Virus record (IMG/VR): IMGVR_UViG_3300039183_000005
Location: 104,333 to 168,332 of that record
Length of the DNA: 64,000 bases
Origin: a virus
Strand: one strand, 5' to 3'
The notes beneath the pieces were generated by a model, which was given only the letters and a program-made list of their open reading frames with translations, did no database searches and was not told the origin of the DNA. Numbering within the stretch: position 1 is the stretch's first letter; each line of letters starts with the position of its first letter. This document shows, piece after piece, positions 1 through 64,000 of this stretch. Both the position numbers and the translations under genes were made by a program.

Positions 1-150
1 GCAATTATCGCCACCATGAACTGGACATGCCATTTGTAAATAGTCGTGTCGTTCCGTGTACTCTATTCCCATCGAGTCTAAAACTTCGGCTATTCGCTCA
101 CAAGCACGATCCTGAATAAAAGATACATCCGAAGACCTAAACCTTTTCAT
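1..150 (-). CDS. DNA primase, zinc-binding N-terminus (partial)
   Basis: Only the first 50 codons lie in the window; the gene continues past base 1. The start overlaps the last codons of the DnaB-like helicase by 14 bases. The product begins with a short basic helix and reaches a CPVHGG segment, which resembles the first half of the CHC2 zinc-binding domain of DnaG-type primases. Its position directly downstream of a helicase gene supports a primase making RNA primers at the phage fork. The catalytic TOPRIM part is not visible, so the call rests on the zinc-motif half and the context. Confidence 0.65.
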   Translation of the reverse strand, partial: MKRFRSSDVSFIQDRACERIAEVLDSMGIEYTERHDYLQMACPVHGGDNC

Positions 151-1579
151 TAACCTTATTCTCCAAGATGGATTGTGCAATTACAGAAAATGATTTGCCT
201 TCAGATAATTTTCCAATTTCAAGTTTGTCTATAATGTTGATATATTCTCCACTTTCCATACCAGCGCCAAATCGTGTATCTGTCACTACAAGTTTTTTGG
301 TTCCATTCGATGGTGGGTCTTCATTTAATTCTGTTTGGCTTTTTTTCTTTAAAATTGTAAAATTAGAACATAGCCATCCAATTCTATCTGATCCAGAAAC
401 TACCTCAGCACCTTCTTTTGCTACGCCATCACGATTCAATTGAACCGTAGCAAGAACTGGAAGTTTAAATTTTGTAGCAAAATTATGTAAAGCTGTTATT
501 AAAAAACCCAGCAATTGATATTCTTGTAAATTATTTTTAAACCCACTAGCATCCATTAGTTTCAAATAATCATAGATAATCAAACATGGTTTTGCTGCGC
601 CACTATTAGTAAATCCAACGGTTTTAGACAACCATCTTCTGGCTATGGACATGATAGAATGTGGAGCCAAACCCGCTACTGAGAAATGATCTATGGATAA
701 ACTTTCTATATGTTTTTGGCATCCCCATATGGCTTCTGATTCATGTTCGTTGTGTTTAAATTGACCAGTTTCTACATGATGTAAATCCACACCAGAAACC
801 AAGGAAGACAATCTATGCAATTGTGTGTCACTGGTAAGCTCTGTATCCAAATATAATACGGGTATTCCATTTTCTGCCATATTACGGGCCACATTAATGC
901 AAAAAAACGACTTCCCAGCCTTTTGCCTCGCGCCAACCACATTAACTGTAGCTGGCCTAAAACCCCCACCTATTGCAATATCCCATGCAGGAAATCCAGT
1001 TGGTAAACCAATAATATCTTTTGGTGTTTCAGATAGAGCCGTCATCACATTACCGAATTTTTTGCCAAGAGATATAATAGCTGCATCTTGATTCATTATT
1101 TGACCAGTGAATTCAAATACCGGTTCTTCTATTTGAGCGATAATATCATCTATATTTTCTACACCAGTTATTTTTTTTAAATTAGATTGAATTGTTGCCG
1201 CAGCTAAATATCCACGTCTGGCTAGAGAAAGTTTGTATACTGCTACAACTAATGATCGGATATTATCTTTATATGATCCGACTTCTTCAACTATAGCATC
1301 TAAGTATTCCGAATATTTACCATCATTGGCAAAATTATCATATCCCAAAATTTTTGCCGCAGCCCGAATACTTGGAACATCAAAAGTTTTAGTATCTTCT
1401 TCATGAACCAAATAAGAAATAATGCTAAATAATTCCTGATTATATTTCCAATAAAAATCTTTAACACCTATTATGTCTTCGACTTCGAAGAAGCAGTCAG
1501 CACCATACGTAGTAATACCAGCGAGTATCGCTCGTTCCATGCCTGAATCTTGCAATATGGCGTTGGATTTATTTCCCAT
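137..1579 (-). CDS. Replicative DNA helicase, DnaB-like
   Basis: The 480-residue product has the length and order of DnaB family proteins: an N-terminal helical primase-interaction domain (about residues 10-130), a linker, then a RecA-fold motor. Walker A is GARQKAGKS at 216-224, Walker B lies in LIIYDYLKLMD, and a VLATVQLNRDG segment matches the motif 3 region with its conserved Gln. It would unwind DNA ahead of the fork as a hexamer. The start codon overlaps the stop of the upstream gene (TAATG), and the primase gene follows, so helicase and primase are probably translationally coupled. Confidence 0.93.
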   Translation of the reverse strand: MGNKSNAILQDSGMERAILAGITTYGADCFFEVEDIIGVKDFYWKYNQELFSIISYLVHEEDTKTFDVPSIRAAAKILGYDNFANDGKYSEYLDAIVEEVGSYKDNIRSLVVAVYKLSLARRGYLAAATIQSNLKKITGVENIDDIIAQIEEPVFEFTGQIMNQDAAIISLGKKFGNVMTALSETPKDIIGLPTGFPAWDIAIGGGFRPATVNVVGARQKAGKSFFCINVARNMAENGIPVLYLDTELTSDTQLHRLSSLVSGVDLHHVETGQFKHNEHESEAIWGCQKHIESLSIDHFSVAGLAPHSIMSIARRWLSKTVGFTNSGAAKPCLIIYDYLKLMDASGFKNNLQEYQLLGFLITALHNFATKFKLPVLATVQLNRDGVAKEGAEVVSGSDRIGWLCSNFTILKKKSQTELNEDPPSNGTKKLVVTDTRFGAGMESGEYINIIDKLEIGKLSEGKSFSVIAQSILENKVNEKV

Positions 1580-2181
1580 TAACCTAATTTACTTCTTTTA
1601 CCACGAAGACATTTTGAACACTTTTGACCCATTTCACCATCTGGTCTGTCGGATTCAAATATTTCTTCACACTCATTACATTTAACCTTATAGGTTTCCA
1701 TCGACCTTCGTTTGAGTTTCAATTTATTTTTCTTGGCTTTTTCTGCTTTAATTTTATTGTGTTCTACCTCTTCTGAACTTGGATTGTTTGTAATAAACCT
1801 AACACCATCGGTTTTCTTTTGTATTACTGTCTTTTTATTATCATCAAGTTGAAGAGTTGAATCGTTTGCGTCTAAAATAATTTCCTTCTTTATTTTTTTC
1901 TTCCCACTCGTTTTGGGCCGACCGCGTTTTTTTCTTTTTGGTTGTTTAGGTTCTACAATTATTGAGTGTACAATGGTTTCTTCTGTCGGTAAAGCTTCAG
2001 AAGCTATATTAACAATTTGCTGTAAAACATTATGTAACTGCTGTGTTTGATTAGATTGCTCAGAGTATAACTGTTCTGCCGGTAACGACAAAGCTATCCC
2101 GGTTAATCGTTCATAACCTTTACAAACAGTTTCCCAATTACCTTGACGTATACCTTCTGCAATATATTCAATTGGACTCAT
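1579..2181 (-). CDS. AT-hook-like, zinc-finger protein of unknown function
   Basis: I do not recognise the family. The 200-residue product has a helical N-terminus, a very basic middle with a KRGRPK element like an AT-hook, and a C-terminal CxxC...CxxC pair (CNEC and CSKC) that can hold one zinc. This combination suggests DNA binding. It sits immediately upstream of the helicase gene, overlapping it by one base, so a role as a replication accessory factor is a reasonable inference but nothing more. Confidence 0.7.
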   Translation of the reverse strand: MSPIEYIAEGIRQGNWETVCKGYERLTGIALSLPAEQLYSEQSNQTQQLHNVLQQIVNIASEALPTEETIVHSIIVEPKQPKRKKRGRPKTSGKKKIKKEIILDANDSTLQLDDNKKTVIQKKTDGVRFITNNPSSEEVEHNKIKAEKAKKNKLKLKRRSMETYKVKCNECEEIFESDRPDGEMGQKCSKCLRGKRSKLG

Positions 2182-2597
2182 CGATTGTTTCCTTCATTAT
2201 ATCTGGCCCTTATTAGACTGCCAATACTTTGTCCTATCAGTTCTATCCTACGAGCTAAATATGCTATACGTTCTATCCTTAATTCCGCCAATCGCACCCA
2301 TTGATTTAATTTTGGACGATCATCTCCGAACAGGCGATTTATCACTTGATTCGACCATTTTATAAATGTCTGACATTCATTGGCTTTTTGTTGTATAAAC
2401 AACGCATATTGTGCTAAAATAACTGTATCTTCTGATAATTGTATAGACGATCGTTCTCTAAGTTTTTCTCTCGTAAATTCTAAAATAGTTTCTACTTCTG
2501 TGCTGGATGGCCGATATTGTGGCAATCCCAGAGATTTAATCCATTCATCAATTTGATCTCGATATTTTTTTTTCTCATCGATTAAACTACTCATCAT
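2178..2597 (-). CDS. Helical protein of unknown function
   Basis: The 139-residue product is predicted almost wholly alpha-helical and charged, with no recognised motif. It overlaps the genes on both sides by a few bases inside the replication/recombination operon. By position it could be a small recombination or helicase-loading factor, as many phages have one between recombinase and helicase, but the sequence shows no signature. Confidence 0.65.
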   Translation of the reverse strand: MMSSLIDEKKKYRDQIDEWIKSLGLPQYRPSSTEVETILEFTREKLRERSSIQLSEDTVILAQYALFIQQKANECQTFIKWSNQVINRLFGDDRPKLNQWVRLAELRIERIAYLARRIELIGQSIGSLIRARYNEGNNR

Positions 2598-2946
2598 AAA
2601 TCTCTATAAGTTTAAATCCATTAAGATTACACCAGTCACGTTTTTTTTGATCAATATCTTGTTGGCGATGAAAATCTTGTTTGGTTGCATGAAAATGTTT
2701 AATATGTTTAGTGTGTTGTCTACCATGACATTCTATTATCAAATTAATGGATGGTATAAAAAAATCAAGAATAAAATTATCTCCAGGAATTATTACCTCT
2801 TCGTAAATCATATCATGAGGATATTGAGACATTAATTGTTGGCCAATATTATGTTGAAATTTTGATTTTGATTTTTCTCTTGTGCGAATAAGCTTATTTT
2901 TCAAACGTAATCTGACTGTTCCCCCGTTTAATAATTTTACTTCCAT
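2587..2946 (-). CDS. Vsr/DUF559-like PD-(D/E)XK endonuclease
   Basis: The 119-residue product has a compact restriction-endonuclease-like core: a strand with an Asp (FILDFFIP), then LIIECHGRQH with a Glu and the Gln-His typical of Vsr/DUF559 proteins, a helix ending DIDQKKRDW, and a final KLIEIYDE strand. Such nucleases nick or resolve DNA in mismatch repair or recombination. It lies between deaminase and replication genes in one operon. It could also be a homing-type nuclease of the same fold, but no intron or insertion is evident. Confidence 0.78.
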   Translation of the reverse strand: MEVKLLNGGTVRLRLKNKLIRTREKSKSKFQHNIGQQLMSQYPHDMIYEEVIIPGDNFILDFFIPSINLIIECHGRQHTKHIKHFHATKQDFHRQQDIDQKKRDWCNLNGFKLIEIYDE

Positions 2947-2948
2947 AG

Positions 2949-3503
2949 TTACACTGCGATATCTTTATCATTAAATTTAGTCATCAAACCTATCATACCA
3001 TTATACAAAACACATTCTATCCCGGCTTCATACATCATTTTCCATGCATATCTTATTGATTCTACCCAAGTATTATGCGATGATGCTATAGCCATAAGTT
3101 GAGCATGGCCCACCACTCGTCTAATTCCAGCTTCTATAATAGCTTTAGCGCATTCCGAACACGCATAAAATGGGCAATACAAAATGGCATTATTGGTCGA
3201 TTTGCCATGGCGAGCCGCGTTGAATATAGCGCCATTTTCTGCATGTATTATCGTTTGTAATTTTATTGATCTATTATCGAGACGAGATATTGTTTCTTTT
3301 ACGCCGATAGGAAATTTGTTTGTTGAATATGTAATAATTTTATTATTTGATCCTACTAATATTGCTCCATTTTTTGTTCTTGGATCAGGACTCATAGCAT
3401 TACCGTGTGTATATGCAAGACGCAAAAAGTGTCCATCATCGCTCCTAGTGCTAACAGCGAATGGTGTCTGTAACCAGTTGAGTTGTTCCATGAGATTGTC
3501 CAT
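2949..3503 (-). CDS. dCMP deaminase-like protein
   Basis: The 184-residue product has the zinc-dependent cytidine/deoxycytidylate deaminase signature: HAENGAIFNAA with the zinc His and catalytic Glu, and a downstream YACSEC pair. These enzymes convert dCMP to dUMP, feeding thymidylate synthesis; a ThyX gene sits about 13 kb downstream in the same orientation. It lies two bases from the endonuclease gene. A second, shorter deaminase is at 23,832-24,182. Confidence 0.86.
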   Translation of the reverse strand: MDNLMEQLNWLQTPFAVSTRSDDGHFLRLAYTHGNAMSPDPRTKNGAILVGSNNKIITYSTNKFPIGVKETISRLDNRSIKLQTIIHAENGAIFNAARHGKSTNNAILYCPFYACSECAKAIIEAGIRRVVGHAQLMAIASSHNTWVESIRYAWKMMYEAGIECVLYNGMIGLMTKFNDKDIAV

Positions 3504-3516
3504 TTTATTTTCCTTA

Positions 3517-4560
3517 TTATTGTGAAAATATTGTATTTCTTATTTCTGTCTCTATTATTTTTAGTTCATTGTGTTTACTTTCTTTTAGAAAATTAGAAAG
3601 TTTAGCTAATCCGTGAAACTTAGGACAACTTTTCCCATTGTCAGACGCAAGCATAGGAATAGAATACCATGCACCGGCTTTTTCAATTAATCCAAGATTT
3701 TCTGCTACCGTTATAACATCTCTTATAACATCGATACCGCTACCATATCTGAGGGGTAATATACATGGTAAGAATGGTCGTCCTAACGCGGATGATTGAA
3801 TTGTAATATGCATATCATGACCGTCTGGAGCATTAGTTTCTTCATTCCGCTCCCATTGTTGTGCCCATGTCACTTTTAGCCAAACAGAACATGCATATTG
3901 AATAGCAACTCCACCCTTTTCTATATATTTTGGACCACGAGGTTCTCTATTTGTCATCATCTGTGATATAAAAATAAGTATTATATTATTTGCATCTACG
4001 ATCTGTTGTGCTCGACGAAAAAATGCTGATAGTAATTTCGCTGGTCCAGCCATATCTTTATTTGATCCGATTTGTTCTTCTTGTTCTGTCATCGTTGAAA
4101 GTGCAGCAAGACTATCAACAACTATAACAGCTTTTTTTTGAGTTTTCACAATGCGCTCTATAATATTAAGATAATCTTCTGCTGTAAGTGGTTTATCTAT
4201 CTGATGTGGAACTACCTGCAATTTATGCTGATTAAGTCCCTGAATAGTTGACAACAGTGATGGTGTACATCTCTTTTCAGCATTAATATAAAATGTTGGA
4301 CGATTGAGAATTTGTGCATTTCTAAGCAACTCTAAACAAAGAGTAGTTTTGCCGATTTTTTGTTTACCGGTGATAAGACATATAGTTCCATCGGGAATAC
4401 CGCCGTTTAATGCAATATCCAAAGAAAGCGGAGTATTTAAAACCTCTTTAGTTCTTGGTGGCATGGCCTTATCTGCCGTTGCAATAATACCTTCTCCATA
4501 CATTCTCTTTAGAAAATCATCAAGAGATTCCTCGATAACTTTAGATTTACCTTTAGCCAT
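3517..4560 (-). CDS. RecA/UvsX-like recombinase
   Basis: The 347-residue product is a RecA-fold strand-exchange ATPase. Walker A is GKQKIGKT at 65-72 after the typical LDIALNGGIPDG lead-in, Walker B is AVIVVDSLAAL, a LIFISQ segment corresponds to motif 3, and a lysine-glycine-glycine element (IEKGG) matches the RecA/UvsX region before the C-terminal strands. It would coat ssDNA and drive recombination-dependent replication and repair. It heads the operon leading into deaminase, nuclease and helicase genes. Confidence 0.93.
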   Translation of the reverse strand: MAKGKSKVIEESLDDFLKRMYGEGIIATADKAMPPRTKEVLNTPLSLDIALNGGIPDGTICLITGKQKIGKTTLCLELLRNAQILNRPTFYINAEKRCTPSLLSTIQGLNQHKLQVVPHQIDKPLTAEDYLNIIERIVKTQKKAVIVVDSLAALSTMTEQEEQIGSNKDMAGPAKLLSAFFRRAQQIVDANNIILIFISQMMTNREPRGPKYIEKGGVAIQYACSVWLKVTWAQQWERNEETNAPDGHDMHITIQSSALGRPFLPCILPLRYGSGIDVIRDVITVAENLGLIEKAGAWYSIPMLASDNGKSCPKFHGLAKLSNFLKESKHNELKIIETEIRNTIFSQ

Positions 4561-5023
4561 TTTCCGCTTCTCTCAATTTTGTTAACACATTTTTTTCACC
4601 AGTATCTACGAAAGTGGCATTTTTCTTTTGATCAATTTCTTTATGTGGTGATTTTTGAGCCAATGTCGTTCGTTGTTCGTTTAATTGTCCTATCCTAATA
4701 TTTGTAAGTCTAATAACTTTGTTTATTGTTTTTTTGGAAACAAGTGCTTTTATGTTATATTCTTTTATAATTTGAATTAATGCTGTTCTAGTAATAATAT
4801 CAGTAAAATCTAATGATTTATTAAGATTCGATATTCCACGTATTTCTCGCTTATATTTAGGTGCCCAATATTTTTTGTCTGACCAAAATCTAGCGCTAAT
4901 TCTTGGGTTTGTATTGAGACATACCAATTCTATGATATAATTGCGAAATGTAACGTATAACCCAGGTGTAGTTGGGGAAGCATATTGATGTTTATCGTCT
5001 TTAGATTGATTTCGTACTGCCAC
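4553..5023 (-). CDS. Hypothetical protein
   Basis: A 156-residue basic protein with a beta-rich N-terminal part (GLYVTFRNYIIELV) and a helical middle. No family recognised. It overlaps the recombinase start by eight bases and touches the upstream stop, so it is transcribed with the recombinase and may be an accessory factor. Confidence 0.65.
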   Translation of the reverse strand: MAVRNQSKDDKHQYASPTTPGLYVTFRNYIIELVCLNTNPRISARFWSDKKYWAPKYKREIRGISNLNKSLDFTDIITRTALIQIIKEYNIKALVSKKTINKVIRLTNIRIGQLNEQRTTLAQKSPHKEIDQKKNATFVDTGEKNVLTKLREAENG

Positions 5024-5487
5024 TAAAGATTCCGTATTAAAAAGAAGCCTGAATTAGAAACTGTACGATCTTCGGTAAACGAATGATCAAAGCTAGGCTG
5101 TCGATACCAAGCGACATTAACCTTTTGCCCATCATAATAACCTATGCCTAAATATTCGTGCTGTGCGCCATTCCAGATAGCATATCTTTTTCGACCAAAA
5201 AAATACCCCTTTTGATTAGGTGGCATTGTAATGTTTACACCGTTAGGTGCCTGAAGTCTCAGTTCTGTAATAGCAATACTCGGATTATCTTTTATCCATT
5301 CGGCGAGTCTCGCCCAAGCGTGCCTTTGGTTTGGACGATTATCCTGAATTACTGTCCGACCATTTGACAAAGAGGCTAAAAATCGTATCTTAGGTGTATA
5401 AGGTACGACAGCAAATGATAACTTATTGTCATTTATAGTATTATCCATCTTTGTTTTGTCCATATGGTGAACGACCCAATTGTTCAT
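5023..5487 (-). CDS. Hypothetical protein
   Basis: A 154-residue product of unknown family. The first ATG is used here; in-frame ATGs at codons 9 and 14 are alternatives because no start has a strong SD. Aromatic and Gly-rich strands in the second half (GYFFGRKRYAIWNG) suggest a small beta-sheet domain. It overlaps the next upstream gene by 47 bases, more than its neighbours, which favours a later start. Confidence 0.55.
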   Translation of the reverse strand: MNNWVVHHMDKTKMDNTINDNKLSFAVVPYTPKIRFLASLSNGRTVIQDNRPNQRHAWARLAEWIKDNPSIAITELRLQAPNGVNITMPPNQKGYFFGRKRYAIWNGAQHEYLGIGYYDGQKVNVAWYRQPSFDHSFTEDRTVSNSGFFLIRNL

Positions 5488-5773
5488 CTGCCCTTGCTGA
5501 TTCTGGAGATGTCATGGCGTGAACACCTTTGCCAATATTTAACCCCTTACGACCGTCTGGTGGCTTAATACACATGACACTATCACTCATAGGATTAGAT
5601 TTCGACGGACCTTTTGAATCCTTTTCTGTGGTTGCACTGGAGACAAAAGTCTCAAATTTGGCCACTGCTTTGTCAATAAAAGCCTGTCTTGTCTTTGCCG
5701 TCTTGCGGCCAAGATTTACGGTCGAATTTTCCAAAAATTTTAAAAAATCTTCTTTAAATTCATCGAATGTCAT
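5441..5773 (-). CDS. Hypothetical protein
   Basis: A 110-residue product with an N-terminal amphipathic helix rich in Phe and Lys and a low-complexity Ser/Gly/Pro-rich C-terminal half. No domain recognised. It overlaps genes on both sides within the left operon. Confidence 0.55.
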   Translation of the reverse strand: MTFDEFKEDFLKFLENSTVNLGRKTAKTRQAFIDKAVAKFETFVSSATTEKDSKGPSKSNPMSDSVMCIKPPDGRKGLNIGKGVHAMTSPESARADEQLGRSPYGQNKDG

Positions 5774-6071
5774 TTCTAAATCTCCTTTGTGCTAAGATAT
5801 ATGGGGTTCTATTCCGACTTCTCAAAAATGCCGTATACTGTTGATAACACTCATGGCTACATGTCCTAAGCTTCCAAAACATTCCACCACGTTCCCTATC
5901 TCGTTTATGTAAATTACTATTTGTTTCTAGCGGATCAAATAGGTCTCCATCATTAGAAGCTAAAACTAAAAATCTAGTCCCAGATCGCTTAGCCAAAATA
6001 TCAAAATTTTGTTTCGCATTTTTTGCAATCTCATGTGGTGTACCATTGATGTCAACAACAATTATTTTCAC
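5760..6071 (-). CDS. Hypothetical protein
   Basis: A 103-residue product starting with a hydrophobic strand (MKIIVVDING) followed by a helix, with two Cys/His residues in LRTCSHECYQQY that could bind a metal. No family recognised. It shares a four-base overlap with the upstream gene. Confidence 0.6.
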   Translation of the reverse strand: MKIIVVDINGTPHEIAKNAKQNFDILAKRSGTRFLVLASNDGDLFDPLETNSNLHKRDRERGGMFWKLRTCSHECYQQYTAFLRSRNRTPYILAQRRFRNDIR

Positions 6072-6394
6072 TTATTCCACGCCTTAAATAAAACATCTGC
6101 TTCTGGAGCATCAATATCATTATCTAGGATATCAAATCCCATTTGATCACTAGGCGCACCTGGATGAAATTGTCCAGGAATTTGTTTTACATATGAAAAG
6201 CCATTACATTCACAGCACTTTACTGCCACACGTGTTAAGACTTCCGTTTTATTACTCCCGTCAACGGTGGTTAACTGAAGTACTAAAAGTCTTTTCCCAC
6301 AGTCGGCACAATCAAAATCAATTAAACCTCTACTTTGTAATCCTTTAAGTTGCTTATCATCTCCGTTAACTTGATTTGTTCGAATCTCTGCCAT
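6068..6394 (-). CDS. Zinc-ribbon protein
   Basis: The 108-residue product carries CADCGKR and, 30 residues on, CCECNG, giving a CxxC...CxxC zinc ribbon near its middle, then a Pro/Gly-rich tail. This is a common form among small phage proteins of unknown function. It abuts the FmdB-like gene at a shared base. Confidence 0.65.
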   Translation of the reverse strand: MAEIRTNQVNGDDKQLKGLQSRGLIDFDCADCGKRLLVLQLTTVDGSNKTEVLTRVAVKCCECNGFSYVKQIPGQFHPGAPSDQMGFDILDNDIDAPEADVLFKAWNK

Positions 6395-6708
6395 TAATCT
6401 ATTTCTCCATATTCTATATATTTTTTCGGATTTTTCAGCACACTCTTATTTATTGGTCCATCTCGCCAAAATGGTTTTTCATTCTTGTTTTTCCCCTCGC
6501 TTAGTCTATCGAGTTTCTTTTTATTACTTCTACCTCCGTGACACGGTGTCTCGGTCCCTTTAATAATTACAGCACCACCAATACCTATTAATTTTATTAA
6601 TTCATGTCTATGACAATCTGGACATTCAATCAATGGTTCGGCGGACATAGCGTGAAATGTCTCAAACGTGTAACCGCAAGCTTTACATTCGTACTCATAG
6701 GTTGGCAT
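6394..6708 (-). CDS. FmdB-family zinc-ribbon protein
   Basis: The first 40 residues match the FmdB family: MPTYEYECKACGYTFE, an EPLIECPDC segment, and hydrophobic residues after it. The rest of the 104-residue chain is a basic, Gly/Lys-rich tail. FmdB proteins are annotated as putative regulators, but the molecular role is not established. It starts after a clear gap and is the first gene of a short run into the recombinase operon. Confidence 0.8.
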   Translation of the reverse strand: MPTYEYECKACGYTFETFHAMSAEPLIECPDCHRHELIKLIGIGGAVIIKGTETPCHGGRSNKKKLDRLSEGKNKNEKPFWRDGPINKSVLKNPKKYIEYGEID

Positions 6709-6792
6709 GTATTATTATACCTCCAAATAACTATTTTGTTTCATAAAAATCTTTTTTTTATAAAAATAGCATGACACACAAGGTATGGATTG

Positions 6793-7215
6793 TCATCGTC
6801 GTTTTTTTGAACATTTTCCACTTTTTCTATTAAATACTTCGTTTACTAAAGCATCTGCGCATTTGTTTTCTCGTCGTGGAACCCATTTGATTGTGTGGTC
6901 TTCGAATTGTTCTAACAGTTCTAGCACACAATCTCTGTGTTTTATAAGTTCTGGTTTATTGGTTTTAAAAGCCATGGTAACTTGTTTTATTACCAATTGA
7001 CTATCGCCAATAATATGAACGATATCTACTCCAGCTTTTAAACATCCTCGTAGGCCAGCAATAAGGGCTCTGTATTCGCTAACATTTGATGATCCAGTCC
7101 CACATGTTTTATTCCCCGATGCTATAACTTCTCGATCATCTATTGACGTTAAAATCCAGCCATATACCATTTGCCCTCGCCTAACACCTCCGTCAAAATG
7201 TAAAATACATTCCAA
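6793..7215 (-). CDS. Ribonuclease HI
   Basis: The 140-residue product has the four acidic motifs of RNase HI in order: HFDGG, SEYRAL, GDSQLV and ENKCADAL. It would remove RNA primers from RNA-DNA hybrids at phage forks, alongside the primase and helicase in this window. The length is typical of the compact phage/archaeal form without the basic protrusion. Confidence 0.92.
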   Translation of the reverse strand: MECILHFDGGVRRGQMVYGWILTSIDDREVIASGNKTCGTGSSNVSEYRALIAGLRGCLKAGVDIVHIIGDSQLVIKQVTMAFKTNKPELIKHRDCVLELLEQFEDHTIKWVPRRENKCADALVNEVFNRKSGKCSKKRR

Positions 7216-7228
7216 TACAATTTACCTT

Positions 7229-7369
7229 TCATTTGAGTAATTTACTTGATGCTATTGTTTCATTTCCGCAATCACATTTACAAAGCCATAGAATTCTTTT
7301 ATCTTTGTTCTTTCCATGTGCCTTGATAGCAGTCAACCTGCCAAACTTTTTTTCTGTTAAATCTATCAA
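7229..7369 (-). CDS. Small Cys-rich domain like the N-terminus of phage HNH endonucleases
   Basis: A 46-codon ORF starting at TTG, which overlaps the TGA of the upstream Cas4-like gene. Its product carries LTEKKFGRLTAI and WLCKCDCGN, matching the first 50 residues of the HNH endonuclease at 20,727-21,374 (LTGKRFGRLVVV...WLCRCDCGK). The nuclease part is absent. It is either a stand-alone zinc DNA-binding peptide or the remnant of a homing endonuclease. The match is clear; expression is uncertain because the start is weak. Confidence 0.6.
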   Translation of the reverse strand: MIDLTEKKFGRLTAIKAHGKNKDKRILWLCKCDCGNETIASSKLLK

Positions 7370-8319
7370 AACGGAGTCTCCCCATCTTCAACTTCAGTTT
7401 TCGCGCCACTACACATATCTTTGAAGAAACATCTTTCACATGCATGTTCGTTATCTGTTTTGGAAAAATAATCCGGATTATCTTTGTTTTCAAATGCTTC
7501 TTTAAGGAGTGGATATTCACTACGTATGATACCAGCTTGTCTTTTTATGTGTTGCATGGTTACATTAAGGTGTGGTGCCGCCCGTTCCCCAAGCTCTGCA
7601 TATGCGGCTAGATATACTGGAATGATTATAATATCTTCTGGCTTTTTCGCCCATCCTTGTTTGAGTGCATACATACTATATGTCGTTAATTGATCTATTG
7701 CACTATCGCTGACACGACCGGTTTTCCAATCTAAAAGATATACTTTTCCACGATACCGAAATCCACAGTCAATTTTTACACTTACTTCTTCACCTGTGTT
7801 TAATTGGAATTTTTGGAAGTCCTCAAGAGTCAGCCAATCATCCTTATCTAGACTCTGTAAAATTTCGAACAACGGTATATTATAGAACGCTTTTATGGAC
7901 GCCAGAACTTTATGTTTGTAGCTATCTAGGCGGTCTTTGGAAATTTCTTCTTGATAGAAATGTTCTGCTAGGTTAACATTTTGCTTTGGACTACTATGCC
8001 ATCTCTTATCTTTTGACTGCTTCCAACCTTTACGAAGTGCTTGGATACCATCGTGTTGTGCTTGCTCAAGCGTTCTCCATTTTCCCGTTTGACGACCAGT
8101 TGTAATGATGCCTTCAATAATATTGTGAACTACGGAGCCGACGAACATTGGAAGATTGGTCATGTTTTTTAGCATATATGCTCGACGTTTTTCTTGCGGT
8201 GCGTTAGTTAACCACCCATTCCACGCAACGTGATACGTTAGATGATATCTCCATAAACATTCGCGGAGACATCTCACTCTTGATTCACTCCATGCATATG
8301 TTTGTTCTATTTTACTCAT
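7366..8319 (-). CDS. Cas4/RecB-like PD-(D/E)XK nuclease
   Basis: The 317-residue product has the PDDEXK_1 order: an N-terminal Cys pair (RVRCLREC), GSVVHNIIEG with the conserved His, an Asp in KIDCGFRYRG, the DWKTG catalytic lysine motif, QLTTYSMYA, and a C-terminal CERCFFKDMC. The four cysteines at the two ends are placed as in Cas4 and AddB-type nucleases, where they hold an iron-sulfur cluster. It probably acts as an exonuclease in recombination or replication. There is no CRISPR array nearby. Confidence 0.88.
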   Translation of the reverse strand: MSKIEQTYAWSESRVRCLRECLWRYHLTYHVAWNGWLTNAPQEKRRAYMLKNMTNLPMFVGSVVHNIIEGIITTGRQTGKWRTLEQAQHDGIQALRKGWKQSKDKRWHSSPKQNVNLAEHFYQEEISKDRLDSYKHKVLASIKAFYNIPLFEILQSLDKDDWLTLEDFQKFQLNTGEEVSVKIDCGFRYRGKVYLLDWKTGRVSDSAIDQLTTYSMYALKQGWAKKPEDIIIIPVYLAAYAELGERAAPHLNVTMQHIKRQAGIIRSEYPLLKEAFENKDNPDYFSKTDNEHACERCFFKDMCSGAKTEVEDGETPF

Positions 8320-8331
8320 TATCTTAACTTT

Positions 8332-8415
8332 CTATCGACAATATTTGCATTTAACAGTTCTATTCTCTCCACAAGTGGCCTGAGCACAACTAGCTTCATC
8401 GTCTACTATTCGCAT
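8332..8415 (-). CDS. Possible 27-residue zinc peptide
   Basis: A 27-codon ORF between the Cas4-like and HNH genes whose product has two Cys pairs (CAQATC and CKYC), as in a minimal zinc finger. There is no obvious SD upstream of its ATG, so this is a weak call based on the cysteine spacing and the otherwise empty gap. Confidence 0.35.
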   Translation of the reverse strand: MRIVDDEASCAQATCGENRTVKCKYCR

Positions 8416-8441
8416 AGATCACATTTACAAATTTTCATTTT

Positions 8442-8945
8442 TTATCCTTTGCAATATCGCCACGATCTTCCACATTTAATATCGGAGATAGTCATTCGAG
8501 CAACACCAAAAATATCAGCAATTTGTCTCTGTAATAAATTGCCTTTTAGCAATAATTCTTTTATTTGCATAACTTGTTTTGTTGTTAATTTTGATTTTCC
8601 ATTTCTTTGACCCCTATTTGTTCTCTTGTGTCGTATTTTATCTCGCTCATTATCACGGCGTGTTCCCCAAGTTAAATTATCGACATAATTATTTTGCTTA
8701 TCTCCGTCCAAATGTCGTACTTCATAATTGGCTGTTGGTGGGAAGCCGATAAAAGCAAAAGCTACTAAACGGTGTATTCTACAATATTTTCTGTTGTTAT
8801 TAGCTCTTAGGTCTACTAAACAATATCCGTTTGATATACGCGGTTTTAATATTTTTCCAGTTTGTATCCTTTTCACATGACCGATATTAGATACTTCATA
8901 ATAATTTTCGTATCCAATGATTGGTTTCCAAATTTCTCTATTCAT
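8442..8945 (-). CDS. HNH homing endonuclease with NUMOD4
   Basis: The 167-residue product opens with the NUMOD4 motif (EIWKPIIGYENYYEVS), continues with an HNH core (RIHRLVAFAF, then VRHLDGDKQNNYVDNL), and ends with a helix-turn-helix (LLQRQIADIFGVARMT) that would read the target. Such genes are mobile and spread between phages at conserved sites. It lies between the nuclease and metallophosphoesterase genes without interrupting either. Confidence 0.9.
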   Translation of the reverse strand: MNREIWKPIIGYENYYEVSNIGHVKRIQTGKILKPRISNGYCLVDLRANNNRKYCRIHRLVAFAFIGFPPTANYEVRHLDGDKQNNYVDNLTWGTRRDNERDKIRHKRTNRGQRNGKSKLTTKQVMQIKELLLKGNLLQRQIADIFGVARMTISDIKCGRSWRYCKG

Positions 8946-8975
8946 TCAATATCTACCAATATGTAATTTTATTAA

Positions 8976-10160
8976 CTAGTCAACCCAAATTGGTGCTTCT
9001 ACAGTTTTCCCGTGTTTAGGATGTACCAAGAAAAATGTTTGTTGCGGTTTTTCAAACGGCGCTTTTATATTGATACTATATGGTCCATATCCGATAATAG
9101 ACCCATTCCCAACGAAATTCTTGGCAGACAATCTTTGATGCCAATGGCCAAAAACGTCGATATCTGCTTTCCTACCCTTGTTCCATTCCGCAATGGCCTT
9201 ATTGAGTGGAATGGTAATTCCTCCAACACCACCAGCATAACGAATATAATTACCATGATGAAACCTTAAATTATATCCATACACATTGAGGTAATTAAAA
9301 TATCCTCTAGATAACTTAAATTCTACAGTATCAGATTGTTCATAATGAGACATGAGGAAGTTATATATCAACCATTCAAAACTGTTTTCTACGCTGGTTG
9401 AAATTCTGATTTTTTTCGTTGTCCTACCATGATTTCCAATACTTGTAACTATAATTATCTTTTTAAAGCCACCATGTTCCACTAGAAAATTTATAGCAGA
9501 AATACACATTTTATAAACACCGATACTGGCTTCAACGGGAGATAGTGCGTTGCCCTCTATCAAATCTTCGTGGATATAACCACTAATTAAATCTCCACCA
9601 AGCCATAAAACTAAAGTATTAATATCTGACTTGCTTCTGCACATTTCAATTAGTTTTAGTCCATTCGTAAAAATATTATTGAATCTTTTTCCAGCTATTT
9701 CAATATTATATTCATTCAAGCCGTCTACCGTTTTCGGATCGACAGTTTCTTCGTAGTGTAAGTCTGAACAACATAATACTGCGGTTGATTCTGATGATTT
9801 GCCATTTCTTACCACTTTGATTTCTTTGTGATTAATAAATTCCATATTTCTGCTGAACAAATCCATAGCACTAAGTCGTTGTTTCTGAGTGTCGAATATT
9901 CTTAAAAGTTCATCATATTTTCTTTGAAGTTCTCTTTTTTCTTTTGCTATAGATTTTAATTTAGAATCTAATCCAATTTGTTGGTCTGAAGACAACAATG
10001 GTGCTCCTGACACATATCCTTTGTCGATAGCTTTGTGATATCTGCCGCTTAGCGTTTTCCTTGCAATCCCAGTTTGCTTAGCCGCTTCTGTAATTGACCC
10101 GTATTTAGCAACCGCATCTACGGCTTCTTGCAAAATAATACGTTCACTATTCATCTGCAT
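8976..10160 (-). CDS. HTH-metallophosphoesterase, SbcD-like
   Basis: The product has an N-terminal helix-turn-helix (SITEAAKQTGIARKTLSGRY), a coiled-coil stretch, then a calcineurin-like phosphoesterase core: SDLHYEE, GGDLISGY, GNHGRTT and a final GHWH. Its domain is of the DNA-repair exonuclease or phosphatase type; the fused HTH suggests it is brought to DNA. The start is set at the second Met because AAAGG lies at proper distance from it. Confidence 0.85.
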   Translation of the reverse strand: MQMNSERIILQEAVDAVAKYGSITEAAKQTGIARKTLSGRYHKAIDKGYVSGAPLLSSDQQIGLDSKLKSIAKEKRELQRKYDELLRIFDTQKQRLSAMDLFSRNMEFINHKEIKVVRNGKSSESTAVLCCSDLHYEETVDPKTVDGLNEYNIEIAGKRFNNIFTNGLKLIEMCRSKSDINTLVLWLGGDLISGYIHEDLIEGNALSPVEASIGVYKMCISAINFLVEHGGFKKIIIVTSIGNHGRTTKKIRISTSVENSFEWLIYNFLMSHYEQSDTVEFKLSRGYFNYLNVYGYNLRFHHGNYIRYAGGVGGITIPLNKAIAEWNKGRKADIDVFGHWHQRLSAKNFVGNGSIIGYGPYSINIKAPFEKPQQTFFLVHPKHGKTVEAPIWVD

Positions 10161-10173
10161 CAACGCCTTTCTT

Positions 10174-11949
10174 TTATCCTTCTATGTCGCATATTCCACT
10201 CGGGCAATCGTTTATTGCCGCTTCTTCTTTCATCTGCTTTAGGTATTGTTTTGCTTTTTCTAGTGGTATTGGTACTAGCGGAGATTTCCCTCGACTGCCA
10301 TCTCTGTACACAGTAATTCCTTTGAGTTTACCAATATATTGTCTTATTTCTTTCGATAATTTTTCGACCGAATAATTAGCCGATAAATTAATTGTCTTTG
10401 ATATAGAATTATCCACATGTCTTTGACAAATAGCCTGCATTGCTAGGTGATCTTCTGGTACAATATCATGGGCACATTGAAAATGTTTTGTATCTCTATT
10501 AGTTTCCAAAAACTTTTTTAATAATGGATGCACTACCACTTCGACAGCCCCATCTCTTTTGCCGTTATTATGCATATCTTTATGTTTATTAAAACGCCGT
10601 TCATAAACTGGTTGAAACAATGGTTCTATGCCAGACGAACAACCAGCCATAATAGATGTTGTACCGGTAGGAGCAATGCAAAGTAAAGCGCAATTACGAA
10701 GACCATGTTCTTTGATAAGACGATGATGTCTTCGCGGAAGACATTTTTTAACAAACCCTGTTTTTATATGTTTGTTCGCATCAAATGCGTGAAATGATCC
10801 CTTTTCGATTGCCAAAGTAATACTTGCGTGATAAGCCTGTTTTTTTATAAAGTCCATCATTTTATCTACGATATCTCTTGCTGCTTGACTAGAATATTTC
10901 ATACCTAACTCTAATAGCATATCATGAAGACCCATCACCCCAAGACCAATACGACGATGGTTTTCTGACGTTTCCTGAATAACTGGAAGTGGATAATTAT
11001 TTTGATCTAATACGTTATCTAAAAATCGCACACCCATGGCCACTGTTTCTTCTAATAAATCCCAATCAATTTTACCATTAATAATATGTGTATGAAGATT
11101 AATTGCCCCAAGGCAACAACATCCATATTCTTCCAAAGTTACTTCGCCACATGGATTAGTTGAAGAAAATTCTCCACCTGATACATAAGCAATTGTGTTT
11201 TGTTCATTGATCAAACTAACATTCAAAAATCCAGGATCACCATTTCTCCATGCATTTTGAATAATTTTATTCCAAATATCTTTAACTTCAATTTTCCCTC
11301 TTTCTTCTCCATGCCACCTGAAAACTATTTCACCATCCTCATCCAACAGTTTAAGAAATTCATTGTCAATAAGTACAGAAATGTTGGCATTATTCAATTC
11401 TTTATTGTCAAGTTTTGCTTCTAAAAATTCCAACAAATCAGGGTGTCTCCAATCCAAACAATAAAGTAGAGCTGATCTCCTACCTCCTCCCTCCCTCAAC
11501 TCATTGCAAATACCATTAATTGCCCTCATTAAACTAACTGAACCAGTAGCCTCACCGCCCGTACCTCTGATTTTAGTACCTCTTGGTCTTATTTTCGAAA
11601 AATTAAGTCCAACGCCGCCACCGGTGCCAGAAATAATAGTGACATTTCGTAGAGCATCCCCCCATCCTTCTCGACTATCATTAACAGGAATCACAAAGCA
11701 ACCAAGCATTTGTCCTCTTGGTCGTCCAGCGCCTCTCCAAATTCTACCGCCAGGAGAGAAACGATTTGTTTGTAATATGTCTAAAAATCTCGTAAAATAT
11801 TCATCTCGCTTAGTTCCCATCTCTGCATCTGCAATCGTACGAGCGACACGTTCACATGCTTGGGAAAATGTTTCTTCTTCGTGAATAGCGTATCTATCTT
11901 GAAAAATCTTTAAGGCAAATCCTTGCGGTGAATATTTTGCGATACTCAA
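10174..11949 (-). CDS. nrdJ: Adenosylcobalamin-dependent ribonucleotide reductase, class II
   Basis: The 591-residue product is a monomer-type class II RNR. Recognisable parts are the SPGGRIWRGAG entry, GTGGGVGLNFS, the STNPCGE active-site Cys motif, the IAPTGTTSIMAG phosphate-binding loop and a C-terminal Cys pair (CPSGIC) used for re-reduction. It makes deoxyribonucleotides with a B12-derived radical and needs no separate small subunit or oxygen. No phage thioredoxin or glutaredoxin is seen here. Its stop overlaps no gene, while its start overlaps the stop of the HD-domain gene by four bases. Confidence 0.95.
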   Translation of the reverse strand: MSIAKYSPQGFALKIFQDRYAIHEEETFSQACERVARTIADAEMGTKRDEYFTRFLDILQTNRFSPGGRIWRGAGRPRGQMLGCFVIPVNDSREGWGDALRNVTIISGTGGGVGLNFSKIRPRGTKIRGTGGEATGSVSLMRAINGICNELREGGGRRSALLYCLDWRHPDLLEFLEAKLDNKELNNANISVLIDNEFLKLLDEDGEIVFRWHGEERGKIEVKDIWNKIIQNAWRNGDPGFLNVSLINEQNTIAYVSGGEFSSTNPCGEVTLEEYGCCCLGAINLHTHIINGKIDWDLLEETVAMGVRFLDNVLDQNNYPLPVIQETSENHRRIGLGVMGLHDMLLELGMKYSSQAARDIVDKMMDFIKKQAYHASITLAIEKGSFHAFDANKHIKTGFVKKCLPRRHHRLIKEHGLRNCALLCIAPTGTTSIMAGCSSGIEPLFQPVYERRFNKHKDMHNNGKRDGAVEVVVHPLLKKFLETNRDTKHFQCAHDIVPEDHLAMQAICQRHVDNSISKTINLSANYSVEKLSKEIRQYIGKLKGITVYRDGSRGKSPLVPIPLEKAKQYLKQMKEEAAINDCPSGICDIEG

Positions 11950-12584
11950 CTATTAATCCCTCCTTCTATGTGTATGCTTCCTGTGCTATCTTGACAATCG
12001 TATTCTGGTTGGTCTGAATTAGGTTGCTGCTTTAAATATGATGTGACTGCTTTCCGAAATGGTTTTATAAAATGATTATAATGTCGCTGATATCTGGTGT
12101 ATGATTGAGAGTCTGCAATTCGTAAAGCAAACCAATCTTTGATATTTACTGGTCCTACCTCTGCGACAAATTTTCGTATTGTTTTTTCTTTCATATCTAT
12201 ACTCACGTCGTACATATGTGTTCGAACCAAACGCATTATTTTATCTGTTAAATTTGCTGATGTTTTCCATTCTGCAAGTTTAACCTTCGCTATGTTGGTT
12301 GATTCTTCGGCATGACCAGGAAATCTCGACTTAGAATTATCATCAATCATAAATACTTTACACTTACCTAGATCATGAAATAAGCCAGACAACAAAGTGA
12401 CTGGGGTTTTAGGTTCGATTAAATCTATAACCAACATTGTATGTTCCCAAACCGATTGGCCATTTTGTTGAATAATCGAACGACTATTTTCCAGCTCTGG
12501 GAATTCTATATTAGATGTAATCCAGTAATCACTAGGTAAATCCGAAGTTGTCATTCCATTAATAATTTCGTCTATTTTGTTCAT
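11946..12584 (-). CDS. HD-domain phosphohydrolase
   Basis: The 212-residue product has HD-domain metal ligands in order: WEHTMLVIDL, the LFHDLGK pair, PGHAEES, a downstream THMYD and the terminal RIADSQ Asp. HD proteins hydrolyse nucleotides or nucleic-acid phosphate esters; the arrangement resembles the HD domain attached to tRNA nucleotidyltransferases. Coupled by overlap with the RNR gene, it may act on nucleotide pools. Confidence 0.82.
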   Translation of the reverse strand: MNKIDEIINGMTTSDLPSDYWITSNIEFPELENSRSIIQQNGQSVWEHTMLVIDLIEPKTPVTLLSGLFHDLGKCKVFMIDDNSKSRFPGHAEESTNIAKVKLAEWKTSANLTDKIMRLVRTHMYDVSIDMKEKTIRKFVAEVGPVNIKDWFALRIADSQSYTRYQRHYNHFIKPFRKAVTSYLKQQPNSDQPEYDCQDSTGSIHIEGGINS

Positions 12585-13417
12585 TGACGAGATACCATAT
12601 TTTGATTTATAAAATCTTTTGCCACTCCGACAGAAATAGCACGTGCTAAGTGCGGAATAATTTGGCCATTACCAGCAACAACAACTCTAAATGGAATACC
12701 AATCATATAATAATGTTCATCATATTTTTTAAATAATCCACCACCACTTGATCCTGGAGTAATTTGGGCTGTGTTACCATAAATAGTCCATTCTTTTTCA
12801 TTATTTTTCCCCGTAATTATTTGTGAGATAATTCCAGTTGTTGGTATAGGGCCACGTCCAAGCTGGCACCCTATTGCAAATACCTCATCGAAAACACGTA
12901 CTTTATTAAGCATATCTTCGTCTGCGATTTTGGCTACTGCAAATTTATATTGAGCACGAAATGATAATAGTGCAAAATCATATTGCTTGTCCTCAGCAAT
13001 CACTACTGCGTCATAGTGAAACAAATTTAAATTTGTGTGATCGAAAGCTGTTATATTGCAACCAGTATCTATTTTTTTTGTTTCTATGACACCTGTTAGT
13101 GAATTAACTTTTAGTAGAATTATCATAAATCTACTATTGGTAATATGGGCGTTGGTTAGCACAATGTATTCAAATGTTTCATCGATATCTGTTGTAAAAC
13201 AATTAATAATAATTCCAGAACCACTACCAATACGAGTGCGCACTGAGACTGTTGTATCTCGCATTTCCAGTTGTTTAAGTGCTATTTTGTCAATTTTTAT
13301 GGAAGTTTTTGTTGTATTATTTTTGTTAACACCAGCTTTGGTTATAGTGATAGAACCAATATACAAAAATATGCCTAGAATTAATATGAAACTTATATAC
13401 CACTTTGATCTATTCAT
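12581..13417 (-). CDS. Membrane-anchored trypsin-like serine protease
   Basis: The start is placed at the ATG preceded by GGGGA. A single hydrophobic segment (about residues 7-25) anchors or exports the protein. The catalytic triad of the trypsin/HtrA fold is visible: VLTNAHI, YDFALL and TPGSSGGGLF. There is no PDZ domain. Facing the periplasm or cell surface, it might cleave host envelope or competing phage proteins. It sits next to a lipoprotein gene, so the pair may work at the same membrane. Confidence 0.85.
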   Translation of the reverse strand: MNRSKWYISFILILGIFLYIGSITITKAGVNKNNTTKTSIKIDKIALKQLEMRDTTVSVRTRIGSGSGIIINCFTTDIDETFEYIVLTNAHITNSRFMIILLKVNSLTGVIETKKIDTGCNITAFDHTNLNLFHYDAVVIAEDKQYDFALLSFRAQYKFAVAKIADEDMLNKVRVFDEVFAIGCQLGRGPIPTTGIISQIITGKNNEKEWTIYGNTAQITPGSSGGGLFKKYDEHYYMIGIPFRVVVAGNGQIIPHLARAISVGVAKDFINQNMVSRQ

Positions 13418-13487
13418 AATGTTTATCCCCACAGCAATAAAAATTAAAATATCAAATATTAATAATAATTATACAAAGTGTGTCAAA

Positions 13488-13934
13488 TTATTCAGAAAAT
13501 TCATCTACCGCAGTAAGTGCCCCGTCGATAGCAGAGTAAATTAGAGATATAACTAATTCTTGATTTTCAGTAACATCTATGTTGGCAGATCGTAAATATC
13601 TTTCAATAACATCGATAATTGTTAATCCATAAATTTGACATTCATGTGGAAGCATTTCGTAAACCAATTTTCTTGCACCAGCAAAATTTGGATTACCGGG
13701 CACCGCAAGCAAATCCCGCAAAGCAATTAAATATTTTTTAATTAGTTCTATATCATCTGGTGTTATTTCTGACTCAGTTAATGCTATACGAGTTGCTATT
13801 TTTGAAAACATGTTGATATCAATCTTAAGCTGTGCGACATTGTTTTGCCATCCATTATTATTGGATATAGCGCAACCAATTATTGGAACAGATATAAATA
13901 TTGATAAAACAAAAATAATCAGCCACTTCTTCAT
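13488..13934 (-). CDS. Lipoprotein
   Basis: The 148-residue product has a classic lipoprotein signal: MKKW, a hydrophobic stretch and a PIIGC lipobox with the acylated Cys at residue 21. The mature part is helical and acidic. It is adjacent to the anchored serine protease. Outer-membrane spanin subunits also have this form, but the mature region is not Pro-rich and no inner-membrane partner overlaps it, so function is open. Confidence 0.75.
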   Translation of the reverse strand: MKKWLIIFVLSIFISVPIIGCAISNNNGWQNNVAQLKIDINMFSKIATRIALTESEITPDDIELIKKYLIALRDLLAVPGNPNFAGARKLVYEMLPHECQIYGLTIIDVIERYLRSANIDVTENQELVISLIYSAIDGALTAVDEFSE

Positions 13935-13996
13935 TTTTTACACCTTCCTATTAATTAAGCAATAGATTAACTCACTAAAAATTTATACACAATATA

Positions 13997-14326
13997 TCAA
14001 TCATTTGGTTGATTTCTTTGCCACCTTTCACGACGTCTGTTCTTGGCTCGTTGATTTTCATTTTCTTCTTTTTGACGACCATATCTCCACGTACGTTTTT
14101 GTCGCTTTGTTCCACCAGGATTTATGGTTAGAGGATCAATCTGATAACAAGCTATACATTCAACCTCGCCACTTTTTGGATTTCTGTGGGCTTCCCTACA
14201 TATTCCTTTGCACTTTGACTTATAGCCATCCCCGCAAGCACATAAGTCTACACCCACCAACCGCCTAAGTCGTTCAAATTTCTTCTTTTCTCTCTTTATT
14301 TTATTGCGCCCTCTTTCATTAGCCAT
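13997..14326 (-). CDS. Basic Cys-containing protein
   Basis: A 109-residue, Arg/Lys-rich protein with CACG, CKGIC and CIAC cysteines in the middle that could bind zinc, and a strongly basic C-terminal third ending in NQPND. No family recognised. Nucleic-acid binding is likely from its charge. It lies 9 bases downstream of the sigma-like gene. Confidence 0.65.
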   Translation of the reverse strand: MANERGRNKIKREKKKFERLRRLVGVDLCACGDGYKSKCKGICREAHRNPKSGEVECIACYQIDPLTINPGGTKRQKRTWRYGRQKEENENQRAKNRRRERWQRNQPND

Positions 14327-14335
14327 AATTCATTT

Positions 14336-14842
14336 TCACCTCACAACACATACACGTCTCATTTTTCCAATCGCCCTTTCTCGAATGCGACATACTGTGG
14401 ACGGAACGATATTTTGTTCAAGTGATACTTCCCTAATAGTTTTATCACCAAAAAATAGCCCATAAATTATAGCTCGCTCATTGTCGCTAAGAAATGATAT
14501 TAATTCCTCCACCATTATGCGCATATTTACATCAACGACAGGACTGGCTATGTCAAAAGCAGAATCAATTGATACAATTTGGATACGTTTGGCCCTTTTT
14601 TCTGCGTCTAACATATGCATAAATAAACCATGTATTCTGCCATAAACAAAAGTTAAAAAAGAACCGCCTTGGCAATAACAAATCATACATTTTAATAATT
14701 CATCATTAGCTTTTGCTCTAAATTCTTCTGCCTGCAATCGATTAGATGCAATTCGAAATGCCAATTTGTTAATAAGTGGAGCATATTGCGAACAAGCAAA
14801 AGCGAAATATTGCTTTGTTATACGACGTTGTTGTTTTATCAT
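14336..14842 (-). CDS. Sigma-70-family-like transcription factor
   Basis: The 168-residue product has the ECF-like two-domain plan: an N-terminal helical region 2-like segment (AEEFRAKANDELLKCMICY, then YGRIHGLFMHML) and a C-terminal region 4 with FLSDNERAIIYGLFFGDKTI and the HTH VSLEQNIVPSTVCRIRERAI. It may redirect host RNA polymerase to phage promoters; a recurring promoter form is found in this window (16,383; 33,068; 33,641; 59,215). Which sites it uses is unknown. Confidence 0.75.
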   Translation of the reverse strand: MIKQQRRITKQYFAFACSQYAPLINKLAFRIASNRLQAEEFRAKANDELLKCMICYCQGGSFLTFVYGRIHGLFMHMLDAEKRAKRIQIVSIDSAFDIASPVVDVNMRIMVEELISFLSDNERAIIYGLFFGDKTIREVSLEQNIVPSTVCRIRERAIGKMRRVCVVR

Positions 14843-15528
14843 ATTTTAAATCTCTTATTAATGTTTTGTTCCATTCGTGGAGTCCATATTCCGTCAATAA
14901 GCCCTATTTTAATTGCCTGTCTAGGAGACATCCATTCGGTTTCATTCATTAGTTTAGTCAATTGTTTAACTGTTAATTCAGTTCTTCTAGCTAATGATGC
15001 AACTTTTCGACTATAATCTTCTTCTACATGACCTGTCATCTTCGAATGTCTTTCGATTGATTCTGTCTGATTTTGTATAATCACTGAATGCAACATCATC
15101 GATGAATTTGTTGTAGCATAACGACAACCTTTTGTTCCGAATGCTGCTATCATGGCTGCCATTGAATGAGCTTGACCACGAACAATTGTATATATAGGAC
15201 AACTACACGCTAACATTTGATCAATAATAGCATAGCCAGATGCCATACAGCCACCAGGGCTGTGAATATATATATATATTGGTTCTTTTAGTAGCGAAAA
15301 GAGTTGTAAATAATTACAAATATGCGTAGATGTTATTTCATTAATTTCGCCAACAATAGAAAGCCTGCGTGTCCTTACAAGAAATTCTTCAATTATTTCA
15401 TCGACACTAATTGGGATTGATGAATTTGTGTCACTTTCATACTTGTCACAATACTCATGATCATCTTGATTTTTACCTTTATTAAACTTCACTTTTGTCT
15501 CCAAATGGGTGATATTTTTTATGGACAC
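14839..15528 (-). CDS. ClpP-like serine protease
   Basis: The 229-residue product follows the ClpP family: HSPGGCMASGYAIID, the nucleophile region GQAHSMAAMIAAFG, MLHSVI with the catalytic His, and EWMSPRQAIKIGLIDGI near the end. The N-terminal 35 residues are a charged, phage-specific extension. No ClpX/ClpA partner is in the window, so it may use a host unfoldase. Alternative: a prohead-type protease of the same fold, less likely as no capsid genes are near. Confidence 0.88.
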   Translation of the reverse strand: MSIKNITHLETKVKFNKGKNQDDHEYCDKYESDTNSSIPISVDEIIEEFLVRTRRLSIVGEINEITSTHICNYLQLFSLLKEPIYIYIHSPGGCMASGYAIIDQMLACSCPIYTIVRGQAHSMAAMIAAFGTKGCRYATTNSSMMLHSVIIQNQTESIERHSKMTGHVEEDYSRKVASLARRTELTVKQLTKLMNETEWMSPRQAIKIGLIDGIWTPRMEQNINKRFKI

Positions 15529-16366
15529 CTATAAGTTTATTACTATCTATTGCAAGATAAGTTTGTGTTGTCGATAAGTATTGATGGCCCAACAGGGCTT
15601 GTATTAGTTCTAAATCTATATTGCGATTCATTAATTCTGTTGCACAACTTCTGCGCAACATATGTGCTGTAGTATGTCTTATGCCAGCCCGACGAGAAAT
15701 AGATACTAACATATCGCTGATAGCGCGACGTGTCATTCGTTGTCCGTTTGATTTTACGAATACCGCAGTGGTTTTTGATTGACGGCCAGAATTTAAATAC
15801 AATTTAATTGCTTCGGCACATCGCCAAGTTGTCGGAACCACCCTATCTCGACCACCCTTACCACGAACACGTATTTCACGTTTATTCAGATTAACGTCTT
15901 TGATATCTAAATTACACAATTCAGATACACGAAGACCACTGTGGTACATAGTTAATATAATAGCGATATCACGGCGAATGTTAGTTGTTCTGCATGTGGA
16001 TAAACGCTTTTCCACAGTGGCCACAAGAATATCCACATCTTTAGAATCCAATGCATTTGGTATTCTCCTGTTTATACGTATTGAGTCTATAGCATCGATG
16101 GTTCGAGAACTTAATAAGCCAAGACTTATGAGATGATGATATAAACATCTTATCGACATGCATTTTCTGCGAATTGTTGTTGGCTTATATCCAAGACTGC
16201 GAAGATGGCCCATAAAAGTTTCCACTAGTTGGGCAGTCAATTTTTGTGTTCCGCTAAAGTCGAGAAATTCTTTGGCATCTTTTGTGTACGCAGATAGCGT
16301 TTCCTGTGTCAAACAAAGTTCAGTACGAATGTATGTTTCAAATCCATCCATAATTGCTGTGGACAT
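15482..16366 (-). CDS. XerC/D-type tyrosine recombinase
   Basis: The 294-residue product has an N-terminal SAM-like DNA-binding domain and the catalytic residues in order: Arg in HSGLRVSEL, Lys in RGKGGRDRVV, HxxR in HMLRRSC, GH in LLGHQYL and the nucleophile Tyr in TTQTYLAI. It could resolve phage genome multimers or integrate. No repressor or lysogeny gene is seen, so resolution is the better guess. It overlaps clpP by 47 bases and has a good promoter just upstream. Confidence 0.93.
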   Translation of the reverse strand: MSTAIMDGFETYIRTELCLTQETLSAYTKDAKEFLDFSGTQKLTAQLVETFMGHLRSLGYKPTTIRRKCMSIRCLYHHLISLGLLSSRTIDAIDSIRINRRIPNALDSKDVDILVATVEKRLSTCRTTNIRRDIAIILTMYHSGLRVSELCNLDIKDVNLNKREIRVRGKGGRDRVVPTTWRCAEAIKLYLNSGRQSKTTAVFVKSNGQRMTRRAISDMLVSISRRAGIRHTTAHMLRRSCATELMNRNIDLELIQALLGHQYLSTTQTYLAIDSNKLIGVHKKYHPFGDKSEV

Positions 16367-16382
16367 TACAATTTCTCATTCT

Positions 16383-16411
16383 ATTATACGAACAACCGGG
16401 GTGTTTGTTCC
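16383..16411 (-). promoter_or_regulatory. Promoter upstream of the tyrosine recombinase operon
   Basis: On the minus strand a perfect TATAAT (16,383-16,388) is preceded by CG and, after a 17-base spacer, by GGAACA (16,406-16,411). It lies 17 bases before the recombinase start and would drive recombinase, clpP and sigma-like genes. The same layout recurs at 33,068, 33,641 and 59,215. Confidence 0.6.
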
Positions 16412-16430
16412 GTATATTTTCTTTTTTTCT

Positions 16431-17258
16431 CTATGCTCTACGGTAAATCGATTCAATTCCTTTTGTTCCATCGTCTAACACAACTTCTTTCATTCCATGA
16501 ACAAAAAGCGGAGCTTTATCTTGTAAAATACGAAACACTTTAACCGCTAATTTTCTAATTTCAACATCTGCTGCTGGATTTGCTCGAAGTTCTATAAGAT
16601 GACGAACCGCCCTAGCATTCATTGTAACACCGATTTTAGTTTCTGTCGCATTCGGAAGTACCGATCTTGCAGCTTGACGAGCTTTCTTTCTACGCTCAAG
16701 CTTACTCGAAATATCGGCATACATATCAGATAATTTACTGGTTAATTCTTCGTAAAGTTGCTTTGATCGTTCGCAATGCTCTGTCCACTCGCGATATGCA
16801 TCTGGGTCTGCTTCCGCCAACTCTTGAATCGCTGGCGGAATTATGAAGGATACGTTGGATGAATCTACATAACGCTGACTTAATTGTGAGTATCCAACTC
16901 CTATTCGATGCCTTACTAGTTCGTGTGTTAAACTTCTACTTACATTCCATATCGCGAAATTAAATGTCGCATGTTCAAGGCAGGCACCATGAAAAGACTC
17001 TATAAGATTTTTAACATGATCATCATGACATCTCCCCTTTGCTGTCTCGCCCTTTTTCGGCCAAGACTGGTAACACATTCTACCGTTAAATTCTACTAAC
17101 CATTCTCCATCATTGTCCCCAAGACTCATCATAGATTTTATATTGTCTTCAAATTCTTTCCATTCATATCCATGTTCATCAAGGAATTTCATAATTCCAT
17201 CAATTTCGATAATAGGCTTCCCTATCATTTCTACTCTTGGTTCTGTTACAAAAGACAT
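16431..17258 (-). CDS. thyX: Flavin-dependent thymidylate synthase
   Basis: The 275-residue product has the ThyX signature around RHRIGVGYSQLSQRY and a C-terminal MNARAVRHLIELR segment with the Arg and His that contact FAD and dUMP. It makes dTMP from dUMP using methylene-tetrahydrofolate, and thus follows the dCMP deaminases of this window. The gene stands alone between the recombinase promoter and a small Cys-rich gene. Confidence 0.94.
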   Translation of the reverse strand: MSFVTEPRVEMIGKPIIEIDGIMKFLDEHGYEWKEFEDNIKSMMSLGDNDGEWLVEFNGRMCYQSWPKKGETAKGRCHDDHVKNLIESFHGACLEHATFNFAIWNVSRSLTHELVRHRIGVGYSQLSQRYVDSSNVSFIIPPAIQELAEADPDAYREWTEHCERSKQLYEELTSKLSDMYADISSKLERRKKARQAARSVLPNATETKIGVTMNARAVRHLIELRANPAADVEIRKLAVKVFRILQDKAPLFVHGMKEVVLDDGTKGIESIYRRA

Positions 17259-17274
17259 ATTGTTCTCCTTTCGG

Positions 17275-17643
17275 TTATATTTGTTTTTTTTTCTTGGTTT
17301 TATATGCTTTTTGATTTTTAATAGCTTTTTCCAACAAACGAATCATTGGTACTACTTTTCTGTGATCAAGTGCTAAGCCATATTCTTTCGAGCAACTACC
17401 CAATGGACATTTTTTGCATTCTTTGTGTAGATAATGCTGACACAATGCACAGGATTCGTCGTCTATCGTTAAACCATCATCATCATCATATATTTCAAGT
17501 CCGCTAAACTTAACATTATGTTTCTTTCTATTTCGATATAATAGCCCCCTCCATTTTCTAAGAGAATGTTTCAATGCAAATCTTTTTGATACTTCGTACG
17601 CTGGTGTTTTATAAAATTCTTTTTTCCATGAATCTAAACTCAT
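17275..17643 (-). CDS. Cys-rich small phage protein
   Basis: A 122-residue product: a basic helical N-terminus, an Asp-rich turn, a CALCQHYLHKECKKCPLG segment with at least five cysteines, and a Lys-rich tail. The clustered CxxC and CxxCP pattern is a probable zinc site. Proteins of this form are frequent in phages; function unknown. It touches the next gene within one base. Confidence 0.65.
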   Translation of the reverse strand: MSLDSWKKEFYKTPAYEVSKRFALKHSLRKWRGLLYRNRKKHNVKFSGLEIYDDDDGLTIDDESCALCQHYLHKECKKCPLGSCSKEYGLALDHRKVVPMIRLLEKAIKNQKAYKTKKKKQI

Positions 17644-17901
17644 TTACTTATCCTTTCTCAATTCTTTTAACATTTGACGCTTTTCTTCTTCGACTTTGTC
17701 CAAATCTATATTGAAAAACTCTGCCAAAAGTTTTTCTGTATTCAAATACGTTGGACTATATTCCATTTCATCCTCACCATCTATCAACTGACATATGGTC
17801 ATTTCTTTAATATTTTGTAACCATTCCAAAAACTCACCAATTGCTTGAGACTTATCTTTGATAGCCACCATTTTTTCACATTCTGGATATTTGTTTTTCA
17901 T
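17644..17901 (-). CDS. Hypothetical acidic protein
   Basis: An 85-residue charged helical protein ending KRQMLKELRKDK. No domain recognised. It is directly coupled to the downstream Cys-rich gene. Confidence 0.6.
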   Translation of the reverse strand: MKNKYPECEKMVAIKDKSQAIGEFLEWLQNIKEMTICQLIDGEDEMEYSPTYLNTEKLLAEFFNIDLDKVEEEKRQMLKELRKDK

Positions 17902-17911
17902 TTTTTTCTCA

Positions 17912-18274
17912 TTAATCCGCTATATATCCACCACAAGTTGCCAAGAACAACTGCCAATTCCTTACCCATTTTATAAATTCTTCTGGTGTGCCACCCCATA
18001 GATGGTTAGCCTTATCCAAAACCTTCATTATTATTTCATCTGTGGTTCCAGCTATTTTGTCGGCTGTTGTCGCCGACATATGTTTATCCATTTGATATGG
18101 TACCCGGTGCCAGCCCTCCAACTTTCCTGTTTCTGGACAGGTAGGTAACCCTAGATGTTCATGAAGTATTCCCAAGAGATCGCATCCGCATACATTTGCA
18201 TCCCAACTACCATCGTCAAATTGAGACGAACAATGTGGTTTATTTTTTAAAATAGAACGATACGTTAAACTCAT
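17912..18274 (-). CDS. Hypothetical protein
   Basis: A 120-residue product with five scattered cysteines, Trp residues in its C-terminal half (LWGGTPEEFIKWVRNW) and no recognised motif. Its start overlaps the stop of the upstream gene by four bases (ATGA). Confidence 0.6.
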   Translation of the reverse strand: MSLTYRSILKNKPHCSSQFDDGSWDANVCGCDLLGILHEHLGLPTCPETGKLEGWHRVPYQMDKHMSATTADKIAGTTDEIIMKVLDKANHLWGGTPEEFIKWVRNWQLFLATCGGYIAD

Positions 18275-18612
18275 TTGATTTCCTTTCTAATATTTCGTAT
18301 TGTTGTTCCAATTAAATCTCGTCGTGCTGGTTGATTATCCAAATAATCATCATAACGATCAATTTTTCTTATGAATTCTTTAAGCTTTATTTGTTGAGAA
18401 CATAACACTATAAATCCAAACATATAGTTGTGCGGAACATCATTAGGCAATTTTTTAATTTTCATTATTTCATTTTGCCAACCTTTTATATAATATCCAT
18501 CTGGATACTTGATGTCAACAAAAAAATATCTATCTATATATGGTATTTGGCGATATCTAATTCTAAAATAATATCCATTGATACTTTTTAATATCATAGT
18601 TGGTGGTTTCAT
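18271..18612 (-). CDS. Hypothetical protein, paralogue of the next upstream gene
   Basis: A 113-residue basic protein. Its first half (FRIRYRQIPYIDRYFFVDI) lines up with the 85-residue product of 18,665-18,922 (FRLRYRIRNKLDRLLIIDI), and both share a PTM segment near the start and a charged helix with DRYD/EKYD near the end. The two look like a tandem duplication that has diverged. Function unknown. Confidence 0.6.
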   Translation of the reverse strand: MKPPTMILKSINGYYFRIRYRQIPYIDRYFFVDIKYPDGYYIKGWQNEIMKIKKLPNDVPHNYMFGFIVLCSQQIKLKEFIRKIDRYDDYLDNQPARRDLIGTTIRNIRKEIK

Positions 18613-18664
18613 TTTTGTTTCCTAAATTCATTCAACAACTGTACTTTTCTTTCAAATTTATTAT

Positions 18665-18922
18665 TTAAAATCCATCGAAATTACGATCGTATTTTTCTAT
18701 TTTATCGAAAAAATCGTATAACTCTTTATACCATTCTACATGAATAAATGATAACAGTTGACATAAGATTGATAAATTGCATTTACTCATATCAATTATA
18801 GATAATTCGTTAATATATCTATTTCCATCATTAATATCTATAATTAAAAGTCTATCCAATTTATTGCGAATTCTATACCTCAATCTAAATCTTCCTCTAA
18901 CCATCGTTGGTGCTCTCATCAA
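18665..18922 (-). CDS. Hypothetical protein, paralogue of the next downstream gene
   Basis: An 85-residue beta-then-helix protein related to the product of 18,271-18,612, from which it is separated by 52 bases. No known family. Confidence 0.55.
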   Translation of the reverse strand: MMRAPTMVRGRFRLRYRIRNKLDRLLIIDINDGNRYINELSIIDMSKCNLSILCQLLSFIHVEWYKELYDFFDKIEKYDRNFDGF

Positions 18923-18937
18923 AGTTTAACTCCTTAA

Positions 18938-19282
18938 TTATTTTTCTATTTTCATTTGTTTTAAGTCGATTTGTTCAATATTTGACAACATTGTTTTCAT
19001 CTTATTTATTTCTTTTTTAAGTAAACCGATACAATATCGCCTTGCTAATTCTGGATTTTTATATACAAATTTTTTAGTTTCTGGCGCAGCAAAATCTTGA
19101 TCGTCAGTACCAATCATAATTGTAGTAGTATTTGAATAATATCTTTTTGTAATGCCAACTACCCCACTTAACCTTTCAAACGATCGACAGCGTATTTTAT
19201 ATATTTTGCAACTACCTAACCAATAGCTTACCCAATAATAAACGTTTCCTTTTTTTATTTGATATCCATCTTTGGTTTTCAT
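18938..19282 (-). CDS. Hypothetical protein
   Basis: A 114-residue protein with aromatic strands at the N-terminus (NVYYWVSYWLG) and a charged C-terminal coiled-coil-like helix. Unknown family. Its start overlaps the brxL-like stop by four bases, so the two are translated together. Confidence 0.6.
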   Translation of the reverse strand: MKTKDGYQIKKGNVYYWVSYWLGSCKIYKIRCRSFERLSGVVGITKRYYSNTTTIMIGTDDQDFAAPETKKFVYKNPELARRYCIGLLKKEINKMKTMLSNIEQIDLKQMKIEK

Positions 19283-20730
19283 TTAATTTGATACTCCAGT
19301 TTAATACCACGAAACTCTCCGGGAGAAATTATCGCCAATTGATCTAATACTCTTTGTCTTAGACTAACGGCAATATCCAAAACAGTTTTCAACTCATTTG
19401 GTTTAATTGTATCAACTCTCCTGTGCGGAAATATTAACTTTAACAATCCCGATCCTATTCGAATAAGTGATCTCTGATCTCTTTGACCCATTTGGCCAAA
19501 ATTAACGTTTTGTAATATTACGTTGGCATAATTACGTTTTCTCATTCTATGCATTACTTCCGATATATAATCAGCCATAAATCCAAAATCTTTTGCAAAA
19601 TTAACTTCCCTAATTGGCCCAATGCGCCATCCAGGAACAAATCCGTGTATCCGATCAAGAAACGCCCTATCTTGACTGACTATTTGAGGAAACGGAGAAA
19701 ATAGATTTCGATATCTTGCGGTAACTTCTCTTTTTTCTCTATTGCAATCAATATTACCAACAAAAGTAATGCTGCAATCAGATGCAAATTCGGCAGTTCC
19801 TCTACCAAACCTACCGCTATTCATAAAATCTTTCAATAAATCTATTAAATCTCCTTGTCCAGACCATTTATTGCCACCACGACTATTGGCAAATTCGTCG
19901 AAAGCAACAACATCTCGGTATCCTATTAATCCCAACCTATTACGAAGTTTATCGTAAAACAAAGAAGCAATGGTAGTTTGAGACCCAGAAATAACAAATC
20001 CGTAAGAGCTTAATGATTGATAGGCAAATGTCTTTCCAGTCATCGTAGGGCCTAGTTCAACCATATTCACATTAGATTCAATAAAAGGAATCATCCTTAC
20101 CATATACAACCATTTTTCTTCTTCAGAAAGATTGGTTGGATCAAACCCGATACTCGTTATCATTAAGTTGAGCCATTCTTCGTCTGAAAATTGTTCTCGA
20201 CGCTTAATCCATATATCCACATTGATATCGGTTATTTGTATTGGTTTAAATTCGGTCAACAAAAACGGATACAGTTTTTTCCTCATAACATAAGATTCGT
20301 CGTATACTATTTTAAAGATACCCCATGCTCCACTTGTTAATAACGTATCTCCGTATTCTACGATGAGGTGTGGATTGATGCGAACATACTGATTCCCTAG
20401 CGCCGTGACATCTACCCAATATTCATCCTTGCCTTCATCAAATCGACAACGGATACGACCAATCAGGGTGTACTCCCCCTGCTCCCTGATTCTGCTCTTA
20501 ACCAATTCCTTTTTGTCAGACTCCATGAAATGCGCATCGAGAAGTTGGCTGATTTTTTCCATGCCAGGAGTGGGGTTTTCAGGGTTGACAGCTTCCGAAA
20601 TCAAATAGTCGACCACGAAACTTGGGAGCTTACGAAATTGTTCGTTAAGACAGCCCAAACTTTTGTCTATTATGATCCCGTGTTCAGGGAAAACCTCAGA
20701 AGCCTTTTGTTTCGCTGTAGTGACTGTCAT
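19279..20730 (-). CDS. BrxL-like AAA+ ATPase lacking the Lon-like domain
   Basis: The 483-residue product follows BrxL of BREX defence systems from its N-terminus on: ELVKSRIREQGEYTLIGRI, the KRREQFSDEEWLNLMITSIG entry, Walker A GPTMTGKT at 227-234, SGSQTTIASLFYDKL, Walker B VVAFDEF at 274-280, SITFVGNID, and DRIHGFVPGWRI. BrxL is an MCM-like AAA+ DNA translocase. Full BrxL proteins have roughly 200 further residues with a Lon-protease-like fold; this chain stops after the AAA+ lid. No other BREX gene is present. It may be a phage helicase or a decoy for host BREX; both are inference. An HNH gene overlaps its start. Confidence 0.88.
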   Translation of the reverse strand: MTVTTAKQKASEVFPEHGIIIDKSLGCLNEQFRKLPSFVVDYLISEAVNPENPTPGMEKISQLLDAHFMESDKKELVKSRIREQGEYTLIGRIRCRFDEGKDEYWVDVTALGNQYVRINPHLIVEYGDTLLTSGAWGIFKIVYDESYVMRKKLYPFLLTEFKPIQITDINVDIWIKRREQFSDEEWLNLMITSIGFDPTNLSEEEKWLYMVRMIPFIESNVNMVELGPTMTGKTFAYQSLSSYGFVISGSQTTIASLFYDKLRNRLGLIGYRDVVAFDEFANSRGGNKWSGQGDLIDLLKDFMNSGRFGRGTAEFASDCSITFVGNIDCNREKREVTARYRNLFSPFPQIVSQDRAFLDRIHGFVPGWRIGPIREVNFAKDFGFMADYISEVMHRMRKRNYANVILQNVNFGQMGQRDQRSLIRIGSGLLKLIFPHRRVDTIKPNELKTVLDIAVSLRQRVLDQLAIISPGEFRGIKLEYQIK

Positions 20731-21374
20731 CTATTCACCTCATTATTTTTTCTTATGGGCACTGTCAGAGCCCTTTCAGTTGTCCAACCACGTTTCAGTC
20801 TCATAGAAAGTGTACCGCATTTAATGTTGATTTCTTCTGCCCACATTGCTATACACTGAGTTTTACCATTATGTGTAACCAAATGATTGTCCCGTCTATT
20901 TCTACTGTTTATCTTGGGAGTAGTCCATCTGCAATTTTCTTTACAATAATTATTATCGTTATCTATTCGATCAATCTGGCACTTATCAGTTGGTGGAAGA
21001 CCCATGTCTTTCAAAAAATTCTCAAACTTTAACCATCTTTCACAAACAGTAATACCGCGAGCACCATAGTGTTTATATTCCTTATTGTTTGGATTAGTAC
21101 ATCTTTGTATTATGCCTGCCCACCTATAATAGATATTACTGTTGCTCAATCCGTGTGTAGTTCTGTCTATGTTGCGGCTTATCGTTTTTTCTAGACATAA
21201 ACATCCGCAACTTTGAATCCTGTGACTTCTGAGGTGATCGCTACGAACAACTTTTTCTTTTCCGCAATCACATCTACATAACCAACAACAATTTCCATGT
21301 CTTTTTTCTTGAGACTGCTCAACAACGACAAGCCTTCCGAATCTTTTTCCAGTAAGATCAATCAATTTCGACAT
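20727..21374 (-). CDS. HNH homing-type endonuclease
   Basis: The 215-residue product starts with the LTGKRFGRLVVV...WLCRCDCGK zinc module, followed by GLSNSNIYYRWAGIIQRC, an HNH core (DRIDNDNNYCKENCRW) and a C-terminal DNA-reading segment. It is a mobile endonuclease of the type abundant in large phages. Its last codons overlap the brxL-like start, so it was probably inserted at that boundary. A truncated relative of its zinc module is at 7,229-7,369. Confidence 0.88.
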   Translation of the reverse strand: MSKLIDLTGKRFGRLVVVEQSQEKRHGNCCWLCRCDCGKEKVVRSDHLRSHRIQSCGCLCLEKTISRNIDRTTHGLSNSNIYYRWAGIIQRCTNPNNKEYKHYGARGITVCERWLKFENFLKDMGLPPTDKCQIDRIDNDNNYCKENCRWTTPKINSRNRRDNHLVTHNGKTQCIAMWAEEINIKCGTLSMRLKRGWTTERALTVPIRKNNEVNR

Positions 21375-21710
21375 CTACAGATCAATCCCAACTTCATCTA
21401 ACACTTTTTCTAGCATACCGGACATTTTTAATCCAGTTATAATTTCCGATCCGAAGCCTAAAAGGCATTTTCTTGCTAAATTTTCTGCATCATTTTTTGC
21501 TTTTTCTAATGATTTTCTTATTTTAATTCCATTAATTGATTTGCCTTTACACCAAATTCTATGCGACCATCCAATAAGTCGCCGTCGATCATAATAACCG
21601 TATGGATATACTATTTTTGGTGTGCAAAATGCTTCTACAAAACCTATTTTGGATTGATAGCATGGAAAACCAGCATTATTACCGTAATTTTTCCACACTA
21701 TATTTTTCAT
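21375..21710 (-). CDS. Hypothetical protein
   Basis: A 111-residue product with an aromatic, Tyr/Gly-rich N-terminal half (PKIVYPYGYYDRRR) and a helical C-terminus. Family unknown. It begins inside the stop of the upstream gene (four-base overlap). Confidence 0.55.
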   Translation of the reverse strand: MKNIVWKNYGNNAGFPCYQSKIGFVEAFCTPKIVYPYGYYDRRRLIGWSHRIWCKGKSINGIKIRKSLEKAKNDAENLARKCLLGFGSEIITGLKMSGMLEKVLDEVGIDL

Positions 21711-22048
21711 ATTTCAACCTCCCACAAAAGTGACAAAGCATCCGACCTAGCCACAACTGACTCTTCCACCACAGGTTCACAAACAGCCGTATTTGGCTGT
21801 TTCGCTGCCTCTATTAAACTTTCTAGGCAGAATAGATGGATAGCCCCCATCAAACCATCTGAGGCCCCAGACGAGCTACAATCGATTTCTCCGTTCCCAC
21901 AACACTCCATTTGACTACCCCAAAATATCTGTTCTCCAGACTTTATTTTTTGATGACAGACTATACAATACATGATGTTCCAGCTCCGCGCGCACTGCCG
22001 TTTTTTTTGTATTTCTATTATTAAACTCTTATCTATTGGAATTTTCAA
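21707..22048 (-). CDS. Cys-rich hypothetical protein, TTG start
   Basis: The 113-residue frame has no ATG at its left end and begins with TTG; the nearest upstream ATGs are in another frame and stop at once. The chain has CIVCHQK, MECCGNGEIDC and other cysteines suited to zinc. It is the first gene after a 281-base intergenic region, so it opens the brxL-like operon. Confidence 0.55.
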   Translation of the reverse strand: MKIPIDKSLIIEIQKKRQCARSWNIMYCIVCHQKIKSGEQIFWGSQMECCGNGEIDCSSSGASDGLMGAIHLFCLESLIEAAKQPNTAVCEPVVEESVVARSDALSLLWEVEI

Positions 22049-22329
22049 TTCGAAACATCATATCAAGTTACTTCGAATCTAATTATCAAGTTCTTGTTAA
22101 CTAGAAAGTAAATCATAATATATGTCATGCAAGACAAGGAAATGTATAGGGTGTTACAATATTCCAGTACATCTTCACAGAGATTAACCAATCTTTCAAT
22201 TAAGCATTTTATTGCGTGGACAATTATGTCCTTGAAAAGTTATTAAACTTCATAAGTATAGAGAGTTCATTTTTGGCAAAAGCGCTTGAAGAATTTTGAA
22301 AAATTTTTAAAAAAGTTAATTGTTACAAT
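22049..22329. promoter_or_regulatory. Intergenic regulatory region upstream of the brxL-like operon
   Basis: No ORF is seen here. On the minus strand TTGATA, a 17-base spacer and TTGATATGAT lie just before the TTG start at 22,048, a passable promoter. Further upstream the minus strand reads TCTTGCATGACAT followed by ATATTATGAT; the same 13-base element occurs in the palindrome at 58,921-58,937 between divergent promoters. It may be a shared operator or promoter. Confidence 0.45.
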
Positions 22330-22836
22330 CTAGTCTTTATTTTGTCGAGTTACAACGTTTTTCAAAAGAGTGCGCAATACATTTTTATTAGCATTCCCGT
22401 CATCTAAATTCATGTTATCTATGATAAGCTTGCCGTTTAAATGATCGATTTCATGCTGCCAAATTCTAGTTGTAATTGCGTCTCCTATAAATTTTAGTGG
22501 CCTACCATTAATGCCGGTTCCGTCAAGTATTGACGATGTTGCTCTTTGTATTGTCACATTAACTCCTGGTATTGATAGACACCCTTCTCTGGACTCAATT
22601 TTGCCACTAATACAACTAAGTACTGGATTCCATATTGCTTGATCTTGTTCGTTTTGCTTCCAAACGAACATGCGGATATTCAATCCGACTTGTGTCGCAG
22701 CAAGTCCTGCCCCATGGTTTTTTCTCATGATTTTCCACATTTTTGATACAAGTCTAGCTCTATCTTTTGGGGATTCCGTTGGTGCTTCAATACATTTGAC
22801 CAACAATTTTGGGTTTGGATAATATATTAATCGCAT
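22330..22836 (-). CDS. def: Peptide deformylase
   Basis: The 168-residue product carries the three deformylase motifs: GAGLAATQVG, EGCLSIPG with the metal Cys, and WQHEIDHLNG with the metal His pair and catalytic Glu. It removes the formyl group from nascent proteins; phage-encoded forms are known to be compact, without a long C-terminal helix, as here. It overlaps the next upstream gene by ten bases. Confidence 0.93.
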   Translation of the reverse strand: MRLIYYPNPKLLVKCIEAPTESPKDRARLVSKMWKIMRKNHGAGLAATQVGLNIRMFVWKQNEQDQAIWNPVLSCISGKIESREGCLSIPGVNVTIQRATSSILDGTGINGRPLKFIGDAITTRIWQHEIDHLNGKLIIDNMNLDDGNANKNVLRTLLKNVVTRQNKD

Positions 22837-23081
22837 TGCGATTCCTCCAACAAGTGATGATCGAATACTGTGGTTGGGTCTGCCGACGAAGAAAAGTCAT
22901 ACCAATTAATTGCGTCTCGATATCGTGATAACCAATTGTTGAATTCTTCATCACTCACTTTTGTGTCTGGCAATTCTAATTTTTTGATTGGACCGAAATT
23001 TTGCAGTCTAAATGAATCTGGAATTTCTCCACGGCAAACTTCGACAGTGATTCCGTTTACATTATATCTTAGTATTGTCAT
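22827..23081 (-). CDS. Hypothetical protein
   Basis: The start is placed at the ATG giving MTILRYNVNG, because the longer frame would run through most of the upstream small gene (23,062-23,232). The 84-residue product is a small beta-rich protein with an acidic C-terminus. Family unknown. A purine-rich AAGAAAAG precedes the start. Confidence 0.6.
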   Translation of the reverse strand: MTILRYNVNGITVEVCRGEIPDSFRLQNFGPIKKLELPDTKVSDEEFNNWLSRYRDAINWYDFSSSADPTTVFDHHLLEESQCD

Positions 23082-23232
23082 TTCTTTTCTTCTTTGCAAG
23101 TAAAGTTCCTGCAATTCTTTTGGCAGCACTACCAATTAACGCTGGATAAATTGGTCCATGAACGCGAATTGTTTCTTTTAATGCTCCGACTATAATTTTA
23201 TGTATTTTTTGTTTTTCTTTTTGTTGTTTCAC
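23062..23232 (-). CDS. Small basic helical protein, GTG start
   Basis: A 56-codon gene found by reading the gap. GGAG lies about ten bases before a GTG. The product is basic at both ends, with a middle ALKETIRVHGPIYPALIGSA that reads like a real, conserved segment. It ends inside the start of the next gene. Function unknown; a DNA-associated role is possible from charge. Confidence 0.6.
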   Translation of the reverse strand: MKQQKEKQKIHKIIVGALKETIRVHGPIYPALIGSAAKRIAGTLLAKKKRNDNTKI

Positions 23233-23250
23233 GCGAATATACTCCAGCGA

Positions 23251-23523
23251 TTAACCCCAGGTTTTATGTTTTTCTGCAACCCATTCTATTCCGTCGTATT
23301 CTTCTATAGTGTATTCTATATCATCTGGGATTTCTATAATTTGTAGGTTGGCATGTGGACCGTTTGCTTCTGCGCCGAGTTGTTTAACACATTCTATTAA
23401 TTTTGGATCATTACGAGATAACTCGTCACCGTGACCATATCCATCCCATTCGAGACCCATGAATTTCATACCTTTTTCACTAACACCAAATCCACCATAA
23501 CATTTATTAATTACAATTTCCAC
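23251..23523 (-). CDS. Conserved phage protein of unknown function, GTG start
   Basis: A perfect GGAGG sits eight bases before the GTG at 23,523, so this start is used instead of the longer frame. The product begins INKCYGGFGVSEKGMKF, a segment I associate with a widespread family of small phage proteins with no known role. The rest is an acidic alpha/beta chain of about 90 residues in total. Confidence 0.75.
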   Translation of the reverse strand: MEIVINKCYGGFGVSEKGMKFMGLEWDGYGHGDELSRNDPKLIECVKQLGAEANGPHANLQIIEIPDDIEYTIEEYDGIEWVAEKHKTWG

Positions 23524-23600
23524 TTTATATACCTCCAAGAAAAAAAACACACACAATAAACTGGTATAAGTCTGTAAACGTAAAATCCACAGCGCAAAGT

Positions 23601-23822
23601 CTAATGAAACAACCCGAGAGCATTACGAACATTGGTCTTGACTTCTTGTTTACCAATTTCTCTACCATATCTATAAGCAACCAGAACTAATCTTCGTTCT
23701 CTGGAATCTAGCTTGAATGTTTTTTCACATTTGTTACACCATAATGTTCGTAAATCATTTATGGTCGGATCAAAGAAAACACGATGTCCACATGGACCTG
23801 TTACATAGGTTCTATTAGACAT
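23601..23822 (-). CDS. Small zinc-ribbon protein
   Basis: A 73-residue protein with CGHRVFF at the start and CNKCEKTF 20 residues later, giving a four-ligand zinc site, then a helix. Unknown role. It stands nine bases upstream of no overlap and precedes the second deaminase in reverse order. Confidence 0.6.
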   Translation of the reverse strand: MSNRTYVTGPCGHRVFFDPTINDLRTLWCNKCEKTFKLDSRERRLVLVAYRYGREIGKQEVKTNVRNALGLFH

Positions 23823-23831
23823 AAATTTTTC

Positions 23832-24182
23832 CTAGAATGCGTGTATTTGTTTATCCCATCCCGAGTATAAAACATTTACATTGTATTGTTTGAGTAATTT
23901 TTGACATTCAGCGCATGGCTTTGCCATTGATAGTCCATGTTTAGTTATCCTTATGATAAGTATGGTTATATTCTTGAATCTATTGAATGCCTTTAGCTTG
24001 TGTAATTTATACAAAAGAACTTCTTCTGCATGTTGTGTAAATTTTCCTTCATGTTTATTGAATCGCCTATTATGTGCTGTGGCTATAATTTCGCCAGAAC
24101 CAGAAAAAGCTATTGCCGCTACTTTAGCTCGTTTTACATTACTATATTTAGCCGTCTTGATTGCTATTTCTGATATAGACAT
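23832..24182 (-). CDS. Cytidine/deoxycytidylate deaminase family protein
   Basis: The 116-residue product has HAEEVLLYK with zinc His and catalytic Glu, and AKPCAECQ with the two zinc Cys. It is shorter than the dCMP deaminase at 2,949-3,503 and may deaminate free cytidine, a nucleotide, or a base in DNA/RNA. Substrate cannot be read from the sequence. Confidence 0.82.
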   Translation of the reverse strand: MSISEIAIKTAKYSNVKRAKVAAIAFSGSGEIIATAHNRRFNKHEGKFTQHAEEVLLYKLHKLKAFNRFKNITILIIRITKHGLSMAKPCAECQKLLKQYNVNVLYSGWDKQIHAF

Positions 24183-24204
24183 TATTTATATATCCTGGTT
24201 GTGG

Positions 24205-24483
24205 TTATATATTCTGTTTTGAAGCCATTGCGAATCCAATAATAAATCCATTAACTTCTTCTAGATTTTCGAATATTTTTATAGGACATTTTTTTTGTGT
24301 ACAATCTTGATGGTGTTCGCGTAGTTTGTCTGTTATTGCTTTTATTGTACCATATTTTCTTGGCCCAACAGCAAAGTATTTATAGTTATCAATTGGTGAT
24401 TCGATAGTGGTTAATGTTAATTTTAATTTTGTTGCTGTTCGTCGTAGTGATTCGTATTTGTAAACAATATTTGCGTTGGTCAT
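24205..24483 (-). CDS. Hypothetical protein
   Basis: A 92-residue protein with an N-terminal helix, a short beta segment (YKYFAVGPRKYG) and a Cys pair (CTQKKC). Unknown family. Confidence 0.55.
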   Translation of the reverse strand: MTNANIVYKYESLRRTATKLKLTLTTIESPIDNYKYFAVGPRKYGTIKAITDKLREHHQDCTQKKCPIKIFENLEEVNGFIIGFAMASKQNI

Positions 24484-24494
24484 ATCAAATTCCC

Positions 24495-24683
24495 TTATAA
24501 TTTGAATGTTTTCCCTATAGATGGATGCCTTTTGACTTCAAATATTATTGTTGCACGTAAGTCTGCCTCTAATTTATCTAATGCTTCTTTTGACACTCTT
24601 GTGATTGGCATTCCTGGCCTCAAACTACGAAATTTTGCAAGAATGAATTTTTTTGTTGCTGATTGGTTTAGTATACTAGTCAT
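24495..24683 (-). CDS. Small basic helical protein, possibly histone-fold-like
   Basis: An AAGGA precedes the ATG at 24,683, giving 62 residues; the longer frame lacks an SD. The chain reads helix, Pro-Gly loop (SLRPGMPITR), long helix (VSKEALDKLEADLRATIIFE), then a GKT-F-K turn. That helix/loop pattern resembles a short histone fold without its last helix, but the likeness is weak and I give only the small-basic-protein call firmly. Confidence 0.6.
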   Translation of the reverse strand: MTSILNQSATKKFILAKFRSLRPGMPITRVSKEALDKLEADLRATIIFEVKRHPSIGKTFKL

Positions 24684-25021
24684 TATTGTTTCCTTAATTG
24701 TTCTTCTATAAATTGTTCTATTTTTGATTGTTGATCTGGCCACTCTGGATAATCTAATAAAAATCTATTACATTTTACGCACCTACATTCAAACGGTGAT
24801 AGCCAGTTATCAAATTGCTGCCAAACTTCATGCCAATTTATAATTACACCACGCTCATACAATAATGCTTCTATTTTCTTTTGTTGTAATTCCCATGGAG
24901 GATCATATAGGAGTTTTTCCTGTCCACATGATTTGCAAGTAGGTGGACTTTTAGTTATATTATAAGACCAATCTTCAAATTCTTCCCAGAGTCTTTTCCA
25001 GTTTATTTTTTGTTTATCCAT
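24683..25021 (-). CDS. Two-repeat CxxC protein
   Basis: The 112-residue chain is an internal duplication. Repeat 1 has INWKRLWEEFEDW, then CKSCGQEKLLYDPPW and QQKKIEALL; repeat 2 has INWHEVWQQFDNW, then CVKCNRFLLDYPEW and QQSKIEQFI. Each repeat has one CxxC, so the two may jointly hold one zinc. Family unknown. The start shares a base with the upstream stop. Confidence 0.7.
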   Translation of the reverse strand: MDKQKINWKRLWEEFEDWSYNITKSPPTCKSCGQEKLLYDPPWELQQKKIEALLYERGVIINWHEVWQQFDNWLSPFECRCVKCNRFLLDYPEWPDQQSKIEQFIEEQLRKQ

Positions 25022-25227
25022 TATCTTCCTCCAAGTTGACGATTTCTTGTTTCAATGGTCCTTCTTTGTCGATATTCCGGTTTATCTCTTTGTAACGTTT
25101 GTTCACCAAGAGCATGTTCTACTTCGGATATAAAATGGGCACATTCTGTCCCCTGAAATCCTTCTCCATCTATAGAACAATTTCCATTAGCGTCTATGTC
25201 TATTACGATTTGTTTTTGCCCTCGCAT
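25021..25227 (-). CDS. DUF2997 family protein
   Basis: The 68-residue product matches DUF2997: QIVIDIDANGNCSIDGEGF, GTECAHFISEVEHALGE, then a basic tail after KPEY. In cyanobacteria and plastids this family sits beside DUF1257 (Ycf35) genes; a DUF1257-like gene is 3.5 kb upstream and a Ycf46-like AAA+ ATPase 6 kb upstream in this same strand. Molecular function is unknown. Confidence 0.78.
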   Translation of the reverse strand: MRGQKQIVIDIDANGNCSIDGEGFQGTECAHFISEVEHALGEQTLQRDKPEYRQRRTIETRNRQLGGR

Positions 25228-25550
25228 TATTTCTTCTCCGCTTCATACATCAGTTCTTCGAAGTATGCATTACTTTCTGATTCAGTTAGGCGACTTCTTA
25301 GTTTTTTCTTTCGTTTTTCGGCTAGCGCTAAAGCATCGCTTGCATCACACAAACAATCAATTGCCGATTTAAAACGACCTAAGTCTGTTTGTATTTGTTC
25401 TATAGTCATTATACGCCTAGGGCTCTTTCTAGTTATAATTTCTGTTTCTGTGTAAATTGAAATACTGACATCTGATTCTCCCATAATTTCTTCTAGCTCG
25501 CACAATCCATTAGTACGTATATAAGAATCATCTTTTAGTCTAATTTTCAT
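25227..25550 (-). CDS. Hypothetical coiled-coil protein
   Basis: A 107-residue protein with a beta-rich N-terminus and a long C-terminal helix rich in Lys, Glu and Ala (ALALAEKRKKKLRSRL). It is coupled to the DUF2997 gene at a shared base. Unknown role. Confidence 0.6.
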   Translation of the reverse strand: MKIRLKDDSYIRTNGLCELEEIMGESDVSISIYTETEIITRKSPRRIMTIEQIQTDLGRFKSAIDCLCDASDALALAEKRKKKLRSRLTESESNAYFEELMYEAEKK

Positions 25551-25791
25551 AATATTGGTTTCCTGGAGAAAATTTTTCTATTTCCCATTCTATCGCATTC
25601 TCTCTGTTTTTGTTCGTATACAATACTTTCCCGTCAAGTGATGTAACTTGCCATTTTTGCAATTTCTCGCAGAACTCCACGTTGGATGCCTTGCGCACAT
25701 TTTGAACGCGCCCGATGGCAAACAGGTCGATTTTGTCAGTGTATAATCCATGAACATTTCCTTTATCACAAATTTCTAGAACTATTTTCAT
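25540..25791 (-). CDS. Hypothetical protein
   Basis: An 83-residue alpha/beta protein (MKIVLEICDKGN, WQVTSLDGKVLY). Unknown family. Overlaps genes on both sides by 4-11 bases. Confidence 0.55.
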   Translation of the reverse strand: MKIVLEICDKGNVHGLYTDKIDLFAIGRVQNVRKASNVEFCEKLQKWQVTSLDGKVLYTNKNRENAIEWEIEKFSPGNQYYEN

Positions 25792-26099
25792 AAATCATCC
25801 TTTTTTATATCATATTGTTTCATCAATTTTTCAGTACCACGGATGATATCAAATAAAAGTTCAATTGCCAATTTTTCTGCATTAATCATAGCGCACTTTC
25901 GAGTTGGTTTGTAGTCGCCCCTTCTTTCGAATAATGTTGTGCCATTTTGTTGCTGAAATCTAACAGTACCAAAGTAGCGTATTCCACTATAGTCTGGTGG
26001 CCATCCAAAGTTACAAATTAAGCGGATGTTATGCCATTTCGCTTCATGTAGGAATGAACTTTCAGTCTTATGCCATTTTTCAGTTAACTGTATTTTCAT
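25788..26099 (-). CDS. Hypothetical protein with a tail duplicated at 40.1 kb
   Basis: The start is put at the second Met (MKIQLTEKWHK). The 103-residue product is beta-rich with Trp residues and ends in a helix LLFDIIRGTEKLMKQYDI. That tail matches a 22-codon stretch at 40,123-40,188 (LLKDIRDGTKQLMNYYDI), where it follows an in-frame stop. Family unknown. Confidence 0.6.
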   Translation of the reverse strand: MKIQLTEKWHKTESSFLHEAKWHNIRLICNFGWPPDYSGIRYFGTVRFQQQNGTTLFERRGDYKPTRKCAMINAEKLAIELLFDIIRGTEKLMKQYDIKKDDL

Positions 26100-26165
26100 T
26101 TTTTGTTTCAACAAAATTAGGATATTGATGTAAGATTACTTTTTTGTTCATATTACACCCAATAT

Positions 26166-26381
26166 TTACGCAACGTTCATGTTCCTAGAATTTAATAATG
26201 CTTGCAAATATAATTCTGTAGGATTTTTCCCAAATTGTGATTCTAGTTCGTCTGCTATTTCCGTCAATGAAAAACAAATTGTTTTATCGTTGCAACACTT
26301 ACACTTATTACCAAGTGTTTGTGCTTCTCTGCAAATGTGTGGACGACCTTCATTTCGCTTACATTTCGTACATTTATACAT
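26166..26381 (-). CDS. Small zinc-binding protein
   Basis: AAGGAG lies eight bases before the ATG that gives MYKCTKCKRNEGRPHIC, so the longer frame is rejected. The 71-residue chain continues with CKCCNDKTIC, providing ample zinc ligands, and ends in a helical part. Unknown role. It follows the IMPDH-like gene by one base. Confidence 0.7.
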   Translation of the reverse strand: MYKCTKCKRNEGRPHICREAQTLGNKCKCCNDKTICFSLTEIADELESQFGKNPTELYLQALLNSRNMNVA

Positions 26382-26382
26382 A

Positions 26383-27414
26383 TTATTTTCTCCTTGGTAA
26401 TGTTTCGTCCATAGATAATGGACTAACAATTATACATGATACTTTTTCTCTTAACTGAGCAATATTTTCAGAACCCCCCATTGCTAACCCAGACTTTATT
26501 CCATTAGCACATTCAGATATCATATATTCTGTTGATCCTTTATCGTCAACTTCCATGGAGATTCCTTCTGGTGCTATATCTGGTCGTTCTGATGCCATTC
26601 TAGAACTCATTCCTCGATAGATTCTGTTACCATTTATTTTTGGTGTATCACTTGTACCTGCCAACATGTAACCAATCATGCAGGCATCAGCACCACCCCA
26701 CAAACTTTTGACCATATCTCCAGAACTTCTAATTCCGCCATCTGCTATAATTGCTACATCTGGATATTCTTCTTTAACGCAAGAGGCACAGTCAAGTATG
26801 GCTGACATTTGGGGGCAGCCGAAGCCAGTTATTATCCTTGTGGTGCAGGCAGCTCCAGGGCCGATGCCGACCTTGATAGCATCAACGCCGCAAGACGCAA
26901 AAGTGAAGGCAGCTTTTGGTGTACACACATTCCCAGCCATTAAAACAAACTTATATTGATCCTTAAGGCTTACAACTCTACTTATTGCATCATACATCTT
27001 CGCATGATCACCATGCGCAACATCAATGCAAATTACATTACACCCATTATCTAATAAAGTTTTTGCCTTTTTAAGTGTATTTCCGCGAATACCGATGGCA
27101 CATCCTATATTTTTTGCTCCCATAGCAATGGCCAGCTTGATTTCATCGACCTGTTTTACCAACTCTTTGTCGTCCGGCATATTGATATAACGAGTTAAAA
27201 TACCTAGACCGCTACATCTGTCCATGGTTGCTAACATTTCGTGTCCAGTTATTGTATCCATTGGAGCAGAAATTATAGGTACTTTAAGTTTTAAAAACCC
27301 AATTTGAGTAGATATGTCTGGGATTGTTCTTGATGATAGTGTTGAATATTGTGGTACAAGTAGAATATCGTTAAAGCATATTTTTTGATTTTGTTTGTAT
27401 TCGTATGTCCACAT
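26383..27414 (-). CDS. IMP dehydrogenase / GMP reductase family enzyme
   Basis: The 343-residue TIM barrel has the family hallmarks: FNDILLVPQ near the start, ISAPMDTITG, the catalytic Cys loop GIGPGAACTTRI, ADGGIRSSGD and YRGMSSRMA. There is no CBS-domain insertion, which fits GMP reductase or a CBS-less IMP dehydrogenase; residues seen do not separate the two. It would shift purine pools between IMP and GMP for phage DNA synthesis. Confidence 0.9.
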   Translation of the reverse strand: MWTYEYKQNQKICFNDILLVPQYSTLSSRTIPDISTQIGFLKLKVPIISAPMDTITGHEMLATMDRCSGLGILTRYINMPDDKELVKQVDEIKLAIAMGAKNIGCAIGIRGNTLKKAKTLLDNGCNVICIDVAHGDHAKMYDAISRVVSLKDQYKFVLMAGNVCTPKAAFTFASCGVDAIKVGIGPGAACTTRIITGFGCPQMSAILDCASCVKEEYPDVAIIADGGIRSSGDMVKSLWGGADACMIGYMLAGTSDTPKINGNRIYRGMSSRMASERPDIAPEGISMEVDDKGSTEYMISECANGIKSGLAMGGSENIAQLREKVSCIIVSPLSMDETLPRRK

Positions 27415-27423
27415 AATATTTTC

Positions 27424-27855
27424 CTATTTACTAAGCATTTCTATACATTCTGTACAAGTTGGTTGACGGAACTCAAGGCCCAACGGTAACGTTATCCAAT
27501 GGTTACATTTAGTTTTTACATGATCTCTATATCTAATTGATTTGCCAGCACACGCACACCAACCATCGTTGTGTTGTACACAGGCGATACATTCTGATAT
27601 TTTTTGTTTATTAAGAAAGATGTTATGTAAAGATTTGGCAGATTCTAACGCTGCTGACAAATCGTTAAATATTTTTTTATCCAATGAATTAATGACATCT
27701 TCTCTTCCACAGATTTCCCAACCAAAGTCAGTCTTACGGATAAAAGTACCAAGTCCGTCATGTATATGAATAGACCTATTTTGTTCTAGTAATTCAATAA
27801 GCCAATTTGGATCATGTTGTATTACTGATTTTTTATTTAATTTTGATTTATTCAT
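27424..27855 (-). CDS. Hypothetical protein with C-terminal cysteines
   Basis: A 143-residue protein. The first two thirds are alpha/beta without a recognised motif; the last third has CIACVQH, CACAG, a CNHW and CTEC, enough for one or two zinc sites. It overlaps the DUF262 gene by eight bases. Confidence 0.6.
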   Translation of the reverse strand: MNKSKLNKKSVIQHDPNWLIELLEQNRSIHIHDGLGTFIRKTDFGWEICGREDVINSLDKKIFNDLSAALESAKSLHNIFLNKQKISECIACVQHNDGWCACAGKSIRYRDHVKTKCNHWITLPLGLEFRQPTCTECIEMLSK

Positions 27856-28372
27856 TGTGCTGAATTTCCTTTGTCAATAGTACTCTGACTTTATTTAATT
27901 CATCTTCAGTGTGAATAGTGCCGCCGGAATTGATATCCAAATACCATTGAAGTACTTCTCTACGAGTTTTTAGATTGTTTACATGAAAACACAAATGGAC
28001 ATCAAACGGTTTGTCTACAAAATCAGAAATATATAGTCCACGAAAAACTGGAACTTTACCAGCCATAAAATCCAAACAAGCAGTGAGACGTTGTTTTCCA
28101 ACTACAAGTTCAAATGGTCCGTCGTATGAACCTTGCCATCCTGGGCAATTAAAGTAAAAATCTTTAGATGAATTTCCACCACTTAGAATAAATTCAATAT
28201 AACGAGATTGTTGCTTTGGAGTCCATACATGGATTCTTTGAAAATCTGGCTCTAAATTCAGTGGACATAAGTGTTCTTCTTGATACTTTTTTATGGTTGA
28301 TGGTAACGTATGAAGAAAGTGATGAACCGAATATACCGGTTGACTTATTTGTGGAATATCAGCAAATTTCAT
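27848..28372 (-). CDS. DUF262 / ParB-fold protein
   Basis: The 174-residue product has the DUF262 core: EPDFQRIHVWTPKQQSRYIEFIL followed by LVVGKQRLTACLDFMAG, where the VGKQR-T element is the nucleotide-binding or nuclease motif of this ParB-like fold. Full GmrS-type defence proteins carry this at their N-terminus with a GmrD HNH part; here it stands alone. It may be a phage nuclease-fold regulator or anti-defence factor. Confidence 0.78.
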   Translation of the reverse strand: MKFADIPQISQPVYSVHHFLHTLPSTIKKYQEEHLCPLNLEPDFQRIHVWTPKQQSRYIEFILSGGNSSKDFYFNCPGWQGSYDGPFELVVGKQRLTACLDFMAGKVPVFRGLYISDFVDKPFDVHLCFHVNNLKTRREVLQWYLDINSGGTIHTEDELNKVRVLLTKEIQHNE

Positions 28373-28381
28373 TGATATCTC

Positions 28382-28759
28382 CTATAATTCTATTCGTCTT
28401 ACCAACGAATGCCTTCTTTTTTCTGTTGGTTTTGTTACTGGCTTTGGCTTCTTGATCCTGACCTGACTGATTTGTCCGTCACCATTGGATGCAGTCACAG
28501 CACCACACATAATAAAAAACTGAGATGGACTAATTAAATCGATACCCATAGAGCGTGCTTTTTCGGCTTTGATAGATTTACTGTTTGCATCAGCAATTAC
28601 TAGAATGGTAGTTCTGCTTGTGACAGAATTGGTTACATCTGCGCCAGCGTTTAGTGCGATTGCTTGCATTTCCGAACGCGGTTTTGGAGATTTACCGGTG
28701 AAACAGAAAACCGCTTCTTTCAAGCAACCTGTGTCTTCGTTGATAAATTTTAAAGCCAT
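28382..28759 (-). CDS. Stand-alone BRCT-domain protein
   Basis: The 125-residue product has a single BRCT domain like that of NAD-dependent ligase: AVFCFTGKSPKPRSEMQA, AGADVTNSVTSRTTILV and KAEKARSMGIDLISPSQF, followed by a basic tail (RIKKPKPVTKP). BRCT domains bind DNA ends or phosphopeptides. Its stop and start touch neighbours in the operon with the DUF1257-like gene. Confidence 0.85.
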   Translation of the reverse strand: MALKFINEDTGCLKEAVFCFTGKSPKPRSEMQAIALNAGADVTNSVTSRTTILVIADANSKSIKAEKARSMGIDLISPSQFFIMCGAVTASNGDGQISQVRIKKPKPVTKPTEKRRHSLVRRIEL

Positions 28760-29172
28760 TACCTATATCCGGTTACAATCACTCTTTGGTGACCATTTGG
28801 GCAACGTTCCCTGGTAACACTCCGACCACGAGATTCTTGCTCTCTTCGAATTCTATGGTAGGCATAGTTTCCAGTTAGACTACCTATCCATTTTTTCCCA
28901 TATCGCCCTGAATCGTATTCAGAAATTATTGCTTCGTATTTACCATCTTCTCGTTTTACAAAACCAATATCATTAGATGCGGAACCAACGTGTTTGCGCC
29001 TAATTATAATATGGGCCTTTTGTTCTCGTTGATCACCATGGTATCCGAATAGATGTTGAGGAACTTCGTGGATTTCTATTTGACCAGTAGTCCATTTCCC
29101 CGTTTCAACGAGTGCGTCAATAAGTGAGTCTTGATCTTTGAATTCGGTTTGTACTTCACAATATCTGCTCAT
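28759..29172 (-). CDS. DUF1257 (Ycf35-like) protein
   Basis: AGGAT before the ATG at 29,172 fixes the start. The product follows DUF1257: an N-terminal helix (LIDALVETG), a Gly-rich HLFGYHGDQ, then IGFVKREDGKYEAIISEYD and YAYHRIRREQESRG, ending with a beta strand. The family is known from cyanobacteria and plastids (Ycf35) of unknown function. With DUF2997 and the Ycf46-like ATPase nearby, the phage appears to carry the whole conserved set. Confidence 0.78.
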   Translation of the reverse strand: MSRYCEVQTEFKDQDSLIDALVETGKWTTGQIEIHEVPQHLFGYHGDQREQKAHIIIRRKHVGSASNDIGFVKREDGKYEAIISEYDSGRYGKKWIGSLTGNYAYHRIRREQESRGRSVTRERCPNGHQRVIVTGYR

Positions 29173-29176
29173 ACTT

Positions 29177-29365
29177 TTAATCCTTATCAAAATCTATTAG
29201 AAAGTCAAAAAATTCACCATTTTCAGAGATCATTTCTGCTCTACCACAGGGATGTAAACGATTGAATAACTGGTCTGACAATGTTGCTATGACAAAGATT
29301 GCTTCTTTTTCTGTGAAAAAAAATCTAGTGGTTTCCGATATTCCTTTTCTATTCTCTACTTTCAT
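29177..29365 (-). CDS. Hypothetical protein
   Basis: A 62-residue alpha/beta protein (TRFFFTEKEAIFVIATLSDQ). Unknown family. It starts on the last base of the broken gene upstream. Confidence 0.5.
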   Translation of the reverse strand: MKVENRKGISETTRFFFTEKEAIFVIATLSDQLFNRLHPCGRAEMISENGEFFDFLIDFDKD

Positions 29366-30192
29366 TACAGTTTCCCCAGAGATTTTAGTAATCGTGCCCT
29401 CGCGAATGCATTCAGAGGTGGAGTTACCATCTCACTTTGGTGGACACAATTTATTTCACCACATTTGTTGCAGCAATACGGTTGGTCACCATCAAGGCTA
29501 CGACACCATGCTTCTGGATCATCACCGCAAGGAATAAACTCCTCATCATTACAGCAACAGAGTTCAGATAATTCTTCACATTTTGGACACATTTCTTCTA
29601 GACATTCATCGCAGAATTTTGATTCGGAAGCCCTGTCGTTTGTGCCACACATATCGCACCCAGCATTATTATTGTTTTCGTTTTCATAATCGTTTTCTAT
29701 AATTTTAACTGGCTTAAGTGCTACGGCGAATCTTGGAATATCTTTAGTTGGATCGAATGATTTATGTAAGCGAGCTAGTTCGCGAGCAACACCACCTAAA
29801 AGGCCAGTATCGAAATTAGTGAATAGTTTACCGCCAAGTTCAATTTCATTTCCGTATCCAGTATATTAGCCTGTCGTATAAGCCACGCCATCATGATAAC
29901 AACCACCCAAAATTACTTGTTTATCAACATTATGTGGTTCTGAAATGGGTATCACCGAGTCGATAGTCAAATCTTTTATAGCTCCACTCCAATTACAGTC
30001 TTTGGGTCTTACGCGAGTCAAACGACTCGCTGGAAGTTCACTGTGATTTATGTCGATGGTATTACCGGTTTTTTCCCAATACATCAATTTGTAATGTCTT
30101 CTGGTTTGTTCGTAATCTATTCCTGTTATTAGACAGACAACTTCATTATCATCGAATTTAGCTATAGCCAAGTCACCAATTCTAACTTTCAT
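29365..30192 (-). pseudogene. Gene split by an in-frame TAA at codon 109
   Basis: A 275-codon frame is interrupted by one TAA (29,866-29,868). Before it the product is a small beta-rich, KOW/SH3-like domain (MKVRIGDLAIAKFDDNEV). After it the frame stays open without a start codon for 72 codons (TGYGNEIELGGKLFTNFD), reaching an acidic linker and a Cys-rich domain (CDMCGTN, CDECLEEMCPKCEE, CCNKCGE). It ends ARARLLKSLGKL. It reads as one gene with a nonsense codon; a second product starting at the ATG at 29,652 is possible. Confidence 0.65.
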
Positions 30193-30207
30193 ACTCTGTC
30201 TCCAGTT

Positions 30208-31218
30208 TTACAAAATAACTCGCCTTTTAAGTTCACCAATGAATCCACGACAATCCTGTCCTTCAGCAGCAGCTTTATTGCGAATTGCTTCAAGAGATTT
30301 ACTGATACTATCTTTTACGGTAGCGGATTCAAAGTCTTTTGGTGTGACACCAGAATCCAAAAATGTATTTCGGAAGTCTACCAGCATTTTTTCAATTTCG
30401 CCGTCGCCGAAGATGTTCATAGACCTAAAGCGGTCTACATATTTCCGGAAGCACGAGATTGATTTCGGAGTTAGTTTCTTTGCATCGCTTTCATCTCCAT
30501 ATGGTTTACCGCTTATGCGTGCCGTCATAAGTTTACAAAATCGAATAGTTTCGTTACGCATAGAAGTCACGTACTCGCTTACGAAGTTGCCCACTTCGGT
30601 TTGCATTTGACGACGCAGCTCATTCTCTTTCTCGTCTTGCACTTTTTGTCGAGCAATTACTTCTTCAACACTGGTTTCTTCTATCGATCCTATACCAGCA
30701 ATTTTAAACGTAAACCAATCGAATTGAAATTTTGCCCGCAGGGCTTGTGGATTTGCCGGATAATGACCCCTTAGACACTTGTTCCAAAAATCTGGATGTG
30801 TTTCTCTTACTGTACGAACAAGATCATCGAAACGAGAAATGAAACTATCTACTCGTTCAAAAAATTCTTCTTTTAAATCTTTAATTTGTTGTTCCACTGT
30901 TGGGAGCATTTTTGCTGGAACAAAATGGGAGCTACTGATACCGAATGGCACAGACCACCTTTCCAGTGCTTTTCGAGCACGCTGTTCGATTTGGGTTAAA
31001 TGTTGTAATTCAGATTTTGGCACCATTAATTTGCGACCAAGATTGCATATTTCTTCTGGAAGTTTGTCTGGGTCGTATCCTATCTTTACTAAATCTGCGC
31101 GAGTAATCATTTTTCGCGCGCTCCACATACGAACTCTAAGGTTCACCAGTAATCCAACATCAAATAAGTTTATGGCATCTTGCTTTGTGTCTTTGTTTTC
31201 GGTTACAATTGTACTCAT
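30208..31218 (-). CDS. DUF3150 family protein
   Basis: The 336-residue product is a long, mostly helical protein beginning with an INLFDVGLLVNLRVRMWSAR segment typical of DUF3150, found in phages and elements next to MoxR/Ycf46-type AAA+ ATPases. It lies just downstream of the AAA+ gene here, so they probably form a complex. Biochemical function unknown. Confidence 0.75.
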   Translation of the reverse strand: MSTIVTENKDTKQDAINLFDVGLLVNLRVRMWSARKMITRADLVKIGYDPDKLPEEICNLGRKLMVPKSELQHLTQIEQRARKALERWSVPFGISSSHFVPAKMLPTVEQQIKDLKEEFFERVDSFISRFDDLVRTVRETHPDFWNKCLRGHYPANPQALRAKFQFDWFTFKIAGIGSIEETSVEEVIARQKVQDEKENELRRQMQTEVGNFVSEYVTSMRNETIRFCKLMTARISGKPYGDESDAKKLTPKSISCFRKYVDRFRSMNIFGDGEIEKMLVDFRNTFLDSGVTPKDFESATVKDSISKSLEAIRNKAAAEGQDCRGFIGELKRRVIL

Positions 31219-31235
31219 GTTCTCATCTTCCTTTC

Positions 31236-32795
31236 TTAATTTAAACTGATTTTTCTTTCACCAATTTTTGGCGGTGCAGTTTTTGGTGGTGGATTGGCAG
31301 GCTTAGCGTGATTAGCGCACCATTGTCTAATGTTTGCTACGCGACTAGCTTCTGTTTTTGATAAAGGTATAATTTCCGGAACAGCTTGTTTTAAGTGATA
31401 GGTTTTAAGTTGTTCCTTTTTCGAAAACGCCATTTTTAGACCAAGCTTAACAACTTGCTCAATATCGGCGCCAGTAAAGCCATCGGTTGATTTTGCCAAC
31501 ATATTAATGTCGAAATCATTTGGATCACGATTTCTTTTAATTAAATGTATAGTGAATATTTCTATACGCTCTTTTTCTGCTGGAAGATCAAGGCCATATA
31601 TTTCGTCGAATCGGCCTTTTCTGGAAAGTTCTGGAGGAAGTGATTGAATTTGGTTTGCAGTAGCGATTATGTATACCGAGGACTGTCTATCGTTTAACCA
31701 TTTTATAAATGATCCGAATAATCTGCGAGATGCCCCGCCATCAAAGTCGCCAGAGCCACCGAAACCTTTTTCTATTTCGTCTAAAACCAATTCGCATGGA
31801 GATACGCTTTCTATCATTTTAATAGCCTCTCGCATATTTCGTTCCGATTCTCCAACGAACTTGTTCATAAGATTGCCGACATCCATTGCAATAATTGGCA
31901 ACCCTAGTTCAGATGCAATAGCGGAAGATAATAGAGTTTTTCCGCATCCCTGCAATCCGACAAGCATAAGACCCCGTGGGAATTCAATGCCGAAATCCCT
32001 AGCTTCTTTTGAAAAACATGGACGATCTAACAAAACATGCTGTTTAATTGCGTCATAACCACCAACCAAAGATAGTCCGCCACTGGGCGGTTCAATATAG
32101 GTTAATAACCCAGATGCCCGAATTACTCCAGCCTTTTCACGAATAATAGTTTTGATTGCATCACCATTTAAGTCTTTATGTTTTCTTAATGCCAATGCTA
32201 CTCTATCGACAATTTGTTGAGAGGTCATACCCCTACATGCGTCTACAATTTTTGGGATAATGGTTTTGCTTGGTTCAAATTTAGTTCCATCAGATTTTGT
32301 TACTTCGCTACATACAAAATCGATTCGTTCATTAATTTGTTCATTATTTGGTAATGCGAAATCCATTTGAGTTATGTCGTGAGATAGTGATTTCGGGATA
32401 TCAAAATTAGGTCCGACCATAACTATTGTTTGTTGCACAGAAGCTACAATTTTTCGAAGTTCGTCTAGCCAGCCAATTACTACGTCGTATCGTGGATATG
32501 TTACGTGTTGAAAATATTCACCACAATCACGTAGGATGCAGATTGTTTTTTCTGGAAAATCTACTATGGCTTGTATATGATCTTCTACCGGGGCGGCTGG
32601 TACTACTTCGCAAACTTTGTTGCCATTTTCGTCGATCCATCCCTGCGCAATAGACCAAATATATACTTTACGATCTATCTTTTTCGCTACTTTCGCAATT
32701 TCGCTGATGGCACGATCTTTTTCGAAAGTGTCGACATGTAACAAGGCATGACCAGAACAACAGTAATCGGCAAAATCCTCACCAAAATTATTCAT
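31236..32795 (-). CDS. AAA+ ATPase, Ycf46/FtsH-like
   Basis: The 519-residue product has an N-terminal RecA-like inactive half (about 1-230) and a C-terminal AAA+ module: Walker A GLQGCGKT at 280-287, Walker B CELVLDEIEKG, the sensor IIATANQ, and Arg fingers in SRKGRFDEI. This order matches Ycf46, a remodelling ATPase. An AAAGGGA precedes the start. The run AAA+, DUF3150, DUF1257, DUF2997 suggests a protein-remodelling module. Confidence 0.88.
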   Translation of the reverse strand: MNNFGEDFADYCCSGHALLHVDTFEKDRAISEIAKVAKKIDRKVYIWSIAQGWIDENGNKVCEVVPAAPVEDHIQAIVDFPEKTICILRDCGEYFQHVTYPRYDVVIGWLDELRKIVASVQQTIVMVGPNFDIPKSLSHDITQMDFALPNNEQINERIDFVCSEVTKSDGTKFEPSKTIIPKIVDACRGMTSQQIVDRVALALRKHKDLNGDAIKTIIREKAGVIRASGLLTYIEPPSGGLSLVGGYDAIKQHVLLDRPCFSKEARDFGIEFPRGLMLVGLQGCGKTLLSSAIASELGLPIIAMDVGNLMNKFVGESERNMREAIKMIESVSPCELVLDEIEKGFGGSGDFDGGASRRLFGSFIKWLNDRQSSVYIIATANQIQSLPPELSRKGRFDEIYGLDLPAEKERIEIFTIHLIKRNRDPNDFDINMLAKSTDGFTGADIEQVVKLGLKMAFSKKEQLKTYHLKQAVPEIIPLSKTEASRVANIRQWCANHAKPANPPPKTAPPKIGERKISLN

Positions 32796-32849
32796 ATTCT
32801 TGTCCCTTTAAATCAAGCTATTTATAAAAAAAAGACACTTGGTTATGTG

Positions 32850-33062
32850 TTATTCTTCTAGCAAATTGCGCGCAGTAAACAATTCGCTTCTAGTCGCATC
32901 AGCATCAAAACGCAGATATGTTACTAGTATTGCTACATGATCCAGCAATACTTCGATTTCGTCTTTGTGCAGATGGGATTGTTTTCTAGTCATTAGGTCT
33001 GAATCAATATCGGCCCTATCTAGAATAACTCTTAGCCTGGCTGCGATCTTCTTTTTGTCCAT
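32850..33062 (-). CDS. Hypothetical helical protein
   Basis: A 70-residue charged helical protein (AARLRVILDRADIDSD; LFTARNLLEE). A TATAAT lies six bases before its AAGGT SD, so it may be near-leaderless from the promoter at 33,068-33,096. Unknown role. Confidence 0.6.
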   Translation of the reverse strand: MDKKKIAARLRVILDRADIDSDLMTRKQSHLHKDEIEVLLDHVAILVTYLRFDADATRSELFTARNLLEE

Positions 33063-33067
33063 ACCTT

Positions 33068-33096
33068 ATTATACGTGAAACCAAGTATTTTGTTTC
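33068..33096 (-). promoter_or_regulatory. Promoter before 33,062 gene
   Basis: On the minus strand TATAAT (33,068-33,073) follows CG and a 17-base spacer after GAAACA (33,091-33,096). A GTGAAAC...GTTTCAC inverted repeat spans the spacer and -35 region, so it may also be an operator. Confidence 0.55.
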
Positions 33097-33104
33097 ACCG
33101 AAAT

Positions 33105-33299
33105 CTAATTTTTTTCAGTATCGGTTATCGGAACTACAGCACCACTTTCGTTCCTTACTAAGTTAATTTTCTTCAACAGTCTCTTTTCTGTCTTGCAATC
33201 CGCTTCACAAAGTTGTTCCCAATGAGCGTTGCAAATGTTACGACCGATATACCTAAGCTCTGCGTAACATCTACATTTCGGAAACTCACATTGTTCCAT
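33105..33299 (-). CDS. Small Cys-rich protein
   Basis: A 64-residue product with CEFPKCRCYAEL, NICNAHWEQLCEADC and a basic C-terminal helix. The Cys/His set suits a zinc finger. Unknown role. Confidence 0.6.
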   Translation of the reverse strand: MEQCEFPKCRCYAELRYIGRNICNAHWEQLCEADCKTEKRLLKKINLVRNESGAVVPITDTEKN

Positions 33300-33304
33300 A
33301 TGAA

Positions 33305-33574
33305 TTATTCTTCAACTTTATCCGTTACGACATCTGGGTCCAAGTCTGTTTTGCTAATCTCGCCGCCGTACTGAACATCTCCACAATCCGATAAGACATG
33401 CCCCATTTTTCTAAGAATACTTGCACCCCTTCTTCTATCGTTTGTATTTTTCAATTGGTTTGCAAGTGATCCCATAATCCCTTTCTGAATAACGATAGTC
33501 GTTTCTCCTGTTTTTGTGTTGACTTCAATAATTTCGAATGCCGGATTGTTTCTATTTTTTTCATTACTAGACAT
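33305..33574 (-). CDS. Hypothetical protein
   Basis: AGGAG before the ATG at 33,574 fixes a start giving MSSNEKNRNNPAFEIIEV. The 89-residue chain is a beta hairpin followed by a charged helix and an acidic tail. Unknown family. The promoter at 33,641-33,669 serves it. Confidence 0.62.
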   Translation of the reverse strand: MSSNEKNRNNPAFEIIEVNTKTGETTIVIQKGIMGSLANQLKNTNDRRRGASILRKMGHVLSDCGDVQYGGEISKTDLDPDVVTDKVEE

Positions 33575-33640
33575 TTTTCTTACTCCTGTTTTCCGACTGA
33601 CTTTTATGGCCGATTGTACGTAATCGGCTCTACACACCAA

Positions 33641-33669
33641 ATTATACGCGAAATCACTTAGTTTGTTGC
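33641..33669 (-). promoter_or_regulatory. Promoter with downstream inverted repeat
   Basis: TATAAT (33,641-33,646) is preceded by CG and, 17 bases on, by GCAACA (33,664-33,669) on the minus strand. Downstream, at 33,609-33,628, GCCGATT-GTACGT-AATCGGC is a perfect inverted repeat in the leader of the 33,574 gene, a possible operator or RNA hairpin. Confidence 0.6.
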
Positions 33670-33745
33670 CAAATTTATTATTATGTATTTTTTAAATGTT
33701 ACTTTAAAACTATTGTTATTAAAATTAAAATACTTTTATTCTGCA

Positions 33746-33922
33746 TTATTCTTGATCTTCCAATATCATGCGAAGATGATCTCGTTCACGACGGGTAGCT
33801 TCTAAATCAAACATTACATACTTTAGTGTAAAACGTATGGATTGTAGTGTTTCAGTGTCCAGGCGACCATCTTCTAATTTTGTTATTAATTGTTCAATTA
33901 GTGTTTCGAGTTTATTTTTCAT
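33746..33922 (-). CDS. Small coiled-coil protein
   Basis: A 58-codon gene with AAGGA eight bases before its ATG. The product is one long amphipathic helix with heptad-like Leu/Ile spacing (LETLIEQLITKLEDGRLDTE), likely a coiled coil. Function unknown. Confidence 0.68.
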   Translation of the reverse strand: MKNKLETLIEQLITKLEDGRLDTETLQSIRFTLKYVMFDLEATRRERDHLRMILEDQE

Positions 33923-33936
33923 TGTATTATTCCTTT

Positions 33937-34143
33937 TTAATCATATATTGATGGATATGACAAAAACATATATGATGATAATTGTAAATGTTCTATGGCT
34001 TCTTTTATTTTATCGTAGTCGATAAATTTTTCTGTTATTGGTGATTTATTTACACAATCACATTCGCAAGACCAAGTAAATAGGGTTATTCGTCCACTTC
34101 CACCGCAATTTTTACATTTTGGGTCTGGTTTCCCGTTTGGCAT
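33937..34143 (-). CDS. Small DnaJ-type zinc protein
   Basis: A 68-residue product with CKNCGGSGR and CECDC, like half of a DnaJ Cys-rich domain, then an acidic helix. Unknown role; such small zinc proteins are numerous in this genome. Confidence 0.65.
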   Translation of the reverse strand: MPNGKPDPKCKNCGGSGRITLFTWSCECDCVNKSPITEKFIDYDKIKEAIEHLQLSSYMFLSYPSIYD

Positions 34144-34147
34144 TATT

Positions 34148-34909
34148 TTATTTTCCTTGTTTTTTATCTCGTTCCATACATGAAAAACAGTCCATTCCTA
34201 AATCCAGTTGTTCTGCCCTCCATTTCCAGACGTGTTTTCTTGCGTCGTAGTAGTCAATTTCGCCGAAGTGTTTCCACGGGAAATATCCCATAGGGCACAA
34301 TGTTATCATACCTGTTTCTATTACCATCAATTGCCCTGTTTCTTTGCAACACCCACAGCAAACTTCGAATTCACGACTTGATAGGTGATTATCCCATGCT
34401 CTTCCAAGCGGCAATAGCTTATTATCTGGAATATTTACTCCATAAATCAATTTAGCTTTTGGACTGTGTTCGCGATATAGTCGTTGTGCTCGTTTGCTGA
34501 ATTTCTGGTGCCATTTATCATCGGATATTGCCACAAGAACTTCGTCGCAGATTTCACAAACAGAATCTATTGATAATAGGAACTTATTCGTAGCCATTTT
34601 GTCGTAGGCCCATTGACCGTTTGTAACTATAGATGCTTTATGTCTACCAGATGTCAGAGCTATGAGAATTTCTGGATAGTCTGGAAGTATCGTGAACTCT
34701 CCACCCATTATGTTTATTCTTATGTTTTTCGGCAACCATGTGTTTAATAATTCGCAGTCTCGGATAGATAACTGACCTATACATTCAGGGCCAGACCTGA
34801 AACAACAATGAGAACACCGTTCGTTACACTGGTTTGTCACCCTAGCCACAAATTCATTGGTCCATGAATTATTGCTCCACTTACTAAACCAGTGATTATA
34901 CTTTGGCAT
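34148..34909 (-). CDS. Radical SAM protein
   Basis: The start is set at MPKYNHW. The 253-residue product has the CxxxCxxC cluster motif at Cys28, Cys32 and Cys35 (TNQCNERCSHC), a MGGEFTILPDYPEIL SAM-binding strand, and C-terminal cysteines (CCGCCKE, CPMGYFPW, CFSC) that could hold an auxiliary cluster. It is a probable peptide or small-molecule modifying enzyme. A paralogue with a nonsense codon lies directly upstream. No precursor peptide is recognised nearby. Confidence 0.85.
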   Translation of the reverse strand: MPKYNHWFSKWSNNSWTNEFVARVTNQCNERCSHCCFRSGPECIGQLSIRDCELLNTWLPKNIRINIMGGEFTILPDYPEILIALTSGRHKASIVTNGQWAYDKMATNKFLLSIDSVCEICDEVLVAISDDKWHQKFSKRAQRLYREHSPKAKLIYGVNIPDNKLLPLGRAWDNHLSSREFEVCCGCCKETGQLMVIETGMITLCPMGYFPWKHFGEIDYYDARKHVWKWRAEQLDLGMDCFSCMERDKKQGK

Positions 34910-35678
34910 GAATTTTTTCTCTCGACAACCTGATAGATTGATCATGCTCCATGCATGAGCAGCAAGTCATCCCTCTTGTAAGTTGTTCTGATCGCCAATT
35001 TAATACATATTCCTTAGCTTCATACCATGAAGTCTCTGTGAAATGTTTCCACGGAAAATAACCAAACGGACACTTACACACCATTCCGTCTTCTGATATG
35101 AACATATTACCCATTGTGTTACATCTTGCCCATTTTTGTGGATCGGGGACAATATTATTATCCCACGCTCTTCCAACCGGAACAATCTCCGATACAGGAA
35201 GATTACCAGGATCAACTAATGTGACTTTTGGACAATTATTCTGCATAATTTCAAATGCTTTTGGCCACGTATGTTTGTGCCATTTGTCCGTTGATATAGC
35301 GACATCAACTTCTTTACATATTTCTGTAAGAGAGTTAATGGTTTTTATGAAATTTTTTCTGATTGTGAATATGCGAAACCATTGTCCATTTGTAACAATG
35401 CGGATATGATTTCTGTTTTTTGCCAGTACGTAAAGAATTTCTGGATAATTATGCAATATAGTTATTTCACCACCCATTATATTCGGACTAACATCATGCG
35501 GTATCTATCTATTAATATCGATACAATCATTAGTAGATATGTGGCCAACACATTTTGGGCCAGACCGGAAAGCACAGTGAATACACTTTTGATTGCATCT
35601 GTTTGTAACTCTTACTACACAGGCATTTATTGTTGTATTTGTTGTCCATATTTTTGGATATTTTTTATTGCTACTCAT
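34896..35678 (-). pseudogene. Radical SAM protein interrupted by in-frame TAG at codon 58
   Basis: The frame from the ATG at 35,678 carries the radical SAM cluster TNRCNQKCIHC at the same residues (28, 32, 35) as the downstream paralogue. Codon 58 (35,505-35,507) is TAG; the ungapped alignment puts it on Trp58 of the paralogue, a single G-to-A change from TGG. The frame then continues intact (NIMGGEITILHNYPEIL ... CNTMGNMF ... CPFGYFPW ... CCSCMEHD) for another 200 codons. It is either recently inactivated, read through, or a sequencing error. Confidence 0.8.
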
Positions 35679-35727
35679 TATTTTGTATTTTCTCCCACTG
35701 CTCTAATTCAGTAGCACTGATTGATAT

Positions 35728-35865
35728 TTAACCACAATCATTACATTCAGCTATTTTAGCATTCCTAATTAGAATTCGCTTGCCATTTAGGGTTATGCGA
35801 TGATTGTCTACCATTTTGACAATCATATTTCCAATACCGCATGATGGACACTTAAACCTTACCAT
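35728..35865 (-). CDS. Small two-CxxC zinc protein
   Basis: A 45-codon gene overlapping the end of its upstream neighbour. The product has CPSCGIG near the start and ends CNDCG, with a beta-rich middle, resembling the zinc domain of YgiT/MqsA-type proteins without their HTH part. A toxin is not seen. Confidence 0.6.
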   Translation of the reverse strand: MVRFKCPSCGIGNMIVKMVDNHRITLNGKRILIRNAKIAECNDCG

Positions 35866-36079
35866 TGGTTATCTCTTTAACAATAGTATTGAGAACATCT
35901 GCTCTGTTTTGTGCGTCTGTCTTCCTTTTGTACCAACCGCCAGTACAATTTGGTCCGGTGAACCAAGTTGTTAAATTATTCATATCTCTAACTGTGTATC
36001 CATATTTTTTAGTTTGACTTTTCCATGCCATATAATGTGGTTTTGTTGGTTTCCAATTGTCACTATGCATGTTTGTCAT
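35852..36079 (-). CDS. Hypothetical protein
   Basis: A 75-residue product with many aromatic residues and a C-terminal helix (AQNRADVLNTIVKEI). Unknown family. It overlaps genes on both sides. Confidence 0.55.
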   Translation of the reverse strand: MTNMHSDNWKPTKPHYMAWKSQTKKYGYTVRDMNNLTTWFTGPNCTGGWYKRKTDAQNRADVLNTIVKEITNGKV

Positions 36080-36242
36080 CCTTTGGTATCTTATACATCA
36101 TAGCTTTACAGACTAGCTTAAATTCCCAGTCAGATCGATAATGTCCCAGACTAATGAGAATAAATATGCCATCTATGATTTTTGCGAATGCAAAAATACA
36201 TGCATCCCAGTTAGTAGTTTGGTCTTTTTTACTAAAAATCAT
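36063..36242 (-). CDS. Small protein following the E1-like gene
   Basis: A 59-codon gene whose ATG overlaps the E1 stop (ATGA), so it is translated with the ubiquitin-like cassette. The product has a hydrophobic middle (IFAFAKIIDGIFILISLG) that could be a single membrane or buried helix, flanked by charged ends. No family recognised. Confidence 0.6.
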   Translation of the reverse strand: MIFSKKDQTTNWDACIFAFAKIIDGIFILISLGHYRSDWEFKLVCKAMMYKIPKDDKHA

Positions 36243-36892
36243 TTGGTCCCCATTTCATTGGTCAGCAAATTTACATCGATTTCTTTATCTATTTCGCATC
36301 CACGAAGCCACTTGGCGAATTGTGCTACTCTTATGCCAGCCGATACGTTTGCGCAATAAATTGTTGTTTTTGCAGTACATGACCCAGAATAAGTTTCTCT
36401 CTGTGGGAATAGCGTTGTGTTATAGTGCTCTTTAGATTCTTCGTCGTGTGCGACGAAGATTCTCATATATTCTGCACTCATTCTTCCATCGATAAATAAG
36501 TCAGCTCGATTTTTGACTGCGTTAAAAATAGATTTTCGTGTTTCAATACTGTCTACACAACAAAATAACACACCTCCGGTAAACTGGATTGACATGAATT
36601 TTTTATTTGCAGTGTTTATTTCTATCGCCGGATTAATCATGCGACAAACATCTGCCGTTGCGTCAACTTTAGCACGACCCAAATCTGCTTCGAAATATCC
36701 TTGTGCTGCCAGATTTTCTACTTTTACTATATCAAAATCAATTAATTGAATTTTGGGCACACCAATTGCCGCTAGTTGCAGTGCAACCTGACGGCCACCA
36801 GCGCCAACTCCCACCACAGTCACTTTTGTGTCTTGCAATTTTTCTGGTGGAATTAGTTCTCTCTGACGGATGTCTCTATTTTCAATATTCAC
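36239..36892 (-). CDS. E1-like ThiF-family adenylyltransferase
   Basis: The 217-residue product has the E1/ThiF Rossmann fold: nucleotide loop GVGAGG at 28-33 after a beta strand, the IDFD acidic pair at 51-54, an Arg/Asn set (KVENLAAQGY), and a candidate catalytic Cys172 in YSGSCTAKTT. It would adenylate the C-terminus of the ubiquitin-like protein encoded 3 kb upstream and form a thioester. It is compact, without the extra domains of eukaryotic E1, as in ThiF and PRTRC-type cassettes. JAB and E2-like genes precede it on the same strand. Confidence 0.87.
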   Translation of the reverse strand: MNIENRDIRQRELIPPEKLQDTKVTVVGVGAGGRQVALQLAAIGVPKIQLIDFDIVKVENLAAQGYFEADLGRAKVDATADVCRMINPAIEINTANKKFMSIQFTGGVLFCCVDSIETRKSIFNAVKNRADLFIDGRMSAEYMRIFVAHDEESKEHYNTTLFPQRETYSGSCTAKTTIYCANVSAGIRVAQFAKWLRGCEIDKEIDVNLLTNEMGTK

Positions 36893-36924
36893 GCTTATTC
36901 CTCCATCATTGCCAAATCGCGTTC

Positions 36925-37812
36925 TTATAGATTTTCTTCAGCCCAAGCAACCACCATATTCGACCATTTTTGGATTGGTTTGTTTATCGCAACAATATCA
37001 TTTCGATTTTCACCAAAAGCATCTTCAGAAAACCATCTTTTTTCTATTGGATCATAAAAATACCACAAGGCATCATTATATTCAAAAAATGCAGCATAGC
37101 CGTTATCATCCCAATGGCAATCAAAGTCTAATTCTTCCACCCGATTAAGTTCATCCTGTTGCCGAGCCAACTGTTCGTACTTTTTATTCCACCATAGCGG
37201 GTCATCATCAGGTTTGTCGTCTTGTACCAGACAGGAACGAGTAATTCCACCTTCTTTTCCTGTCATGCAGAATTTCTCAATCTGTACTTTATCTTTATAT
37301 TCATTATTCCAGGCTTCAATGTTTGAACCATTAAATGGAACATTCCAATCTACTGCAATTTTTAGTTCTTTTACCACTCCCGGTCCAACGTTAATCTTCA
37401 ATCTACAGTAGATTTCTCCACCTCTTGCAATGATGAACATTATGGCCCAATATGGATGGGAAAACGCTTTTCGGAAATTTTCTTCATCGGTTCCGCTAGG
37501 TTGAGGACAATTTCCTGGATGGGAATGTAGTAAAATATTTTGACATGTCCAGGGCGGCATTCCAATATCCATCATTCGTTCTGCGTAATCCGCCATATCT
37601 TCTGAGTCAAAATCGAATGAAGCTCCAGTACATTTTTGTTTTATCAAAATGAAATCTGTAACTAAAAGTGGGTCTTCAGTTCCGGTTACTCCATAACCAG
37701 CTACTTCAGTTGGCCCTTTATCTCTCATATAAATTAATTTTGCAAAACTGTATGGAGTAAATCGCAATGTATCTCCAAAAGTCATTTTTGGCGTCGTGAA
37801 TTTTTTACTCAT
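36925..37812 (-). CDS. JAB/JAMM-domain metalloprotease
   Basis: The ATG at 37,812 overlaps the E2-like stop (ATGA) with AAGGA upstream. The 295-residue product has the JAMM residues: Glu36 in GPTEVAGYG, then His96 and His98 in LLHSHPG, Ser106 and Asp109 (SGTD), giving the exact HxHx7SxxD spacing. It should bind zinc and cut isopeptide bonds or trim the ubiquitin-like precursor. The C-terminal 150 residues are phage-specific with a Trp/Tyr-rich WW-like part (LWYFYDPIEKRWF). Confidence 0.92.
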   Translation of the reverse strand: MSKKFTTPKMTFGDTLRFTPYSFAKLIYMRDKGPTEVAGYGVTGTEDPLLVTDFILIKQKCTGASFDFDSEDMADYAERMMDIGMPPWTCQNILLHSHPGNCPQPSGTDEENFRKAFSHPYWAIMFIIARGGEIYCRLKINVGPGVVKELKIAVDWNVPFNGSNIEAWNNEYKDKVQIEKFCMTGKEGGITRSCLVQDDKPDDDPLWWNKKYEQLARQQDELNRVEELDFDCHWDDNGYAAFFEYNDALWYFYDPIEKRWFSEDAFGENRNDIVAINKPIQKWSNMVVAWAEENL

Positions 37813-39059
37813 ACTCCTATTCCTTCTAATAGACAACCATGTTCTTCAAGACAGGATGAACACATTGGAACTCCACAGTGTTCACATGTTGTTTGACAAT
37901 CTTCGCAAATACTCTTTTGACAACTATGACATTCATCAAGACACTCTTTGCAGCAATTCTCTTCACAAAGACCGCATGTAATCATACATTTTTCACATAT
38001 AGGTTTATTGCAACAAGAACACGCCGATATACATGGATTGCAGAAATATTCCTGACAAATAGTGCATTGGCTTAGACACGACGAACAGTAATTTTTTTCG
38101 CATTCGGTACACATACTTGCACAGTTGTTGCAAAGTGCCTCTCCGCATTCATTACATTGTGTACCACATTCACTACACATCCATTGGTCACACACACAAC
38201 ACGCATCACCATTTTCTGCACAATTTTCACAGTAGTTACAGTCACACATTGCACAATAGTACCCACATTCATCTGGACACCATTCCCTACAATTTTCACA
38301 ACAGAACTCCCCTTCGTGGTCTGGTTCATACCATTTTTCTAATTTGTCATACGGTGAATCATCATTATATGTTCGTAGAATAGATTCTACAACTCTAAAA
38401 CAATCTTCGAGTCTACCCTGGCATATGGCATTTGTTATAGCTTCTTCTCCTTTCCCTTGACATAAAGATTCATCTCCAATGTGTGGATGATAATATCCTC
38501 CTAATGATTGTATTTCATTTACTGACTCTATAGTTATGTTATACGGATTCGTTAGATCAATGTGTACCCAAAAGTGCCCAAGGTCTACTTCTTCATTTTC
38601 ATCTTCGAGCACAACATCCTCGATAAGTACCGATAGTTTGTTGTCGCGAAATTTAACATTTTTCCAGGCGTTGCTAATTATTCTAATTTCTTCTGTTATT
38701 TCTTTTAGCGACAATGGTGTTACTAGACCTTTTTCTGTCATGATTTTAATTATTGCCATTGCTTGGCGTGTCATTTCTATAACACTATCTCCAATGTTTG
38801 GAATCATGGTTGTCGCAATATTTTCGTATACACTTGGATTTACAATTCCCAGATGTCGGACTGATGGTTCCCATTCATTAACTTGGACACGCGGACTTGT
38901 TCCAGCAATAAATCTATCGTACCATCGTTTTATTTCTTCCAATTTGATAGCAGCATTTGTTATTGCATTACTTGCGCTCATATTGAGATTAACAGATTGT
39001 TGTTCCACCATCCATTTGTGATATTTGATAGCAGCTCTGCGTATTAGTTTTTCATTCAC
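37809..39059 (-). CDS. E2-like domain fused to a Cys-rich zinc array (E2/E3-like)
   Basis: The 416-residue product starts at GTG with AGGAAA upstream. Residues about 130-245 look like a prokaryotic E2/RWD domain: strands HFWVHIDLT, then YYHPHIGDESLC with HPH at 191-193 and candidate catalytic Cys200, and a VVESILRTYN helix. Residues 253-409 are a chain of CxxC pairs, roughly nine repeats of a 15-residue CxxCx4CxxCx3 unit, resembling serial treble-clef/RING or B-box fingers. Linking conjugase and finger array in one chain suggests a self-contained E2/E3-like ligase. Its stop couples to the JAB gene. Confidence 0.8.
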   Translation of the reverse strand: MNEKLIRRAAIKYHKWMVEQQSVNLNMSASNAITNAAIKLEEIKRWYDRFIAGTSPRVQVNEWEPSVRHLGIVNPSVYENIATTMIPNIGDSVIEMTRQAMAIIKIMTEKGLVTPLSLKEITEEIRIISNAWKNVKFRDNKLSVLIEDVVLEDENEEVDLGHFWVHIDLTNPYNITIESVNEIQSLGGYYHPHIGDESLCQGKGEEAITNAICQGRLEDCFRVVESILRTYNDDSPYDKLEKWYEPDHEGEFCCENCREWCPDECGYYCAMCDCNYCENCAENGDACCVCDQWMCSECGTQCNECGEALCNNCASMCTECEKNYCSSCLSQCTICQEYFCNPCISACSCCNKPICEKCMITCGLCEENCCKECLDECHSCQKSICEDCQTTCEHCGVPMCSSCLEEHGCLLEGIGV

Positions 39060-39195
39060 AGTAAATTTTTCCTATATTTAAAACCGATTATTTTGCCAAA
39101 TTAACAAATTTAGTATTCCGACTAAAATTCGACGAAAAATTTACCATTTGATTCTCGCCATATAATACACTTATTGTTTACGTCATATTCCTACG

Positions 39196-39219
39196 GTAAG
39201 GCTAACTAGCCTTACTTTT
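39196..39219. terminator. Perfect hairpin between E2-like and 39.2-kb genes
   Basis: GTAAGGCT-AACT-AGCCTTAC forms an eight-pair stem. TTTT follows only on the plus strand, while genes here are minus, so it is either a bidirectional element or a processing hairpin after the 39,241 gene. Confidence 0.45.
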
Positions 39220-39240
39220 GGTCAAGTCAGGTGGATTGTT

Positions 39241-39435
39241 TTATTCATCTGATCTTGCTAGACATTCAGCCAGTCCTCCGACATAATCTTCTAGGTGAAG
39301 TAACACTTCACTATATCCAAATGCGTGACCTTTTTCCCAAGCCATATACGATAGCCAGCCACGAAATTTTTTGGGAATTCGATTTAGAAGTTCGGTTTGC
39401 TTGGCCTCGAACTCTTCTTCAGTTATTCTGCTCAT
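39241..39435 (-). CDS. Hypothetical protein inside the ubiquitin-like locus
   Basis: A 64-residue helical protein (MSRITEEEFEAKQTELLNRI; EVLLHLEDYVGGLAECLARS) between the Ubl terminator and the E2-like gene. No family recognised. It could be an adaptor of the cassette or an unrelated small protein. Confidence 0.6.
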   Translation of the reverse strand: MSRITEEEFEAKQTELLNRIPKKFRGWLSYMAWEKGHAFGYSEVLLHLEDYVGGLAECLARSDE

Positions 39436-39476
39436 TGTGTTTGCCTATAATTTGATACGTGATTATTAACCAAAAG

Positions 39477-39505
39477 GGGGTGGGGGAACGTATCTCCCCC
39501 ACCCC
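39477..39505 (-). terminator. Strong intrinsic terminator after the Ubl gene
   Basis: On the minus strand GGGGTGGGGGA pairs perfectly with TCCCCCACCCC over eleven bases around a seven-base loop, and the RNA then runs into CTTTTGG. It lies 36 bases past the ubiquitin-like stop, separating that gene from the E2-JAB-E1 genes. Confidence 0.88.
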
Positions 39506-39540
39506 GTGTGGTATTAATACCGATGACCTTACACCATCTA

Positions 39541-40017
39541 TTACGAACGCTTCGTCAGCTTACTCCGAACCAACTCGGCATCTTCTTTACTAAGACCGCT
39601 AAGCAACTTGGAAACAGTCTTCGGAAGCTTATCCCTAGACATTTGTACTCTCTTTAATTTATATGCGAGAGTAAGTACATTTGGATCGGTATCGGCGGCA
39701 AGTCGCTCAGCGATAGTTACATTATCAGTGCTCATTTTGGTCCTCAGAGAAGCTATCTGCTCCTCATTTGTTCCTGGACCTTTACCCGCGTCGCCCTCGA
39801 TCTTTTTCGGCGCCAGACTTACCCTGTCACCGTCTTGAAGGACATAATCCAGATGAGCTTCGACAGTCATGCCATTTGCACGAACTCGGATTGTGAAATC
39901 ATCCAAATCGCGACCGAAAGAAACCTCAAGAAATTTTTCCAACGTCGTTCCATTGACAACGGGAATCTTGCGCGGAATACCAGAACCGTCATTTGTTACC
40001 AACATTACCTCGATCAT
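39541..40017 (-). CDS. Ubiquitin-like beta-grasp protein with helical tail
   Basis: The 158-residue product begins with a ThiS/MoaD/ubiquitin-type beta-grasp domain (about 1-75): MIEVMLVTNDGSG, a helix TTLEKFLEVSFG, and the closing YVLQDGDRVSLAPKKIEG, where DGDRV is the typical turn of this fold. The core ends near GDAGKG at 76-80, and a Lys/Leu-rich helical tail of about 75 residues follows, so a terminal Gly would appear only after cleavage, possibly by the JAB protein downstream. GGAG sits seven bases before the start. The gene is isolated by a strong terminator. Confidence 0.82.
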   Translation of the reverse strand: MIEVMLVTNDGSGIPRKIPVVNGTTLEKFLEVSFGRDLDDFTIRVRANGMTVEAHLDYVLQDGDRVSLAPKKIEGDAGKGPGTNEEQIASLRTKMSTDNVTIAERLAADTDPNVLTLAYKLKRVQMSRDKLPKTVSKLLSGLSKEDAELVRSKLTKRS

Positions 40018-40119
40018 AATTTTTCTCCAGAAAGAGGGGCAATACCCCTAGACTCTACACAACCAAAATAAAGAACAAAACATTACTCTTAAGCATATAA
40101 TTGCGAACTGTTTCACATA

Positions 40120-40398
40120 TTAGTCGTCCTCCGTTATATCATAGTAATTCATTAATTGTTTAGTACCGTCTCGAATATCTTTCAACAATTAAGAAAGCTC
40201 CAACGTATAAATTTCATCAATTTCATCAATAGCAATAAACTCATCCTTTTCGGGTTCAAAATCTATGCCGAGCGTTTCTATCACCTGCTCTTCAGTTGGA
40301 AAAATTTCTGACCAGAGCAACCATTGTGTTGATCCGTATTCGTGCTGATGATATATTGCAAAAAGCCTGTGTTTCGGACTAGGCTGCGATAATATCAT
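40120..40398 (-). pseudogene. Small gene with in-frame TAA and a duplicated tail
   Basis: A 69-codon ORF (MILSQPSPKHRLFAIYHQ) ends in TAA at 40,189-40,191, but the same frame runs on 22 codons as LLKDIRDGTKQLMNYYDITEDD, which matches the C-terminus of the 25,788-26,099 product at 12 of 22 positions. Either a nonsense mutation cut a longer gene, or recombination left a tail fragment behind a different head. Confidence 0.55.
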
Positions 40399-40619
40399 TT
40401 TTGTTCTCCTAATTTATTTTTGTATGCCATAGCTACAGCTTTCCATCCAGCTAACTGGACAACAGAGTGAGCGGCTCCAACTTCGTAGTGGTTACCAACT
40501 TCTTTAGCCCAATCTGGTACATCCCAGACTCCTGTTTCCAGTTGGATTAAGTCATTGGAAACAGTATTTGCTTCTTGTGTTGTTAACAATTTTTGTTTGA
40601 TTATTTTCTGTCCAATCAT
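40395..40619 (-). CDS. Hypothetical protein
   Basis: A 74-residue protein with a Trp-containing middle (TGVWDVPDWAKEVGNHYE) and Ala-rich helix. Unknown family. Four-base overlap with the next gene. Confidence 0.58.
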   Translation of the reverse strand: MIGQKIIKQKLLTTQEANTVSNDLIQLETGVWDVPDWAKEVGNHYEVGAAHSVVQLAGWKAVAMAYKNKLGEQK

Positions 40620-40625
40620 TGGTTG

Positions 40626-40940
40626 TTACTCCTCTTCGATTACTGAATGCTTCGAGGCACTTATGATGGCCTTTATTTCTCTATCTGTTATTTCGATTCT
40701 TTCGGATGGATCGAATTCTCCATTTTTGTGAGACATGATGCGAATTAAACCGCCAGGAACTCGCCAGAATCCTATTCTACCAAAATGGGATGGGCTATCT
40801 CTAAGTAAAACTTCAGCGTGCGGTGGTCCTGCTACTGTAGCCCATTCTAGAATTCGTTTACGACGATCTTCTCGCTGTCGATTGCCCATTGTTTTTATAA
40901 TATTAAGATATTCGTCGTTGAATTTTGATTTACTTTTCAC
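40626..40940 (-). CDS. Hypothetical protein
   Basis: The GTG at 40,940 is chosen because GGAG lies eight bases before it. The 104-residue product has a basic helix (NRQREDRRKRILEW), a Gly/Pro-rich beta part (FGRIGFWRVPGGLIRI) and an acidic end. Unknown family. Confidence 0.58.
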   Translation of the reverse strand: MKSKSKFNDEYLNIIKTMGNRQREDRRKRILEWATVAGPPHAEVLLRDSPSHFGRIGFWRVPGGLIRIMSHKNGEFDPSERIEITDREIKAIISASKHSVIEEE

Positions 40941-40982
40941 TGTTTTGTCTCCATTTACATACACATACCAAACTGGCTTATG

Positions 40983-41522
40983 TTACACGTTTGATTTGCA
41001 GTGGCATATATCCGCAACCAGAACCTCTCTCTCACGCTGTTGACCATGTTCATCCACTTCTGATGAAGAACAATAATCCGGATAAACAGCATCGGTAACC
41101 ACATCAACTTCAACTAGATCACTTGTTTCAAATAATCCAGCTACGGTATCGGAAACACATTCATTTCCGTAGAGGACACATACCAAAAGATCAAGCGACC
41201 AGGTTTGGTGTTTTTCAATACATTTAATTATTTCTGGGCCACCATCTCCAATAGATTTGGATACAGTTTCCTTATGCGTATACCCACTCAGAGCTTCAAC
41301 AATTGAAGCATTTGTCTCGCCGCAAGCAGTGAATTCAACAACTATAACAGGCCATTCATTTTGTTTGGCATGTTGTATCAATTTACAAATTGCAGGAACT
41401 ATACATTTTTCATTTCCCTGCATAAAGATGGGTTGCATGTCAATAATAACAAGTGTTCTGTCTGGCGAGTATTCGTTAAGTCGTTGGTAGGCAGAATGTC
41501 TGGCTCTTTCAATAATGTTCAC
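40983..41522 (-). CDS. Isochorismatase-like cysteine hydrolase
   Basis: A GTG start with GGGAG seven bases upstream. The 179-residue product has the family triad: Asp in LVIIDMQPIF, Lys in TVSKSIGDGG and the nucleophile Cys in VLYGNECVSDTVAG. Enzymes of this fold hydrolyse isochorismate, nicotinamide or amides; substrate is not readable. A nicotinamidase role in NAD metabolism is one possibility for a phage. Confidence 0.85.
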   Translation of the reverse strand: MNIIERARHSAYQRLNEYSPDRTLVIIDMQPIFMQGNEKCIVPAICKLIQHAKQNEWPVIVVEFTACGETNASIVEALSGYTHKETVSKSIGDGGPEIIKCIEKHQTWSLDLLVCVLYGNECVSDTVAGLFETSDLVEVDVVTDAVYPDYCSSSEVDEHGQQREREVLVADICHCKSNV

Positions 41523-41561
41523 TGTGAATCTCCCTGCTTACAACAAATTTTTCTAAATATT

Positions 41562-41969
41562 TTATACCGGCCAACAATATGGTAAGTAATCCGGTTCTGT
41601 CCAGCCAAATTGTCCGTACCAATTTGGATTTTTACGAAGAAGATTCGACCTATGAGAGGCGTGGAACGCCTCATCGCCAAGCCACTTGGGATAAGTCATT
41701 TCATACACATCTAATGGATGAATAAACATGGTATTCTTATATCCACGTTTTATCCATTCTTTAATACACGTATTCATGTAATAGGCTATTGGTCCTGGAT
41801 ATCCCATCCACATTTTGACTGCTGGATGATGCCTCCATTTGCTGTCTGGCTTTATTCCAGCTACTATTCGGAAAATTTGTAAGGCTTCTACTCTCTGCTT
41901 TCCAAGGCGGCGCCAGTCTAAGCATTGTATGCTTTTTTCAATGTTGGAATATGGTAGAAATGTTTGCAT
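41562..41969 (-). CDS. Pyrimidine dimer DNA glycosylase-like protein
   Basis: The 135-residue product starts MQTFLPYSNIEKSIQCLDWRRLGKQRVEA and continues WRHHPAVKMWMGYPGPIAYY and ASHRSNLLRKNPNWYG, matching a phage/bacterial family usually annotated as pyrimidine-dimer glycosylase (Pyr_excise relatives). T4 endonuclease V removes UV-induced dimers. I recognise the family; activity is inferred from that annotation. Confidence 0.72.
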   Translation of the reverse strand: MQTFLPYSNIEKSIQCLDWRRLGKQRVEALQIFRIVAGIKPDSKWRHHPAVKMWMGYPGPIAYYMNTCIKEWIKRGYKNTMFIHPLDVYEMTYPKWLGDEAFHASHRSNLLRKNPNWYGQFGWTEPDYLPYCWPV

Positions 41970-41972
41970 GTT

Positions 41973-42212
41973 TTATTCCATTAAGTTTTCATACAAAATA
42001 TTTTCTACAGACAGTATTTTACAAAGTGTTATACTTATAAAATCTTGTTCTCTTAAATACGATTTCATTTTATCTATTGCTTTTTCTGCTTCTTCTCGTG
42101 TGTTAAAAATTCCAATGTTAGCGATGGTGCTTACGAACTCGTTTTCTTCAGCTATTTTGCTGCGACTTTGTATTCCCTCGCAAAGCACAAGAAATTTCTT
42201 TTGATGAATCAT
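41973..42212 (-). CDS. Hypothetical protein
   Basis: A 79-residue alpha/beta protein: strand (KKFLVLCEG), helix (TREEAEKAIDKMKSYL), then a second strand. The beta-alpha-beta outline suggests a small ferredoxin-like domain. Unknown family. Confidence 0.55.
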   Translation of the reverse strand: MIHQKKFLVLCEGIQSRSKIAEENEFVSTIANIGIFNTREEAEKAIDKMKSYLREQDFISITLCKILSVENILYENLME

Positions 42213-42276
42213 GACTTTTTTCTACCAATAGAAATAAAGTTATATTCTTAATGGGGCCGCATAAATTATTTTAACA

Positions 42277-42477
42277 TTATTTTTGTTCCCAATTTATTTC
42301 TTCTAACAAAGAATTTAAAAATTCTAATGCATTTAGTGTGATTTCATCATCGACTAACCATGTATCAAGACTATTATTATTACAGTCTGTAGCCGTTTGT
42401 GAATTCAAAAATTTTTGGATATCGTTTAATAACTGACATAATGATGGTGTTAATTCTATGTGTTGTTTATTGCCCAT
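42277..42477 (-). CDS. Hypothetical acidic protein
   Basis: A 66-residue helical, Leu- and Asn-rich acidic protein (LTPSLCQLLNDIQKFLNSQ). Unknown family. Confidence 0.52.
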   Translation of the reverse strand: MGNKQHIELTPSLCQLLNDIQKFLNSQTATDCNNNSLDTWLVDDEITLNALEFLNSLLEEINWEQK

Positions 42478-42496
42478 TTGTGTTACCTTGAATTAT

Positions 42497-42721
42497 TTAT
42501 TTGAATCGCTTTATTAATTCTTCATCAGTATCAGCCACTCTCATTCCACATTTACTACATACATATCCATCAAATTTACCGTATTTGTGTTCTAAGCCGC
42601 CTAGAACTATGTTGTTGCCTACGTGTGCCACTGAATGTAGAACTGTAACATTAATCATTTTTGAGCATAGGGTACCAGTTCGTCCGCATTTTGCACATTG
42701 CCATGTTTTTGGATCAAACAT
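42497..42721 (-). CDS. Small zinc-ribbon protein
   Basis: GGAGG before the ATG at 42,721 fixes the start. The 74-residue product has CAKCGRTG and CSKCGMR separated by a His/Gly-rich beta part, giving a four-Cys zinc ribbon. Unknown role. Confidence 0.68.
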   Translation of the reverse strand: MFDPKTWQCAKCGRTGTLCSKMINVTVLHSVAHVGNNIVLGGLEHKYGKFDGYVCSKCGMRVADTDEELIKRFK

Positions 42722-42722
42722 T

Positions 42723-42944
42723 TTATTCCTCCAATTCTTCGTGGTATTCAGCAAGGCCGAAACGAGCCATTAGTTTCGGTGAACCGAAAACAAATTTCTT
42801 AATAGTTTTTGGCCACTTATCCATATTTGCCACAAATTCAACGTCGCCACCATAGCGATTGACCAACGCATTAAGTTTTTCCAAAAGTTTTGATTGGTTG
42901 GTTTTAATTGGTTTGTGGTGTTTATAGAATGATGCCATTTTCAT
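42723..42944 (-). CDS. Hypothetical basic protein
   Basis: A 73-residue protein with a Lys-rich N-terminus, a VNRYGGDVEFVANMDKW middle and an acidic C-terminus. Unknown family. Confidence 0.55.
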   Translation of the reverse strand: MKMASFYKHHKPIKTNQSKLLEKLNALVNRYGGDVEFVANMDKWPKTIKKFVFGSPKLMARFGLAEYHEELEE

Positions 42945-42981
42945 TCTCTTATATATGCTATAAATACATTTGTTCTACACA

Positions 42982-43620
42982 TTATGCATTGCATAAAAAT
43001 TTTTGTATATTAACCATACGCCATTTTCTCGGATCATAGACTGGAGCTGTTTCGGTTTTAACTGGTATTTCTGATAGTTTAAAGTGATTTGCTATAATTT
43101 CTATTAAATCTTCAACATAGTCGAACATATTATTACTAAGATAATCTGGTGAAATACAAAAGATAGCAGCTACAATTTGTGATTTCAATTCAATAATATG
43201 GTGGTCGGTGGTTGCTGATGATTTAATCTCACGATTACTTAACCAACTTTGTACACTTGTCCAAGACACAAATGCACCACAAGAAGAACTTGTATTGTAA
43301 ATCCACGTATAACTATCATACCAATTAATAGGAATATTATATCCCCAATTCGCACAGGTAATTTTAGTTGTGCCATAGTCACCAGATGGTTGACTATGGT
43401 AGTAATCATGATGTTCATCATAGTTCACGATTTTAAATGGAGTTGGAATTTTATTGTCTTTTACCAACCCATGGAGGAACGGCAAAAATTCGTGATGTTC
43501 TATCGTTAAGATTGCTGGAACAGTTTTTGGAATATGTTGCAGTATATTTTTTAGTTCATCTATCGGATTTTGTGAACCATTAAACCAATCGAGATCAACG
43601 CTAATTAGCGTTTTTTCCAT
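42982..43620 (-). CDS. UPF0489/arginase-like protein
   Basis: Start set at the Met giving MEKTLISVDLDWF. The 212-residue product has metal-type acidic/His motifs, DLDWFNG, EHHEFLPF and NYDEHHDYY, in the order of the arginase/UPF0489 fold, then a Trp-rich central part. It could be a metal-dependent hydrolase. The call rests on the DEHHD motif and is moderate. Confidence 0.55.
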   Translation of the reverse strand: MEKTLISVDLDWFNGSQNPIDELKNILQHIPKTVPAILTIEHHEFLPFLHGLVKDNKIPTPFKIVNYDEHHDYYHSQPSGDYGTTKITCANWGYNIPINWYDSYTWIYNTSSSCGAFVSWTSVQSWLSNREIKSSATTDHHIIELKSQIVAAIFCISPDYLSNNMFDYVEDLIEIIANHFKLSEIPVKTETAPVYDPRKWRMVNIQKFLCNA

Positions 43621-44107
43621 GTTTATATCCATTGTGTATTTCATTAAGTTCTATTATGTCTTTACCAAGGAATGTTACCGGTGTATTATAGAAGTCATCA
43701 AATGACATATATTCATGTGTAGGATAACTTTGGTATAATATTATTCCAACACACCGGCAGTGGACGTTCCAGGAGGTCATTGCTTCCATAATCCTCCCAA
43801 TAGTGTTCCCAGTATCGATTAAGTCATCAATTATTACATACCGATGGATATTAGTATTATTTATTGATTCGACACAACGAGTAGAATGGCTTCCCCCGTC
43901 ATGGTGTGATTCTTCTGCATCTATTGGTTTACGGATTGCAGCGTATGGTATACCAGATTGCATAGATACGGGGAGAAGTACTAATATTCCACTTATTCCA
44001 GTACCAACAATTAAGTCTACGCTACCGAATTTTGGATCATGTATCGCATGGCAAATTGTATCGACTGTTTCTGTTGGGTAGTTTTGCACATTGCTGAAAT
44101 AACACAT
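43601..44107 (-). CDS. Phosphoribosyltransferase
   Basis: The 168-residue product has the type I PRTase fold with the PRPP motif YVIIDDLIDTGNTI, an early LIVGTGISGI strand-loop, and a flexible hood. Such enzymes salvage purines or pyrimidines from bases, which fits the nucleotide-metabolism genes in this window. The exact base is unknown. Confidence 0.85.
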   Translation of the reverse strand: MCYFSNVQNYPTETVDTICHAIHDPKFGSVDLIVGTGISGILVLLPVSMQSGIPYAAIRKPIDAEESHHDGGSHSTRCVESINNTNIHRYVIIDDLIDTGNTIGRIMEAMTSWNVHCRCVGIILYQSYPTHEYMSFDDFYNTPVTFLGKDIIELNEIHNGYKHGKNAN

Positions 44108-44143
44108 ATATACACTCCAGCTTAAACAGTGAATATATTATTA

Positions 44144-44740
44144 TTAGAAATCTAAGCACTCTAATTCGTTGAGGCACGTGAATTGTGTTCCATCAACTAT
44201 TTTGCTCCATGATTTGTGGTAGTGTCCAAATATCCACAGACTGGGTTTGTGAATGGCTAATAGTCTTTCTAGAAGTTGATTTGTTCGAGATGTAATAATT
44301 TTTGGTGATGCAGTGACATGTGGCACTATGCTGAGTGGGCATTCGTGCGAGACAACAAAGTTAGGTTTGATCTTTTCGTATTCTACCATAGTTTTGTAGC
44401 AATCGGCCATGCCCAATTCTTCACCGGCCCACCAGCTTACACCTTCGGTTCTGAGGAAACGATCAATACTTAATCCACCACGGACAAAGAATATATTCCC
44501 AAATCCGGCAACATTATGAACACCATAATTCCCCAGAAAATGTGGCCATTTTTCTACTTCATCGTAGTTGTCGTGGTTTCCAGCTAATATCCTGTGTTGT
44601 CTTGCGTCAACTATTGATAAAGTAGTGTAGTCGAATCCAAAGTCGCCGAGCTGGATAGTCGATCGTGCTTTTCGTATTAATCGGTGGTATATATCGTAAT
44701 GTCCGTGGACATCTCCGATTATTCGAAAGTTTGCTTGCAT
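44144..44740 (-). CDS. Calcineurin-like metallophosphoesterase
   Basis: The 198-residue product has the metal motifs GDVHGHYDI, LGDFGFD, GNHDNY, VVSHECP and FGHYHKS. It is a compact protein- or nucleotide-phosphatase-like enzyme, distinct from the larger HTH-fused one at 8,976-10,160. Confidence 0.9.
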   Translation of the reverse strand: MQANFRIIGDVHGHYDIYHRLIRKARSTIQLGDFGFDYTTLSIVDARQHRILAGNHDNYDEVEKWPHFLGNYGVHNVAGFGNIFFVRGGLSIDRFLRTEGVSWWAGEELGMADCYKTMVEYEKIKPNFVVSHECPLSIVPHVTASPKIITSRTNQLLERLLAIHKPSLWIFGHYHKSWSKIVDGTQFTCLNELECLDF

Positions 44741-44760
44741 TACAATTACTTTACGGGTAC

Positions 44761-45138
44761 CTAGTTCTGAATTTGCGATACTACCTCACGAAATACTTGC
44801 TTTGTCGGTGCAATCCAATCGCTTAGGTTGACCATAGTGACAGTAAATCCAACGGCGGCGCATAAAATTGTACCAACTACTAGAATGGCGATTAAAGTGT
44901 TCCTAGCTTCGTTGTTTGTCACTAGACGCATAATCAAGATTATTGTCGCAAGACAAATTGCCGCCAGACAACAAAGGCCAAGACCCACTATTGTGTAGGC
45001 AAATCCACTATTAGCCGTTTCTTGTACAACCGTTTGCGAAATATCACTAGCGATTTCAAATACTGGACCGATAGCTTCTGCCATATCACCACATCTGTCA
45101 GCGAGATTGTTTACTACTGCGTTTACAGTATCACTCAT
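44761..45138 (-). CDS. Two-helix membrane protein
   Basis: The 125-residue product has two clear transmembrane segments (about residues 46-70, AYTIVGLGLCCLAAICLATI, and 82-105, LIAILVVGTILCAAVGFTV) with short ends. Its shape would fit a holin, but no endolysin is nearby, so this stays a membrane protein of unknown role. Confidence 0.72.
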   Translation of the reverse strand: MSDTVNAVVNNLADRCGDMAEAIGPVFEIASDISQTVVQETANSGFAYTIVGLGLCCLAAICLATIILIMRLVTNNEARNTLIAILVVGTILCAAVGFTVTMVNLSDWIAPTKQVFREVVSQIQN

Positions 45139-45153
45139 AATTTTTTCCTTACT

Positions 45154-45477
45154 TTAAAAAGACTCAGGAAAATTAATAGAATCATCATCCTCTTCATCGT
45201 AATCATCTTCGTTGTCGTCGCATTCACTACAATTACATGCGCTGCCATAATTCTGGCCTATTTCCTGATCATCAATGGATGATCTTTCCCACGTAAGACT
45301 GCCAGTAGCGGTTTCTATCATCACCTTGTGAATTATTTTGTTTCTCATTAATTCCATCATCAAATGTAATGTTTGTCCCTTTGATTCTGTCTCAATACGT
45401 TCCGTGCCATTTTTTTGTACGAATTCATTTGCGCCAAAATTCGTACTATTTTTGTTCCAGATGGTTAGTGTGTACAT
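45154..45477 (-). CDS. Hypothetical protein with acidic tail
   Basis: AGGTGG before the ATG at 45,477 fixes the start. The 107-residue product is beta-rich then has a CNCSEC pair followed by a run of Asp/Glu (DDNEDDYDEEDDD). Such acidic tails can mimic DNA or buffer metals. Unknown family. Confidence 0.6.
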   Translation of the reverse strand: MYTLTIWNKNSTNFGANEFVQKNGTERIETESKGQTLHLMMELMRNKIIHKVMIETATGSLTWERSSIDDQEIGQNYGSACNCSECDDNEDDYDEEDDDSINFPESF

Positions 45478-45668
45478 TATTTTTCCCACCTCCGTCTATG
45501 TAGTTCTACTCGCAATGTTCCATCATATTCGTGTGTAATAGCTACGATACTGAGTGTTCTTCCAGATTTGGAAGATATTTGGTCACCAACTATTGGCCGA
45601 CAACATACCATAGTGGGCCACGCTTCTCTTTGATAATCATCTAGGTTTGTAAAACAAATTACTTTCAT
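45477..45668 (-). CDS. Small beta-rich protein
   Basis: GGAG before the ATG at 45,668 fixes a 63-residue product with SH3/KOW-like strands (PIVGDQISSKSGRTLSIVAI, RVELHRRRW). Unknown role. Confidence 0.6.
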   Translation of the reverse strand: MKVICFTNLDDYQREAWPTMVCCRPIVGDQISSKSGRTLSIVAITHEYDGTLRVELHRRRWEK

Positions 45669-45669
45669 A

Positions 45670-45822
45670 TTAACAATCTCCGAACATTTTTCCAATGAAA
45701 TGGGCACCCGCTATCGGTGAACCCCTCATCCGTTCATATGCGTGCCACAAATCTGCTAAATTGAATGATTTTTGTTGCCATTTTTCCAAGGCAAAATTCC
45801 AGAATACTTGTCTATTTGTCAT
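45670..45822 (-). CDS. Small helical protein
   Basis: A GGGG element precedes the ATG at 45,822 and gives a 50-residue product (MTNRQVFWNFALEKWQQKSF). The longer frame upstream runs through the neighbouring gene and is rejected. Unknown role. Confidence 0.5.
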   Translation of the reverse strand: MTNRQVFWNFALEKWQQKSFNLADLWHAYERMRGSPIAGAHFIGKMFGDC

Positions 45823-45838
45823 CTCAACCCCCACCAGG

Positions 45839-46123
45839 CTAATCGGGAAACGGGAACGGAAGATTAATAAATTGTATGCCGTATTCCAGAATAGGACAAT
45901 TTTGTGCTTGACGATCCGCTTCCACCAAAGCTTCTGTTCTCTTATACATGACATCGCAGTCACCAAAATATTTAATCAATTCTTCGCTGTTGAAGCCTTC
46001 GCAATCTGGTCTATAAGTTATATTGTCTATTGCCATTGCGTGAGTAACGCGAAATTCAAATTCTCCGGGAATATCTTTGTGAACGGGAGATTTCAGAATG
46101 TAAATACCGTTGTCAGCACTCAT
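45839..46123 (-). CDS. Conserved phage protein (MSADNGIYIL family)
   Basis: GGAG precedes the ATG at 46,123. The 94-residue product starts MSADNGIYILKSPVHKD and has EFRVTHAMAIDNITY, a form I recognise in many phage genomes with no known function. The longer frame lacks support. Confidence 0.72.
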   Translation of the reverse strand: MSADNGIYILKSPVHKDIPGEFEFRVTHAMAIDNITYRPDCEGFNSEELIKYFGDCDVMYKRTEALVEADRQAQNCPILEYGIQFINLPFPFPD

Positions 46124-46203
46124 GTTTCTTCTCCAAATACATACAGGCCAAACTGCAATTACGTCAAACATTGTTTTGCAGTGTTTTGGGAAAACTTGAT
46201 TGT

Positions 46204-46305
46204 TCAAAAATCAATTAACTCAAAAATTTTTAATATAATAGCGGTAGACAAAAATGCAGATAACCAAAATGTTTGTGTAAAATTCCATGGGTTATCTTTG
46301 TCCAT
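46204..46305 (-). CDS. 33-residue single-pass membrane peptide
   Basis: A 33-codon ORF in the gap. The product MDKDNPWNFTQTFWL continues into a hydrophobic helix (SAFLSTAIILKIFELI). No strong SD, so moderate. Confidence 0.42.
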   Translation of the reverse strand: MDKDNPWNFTQTFWLSAFLSTAIILKIFELIDF

Positions 46306-46321
46306 ATTTTTATTATGCTGT

Positions 46322-46570
46322 CTACTTCTGGTTTTTCCATTGCGTACTGTTCCCTATTTGCCTCTGTGTTATTGGCGTATTTATTAGGTGGCTGTTGTGT
46401 TCGCATTTTGTTCCTGCGATTATTGCTGCGATTAAAAATAATATACCTATAACAAAATATTTCATATTAGCGAAGCCTTGCCTTTTTTCATCAAGGATTG
46501 CTAAACATATTGAACACCCGATGGCAAACATCCATGCTAGACAAATCCAAATCCAGTTGTTGGAATTCAT
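46322..46570 (-). CDS. Two-helix membrane protein
   Basis: GAGGAA precedes the ATG at 46,570. The 82-residue product has two hydrophobic helices (IWICLAWMFAIGCSICLAIL and MKYFVIGILFLIAAIIAG) and a polar C-terminal tail. Role unknown. Confidence 0.68.
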   Translation of the reverse strand: MNSNNWIWICLAWMFAIGCSICLAILDEKRQGFANMKYFVIGILFLIAAIIAGTKCEHNSHLINTPITQRQIGNSTQWKNQK

Positions 46571-46730
46571 TTTTTGCATTCCTCGTCGAAAACCCACCCT
46601 AATCGACAAATTGTGACTTAACGCCACTCCCGTTGTATACGTTTACAACACTCATCATCGACTACCAAGAACCAAACAATTACTAGAGTCGTTAGTTCAA
46701 AGGTTTTAGGTTAGCATCAATTGATGGTTT

Positions 46731-46892
46731 CTATTCCGTTATGATGGTAATAACACCTTTTTCTTTATTACAAGGATCGATATCACACTCTATATCTTCA
46801 AAAAAACATATACCACAACTCGGACAATCCACTTCAATTTCTAAATTGTCGGAATGGTCCTTGGTAATTCTTCTGAATTCGCCCAATGTCAT
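46731..46892 (-). CDS. Small CxxC protein
   Basis: A 53-codon gene with AGGAG before its ATG, just downstream of the tRNA. The product MTLGEFRRITKDHSDN leads to CPSCGIC and further cysteines (IECDIDPC). Probably zinc-binding; unknown role. Confidence 0.68.
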   Translation of the reverse strand: MTLGEFRRITKDHSDNLEIEVDCPSCGICFFEDIECDIDPCNKEKGVITIITE

Positions 46893-46953
46893 TTTGTTTC
46901 TCCTAAAAGATAGTTTGACAAGTGATGATATTTATCATTCTATCCATTCACAG

Positions 46954-47027
46954 TGGGCCTGGCAGGACTCGAACCTGCGACCTTGTGTTTATAAGACACA
47001 TGCTCGTACCAACTGAGCTACAGGCCC
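46954..47027 (-). tRNA. tRNA-Ile (anticodon UAU)
   Basis: The minus strand folds into a full cloverleaf: acceptor GGGCCTG pairs with CAGGCCC, D-arm GCTC/GAGC, anticodon arm TGTGT-CTTATAA-ACACA with anticodon UAU at positions 34-36, and T-arm GCAGG-TTCGAGT-CCTGC, discriminator A; CCA is not encoded. It decodes AUA, a codon frequent in this AT-rich genome. A UAU anticodon reads AUA without the lysidine change needed by the usual bacterial CAU tRNA. Confidence 0.95.
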
Positions 47028-47074
47028 AACAAAAATTCCCGATGAAAACGCACCAGGAATTTTTATTATATTAC

Positions 47075-47239
47075 TTATTTTGTGGTTTTATGTGGAACAT
47101 GTACAGAATTTTCTCTACCACAAACAGTGCATGTCCACTTATCGGTATTATTTGGCCCCTTTCCCTTATTATGAACCCTATTGTTTTTTCCGTATCGCTC
47201 ATCTTGATATTCGTGAGAACACGTACATTTAAGAATCAT
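47075..47239 (-). CDS. Conserved small zinc protein
   Basis: AAGGGG before the ATG at 47,239 gives a 54-residue product: MILKCTCSHEYQDERYGKN, then WTCTVCGRE. This CxC...CxxC form (often ...YQDKRYG.G.RVHN...) is common in phages. Unknown role. Confidence 0.75.
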   Translation of the reverse strand: MILKCTCSHEYQDERYGKNNRVHNKGKGPNNTDKWTCTVCGRENSVHVPHKTTK

Positions 47240-47310
47240 TTTACCCCTTTCCAATTCTATCAAACTCGAAAAATTGTAGTGGTATGGAAATAGAATCCAC
47301 GCTCAGACTA

Positions 47311-47517
47311 TTAAATCCTTTTTGAAATGCTGACGATTTCTTTTCTTGAAATTGTGTCAATTTTATGGTTCGGTCTAATTTCGCCGGTTGATTTGTCTTT
47401 TTTGTAACCAGCCAAATATGTGACAACTACATTGTTTTCATTTGTCATAACGATTTGACATGGACAATAAATTGATTCCTTTGTTCGTAAAACCGCCATA
47501 TCTCCACTTTTAATCAT
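47311..47517 (-). CDS. Small SH3-like protein
   Basis: A 68-residue beta-rich product (MIKSGDMAVLRTKESIYCPC ... VVVTYLAGYKKD) with the look of a KOW/SH3 barrel. Unknown role. The overlapping frame at 47,241-47,426 is rejected. Confidence 0.62.
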   Translation of the reverse strand: MIKSGDMAVLRTKESIYCPCQIVMTNENNVVVTYLAGYKKDKSTGEIRPNHKIDTISRKEIVSISKRI

Positions 47518-47588
47518 TATTTTATTTCCTTATTTCATTTCCGGTAGTTAGTTCAACCACCCACTACACAAGCAAAAACCGATGACTG

Positions 47589-47846
47589 CTAACGAGAATG
47601 TTTTGGAACATTACCCTTATGATATGCTCCATTGATGTGATTTAGACCGCGTACGCGATTACCGCAAAGTCGGCATCGACTTCCTATTTCGGTCATAATT
47701 TTTTCAGTTTCGCCGTTTTCATTTTTGATTTCGCCAACAACTACCATTTTACCAGCATGAATGTTGCTATTTTGCTGGCGTTCGTGTGCTGCCTCAAGAT
47801 GCATTCCGCGCTCAGAAATGGATTTTTTTTCTGTTTTTGTTGCCAT
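47589..47846 (-). CDS. Small zinc-knuckle protein
   Basis: An 85-residue product with a charged N-terminus and a C-terminal CRLCGNRVRGLNHINGAYH, where one CxxC and two His can bind zinc. Unknown role. Confidence 0.62.
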   Translation of the reverse strand: MATKTEKKSISERGMHLEAAHERQQNSNIHAGKMVVVGEIKNENGETEKIMTEIGSRCRLCGNRVRGLNHINGAYHKGNVPKHSR

Positions 47847-47870
47847 TGTTTTATATCTCCCAGTTTAATA

Positions 47871-48119
47871 CTATACAACCTGAGCAATCATTACTTTAAG
47901 ACATTCATTCATTGTTGATCGACACCCTGTCATTTCTTTGTTGGTTCCTAATATTCCTTGAAATATTTTGAATTGCCATTTATTATTATTTCGTGAGACC
48001 AAACCCAGACACGTCCATCCAGGTAAAGCATTATCGTGGTAGTAAACGTGTTGGTAACATTTTCCACTATACCAACGCGATCTTTCTACACGACACTTTA
48101 TTCCGCTAATTACTCTCAT
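47871..48119 (-). CDS. Hypothetical basic protein
   Basis: An 82-residue beta-rich basic product (RVERSRWYSGKCYQHVYYH, WQFKIFQGILG). Unknown family. Confidence 0.55.
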   Translation of the reverse strand: MRVISGIKCRVERSRWYSGKCYQHVYYHDNALPGWTCLGLVSRNNNKWQFKIFQGILGTNKEMTGCRSTMNECLKVMIAQVV

Positions 48120-48123
48120 GTTA

Positions 48124-48312
48124 CTATCCTATAATCAAGCCATCGTCGTCAACTTCGATCTCAAATGGAACGACATTATCACACAGTGCTTGTCCGTATT
48201 CGTTCATCTCCTGGTCTGCCGAAGTCTGTGCCTCCTGATGGGTGCGAAAGAACTTCACATTTGCACTTCCATCACCGCCATCTTCTATATGAAGCCAACC
48301 TTTAATTTTCAC
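48124..48312 (-). CDS. Hypothetical acidic protein
   Basis: A 62-residue alpha/beta product (MKIKGWLHIEDGGDGSAN ... VPFEIEVDDDG). Unknown family. It overlaps the upstream gene by 11 bases. Confidence 0.55.
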   Translation of the reverse strand: MKIKGWLHIEDGGDGSANVKFFRTHQEAQTSADQEMNEYGQALCDNVVPFEIEVDDDGLIIG

Positions 48313-48610
48313 GTTTCATCCTCCCCTGACAGAAACCACATGCATTACATTTTTGACCTTCGACACCCCAACCAATTTTTCCACACGTATCACAGTTACA
48401 CTGGTCGTAATCGTGATCGTTTTGTCCGGTGTAATAACAACCACCACAAACCGTTAGCCACACTCCGTTTCGCAAGCGTTCGACAGTCACTCCACCACCA
48501 ACACGACACAACCAAACTCGCATATCACCAGTGTCTATTTTACAATCACGACACTGACCCTGATGTAGAGTTGGTTTGTTTCTTAATTCGTCTGGCGTAT
48601 ATATCATCAT
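48302..48610 (-). CDS. Multi-CxxC zinc protein
   Basis: GGAG stands six bases before the ATG at 48,610. The 102-residue product has CRDCKIDTG, CGGCYYTG, CNCDTCGKIG and CNACGFC, four CxxC sites in a beta-rich chain. A nucleic-acid or protein binding zinc module is likely; role unknown. Confidence 0.62.
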   Translation of the reverse strand: MMIYTPDELRNKPTLHQGQCRDCKIDTGDMRVWLCRVGGGVTVERLRNGVWLTVCGGCYYTGQNDHDYDQCNCDTCGKIGWGVEGQKCNACGFCQGRMKREN

Positions 48611-48640
48611 AATCACTCCAGAGATAGTTATTCGGTTGCT

Positions 48641-49012
48641 CTACCACATACTTCGGAAAATTTCGTCTCGCTTCTTTCTAAGGTTGTCCTCTATTTGAGA
48701 CGACGTGAGTTCTGTTGGAACAGTTGTGATGTTAGTATTAAGTAAATCTATTAGTGCTTGTGTTGGTGTGCCATGTTCATCGCAATATCTAATTGCTTCG
48801 TCTGGTGATATCGATAACCACATTTTGCTTGTGATTTTGTGTGTTATTTCTTCTACTGACCAATCCCTAGATTTGTCTACAATTGATCCGTTTTTCATCA
48901 AGAAAATTGTTCTAGATTTACTCAGTGTGATTACCAATCTAGTCAAACCAGAAAATTCTTCTGGATGCCTACAAATAATAGGATATGTTAAATCTTCGTT
49001 TGACAAAGACAT
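48641..49012 (-). CDS. Hypothetical protein with shared C-terminal motif
   Basis: A 123-residue product with an N-terminal beta part (LTRLVITLSKSRTIFLMKNG) and helices; it ends IEDNLRKKRDEIFRSMW. That basic, KKRDE-type tail also closes proteins at 52,964, 53,742 and 59,297 in this window. Family unknown. Confidence 0.6.
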   Translation of the reverse strand: MSLSNEDLTYPIICRHPEEFSGLTRLVITLSKSRTIFLMKNGSIVDKSRDWSVEEITHKITSKMWLSISPDEAIRYCDEHGTPTQALIDLLNTNITTVPTELTSSQIEDNLRKKRDEIFRSMW

Positions 49013-49049
49013 TTTGTGTTGCTCCGTTTTTAATGTACGAATTTATCTA

Positions 49050-49394
49050 TTATTGATTATGAATATCAGGTTGACACCACAAGGAATGATAGGCATGACG
49101 GAAAAATTCCATAGCAATGTGGATGTCTTGTTCTTGGTCGCATCCATGGAATTCTAATGTGATCCAGTGTTTATTATTCATTGATGGATATAAATGCGCC
49201 TCGAATTCTATTCCATCTTTTAAGTGTTGTTCGAATTTTTCGTAGAAGAAAGCAGTTATGAAGTAAAGCGTTTGTCCAGCGTTATTTTTTATTCTTATTT
49301 GCCAAAGAGAAGTTGCATTTTCATGTGGTGGAATTGGTCTACTGTCTGAATATTCACGAAATCCATGTTGTTCTAGCGATTTTTCCAGGTTCAT
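49050..49394 (-). CDS. Hypothetical protein
   Basis: A 114-residue alpha/beta product with many aromatic residues (TLYFITAFFYEKFEQHL). Unknown family. Four-base overlap with the upstream gene. Confidence 0.58.
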   Translation of the reverse strand: MNLEKSLEQHGFREYSDSRPIPPHENATSLWQIRIKNNAGQTLYFITAFFYEKFEQHLKDGIEFEAHLYPSMNNKHWITLEFHGCDQEQDIHIAMEFFRHAYHSLWCQPDIHNQ

Positions 49395-49783
49395 TTTGTC
49401 CTCGCTTCTACTGTCGGATAAACATCACCCACTGTTTCGTCCAATTCATCTTGACAAGCAATGACAATATCACAAAATTCTATTAGTTCTGGGAATCTGC
49501 GACGGATTTTGGTAATGGCTGGGTTTTCTCCAGACGATTTTGGCTGCGATACTGCTTCTGTCAACCAAAAGCTTAAATCGTATTCGTGCTTATCGTCACC
49601 ATCAAAGTAAAAAGCCCATATACCATTACCACTCAGAAACCTTATTTTTCTGCGCAATCGTGACTGAGCTTTGTTCAACAAATCTACCAGATGCGGATAA
49701 ACCATCTGGTCCATCCACATACTTTTGACTTTACTAAGTTGTTCGGCAAAATTTTCTATGTTCTGAACGTAGTTGGATTTCAT
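49391..49783 (-). CDS. Hypothetical protein
   Basis: A 130-residue product: N-terminal helices with basic patches (AQSRLRRKIRFL), a beta hairpin WAFYFDGDDKHEYDLSFW, then an acidic helix. Unknown family. ATGA overlap with the upstream gene. Confidence 0.58.
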   Translation of the reverse strand: MKSNYVQNIENFAEQLSKVKSMWMDQMVYPHLVDLLNKAQSRLRRKIRFLSGNGIWAFYFDGDDKHEYDLSFWLTEAVSQPKSSGENPAITKIRRRFPELIEFCDIVIACQDELDETVGDVYPTVEARTK

Positions 49784-50304
49784 GTCATTGCTCTCATAAC
49801 CCGTTTATGGCCTCGCCGCGCATTATTATTACGATTTCGAGCACGCTTTAATTTCCGATACTCCCCTTTTCTCTGAGCGATTGCATCTGGATCGCGAGCT
49901 GCCATTCTTATTGCCGATGAAGAAATTAGACTGAATTTGCTTCCATCGATTCTTTTGGGCCTACGACTTGATGTTGCTCTCGATGATTTTCTGCGAACTA
50001 ATGTACCGCGTTTTTTGATCAGTTGTCCGTCTAATCCAAATACCATTTGGACTTCAGTTCTGTTTCTACGCCGCACACTGAAGCCAAGTCGACCATCTCC
50101 ACACTTCTGCTTTAGCCATGTTGGGCCACCGAATTTTTTACCGCCCTTAACAGGAACACAAAACTCGGATTGAGCTATTCCATGTTCGGCAGCCCATTCC
50201 TTGTCTTTGTTTTGTAGACGATTATATCCATACCCATTTACGCCTATCTTGTTGTTTGGTTTTTTATCTCCACGACAACATCGACATGGTTGTTGTTTAT
50301 CCAC
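49780..50304 (-). CDS. Highly basic protein with N-terminal Cys motif
   Basis: The 174-residue product starts with CRCCRGDKK, has Arg/Lys-rich stretches throughout (RRRNRTEVQM; KRARNRNNNARRGHKR), and no recognised domain. Strong positive charge suggests nucleic-acid binding, for instance DNA condensation. Confidence 0.6.
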   Translation of the reverse strand: MDKQQPCRCCRGDKKPNNKIGVNGYGYNRLQNKDKEWAAEHGIAQSEFCVPVKGGKKFGGPTWLKQKCGDGRLGFSVRRRNRTEVQMVFGLDGQLIKKRGTLVRRKSSRATSSRRPKRIDGSKFSLISSSAIRMAARDPDAIAQRKGEYRKLKRARNRNNNARRGHKRVMRAMT

Positions 50305-50308
50305 TTGA

Positions 50309-50494
50309 TTACTCCAATCTGATACCTATAATTTTCGGAAATTCACTATCCATCTCTTCTTTGATTCTTGTTCGTAGTGCTCGAATTGCATCTTCGAGGT
50401 AGGTGTAGGATTCATAGTCGAAAGAATCAACTCCGATTTTTTCACCTGCGGAGTTAAAAACATCCCATACGCCCATTACCACATATTCATACAT
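50309..50494 (-). CDS. Hypothetical protein
   Basis: A 61-residue alpha/beta product (MYEYVVMGVWDVFN ... AIRALRTRIKEEMD). Unknown family. Confidence 0.55.
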   Translation of the reverse strand: MYEYVVMGVWDVFNSAGEKIGVDSFDYESYTYLEDAIRALRTRIKEEMDSEFPKIIGIRLE

Positions 50495-50506
50495 GACGTA
50501 CGCCTT

Positions 50507-50839
50507 TCATTGCGATGGTTTGGTTTTGTAATTAACATCTTCCGGTATTTTATAGAACAGATCAACCCACTTGTGGTAAGTATTCAAATATACACCGAAA
50601 GTGTCACCGATAGCCATAACTCTTTGTCCTCTTAGCCAAACCAGGAAGGTTTTGAAATCATCCTTGTGATATTTTTCAATTAATGCTATCGGTATTATTT
50701 TCACGCCGTTAATGGTGACACAGGCGCCATCTGGAACGAAAGATATTGGACTCACGACAAAACTCCTGTAAGTTAACAAGACACAAAAGGGATAGGGGGG
50801 CACGCCCATTTCGTTATACCATTTATTCACAAACTTCAT
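50507..50839 (-). CDS. Hypothetical protein
   Basis: Start uncertain; the ATG at 50,839 avoids a long overlap with the upstream gene. The 110-residue product is beta-rich and aromatic (FVVSPISFVPDGACVTING; FGVYLNTYHKWVDLFYKI). Unknown family. Confidence 0.52.
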   Translation of the reverse strand: MKFVNKWYNEMGVPPYPFCVLLTYRSFVVSPISFVPDGACVTINGVKIIPIALIEKYHKDDFKTFLVWLRGQRVMAIGDTFGVYLNTYHKWVDLFYKIPEDVNYKTKPSQ

Positions 50840-51017
50840 AATCGTCAAGATATGCAACATTTGTAATGGTTTGATTTGTACGGTTGGCATAATCCGCCAA
50901 CCATCCATCGTCTGTTTCTGAATGAATTATGAATGATGGCCAGGATTGTTCATCTTTTCCAATCCTTCTAACTCTTACCGGCAGTCCAAACTGTTTCACA
51001 ATTTCCGCGATGGTCAT
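50823..51017 (-). CDS. Hypothetical protein, first gene of its operon
   Basis: A 64-residue alpha/beta product (MTIAEIVKQFGLPVRVRRIG, WLADYANRTN). It follows the promoter at 51,174-51,202 and so begins the 46.2-51.0 kb small-gene unit. Unknown family. Confidence 0.58.
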   Translation of the reverse strand: MTIAEIVKQFGLPVRVRRIGKDEQSWPSFIIHSETDDGWLADYANRTNQTITNVAYLDDYEVCE

Positions 51018-51108
51018 TTTATTTTTCTTTTGTTGTAGAAGTCATCCGAAAGTCTTTGACCAAGCGATATTTCTGAGGAAGTGACCCCATCCTAAATGAG
51101 CTTTATAG

Positions 51109-51134
51109 CCCCCACCATTGGCCACTGATGGGGG
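51109..51134. other. Hairpin in the leader of the 51.0-kb operon
   Basis: CCCCCACCA and TGATGGGGG form a nine-position stem with one mismatch around an eight-base loop. It lies between promoter and first start, as expected of an attenuator or mRNA-stabilising hairpin; no T-run follows. Confidence 0.4.
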
Positions 51135-51173
51135 TTGATAAAACACATTTTTAGTATAGTTTTTAATTTTTAT

Positions 51174-51202
51174 ATTATATCTAGTTCAAGTCACGCCGTT
51201 AA
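51174..51202 (-). promoter_or_regulatory. Sigma70-like promoter
   Basis: On the minus strand TTAACG (51,197-51,202), a 17-base spacer and perfect TATAAT (51,174-51,179). It is the only start signal seen in the 240-base gap between the amidoligase gene and the 51,017 gene; nothing else is found in the gap apart from the hairpin at 51,109. Confidence 0.65.
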
Positions 51203-51257
51203 TTCTGTTTACCGATCAACTTTTACTGCCGTTTAACCCTCTACGACAAAGGTGGGA

Positions 51258-51845
51258 TCAAACAGAACTTACAGCGGATGGTATCCATTCCATCGTCTCC
51301 ACTTGAACAGCATCCACTGCCATTTGTTCAAGTGACTCTCCAAGCTTTTTGGCTTCCCACAGACATCTCGCAATCCATCTTTTACACAAATGGATGTTGA
51401 AAAGTCTTATTTCTATGTGTAAACGATCACCATCCTTGTTGACCGGTCGAATAAATCGGTAACGACCATTAGAAAAGGATAAGTCTCTAGTACAATGAAG
51501 TCTTTCACGTCGTTTTGCCGACTTAAATCCCCCCTGTAGATGAGTGTACCATTCTTCCAAATATTCCACCAAAGAACTGCTCCACTCAGGAAAGTTTCCA
51601 GACATATGGACATGAAATCCACAAGACTGATTGCATCGTGCTCCAAATCTTTGGAGTATTGTTACGGAATCAAATACTTGTCCTCTATTATCCCAATCGA
51701 AAATTGGGCTGACAAATTCTCGCCCGCGTGGTTTAATGCTGTAATCTGGTATGTTTCTCCATCGTGGAATACATACTTCTTTCAAATTTTCGTATGTACA
51801 TTTTCCACGAGTTACTTCTATCTCAACTCCAAAAAGCAGAGACAT
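51258..51845 (-). CDS. Amidoligase-like enzyme
   Basis: AGAGGA before the ATG at 51,845 fixes the start. The 195-residue product begins MSLLFGVEIEV with the metal-binding Glu pair of the glutamine-synthetase-like amidoligase family, then DYSIKPRGREFVSPIF, NQSCGFHVHMSG and a terminal RLHIEIRLF. Such ligases join amino acids to peptides or proteins through amide bonds. Given the ubiquitin-like cassette 11 kb away, protein modification is an attractive but unproven role. Confidence 0.82.
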   Translation of the reverse strand: MSLLFGVEIEVTRGKCTYENLKEVCIPRWRNIPDYSIKPRGREFVSPIFDWDNRGQVFDSVTILQRFGARCNQSCGFHVHMSGNFPEWSSSLVEYLEEWYTHLQGGFKSAKRRERLHCTRDLSFSNGRYRFIRPVNKDGDRLHIEIRLFNIHLCKRWIARCLWEAKKLGESLEQMAVDAVQVETMEWIPSAVSSV

Positions 51846-51846
51846 T

Positions 51847-51990
51847 TTAATATCCTCTAAGATCACCAAAAACAGCCTTCTTGCCCACCCAAACAATCCG
51901 CCCACTATATTCTTCGTCCTGTCTTGTAAAGACGATTCCGCATTTTCGCAAGGCTCCGTAGGTTAGGTTACCATTGCGTCTTTTGGCCAC
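51847..51990 (-). CDS. Possible small basic protein, GTG start
   Basis: A 47-codon frame starting at GTG within the end of the upstream gene and stopping two bases before the amidoligase ATG. The product (CGIVFTRQDEEYSGRIVW) reads like a real beta hairpin, but there is no clear SD. Confidence 0.4.
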   Translation of the reverse strand: MAKRRNGNLTYGALRKCGIVFTRQDEEYSGRIVWVGKKAVFGDLRGY

Positions 51991-52259
51991 TCAAATGTGG
52001 TATCTTTCCACCTAAGGGCGAGCCATATCATTGGTCCAGAATCCCATATTTCTTCCTGAATGAATTCGTCGATTGTGGTACCATCTCGTAGGGTATACCG
52101 ATACAACTCTAATTCATCGAACATACCATATGTGCCGATGATTTTTCGTTCGTAATCACCATACCTCCCGCATTGTGGGCATTCATTAACTTTAACGGCA
52201 TTGGTCGTCAAAAATTCTTCGGCACACTTTGGTAGACCTTGCGGTTGTGAACATCTCAT
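51963..52259 (-). CDS. Hypothetical protein with one zinc motif
   Basis: A 98-residue product with NECPQCGRYG, an acidic helical part and aromatic residues (MIWLALRWKDTTFEWP). Unknown family. ATGA overlap with the upstream gene. Confidence 0.6.
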   Translation of the reverse strand: MRCSQPQGLPKCAEEFLTTNAVKVNECPQCGRYGDYERKIIGTYGMFDELELYRYTLRDGTTIDEFIQEEIWDSGPMIWLALRWKDTTFEWPKDAMVT

Positions 52260-52639
52260 CCCCCTTTTCTCCTGTACTCACGACGATTATCGGCACGTGC
52301 TCTAGCAGCAACCTGTTTACGCTTTGCTACGTCCCATGGGGAAGGTGGGCCTCCATCGGAATATCTATCCGATACCAGTAAGAAGTCGTGTATAGGAAAT
52401 TCTGACACTTTTGGGATGAATTCGAGAAATGGATCAATCCATTCTAATCCACCTGATATATGTTTCATCGCCACCAATTCGGCTATCGTACCAAAGTAGT
52501 CAACTTTACGAGGTGAGGTTACTATGCCGACCTTTGCAGAATGACCGAAACATCGCTTTAGGAATACCAGTTGTCTAGCTATGTGGCTAGTCTCGACTGC
52601 TTTTACTATTTCTGAAAATAGCATATGATTTGTTCTCAT
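52256..52639 (-). CDS. Hypothetical protein
   Basis: A 127-residue alpha/beta product with a basic C-terminal tail (RARADNRREYRRKGG). Unknown family. Confidence 0.58.
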   Translation of the reverse strand: MRTNHMLFSEIVKAVETSHIARQLVFLKRCFGHSAKVGIVTSPRKVDYFGTIAELVAMKHISGGLEWIDPFLEFIPKVSEFPIHDFLLVSDRYSDGGPPSPWDVAKRKQVAARARADNRREYRRKGG

Positions 52640-52658
52640 TTAGATACTGCCTTAAGGA

Positions 52659-52721
52659 CTACTCTTCCGGTTCGGCGCCATCAAAATACTCTTCGACCAG
52701 CTTCGCGTCTACCTTGTTCAT
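52659..52721 (-). CDS. 20-residue peptide
   Basis: ATG preceded by a good GAGG gives MNKVDAKLVEEYFDGAEPEE and a TAG stop. It is short but has the best SD in the gap, so it may be a true micro-gene. Confidence 0.4.
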   Translation of the reverse strand: MNKVDAKLVEEYFDGAEPEE

Positions 52722-52753
52722 CGTCTACCTCGCTTTCTTGCCTCGGGGGCGGG

Positions 52754-52906
52754 TTAGGAAATAGATCGCCAGACCAGAAAGATTTCAAATACTGAAAGTT
52801 CGGCTTTGTCTCTCAGGAGTTGGCGGATTCCCTCAAGAGTGATGTTTGTCAGATCGGCCCTGCTCAGAGCTTGCCTAACAACGGTCAGTTTTTCCGAAGT
52901 ATTCAT
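52754..52906 (-). CDS. Small helical protein
   Basis: A 50-codon ORF. The product (MNTSEKLTVVRQALSRADLT) is one charged then hydrophobic helical chain. No strong SD. It fills a 325-base gap between larger genes. Confidence 0.5.
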   Translation of the reverse strand: MNTSEKLTVVRQALSRADLTNITLEGIRQLLRDKAELSVFEIFLVWRSIS

Positions 52907-52963
52907 CGGTTATTTTCCCAATTAAAGAAATCGCTGACACTTCTACACACCATGTGGCACGCA

Positions 52964-53296
52964 TCAAAATCCGAGTGCCTTTTTCAGCATTTCATCCCTT
53001 TTCTTTTTAAAATTAGCTTCAAATTGATCTGGGGTCAGTTGTTGCACCACCCCTTTGTTGTCTGGCTTAGTTCGTTGGTCCGAGACGAGTTGAAGACTTT
53101 TATGATAGAAGCTAATCTCTTCATCTTCCAGACAAATTCCCGGCGTGAAATTCATTAGAACTTTAATCCACGGGTCTTCAGGATCGCCGAATATACCAAC
53201 AACTATTCCAGTTGATCCACTTAAGATCGGACCTTTGCCCGTTTTGACATCCATAATGGTTATGACACCGTCGCCTTTCTTGAAGACAGTAGACAT
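52964..53296 (-). CDS. KOW/SH3-like protein with KKRDE-type tail
   Basis: A strong GGAGG precedes the ATG at 53,296; the longer frame is rejected. The 110-residue product has SH3/KOW-like strands (KKGDGVITIMDVKTGKG, GIVVGIFGDPEDPWIKV), then an extended part and the tail FKKKRDEMLKKALGF shared with other proteins in this window. Role unknown. Confidence 0.7.
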   Translation of the reverse strand: MSTVFKKGDGVITIMDVKTGKGPILSGSTGIVVGIFGDPEDPWIKVLMNFTPGICLEDEEISFYHKSLQLVSDQRTKPDNKGVVQQLTPDQFEANFKKKRDEMLKKALGF

Positions 53297-53741
53297 TCTG
53301 TATTCCTCCAACGACAAGACGTTAGCTATCGCCACTACACGACGATAGTCTACGGGATTAAAGAAACCAGATACAAATTTTGTACCTAGCGCCATTTTCA
53401 CCCACTTTGAACCACCCATCGCCACTAGGGTTTATGATTGCGTAGATTCGTATATACAAAGTGACATTTGCCAAACTGTATTAGAGCTGACCATGGCTTT
53501 GCAGTGCTTCGCAACGCGGTTTTTGACCCCGTAAGACCTGTTTTTGAGATATTCACTCCTTATACAAAACATACCCCCATAGTACCCTTGCTGCGCGCCA
53601 TCGTATGCGGTCAGGATTTTGTAGGGAATTTTGTACCTGGGACACAGACACACCGAGACTACTACAAAAATCCCCCGAATACTTTTAAAAATCCCCGGAT
53701 AGTTTTCAGAGAGCATGGTGTAGTTTTGTTGGGGTGATAAC
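53297..53741. other. Interval without a well-supported gene
   Basis: A 94-codon minus frame (53,432-53,716) exists but has no SD and unusual composition with runs of CCCCC/GGGGG. A plus frame overlaps it. I see no convincing gene; a degenerate or non-coding stretch is possible. Confidence 0.4.
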
Positions 53742-54014
53742 TTATGAAAAAATCCGCTTCAATAGGTCGTCCCTGGCTTCTGATACACGCTTTTCGATAT
53801 TAACTATCGTGGTTACTGGCTGCGTGTTTGCCTGAATAGGCTCAAGCCTGTCATAGGCGAGCCAGAGACATCTTTTGTGGGTCTCTGTTTCTAGTGATAC
53901 TTCGCACAAATCGTGGTCTATTTGGACTATTGGACCTTCCATGCCAAGAATGTCTGGGGTTATTCCGTATACATCCCTAACAACAACTCTGTCACCAACT
54001 TGGAATTTTGACAT
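53742..54014 (-). CDS. KOW/SH3-like protein with shared C-terminal motif
   Basis: AGGAG before the ATG at 54,014 fixes a 90-residue product: MSKFQVGDRVVVRDVYG, then a beta barrel-like part with IDHDLCEVSLETETHKRC, ending KRVSEARDDLLKRIFS. It is the smaller relative in form of the 52,964-53,296 product. Confidence 0.68.
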   Translation of the reverse strand: MSKFQVGDRVVVRDVYGITPDILGMEGPIVQIDHDLCEVSLETETHKRCLWLAYDRLEPIQANTQPVTTIVNIEKRVSEARDDLLKRIFS

Positions 54015-54182
54015 TGGATTACTCCTACAAGAAATCAAATGGACGATACGGCATCTAATCCGTAAGCAATCGATATTGTCTTATGACAATCCCCAGGGAA
54101 CCAATTGCTCTAGCCTCAATTAATAGACTAATCATCCTAATGCGACGCGCCACAACATGAAGCAGCGCGCCACGAAAAAGAA

Positions 54183-54581
54183 TTACTTAATGATTGCTTT
54201 ACGATGTATAGACCTATGGCATGATTGACATAACCACCGAACGTCAAACCAGTGTTTTTCTTCGTAACCCAAATAATGGTGTGATTCTGTTTTGGCTGAT
54301 AGTCCACATTTACTACATACGCTCGGGCGAACAAGATGGCCGCTTTTAATTGCCTGATTCACCCTGTTTCTAGCTATGTTTTTGTAGTAATTTTTCTGCT
54401 TGCTGGATATTTTGTATCGTTTCTGAGATGTTTTTCCAGCTTCGGACTGACGCCATTTCTTGCGACGTTCCCTGTTTTTTCGGTCATATTTGAGGTATGC
54501 TTCTCTGCGACATTCTGGGCATCTCATTATCCCTGATTGTTTGGTATACTTCAAATTATGTTTGTCGCAAATCTTAGGCAT
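54183..54581 (-). CDS. HNH endonuclease
   Basis: The 132-residue product has an N-terminal zinc knuckle (CDKHNLKY, CPECRRE), a long basic helix, and a C-terminal HNH fold: CSKCGLSAKTESHHYLGYE and WLCQSCHRSIH. It is the leftmost gene before the motif-rich, gene-poor region and could be a homing nuclease. Confidence 0.85.
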   Translation of the reverse strand: MPKICDKHNLKYTKQSGIMRCPECRREAYLKYDRKNRERRKKWRQSEAGKTSQKRYKISSKQKNYYKNIARNRVNQAIKSGHLVRPSVCSKCGLSAKTESHHYLGYEEKHWFDVRWLCQSCHRSIHRKAIIK

Positions 54582-55730
54582 CGCAAATCTCCCACAAAAA
54601 AGAGTGGAAAGGATTCCCCGCCAAATCCCATCCTACTGATATACCCATATGGCTATACACCAGTACCCACACATTTATGGCAAGCAAACCCACCAGACTT
54701 GCCACATTGAAATCAGGGATGCCGTACTAAATGGTCTCACACCCCGATAACAACATTCCCGACCCGTAGGTCCAACCAATCTACTTTTATGGACAACGCC
54801 CTACCTTTGCTGTCTTGCCAGCTATGCTACAAAAAATCGTTTACACGAAAATTTGATCTCGGCATGGAATAGGACGGTTTCATTGTGTCCTTCATTAACG
54901 ACAGTGTATTTCGCAGCGCGCAACCAGACCGGGCAATCGGTTTACTCTGGTTTTGCTAACTGGCTGTCGTGTCGTGCCGTTCAGCGTACCATCAGACACG
55001 TGGGCGCAACTCCAAACGTCCGACGAATCCAAACAAGTATGAAACTCTTACGCTATCCGATCGACCGACCCCGCGCGCCATCGGCATAGTTCACAAGACC
55101 ATTTTCGATAGAAATTACAGCGCAGAAAGTTTATCAGACTTGCTACGAGGATTGCCTATCACACGACAAAATCAAAGCCCATACTCCACGCTAGACGATA
55201 TTCCCATAACATACGTGAATAGTTAATGCACAATTCACAAAATACGTTTTCGCTGTTTATTGCCGAAATAAACCCTTGCTTGACGTATGGAGAAATCGCG
55301 CATACGATATGTTACTTATTCCGTCCGCGCCTAGACGGTATAGACTGAGCCCGCATTTCGGACTCTGCGTTTTGCCGCCGCTAGAACTGGCTTTCGACCC
55401 GATAATCGTTGTTCCGGTTTAGACCCGACTACGCACGTCTTGCGCTATCGACAGACCCTACTACGGCAATTATCGGACTACTAACCAACTCCGTCCGGGA
55501 ATACCCGACACTTATCGGACTCCCCGCCGTATTGGTTATGGGAACCGCTGACACATTTAGTGTGCCTATATCAGACAGACTTTACTCTGTCAGCGCGGAT
55601 GTTATCCGCCAAGCGATTCAATCCAGACTTTATATCTGAATGCCCATCGGTCCACACTCTGGACGCGCCGAGAGTTCTTCGGACTATGCTACTGAAACAG
55701 AATATCGCCCAAAGTGTGGTACGGCGGACA
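54582..55730. other. 1.15-kb interval without a supported gene
   Basis: Base composition is clearly richer in G and C than the flanking genes. Minus-strand frames are short and lack SDs; plus-strand frames exist (for instance 55,409-55,639) but also lack SDs. Copies of TTATCGGACT occur at 55,470 and 55,512 on the plus strand, the opposite orientation to the array at 56.3-59.05 kb. It may be a non-coding RNA, a decayed gene or a cis-acting region. Confidence 0.5.
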
Positions 55731-56060
55731 CTACTTGCTGACCGTCACAAAATCGCGCAGGGACTTACGAATACCACCGATGGACGCCCGACGACCCATA
55801 ATTCCGGCGGAGATATGGGACGCATTGAGGCCGATCCAACCATCGCGCTCCGGTGGCGTATATCCGGACCCTTCGGCGTAGGCCGTTTCGAGACGCGCCC
55901 ACGTCTCCTGAAGCGCAGCGATAGCATCCTCAAGAGTCTTGAACTTGGACGCGGCATCGACGATGCCCTTGTGGTCCTTATAGGACGCGGCCAAAGCCCG
56001 AAAATCATCCAGACTATACTCCGTCCCTACTTCATTCTCGGCAACCATAGCGTTGGACAT
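55731..56060 (-). CDS. Hypothetical helical protein
   Basis: AGGAG lies eight bases before the ATG. The 109-residue product is helical and acidic in its middle (AASKFKTLEDAIAALQETW) with a small Gly-rich end. Composition is much richer in GC than genes left of 54 kb. A consensus promoter at 56,250-56,278 serves it. Unknown family. Confidence 0.68.
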   Translation of the reverse strand: MSNAMVAENEVGTEYSLDDFRALAASYKDHKGIVDAASKFKTLEDAIAALQETWARLETAYAEGSGYTPPERDGWIGLNASHISAGIMGRRASIGGIRKSLRDFVTVSK

Positions 56061-56881
56061 AACACAACTCCTATAGGAAAGTGTACATCCGTCCTATGCC
56101 GAAACTACCCCGTCCCGACTATAGGACGGACAAGTAGTGGACTAGGCTTTATTCGGACGCGCCTTGCACGCGCCTCTTGTTTTCGGTCCTAGACAGGACT
56201 TCGGCTTGCGTCCGTTTTCGTGTTATCAGTTTCTCATATCCTACATCATACTATAGATTTAGTTATACATACTGTCAAGGCGCGATCAAAAAAACTTTTC
56301 CGCCTTTTTAGGCTAAAATCCGCGTTATTATTATGCAATTGCCGATAATATCGAATTGTAACAACGTCCGCTTTTTTACATCCGATAATATCACCGTTTT
56401 TGATCGGTCTTATAAGAACACGTTATTATACGCCGTAATGCGCTATATTATCGAATCGTCCTATAGGATGTATTATGCTAGTTCAATAACTCAAAAAGGT
56501 CCAAATAATTTTGGCTTTCTTATGTGAATGGTTCAATAATACTTACACTTGTGCGCAAATGTAAGCATTTTTATCCAATAAGTCCGATAAAAATTTCAAT
56601 TTCCGATAATTTTAATTTGATATTATCAGATATTTACAATAATATCGTAGTCCGATAAGTAGATTCTCATAAAAATTGCCGTTTGTTGGCTGTAAACCGA
56701 GATATTATCGGAAAATACATGCACGCCAAACTAGAATCCGAACATGTCCGATAAAACCCACGGCCCAACGTCCTATAAATTACGGAGGTCCGCGCCTACC
56801 GATGGTCCGATAAAGTTTGAATCTGCGCAAAAATATAGGACCAAGAATTGCGCATGTCCTTGGTCCTATAATTCGGATCGG
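56061..56881. other. Non-coding interval with promoter and motif copies
   Basis: About 820 bases without a gene. The left part holds the promoter at 56,250 and a 180-base leader for the 56,060 gene, with several GTCCTATA/TATAGGAC elements. The right part is AT-rich and carries eight CCGATAA copies between 56,341 and 56,815. Confidence 0.55.
56250..56278 (-). promoter_or_regulatory. Consensus sigma70-type promoter
   Basis: On the minus strand a perfect TTGACA (56,273-56,278), 17-base spacer and TATAGT (56,250-56,255). This is the best-matching host-type promoter in the window and drives the 55,731-56,060 gene. Confidence 0.8.
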
Positions 56882-57145
56882 TTATCGGTCTAAACTGTTT
56901 AGGCGCTGTGCGAATCCGATAATTCTTTGCCTGTCGCTGTCCGATAATCTCGGATTGTTATTGGGCTTCCATTTCTTATCGGAACCGCGCCATACCAGTC
57001 CGATAAGCTTATGTTCGCATTCGATGCACCGATAAACTTGATAGATATTATCGGATATTCTGCTGAATACCAATAGGTTATCGGTCCTAGTGTTTTCACC
57101 CTGCGATTGCGCATGTCCGATAAATTTCTTCTCGTTTATGTTCAC
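56882..57145 (-). CDS. Hypothetical protein, GTG start
   Basis: AGGGAG lies seven bases before the GTG at 57,145. The 87-residue product has a YRCIECEHKLIGLVW part with one CxxC and a polar, Arg/Asn-rich C-terminus. Eight or more motif copies lie inside the coding sequence, encoding variants of LSD, SDN and IG. Unknown family. Confidence 0.6.
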   Translation of the reverse strand: MNINEKKFIGHAQSQGENTRTDNLLVFSRISDNIYQVYRCIECEHKLIGLVWRGSDKKWKPNNNPRLSDSDRQRIIGFAQRLNSLDR

Positions 57146-57156
57146 GTTATCGCTCC

Positions 57157-57228
57157 CTACCATAACGCAATAGTTATCGCTATCGCGTACAGTACTACTG
57201 CAATCCAGAATCTCGTTTCGCGCCCCAT
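57157..57228 (-). CDS. 23-residue membrane peptide
   Basis: GGTGG precedes the ATG. The product MGRETRFWIAVVLYAIAI continues hydrophobically to a single short transmembrane helix. Other tiny membrane peptides follow in this unit. Confidence 0.45.
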   Translation of the reverse strand: MGRETRFWIAVVLYAIAITIALW

Positions 57229-57238
57229 AATTCCACCG

Positions 57239-57550
57239 TTAGTCCAATAACCTAACATCCACGATGCCTACAGTATCGGACTCGTCAACGTCCGAAAACA
57301 TGAGATTCCCTATGTATCCGTAGTTATTGGCCAAGTTGGTTTCAAGTCCAACTTTAGCGCCGCGCTTGGTTGTGCCGAATCCGCACGCGCCGTAGGTCCG
57401 AGAATGGAATGGTCCGATAACCCATGCCATCCAATATCGGCCGTTTCTACTGTAGCAATAACGGACAGTCCGTTTTGCCGAAAGTTTACGATTTACGGCA
57501 TCGACCGATAATGCCGTACGTCCCGTCTGCCCGATAACTGAATTCCTCAT
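57239..57550 (-). CDS. Hypothetical protein
   Basis: GGGAG before the ATG and a promoter at 57,591-57,619 support this 103-residue gene. The product is basic with a Tyr/Gly-rich beta part (YCYSRNGRYWMAWVIG; GACGFGTTKRGAKVG). Unknown family. Confidence 0.65.
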   Translation of the reverse strand: MRNSVIGQTGRTALSVDAVNRKLSAKRTVRYCYSRNGRYWMAWVIGPFHSRTYGACGFGTTKRGAKVGLETNLANNYGYIGNLMFSDVDESDTVGIVDVRLLD

Positions 57551-57590
57551 TTTCCTTCTCCCGATAATAACTTGTTTCCGCGTTCACTAT

Positions 57591-57619
57591 ATTCTAGGCT
57601 AGCGCCGCAAGACAGTCAA
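57591..57619 (-). promoter_or_regulatory. Sigma70-like promoter
   Basis: TTGACT (57,614-57,619), 17-base spacer and TAGAAT (57,591-57,596) on the minus strand, just upstream of the 57,550 gene. The same -10 hexamer is used at 58,801. Confidence 0.65.
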
Positions 57620-57623
57620 GGTC

Positions 57624-57947
57624 TTATAATGCTTTTTTCTCACCGGATAGCCTGCGAAGGATTATCGCTCGTTGCGCCTTTGTCGTCCGATAACGCCATC
57701 GGTCCAGGATGCTATGATTAGTCCCATAATGATTGCAGGCCCAAAATCCTAGTCCGATAACCACTATCGGTACAATCCATCCGATAAATCTTGCCGCTAT
57801 TCCGATAACGAATGTTGCTCCGATAATTCCTCCGATGGTACTAAGAAACAACATTGTAAAGCATGAGTAAATAGCCCAACCGTCTATGGTCCGATAAGAC
57901 GAATCTTCTTTCTTGGTAGCGATAACCATATCTCCGTAATCAAGCAT
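57624..57947 (-). CDS. Two-helix membrane protein
   Basis: AGGAG precedes the ATG. The 107-residue product has a polar N-terminus and two transmembrane segments (FTMLFLSTIGGIIGATFVIG and IGWIVPIVVIGLGFWACNHY), then a basic tail. Role unknown. Confidence 0.65.
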   Translation of the reverse strand: MLDYGDMVIATKKEDSSYRTIDGWAIYSCFTMLFLSTIGGIIGATFVIGIAARFIGWIVPIVVIGLGFWACNHYGTNHSILDRWRYRTTKAQRAIILRRLSGEKKAL

Positions 57948-58176
57948 TGCTTGAACTCCTAACGTGTCCGATAACTAGCTGATTCTCTAGCGTATCGTTT
58001 CCGATAACCCTCATTGCTCCCGATTCAAGTGTTACTATAACGAATCCTTCTTCTTCCGATAACATTCTTGCTGCGATGCGTCCGAAAGACATAGCAAGAG
58101 CGTCCGATAAACCCTCTGTCGCTGAGGGTCCGATATCTCCCATCTTCGGGATTTCCAGTTTCGCTTTACCGTACAT
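57940..58176 (-). CDS. Hypothetical protein
   Basis: AGGAG seven bases before the ATG; its spacer is TCCTATA, the variant motif. The 78-residue product has a helical core (LSDALAMSFGRIAARML) and a beta end. Eight-base overlap with the downstream gene. Unknown family. Confidence 0.62.
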   Translation of the reverse strand: MYGKAKLEIPKMGDIGPSATEGLSDALAMSFGRIAARMLSEEEGFVIVTLESGAMRVIGNDTLENQLVIGHVRSSSNA

Positions 58177-58244
58177 TATAGGACTCCTTACACACGGGCC
58201 AAATTAGATTCAAATAACGTCCGACTATGCAGTCCCTTTGTTCG

Positions 58245-58493
58245 TTATCGGCCCAAGACGACCCTATCTACAATGTCCGATATACGAACGTAATCTTCAC
58301 ACTCCCGATAACTTGGCCAATTATCGGGCACTAGCAGAGAATCGGCGTTTCGGTTATCGGTCACAGAAACTACTTCGGCATGTTCCGATAACTTTAGCCA
58401 GTCGAGCAGGTCCGATAGGTATAGGTCCGGTACTGCGGCATACTTATTGAACCTACAATCCGGCGTCCGATATGTAATCACGTTATAGGTCAT
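58245..58493 (-). CDS. Hypothetical acidic protein
   Basis: The ATG at 58,493 overlaps the stop of the 29-residue peptide gene (TAATG). The 82-residue product is rich in Asp/Leu/Arg (DLYLSDLLDWLKLSEHAE). The longer frame reaching 58,796 is rejected because two small membrane genes with SDs occupy it in other frames. Unknown family. Confidence 0.6.
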   Translation of the reverse strand: MTYNVITYRTPDCRFNKYAAVPDLYLSDLLDWLKLSEHAEVVSVTDNRNADSLLVPDNWPSYRECEDYVRISDIVDRVVLGR

Positions 58494-58582
58494 TACAGTC
58501 TCCCTGAAAGATCGTCCCATATTCCCCAAACCGCCAAACCACCGATAATTACCACTAACAAACATCCGATAAGCATGGTCAT
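58493..58582 (-). CDS. 29-residue membrane peptide
   Basis: GGAG eight bases before the ATG. The product MTMLIGCLLVVIIGGLAVWG ends in a short charged tail: one transmembrane helix. Tiny membrane peptides of this form can act on host transport or lysis; role unknown. Confidence 0.6.
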   Translation of the reverse strand: MTMLIGCLLVVIIGGLAVWGIWDDLSGRL

Positions 58583-58594
58583 AGTTATCGCTCC

Positions 58595-58762
58595 TTACAG
58601 AATGCGTCGCCCACAATGTGAAGTGTTCTTGCAATACCTCAGAGAACGGTACGTCCCGATAATTGCCCCAAGGATTGCTAGTCCGAGAACCACATAGATA
58701 CTGTGGTTCAGGTCCGAAAACAGCCAAGAGGTTACTTCGTTGATTAGAGTCTGATAATTCAT
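58595..58762 (-). CDS. Small single-pass membrane protein
   Basis: AAAGGA before the ATG gives a 55-residue product with a hydrophobic helix (SIYVVLGLAILGAIIG) and a basic tail. The promoter at 58,801-58,829 is directly upstream, making this the first gene of the leftward unit. Confidence 0.62.
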   Translation of the reverse strand: MNYQTLINEVTSWLFSDLNHSIYVVLGLAILGAIIGTYRSLRYCKNTSHCGRRIL

Positions 58763-58800
58763 CGTTTCTTTCCTTTATGTTAGTGTCATCGTCCAATTAT

Positions 58801-58829
58801 ATTCTAGAATAGAATCTGCAAGAATGCAA
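58801..58829 (-). promoter_or_regulatory. Leftward promoter of the divergent region
   Basis: TTGCAT (58,824-58,829), 17-base spacer and TAGAAT (58,801-58,806) on the minus strand, 39 bases before the 58,762 start. Confidence 0.6.
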
Positions 58830-58920
58830 GAAACAAAAAAGAAAAAAGTCACGTCCTATAACTTAGTCCGTTTCGGTGATGTGTTGTGGTATGGTATCGG
58901 GCTAGTCCTATAACTCATAC

Positions 58921-58937
58921 CTTGCATGTCATGCAAG
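58921..58937. promoter_or_regulatory. Operator-like palindrome
   Basis: CTTGCATGTCATGCAAG is a perfect 17-base dyad with one central base. A 13-base half of it (ATGTCATGCAAGA) recurs near 22,122-22,135 in another promoter region. It fits a dimeric repressor site; no repressor is identified. Confidence 0.55.
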
Positions 58938-59214
58938 ATATTAGTCCGATAACTCGGCTTGATCGGTGGGTAGTCCGATAACTCGGTCTGGGGGTATGCT
59001 GGTAATATAGGTAAGTCCGATAACTCGGGCAGGGTCCGATAACGCACGGGGTTCATTCACAACAAGCCAAATTCCCCCACTCCCTACAACTTTTCGCGTA
59101 CACTCTTTCTTGTACCACCCACCTTATCCCCCACAGGGGGTACCCCCTTTTTCACACGCCAGGAGAAACCGCTTTATCGGCTCCAAAAATATCAAAAAAA
59201 AATCGGAGGAAGAT

Positions 59215-59243
59215 GGAAAATAGGGGCGGATTTGACGTATAAT
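59215..59243 (+). promoter_or_regulatory. Rightward promoter of the divergent region
   Basis: GGAAAA (59,215-59,220), 17-base spacer ending in CG, and perfect TATAAT (59,238-59,243). It matches the minus-strand promoters at 16,383, 33,068 and 33,641. A hairpin AGCGGC-AAAA-GCCGCT at 59,249-59,264 opens the transcript. Confidence 0.6.
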
Positions 59244-59296
59244 AAGATAGCGGCAAAAGCCGCTCTCGTGAGCTACGCACCCTTATATTCCCTTTT

Positions 59297-59929
59297 GTGT
59301 CTTGCGAAATGGTCAATAACATGAGTTACACAATGAATAGAAAAATTCGGCATCCATATCAAATATTGAATATATCAGAATTAATTGTTGGAAATAATTA
59401 TTGTTTTATAAGCGACAATCCCAAAACAACATTTTTATCATCTTCAGTATATGTTGGTGTGATCGAAGATAGTCTCGCCGCAGCTTCTAAAAATGGATGC
59501 AATCTTAATACAACTCCGAATTCGGTGTTAACTTGTAGTGTGTTTACTGATCCTGCGATAATAGATACAACGTGGATAATAAAAAACAAATTAACATTAA
59601 ATATGTTTACAATTCACTTTGACTGCTGGATGCCAAATAATTTATTTACTGACGATTCGACATTAGTATATTGGGAAAAGAATGGAACAACAGCATGGGA
59701 TTATATGAGTACATTTTTGGGAAAAACAGAACTTAAAGGCAACACACACTGTATTATAGTACCACAAAAAAACTGGAATGATGATCAACGAATACACGTA
59801 CGGGACTGGGAAAATCCCGATTGCGTTATAGAACGAGCTAATATCAATACAATTGAAAATGCTGTGAACTGGGAAAAGAAAATGAGGGCCAAGAAGCATA
59901 CGGCTATGGCTAAAGCCTTAGGTTTCTGA
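59297..59929 (+). CDS. First rightward gene, unknown function
   Basis: The frame can start at GTG 59,297 or at ATGs a few codons on; none has an SD. The product of up to 210 residues has beta-rich segments (LIVGNNYCFISDNP; VYVGVIEDSLAAASKNG), an aromatic middle and the C-terminal KKMRAKKHTAMAKALGF tail, akin to those at 48.6, 53.0 and 53.7 kb. Family unknown. Confidence 0.68.
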   Translation: MSCEMVNNMSYTMNRKIRHPYQILNISELIVGNNYCFISDNPKTTFLSSSVYVGVIEDSLAAASKNGCNLNTTPNSVLTCSVFTDPAIIDTTWIIKNKLTLNMFTIHFDCWMPNNLFTDDSTLVYWEKNGTTAWDYMSTFLGKTELKGNTHCIIVPQKNWNDDQRIHVRDWENPDCVIERANINTIENAVNWEKKMRAKKHTAMAKALGF

Positions 59930-60047
59930 GTGATGCTTGTTCTATGCCCAAGGGGGACTGGCAGGTAGAGTTTGTAGGGGACGAATAAATTAATAGAATA
60001 GACCTAGCTATGCACCATTGGATAATTCATAAGAATCGAGGCTGAAT

Positions 60048-60245
60048 ATGGACCCAGTAAAACAAGAGTTAATCGAATACTATGAGCGATTAGTAACTAA
60101 GGGTAGAGAAATTCACGAGCGCATTTGTCGGAATTGCCAACCAGGTGCCATACGTAATTCAAAAGAAGTGTGTGAACGGTACGAACGTTTTCTGGTGTGG
60201 GTTCGTCAAGCATCTTTAATAGATTTGAAGGTGAGTGATGAGTGA
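60048..60245 (+). CDS. Hypothetical helical protein
   Basis: GAGG precedes the ATG. The 65-residue product is a charged helical chain with two cysteines (ICRNCQPG). It overlaps the broken gene that follows by eight bases. Unknown family. Confidence 0.65.
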   Translation: MDPVKQELIEYYERLVTKGREIHERICRNCQPGAIRNSKEVCERYERFLVWVRQASLIDLKVSDE

Positions 60246-60591
60246 AATTGATCTAGATAGACTATGGGCATGTGATTCATCACAGCGACGAAGCGGCAGT
60301 ACATTCCGAATGCTAGTTGAAGCAGCACAGCTCGTAGATTTCGATAGAGAAGATGTGTGGATTGTAGGGCGGAACAATGAACACGCCAAAAGCCTATGAA
60401 ATCAATTTCATGAAGTCGCTGAATTTTTGGATATTGAAATAGTCCGAGAAGGTATAGGTGTTATAGTTGTTGTTTATGATGAAATACATTATAAATATTA
60501 TTATTTTGTATCTGTTGATCGCCCACTTATTGAACAACGGCATTGTTTGTTCGATCATTCCATTAGTAAGAATAATCCAGTAAAATTTTGA
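60238..60591 (+). pseudogene. Gene interrupted by in-frame TGA at codon 54
   Basis: The frame starts MSEIDLDRLWACDSSQ and reads GSTFRMLVEAAQLVDF, WIVGRNNEHAKSL, then TGA at 60,397-60,399, and continues NQFHEVAEFLDIEIVREGIG to a normal TGA at 60,591. The two halves look like one 117-residue nucleotide-binding-like fold. The TGA is one transition from CGA or TGG. Family not recognised. Confidence 0.7.
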
Positions 60592-60601
60592 AAGAAAATA
60601 T

Positions 60602-60691
60602 ATGAATTTTTTGTTTTTTAAAGTAGCAATACTTATTGGAGTAGTAGCAGGTACAATAATTATTTGCATTGGTTCTTTTTTAGAGAGATAG
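60602..60691 (+). CDS. 29-residue membrane peptide
   Basis: A purine-rich GAAAGAAAA precedes the ATG. The product is one hydrophobic helix (FFKVAILIGVVAGTIIICIG) with a charged end. Confidence 0.55.
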   Translation: MNFLFFKVAILIGVVAGTIIICIGSFLER

Positions 60692-60698
60692 AGAAAAA

Positions 60699-60788
60699 AT
60701 GAAATTGTATCTACTGACAAGGCTAGACAAAAGAAGTTGGGATGATTATATAGGTTTTGTTATTGTAGATGAGAAGGAGACAAGATAG
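60699..60788 (+). CDS. 29-residue peptide, likely a truncated phage protein
   Basis: Starts right after a GAGA tract and reads MKLYLLTRLDKRSWDDYIGF, then stops at TAG. This resembles the first part of a common small phage family (MK-YLLTR...YDEYDGFVV) that normally runs on for 30-40 more residues. It is probably truncated. Confidence 0.45.
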   Translation: MKLYLLTRLDKRSWDDYIGFVIVDEKETR

Positions 60789-60789
60789 G

Positions 60790-60975
60790 ATGAGTATAAT
60801 TTCAATATACCAATGTGATTTATGTAAAAACAAAACGGATGAAGTTATTGGTTTTGATATATGGCCAATGTCGGCAGATAGTAGGTGTGTTAGGCATATA
60901 AACAGAGATGATCCATCAAAATCTCTAGTGCATATTTGTGATTTGTGCCGGAAAGCCATAAAATCCCTTGATTAA
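60790..60975 (+). CDS. Small zinc protein
   Basis: The ATG at 60,790 follows the previous stop. The 61-residue product has CDLCKNKT near the start and CDLCRKAI near the end: a two-CxxC zinc fold. Role unknown. Confidence 0.65.
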   Translation: MSIISIYQCDLCKNKTDEVIGFDIWPMSADSRCVRHINRDDPSKSLVHICDLCRKAIKSLD

Positions 60976-60991
60976 ATTTGGAGAAAGAAAA

Positions 60992-61189
60992 ATGAAGAAT
61001 AATACACGATTTTTAGTATTTTTGTTTTCGCTGTGGCTGGGGATTATAATGTTGGTTATTGTTTTAGCATTGGCAACAAATGATCTTAATGCGTGTCGTA
61101 ATCAGCTTGCAAATTGTGAAGAACTTTATTCTAAAGTGGTTGATGTAGAAAATCAAAAAACTGAGAATTTGCCAAGGATTGTTAGATGA
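60992..61189 (+). CDS. Single-pass membrane protein with coil
   Basis: GGAG before the ATG gives a 65-residue product: an N-terminal transmembrane helix (FLVFLFSLWLGIIMLVIVLA) followed by a charged coil with two cysteines (ACRNQLANCEELYSKV). This is the shape of an inner-membrane spanin (Rz-like) or of a small regulator; no partner is evident. Confidence 0.65.
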   Translation: MKNNTRFLVFLFSLWLGIIMLVIVLALATNDLNACRNQLANCEELYSKVVDVENQKTENLPRIVR

Positions 61190-61413
61190 AGAAAGAAAAA
61201 ACGATAAAAGCCTGGGTTCATCTTGAAGGTTTTAATCCTATATGCTGGGGATGGTGGTGTTATCCCTTTCTTAATGTTAAAATGAGTGGAGTAACAGAAA
61301 CGCCGATGGGGGCTAAGAGGGCGGCAGAGCGAACCATTAAGAGACTAGGATTTAAGCCTGAAGTTAAAATCTTGTGGCCCAAGAATACCATTAGTACAGT
61401 AAAGGCGATATAA
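61186..61413 (+). CDS. Hypothetical protein
   Basis: A 75-residue product, Trp-rich at the start (WVHLEGFNPICWGWWCYPF) and basic afterwards. ATGA overlap with the previous gene. Unknown family. Confidence 0.58.
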   Translation: MKKEKTIKAWVHLEGFNPICWGWWCYPFLNVKMSGVTETPMGAKRAAERTIKRLGFKPEVKILWPKNTISTVKAI

Positions 61414-61686
61414 ATGAATTTGAAATTAATATATATTTTAGTGATTGTTGTAGTTATCTGCTTGATAACAGTATTGTGGCATTATAGGCCAGAGAAATGT
61501 ATTATGGAACAGAATCCGACAAAAGTTGTTGGTGGGTACATTAAGCATTTTAGGGGTTTGTTTTCGTCAGATCAACCAAGATATGTATTATTCTACGAAG
61601 GCAAATTTGAACGAACTGGTAAGACATGCGAAGTGTTCCAATATGTTACTGAAAGAGAATATGAACGTCAAATGTATGGATATTAA
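61414..61686 (+). CDS. Single-pass membrane protein
   Basis: A 90-residue product with an N-terminal hydrophobic helix (LIYILVIVVVICLITVLWHY) and a soluble beta/alpha C-terminal part. Role unknown. Confidence 0.62.
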   Translation: MNLKLIYILVIVVVICLITVLWHYRPEKCIMEQNPTKVVGGYIKHFRGLFSSDQPRYVLFYEGKFERTGKTCEVFQYVTEREYERQMYGY

Positions 61687-61688
61687 AA

Positions 61689-62597
61689 ATGAAAATTGCA
61701 TATATTAACAAACGATTTTCAAAAACATCTTTAGCTATTATTGAATATGCTAACGATATCATTGAAGAATATGCTAGTCAAGGTTATACGTTAACACTTA
61801 GACAGCTATATTATCAATTTGTTGCTCGTGATCTTATAGCTAATCGTCAGTCAGAATACAAGAGACTTGGTTCTGTCATAGCAGATGCCCGTCTGGCTGG
61901 AATGGTTGACTGGAATGCTATCGAAGATCGCGGTAGAAATATCCACCGCCCCGTTACATGGGAAAATCCACCTACAATAATTGATGCTTGTGCCGAACAG
62001 TATAAACTTGATCTTTGGAAGGATCAGAACTATCGTCCTGAAGTGTGGATAGAAAAAGAGGCATTGTTATCTATTGCTCAAGCTGCTTGTGAACCATATC
62101 GTGTTCCTTACTTTGCGTGTAAAGGATATGTTAGCCAAAGTGCAATGTGGGATGCAGGCGCAAGACGCATAAGGTCATATATTAATGCAGGGCAGATTCC
62201 GGTCGTTATACATCTAGGTGACCACGACCCAAGTGGCATTGACATGACACGAGATATTTTTGAAAGACTTGATTTGTTTATAGGTGATCCTATCGATATC
62301 AAACGTATTGCCCTGAACTTTAGTCAGATAGAACAATACAAACCACCGCCAAATCCTGCGAAAATAACCGATTCCAGGTTCAACGGTTATGCCGATAAGT
62401 ATGGAGAAGAATCATGGGAACTCGACGCTCTTTCTCCAAAAGTTTTAGTTTCATTAATTCAAGATGAAATATTTTCGTTATTAGATAAAGAAAAATGGGA
62501 TATTTTGATAGAACAAGAAAAACACGAGAAAGAAACTCTTTCGGCAATTGCCGATAACTATGATTTGGTAATCAAGGCGGTTAGCGAACGTGGGTAA
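61689..62597 (+). CDS. Spo11/TopoVI-A-like TOPRIM protein
   Basis: The 302-residue product has an N-terminal helical/winged part with LTLRQLYYQFVARDLI and a TOPRIM-like core: the acidic Glu strand PEVWIEKEALL and, later, VVIHLGDHDPSGIDMTRDI, where GDHDPSG is the DxD motif of Spo11/topoisomerase VI A-type TOPRIM domains. No 5Y-CAP catalytic Tyr is clearly placed, though RQLYYQF is a candidate. It may cut or bind DNA at phage replication sites; role unknown. Confidence 0.72.
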   Translation: MKIAYINKRFSKTSLAIIEYANDIIEEYASQGYTLTLRQLYYQFVARDLIANRQSEYKRLGSVIADARLAGMVDWNAIEDRGRNIHRPVTWENPPTIIDACAEQYKLDLWKDQNYRPEVWIEKEALLSIAQAACEPYRVPYFACKGYVSQSAMWDAGARRIRSYINAGQIPVVIHLGDHDPSGIDMTRDIFERLDLFIGDPIDIKRIALNFSQIEQYKPPPNPAKITDSRFNGYADKYGEESWELDALSPKVLVSLIQDEIFSLLDKEKWDILIEQEKHEKETLSAIADNYDLVIKAVSERG

Positions 62598-62667
62598 TTA
62601 TTGGGTTTTATCTGTCTACTATATTGTGCGTCTGGCAACTGAATTTTAAAAATTGGTGCGTTTCGAA

Positions 62668-63075
62668 ATGAATAAACAATTAAAAAAGATAGTTTTAACC
62701 AAAGAAGAATTGAATTTATTATTGCATCAAAATCAAGTACGAATATCGCGGAAAATGGATAATCCTCCAGTTATGCTGCATGATGCATGGTATTGGTCCC
62801 ATCCGGATTACGATAATGGGGACGGAATTAATTACATTCATACTCAAAACATTACTTATCTTGTATCAGAATATATTTGTGAATTTTGCCCCTATGGCAA
62901 AATCAATGATAGATTAAAAGCACAAATGGGATGGTCAGAACATACTCATTTTATGCCTCACAAAGTGGTTGAAGCTAAAATTACTGATTTATATATTGAG
63001 TTAACAGAACATTCGGGTGATGTTTCTAAAGATTTGTGGAATTGGGTTATTTGTTTGGGAAAAGATAGGAGATAG
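62668..63075 (+). CDS. Hypothetical protein
   Basis: Start set at MNKQLKKIV. The 135-residue product begins with LTKEELNLLLHQNQ and has aromatic, His-rich parts (YYWSHPDYDNG is read as WYWSHPDYDNG) and a YICEFCPYG Cys pair. Unknown family. Confidence 0.6.
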   Translation: MNKQLKKIVLTKEELNLLLHQNQVRISRKMDNPPVMLHDAWYWSHPDYDNGDGINYIHTQNITYLVSEYICEFCPYGKINDRLKAQMGWSEHTHFMPHKVVEAKITDLYIELTEHSGDVSKDLWNWVICLGKDRR

Positions 63076-63077
63076 GC

Positions 63078-63212
63078 ATGTTTGAATTAGTGCTTTGTAC
63101 TAGTTTTATTAGCATTGTTGTTGCTTGGGCTGGCGGTTTTATTGGTGGAAGGCTTAAATTGATTTCTGATCAATTAATGGCGATTAATGATAAATTGGAT
63201 GGAGGATTTTAA
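63078..63212 (+). CDS. Small single-pass membrane protein
   Basis: TAGGAG precedes the ATG. The 44-residue product has one transmembrane helix (CTSFISIVVAWAGGFIGG) and a charged C-terminal helix. Like other small membrane genes of the right arm, role unknown. Confidence 0.62.
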   Translation: MFELVLCTSFISIVVAWAGGFIGGRLKLISDQLMAINDKLDGGF

Positions 63213-63216
63213 AATA

Positions 63217-63693
63217 ATGGGTGTTAGTACTGATGCATATTTATTTTGGGGTTTTAGTGGTGACGATTATACTTGCTGGGCGAATATAGGTCTTAGCTAT
63301 GATGATCCCGCATATGCTCCAGAGGGTGATGAGGCTGATGCGTTAGATGATTGGGAAGAAATATATGCTGAGCGGAAGGGGGTTTTATTGCCAACGATGC
63401 CGTTTAGCAAAGAACCGGAAGTAGAAAAAGTGTATCACGCATTTTGGGACGCAAAGCACAGACTCATTAAAGAGTGTGGGTGTAAGATAGACTATCACTG
63501 CCATAGTAATTATGGTATTCCATTTGTTGCGATAAGTGATAGCATCACGTGTGCATGTCGTGGGGAGCCTAAAGAGATTATTTTATTAGAGATTAAACCT
63601 GAATGGGAAATGAAACTGCGGGAATTCTGTGATGTTATGGGTATACAGTGGCAAGAACCTAAATGGTGGTTAGCTTCATATTGGGGGCAATAG
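63217..63693 (+). CDS. Conserved phage protein of unknown function
   Basis: GGAGG before the ATG at 63,217 fixes the start. The 158-residue product opens MGVSTDAYLFWGFSGDD and is acidic with aromatic residues and cysteines (CGCKIDYHCHSNYG, TCACRG). I recognise the N-terminal form from other large phages; function unknown. Confidence 0.72.
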   Translation: MGVSTDAYLFWGFSGDDYTCWANIGLSYDDPAYAPEGDEADALDDWEEIYAERKGVLLPTMPFSKEPEVEKVYHAFWDAKHRLIKECGCKIDYHCHSNYGIPFVAISDSITCACRGEPKEIILLEIKPEWEMKLREFCDVMGIQWQEPKWWLASYWGQ

Positions 63694-63696
63694 ATT

Positions 63697-63945
63697 ATGG
63701 GATATAATTACAATGAATATAAGTCCGCATTGTTTAACGACGAAGGGCAACGAATATTTCTTAAAGTTCGTGACAAGGCTTTTGATTTGATTAATAAAGC
63801 CGGTGTTTTTAAAAAGGAAAAGATATTGGGGTTTGGTGATGATTGGTTATGTCTAGCTAGTGTGGATAGGATGGTTGAGCTTGGCGAATTACGTGAATTA
63901 TGCGATGATTGTGTACAACATGACCGTGTTTTTACTAGAAGGTGA
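63697..63945 (+). CDS. Conserved small phage protein
   Basis: An 82-residue product (MGYNYNEYKSALFNDEGQRI ... FLKVRDKAFDLI ... VDRMVELGELREL) of a form common in phages, ending in a CDDCVQHDRVF part. No function known. Downstream, the last ten bases of the window are again TTATCGGACT. Confidence 0.7.
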   Translation: MGYNYNEYKSALFNDEGQRIFLKVRDKAFDLINKAGVFKKEKILGFGDDWLCLASVDRMVELGELRELCDDCVQHDRVFTRR

Positions 63946-64000
63946 TTTAAATAAATGAATCAGAAAACAAAATACAAAATTGGTAATTGATTATCGGACT

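Follow-up and report, generated by a model that had tools for sequence, protein, structure and literature searches.

A candidate ubiquitin-like conjugation cassette in a tailed phage encodes an E2-like protein fused to a long treble-clef array

The window, which here means the whole 64-kb stretch of DNA that was analysed and is the final part of a viral record of 168,332 bases, carries on its minus strand a four-gene cassette encoding, in order, a ubiquitin-like protein (Ubl), an E2-like protein with a C-terminal finger array (E2-finger protein), a JAB/JAMM peptidase and a ThiF-type E1. This cassette is probably a Ubl-conjugation system with the product of the second gene as its E2, and its gene content and order, catalytic motifs, modelled folds and recurrence in other genomes are documented below. 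Genes for a tail tape-measure protein, DNA polymerase, primase, DNA ligase and RNA ligase were found elsewhere in the record, which was hence assigned to a tailed phage. The coordinates of the features are listed in Table 1.

Table 1. Features of the cassette and its surroundings in the window.
Feature	Position	Strand	Basis or remark
Ubl; putative beta-grasp at about residues 1-76, conserved Gly75, fused helical domain	39541..40017	(-)	Weak ThiS-like Pfam matches
Helical domain after the Ubl; begins GPGTNEEQ	39541-39780	(-)	Free-standing small gene in loci L005, L009 and L010
64-aa ORF between Ubl and E2	39241..39435	(-)	Kept in locus L004, 80% identity
Predicted E2-like conjugating enzyme with C-terminal treble-clef (zinc) array	37809..39059	(-)	416 aa, GTG start
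N-terminal helical region of the E2-finger protein, residues 1-109	38733..39059	(-)	AlphaFold helices 3-23, 28-54, 75-109
Predicted E2 core, residues 112-248, alpha-beta4-loop-alpha	38316..38726	(-)	AlphaFold and 74-row alignment
HPH motif, residues 191-193, at the site of HPN in classical E2s	38481..38489	(-)	Alignment
Predicted catalytic Cys200, followed by invariant Gly202	38460..38462	(-)	25 and 74 homologues
Treble-clef array, residues 253-412, nine CxxCx4CxxC units	37824..38303	(-)	Sequence, AlphaFold, Foldseek
JAB/JAMM peptidase	36925..37812	(-)	Prok-JAB 4e-5; ATG overlaps the E2 stop by 4 bp
ThiF-type E1, 217 aa, adenylation domain only	36239..36892	(-)	ThiF 1.4e-26
AAA+ ATPase (AAA and AAA_lid_3), possible accessory	31236..32795	(-)	Pfam
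DUF3150 protein adjoining the AAA+ gene, possible accessory	30208..31218	(-)	Pfam 3.3e-22

The GTG start of the E2-finger ORF is backed by homologues opening with MN(D/E)KL(V/I)RRAA. Relative to three homologues, both the E2 core and the array diverge most at third codon positions, a pattern resembling that of real coding sequence, and a reading-frame artefact was thereby ruled out. The full-length AlphaFold model is least confident in residues 1-109. When this whole model was searched with Foldseek, the long helices and the array dominated and no E2 was among the matches, and the E2 core was therefore folded separately.

The initial annotation had located an HPH motif at residues 191-193 and a cysteine at residue 200, and the translation bears this out. 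In 74 aligned E2 cores, His191, Pro192, Cys200 and Gly202 are invariant and H193 is at least 90% conserved; Cys200 is also invariant across 25 full-length homologues. The motif reads HPH in 78 of 84 E2 cores and has the classical form HPN in three. Folded alone by AlphaFold (pLDDT 93.4, pTM 0.86), the core shows no unrelated fold and instead takes the order of the UBC fold, with a helix, four strands, the loop bearing HPH and Cys, and two helices. The E2/UBC feature of an HP(N)-type motif and a downstream Cys on the loop after a four-stranded sheet is present, mostly as HPH.

Independent comparisons are suggestive of the same assignment. By hhalign, HPH..C of the E2 core is in register with HPN..C of three human E2s at E 0.0036 and a probability of 9%; of the three, the UBE2D2 sequence was matched to the PDB. 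One of the 74 members, the homologue on a Thermoplasmata MAG contig, has a match to Pfam UQ_con at 9e-4 that spans HPx..C and is below the Pfam cut-off. A BFVD search with the core returned four viral matches below 0.001 (5e-5 to 3e-4), all unnamed. Foldseek against the PDB gave nothing below E 0.001, the best E2-fold match (8tz0_D, E 0.43) being a chain of a bacterial E1-E2-Ubl complex, and the Pfam and NCBIfam searches were without any model covering the E2 domain; a Prok-E2_B control matched nowhere and is uninformative. Because the PDB comparison was not significant and the profile matches were weak, it is the motif, the topology and the invariable gene company that carry the E2 assignment. 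The same shortfall would fit an N-terminal domain of some other alpha/beta fold that shares HPx..C by coincidence, but the topology, the position of the HP motif and the Cys on the loop, and the constant linkage to Ubl, E1 and JAB genes make this unlikely. The conjugase reading of the initial annotation is thus strong in its gene context (Ubl, JAB and E1), but falls short in its fold match to the PDB.

The Ubl matches ThiS-family models at 0.0014-0.017, below the cut-off, and its orthologues lie immediately upstream of the E2 gene in most loci. The motif [KRQ][IVMD]xG is kept in 81 of 84 Ubl proteins and followed by Ala in 67 of those 81, and the proteins often end at this G-A or a few residues beyond. 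A processing step is likely for the Ubl, because the helical domain fused to it in the window is encoded by a separate gene in three other loci (Table 1). Three distinct viral loci encode three tandem Ubl domains in a polyubiquitin-like arrangement (L016, 1381-2118; L021, 417-1082; L024, 303-968), and the E2 of these viral cassettes is 710-798 aa long.

The JAB protein scores just under the Pfam cut-off for Prok-JAB. Its metal-binding motif E...HxHx7SxxD is present, with HSHPGNCPQPSGTD at residue 96 (96-109); HxHPx6SxxD is intact in 99 of 101 JAB homologues, and E36 is invariant in three sequences. The E1 scores 93.6 bits against ThiF, above the Pfam gathering threshold of 28.1 bits, and its profile matches UBA5, UBA6, MoeB and bacterial BubCD in the PDB. 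Against PRTRC_ThiF it reached 32 bits, short of the cut-off of 144.75; the PRTRC operon is presumably the same as the type 6d operon considered below. ThiF/MoeB E1s have a canonical Arg in NLxRQ, and this Arg is absent from the window's E1, which reads NLAAQG.

A sulfur-carrier or cofactor pathway, with a ThiS/ThiF-like Ubl and E1 and the Cys-rich protein as a sulfur or metal handler, would account for an E1 closest to ThiF/MoeB models, for the weak similarity of the Ubl to the ThiS family and for a partner so rich in Cys. It is nevertheless very unlikely, as the cassette holds a JAB peptidase and a protein of E2 topology with invariant HPx..CxG, and no thiamine or molybdopterin synthesis genes were recognised in the gene tables examined. 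Inactive E2 homologues have been reported from some bacterial operons (PMC11354881), and the E2-finger protein might likewise be a catalytically dead, UEV-like Ubl binder with the array as a scaffold, but a Cys200 and HP motif that do not vary across divergent members render this highly improbable.

Beyond the four genes, 22 loci (11 each from viruses and bacteria) have an AAA+ homologue no more than about 6 kb away from the cassette, and DUF3150-type genes are similarly close in many loci. The AAA+ gene was considered as a core member of the cassette and demoted, because many phages without a known cassette carry AAA+ relatives. Downstream of the E1 gene in the window, two overlapping related ORFs were seen on the minus strand (34148-34945 and 34896-35477); the first encodes a radical SAM protein and its 193-aa neighbour resembles a partial copy.

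The array had been described as about nine tandem CxxC units, and exactly nine CxxCx4CxxC units were counted, starting at residues 269, 287, 302, 317, 332, 347, 362, 377 and 392 and spanning residue 269 to 403. The spacing is 18 residues and then seven times 15, such that eight of the nine units keep a strict 15-residue period. Residues 253-416 hold 46 Cys, with 20 CxxC pairs in all. Among 20,000 composition-preserving shuffles of the array, the mean was 0.92 units, the maximum was 8 and none had nine, which rules out a chance origin. No tandem repeat was found in the array DNA at the nucleotide level; a DNA repeat as its source was therefore ruled out, and the 15-residue period is maintained at the protein level. 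As third-position divergence is maximal as well, the array appears to be old and under selection on the protein. In the full-length AlphaFold model, the fingers form regular treble clefs (pLDDT about 86-97, residues 251-410), in line with the chained treble clefs that the initial annotation had proposed to look for. In the Foldseek search of the full-length model, the array gave local matches to FYVE fingers (prob 0.96-0.97) and also to PHD pairs and LIM pairs, none below E 0.001.

Nearly every member of the family carries the array in one chain with the E2. Four units are present in 48 of the 57 genome members, four being almost always the number in planctomycete versions, whereas the median is nine (5-12) in the window's viral clade, in which the array is thus longer than in the planctomycete form; the remaining viral members range from 0 to 8. 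The unit at the C-terminus, CxHCGxxxCxxC, is common to most of the window's clade, and the units hence have positional identity. Two relatives (L002 and L031) have no fingers, so the putative core reaction does not need the array.

The chemistry of the reaction, the direction of transfer and the function of the array are predicted as follows. The E1 would adenylate the Ubl at its conserved C-terminal Gly (usually Gly-Ala), and the activated Ubl would move from the E1 to Cys200 of the E2. The treble-clef array would serve as a built-in, E3-like docking module that recruits or orients protein targets, and the JAB peptidase would trim the Ubl precursor and/or take the tag off. Most likely, the phage would in this way tag host or phage proteins during infection, for takeover or counter-defence. 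The role of the array as a built-in E3 is plausible, with a little under an even chance. Alternatively, the same cassette may have an array that is not E3-like and binds membrane lipid, nucleic acid or phage complexes, the E2 acting without an E3 or with another. This is quite possible: the nearest structural matches are FYVE, PHD and LIM fingers, which are often not E3s, and not RINGs; finger-less relatives exist; and CBASS Cap2 conjugates with no separate E3 needed. The near-universal fusion and the conservation of the last unit in most of the clade nevertheless suggest a role at the E2 step.

Scans for close relatives with the E2 core alone or the JAB alone detected none. The family was opened by the E1. 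As a single query it gave two loci, and an alignment of E1 sequences then added about 29 distinct viral contigs, nearly all of which encode, on the upstream side of the E1, an HPx..C protein, mostly with a CxxC array. From a genome scan with the E1 alignment, 80 loci were kept, almost all in Planctomycetota, with single Actinomycetes, Hydrogenedentota, Emcibacter and Thermoplasmata MAGs, for some of which the binning is possibly wrong. Ubl, CxxC-array E2, JAB and E1 genes occur in this order across most loci with enough flank, and the order is kept across viral and planctomycete loci. Hence the fused architecture, for which a wider search had been suggested, recurs in many viral contigs and planctomycete genomes. 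Of the 244 planctomycete genomes sampled, 15 carry the E2, and the genome richest in it has six copies, which share a single contig; the distribution is patchy and multi-copy. Cultivated species with cassette homologues are Rhodopirellula solitaria, R. maiorica and Neorhodopirellula pilleata. A tblastn search of annotated phages with the whole E2-finger protein and the JAB gave no match, and an E1 search of plasmids at 1e-20 found none. In a quick E1 tree, the window fell within a 16-row set (SH-aLRT 96%) in which 15 rows are viral and the other is the Thermoplasmata MAG, most planctomycete rows were in two other groups, and the placement of several long viral branches was unsure. The Thermoplasmata MAG contig (L041, G003:C1) has three E2 copies on 27 kb and could be a virus or misbinned.

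Integrases make up 5 of 84 neighbours of planctomycete copies, and recombinases, Cas3, argonaute and other restriction-like genes also lie near these copies, which would fit a location in mobile or defence islands. In R. maiorica and N. pilleata (L105 and L115, respectively), argonaute and DpnII-MboI nuclease genes are directly downstream of the cassette, at about 7100-10700. One to several copies of a small-ORF family (about 104 aa) were seen upstream of the Ubl gene in 12 planctomycete loci, for example L056, L053 and L048, about 2.4-4.6 kb upstream of the E1 gene. An HSP90-like ATPase gene is near the cassette in nine loci, one of them viral.

A tblastn search with the E1 retrieved 42 phage records, mostly of Crassvirales, in which the gene order is primase, Ubl-like protein, HSH..CxGxG protein, JAMM 'metalloprotease', E1, hypothetical protein and uracil-DNA glycosylase. 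The Ubl-like protein has an invariant SGA followed by a helical part, the E2-like protein (370-440 aa) an invariant HSH..CxGxG, and the E1 is homologous to the cassette E1 (own HMM, 1e-36 to 1e-41). The E2-like protein compares with the cassette E2 at E 0.041 in hhalign, and a crAss-like BFVD model at E 0.002, which is suggestive of a relationship. An hhalign comparison of the crAss Ubl set was discarded as circular, the target set already including crAss rows. The block resembles the window in gene order, homologous E1, JAMM motif and Ubl-like protein, but has no fingers and reads HSH where the window has HPH. Judged by these sequence features, it resembles a Ubl cassette without fingers that cultivated gut phages carry, and it is present in a phage grown on Bacteroides intestinalis. 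In the records (L126-L132; for example PhiCrAssBcn17, OQ221552.1, 94823-99232), its products are entered as hypothetical, metalloprotease and thiamine biosynthesis proteins, and ubiquitin is not mentioned in the crAss-phage literature checked.

UBE2O and BIRC6 are eukaryotic E2/E3 hybrids in which extra domains give E3-like target selection. Like the window's protein, they join an E2 and extra domains in one chain, but their accessory domains are unrelated and without a Cys-rich array. The type 6d operon combines Ubl, JAB, E1 and E2 genes in one bacterial operon (Iyer et al. 2006, PMC1779556) and so has the same four kinds of component as the window. Within the available part of that source, the type 6d E2 is without the classical His before the Cys, whereas the window's E2 has HPH there, and a finger array such as that of the window's E2 is not mentioned. 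The Caldiarchaeum Ub-E1-E2-RING (srfp) operon includes an Rpn11/JAMM protease that trims pro-ubiquitin (PMC5654768), and it shares with the window the E1-E2-finger logic and the JAMM protease, but there the finger is supplied by one small RING protein that stands apart from the E2, whereas the E2 of the window has 9-10 treble clefs in its own chain. Ubiquitin-like operons of planctomycetes, actinobacteria and acidobacteria were reported by Burroughs, Iyer and Aravind (2011), as cited in PMC4197634, and the planctomycete operon among them may be the same as the cassette described here. The CBASS Cap2/Cap3, Bil and BUB systems have E1, E2 and JAB modules like the window; the substrates conjugated by Cap2 end in Gly or Ala (PMC10097602), as does the motif of the Ubl, and BUB is further linked by the match of the E1 profile to BubCD. 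In contrast, these three are host defence systems in which no long treble-clef array on the E2 was found, whereas the window's cassette belongs to a phage, has such an array and uses a stand-alone, single-domain E1.

Bacterial Ubl operons, including those of Planctomycetes, are already known (PMC1779556, PMC4197634). The initial annotation knew of no described protein with the E2-finger layout, and neither a phage Ubl cassette nor an E2-treble-clef fusion was found in the open-access papers searched; the layout is not unique, though, because many viral contigs and planctomycete genomes share it. A bolder reading, somewhat less likely than not, is that tailed phages, including crAss-like gut phages, own a complete Ubl pathway, and that the E2 of one lineage is a single-chain E2/E3 with an array about twice the planctomycete length, which would be a modular target reader during infection. 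Bacterial Ubl conjugation has so far been seen mostly as host defence. If this reading is true, a full cassette in tailed phages would put the attacker in possession of tagging machinery, and an E2 that brings a chain of fingers along would be a simple natural E2/E3 hybrid. Since arrays of 0 to about 12 units accompany a constant E2 core, the contribution of an E3-like module is testable, and cultivated planctomycetes offer a setting for the cassette and a crAss-like phage a tractable one for its finger-less look-alike.
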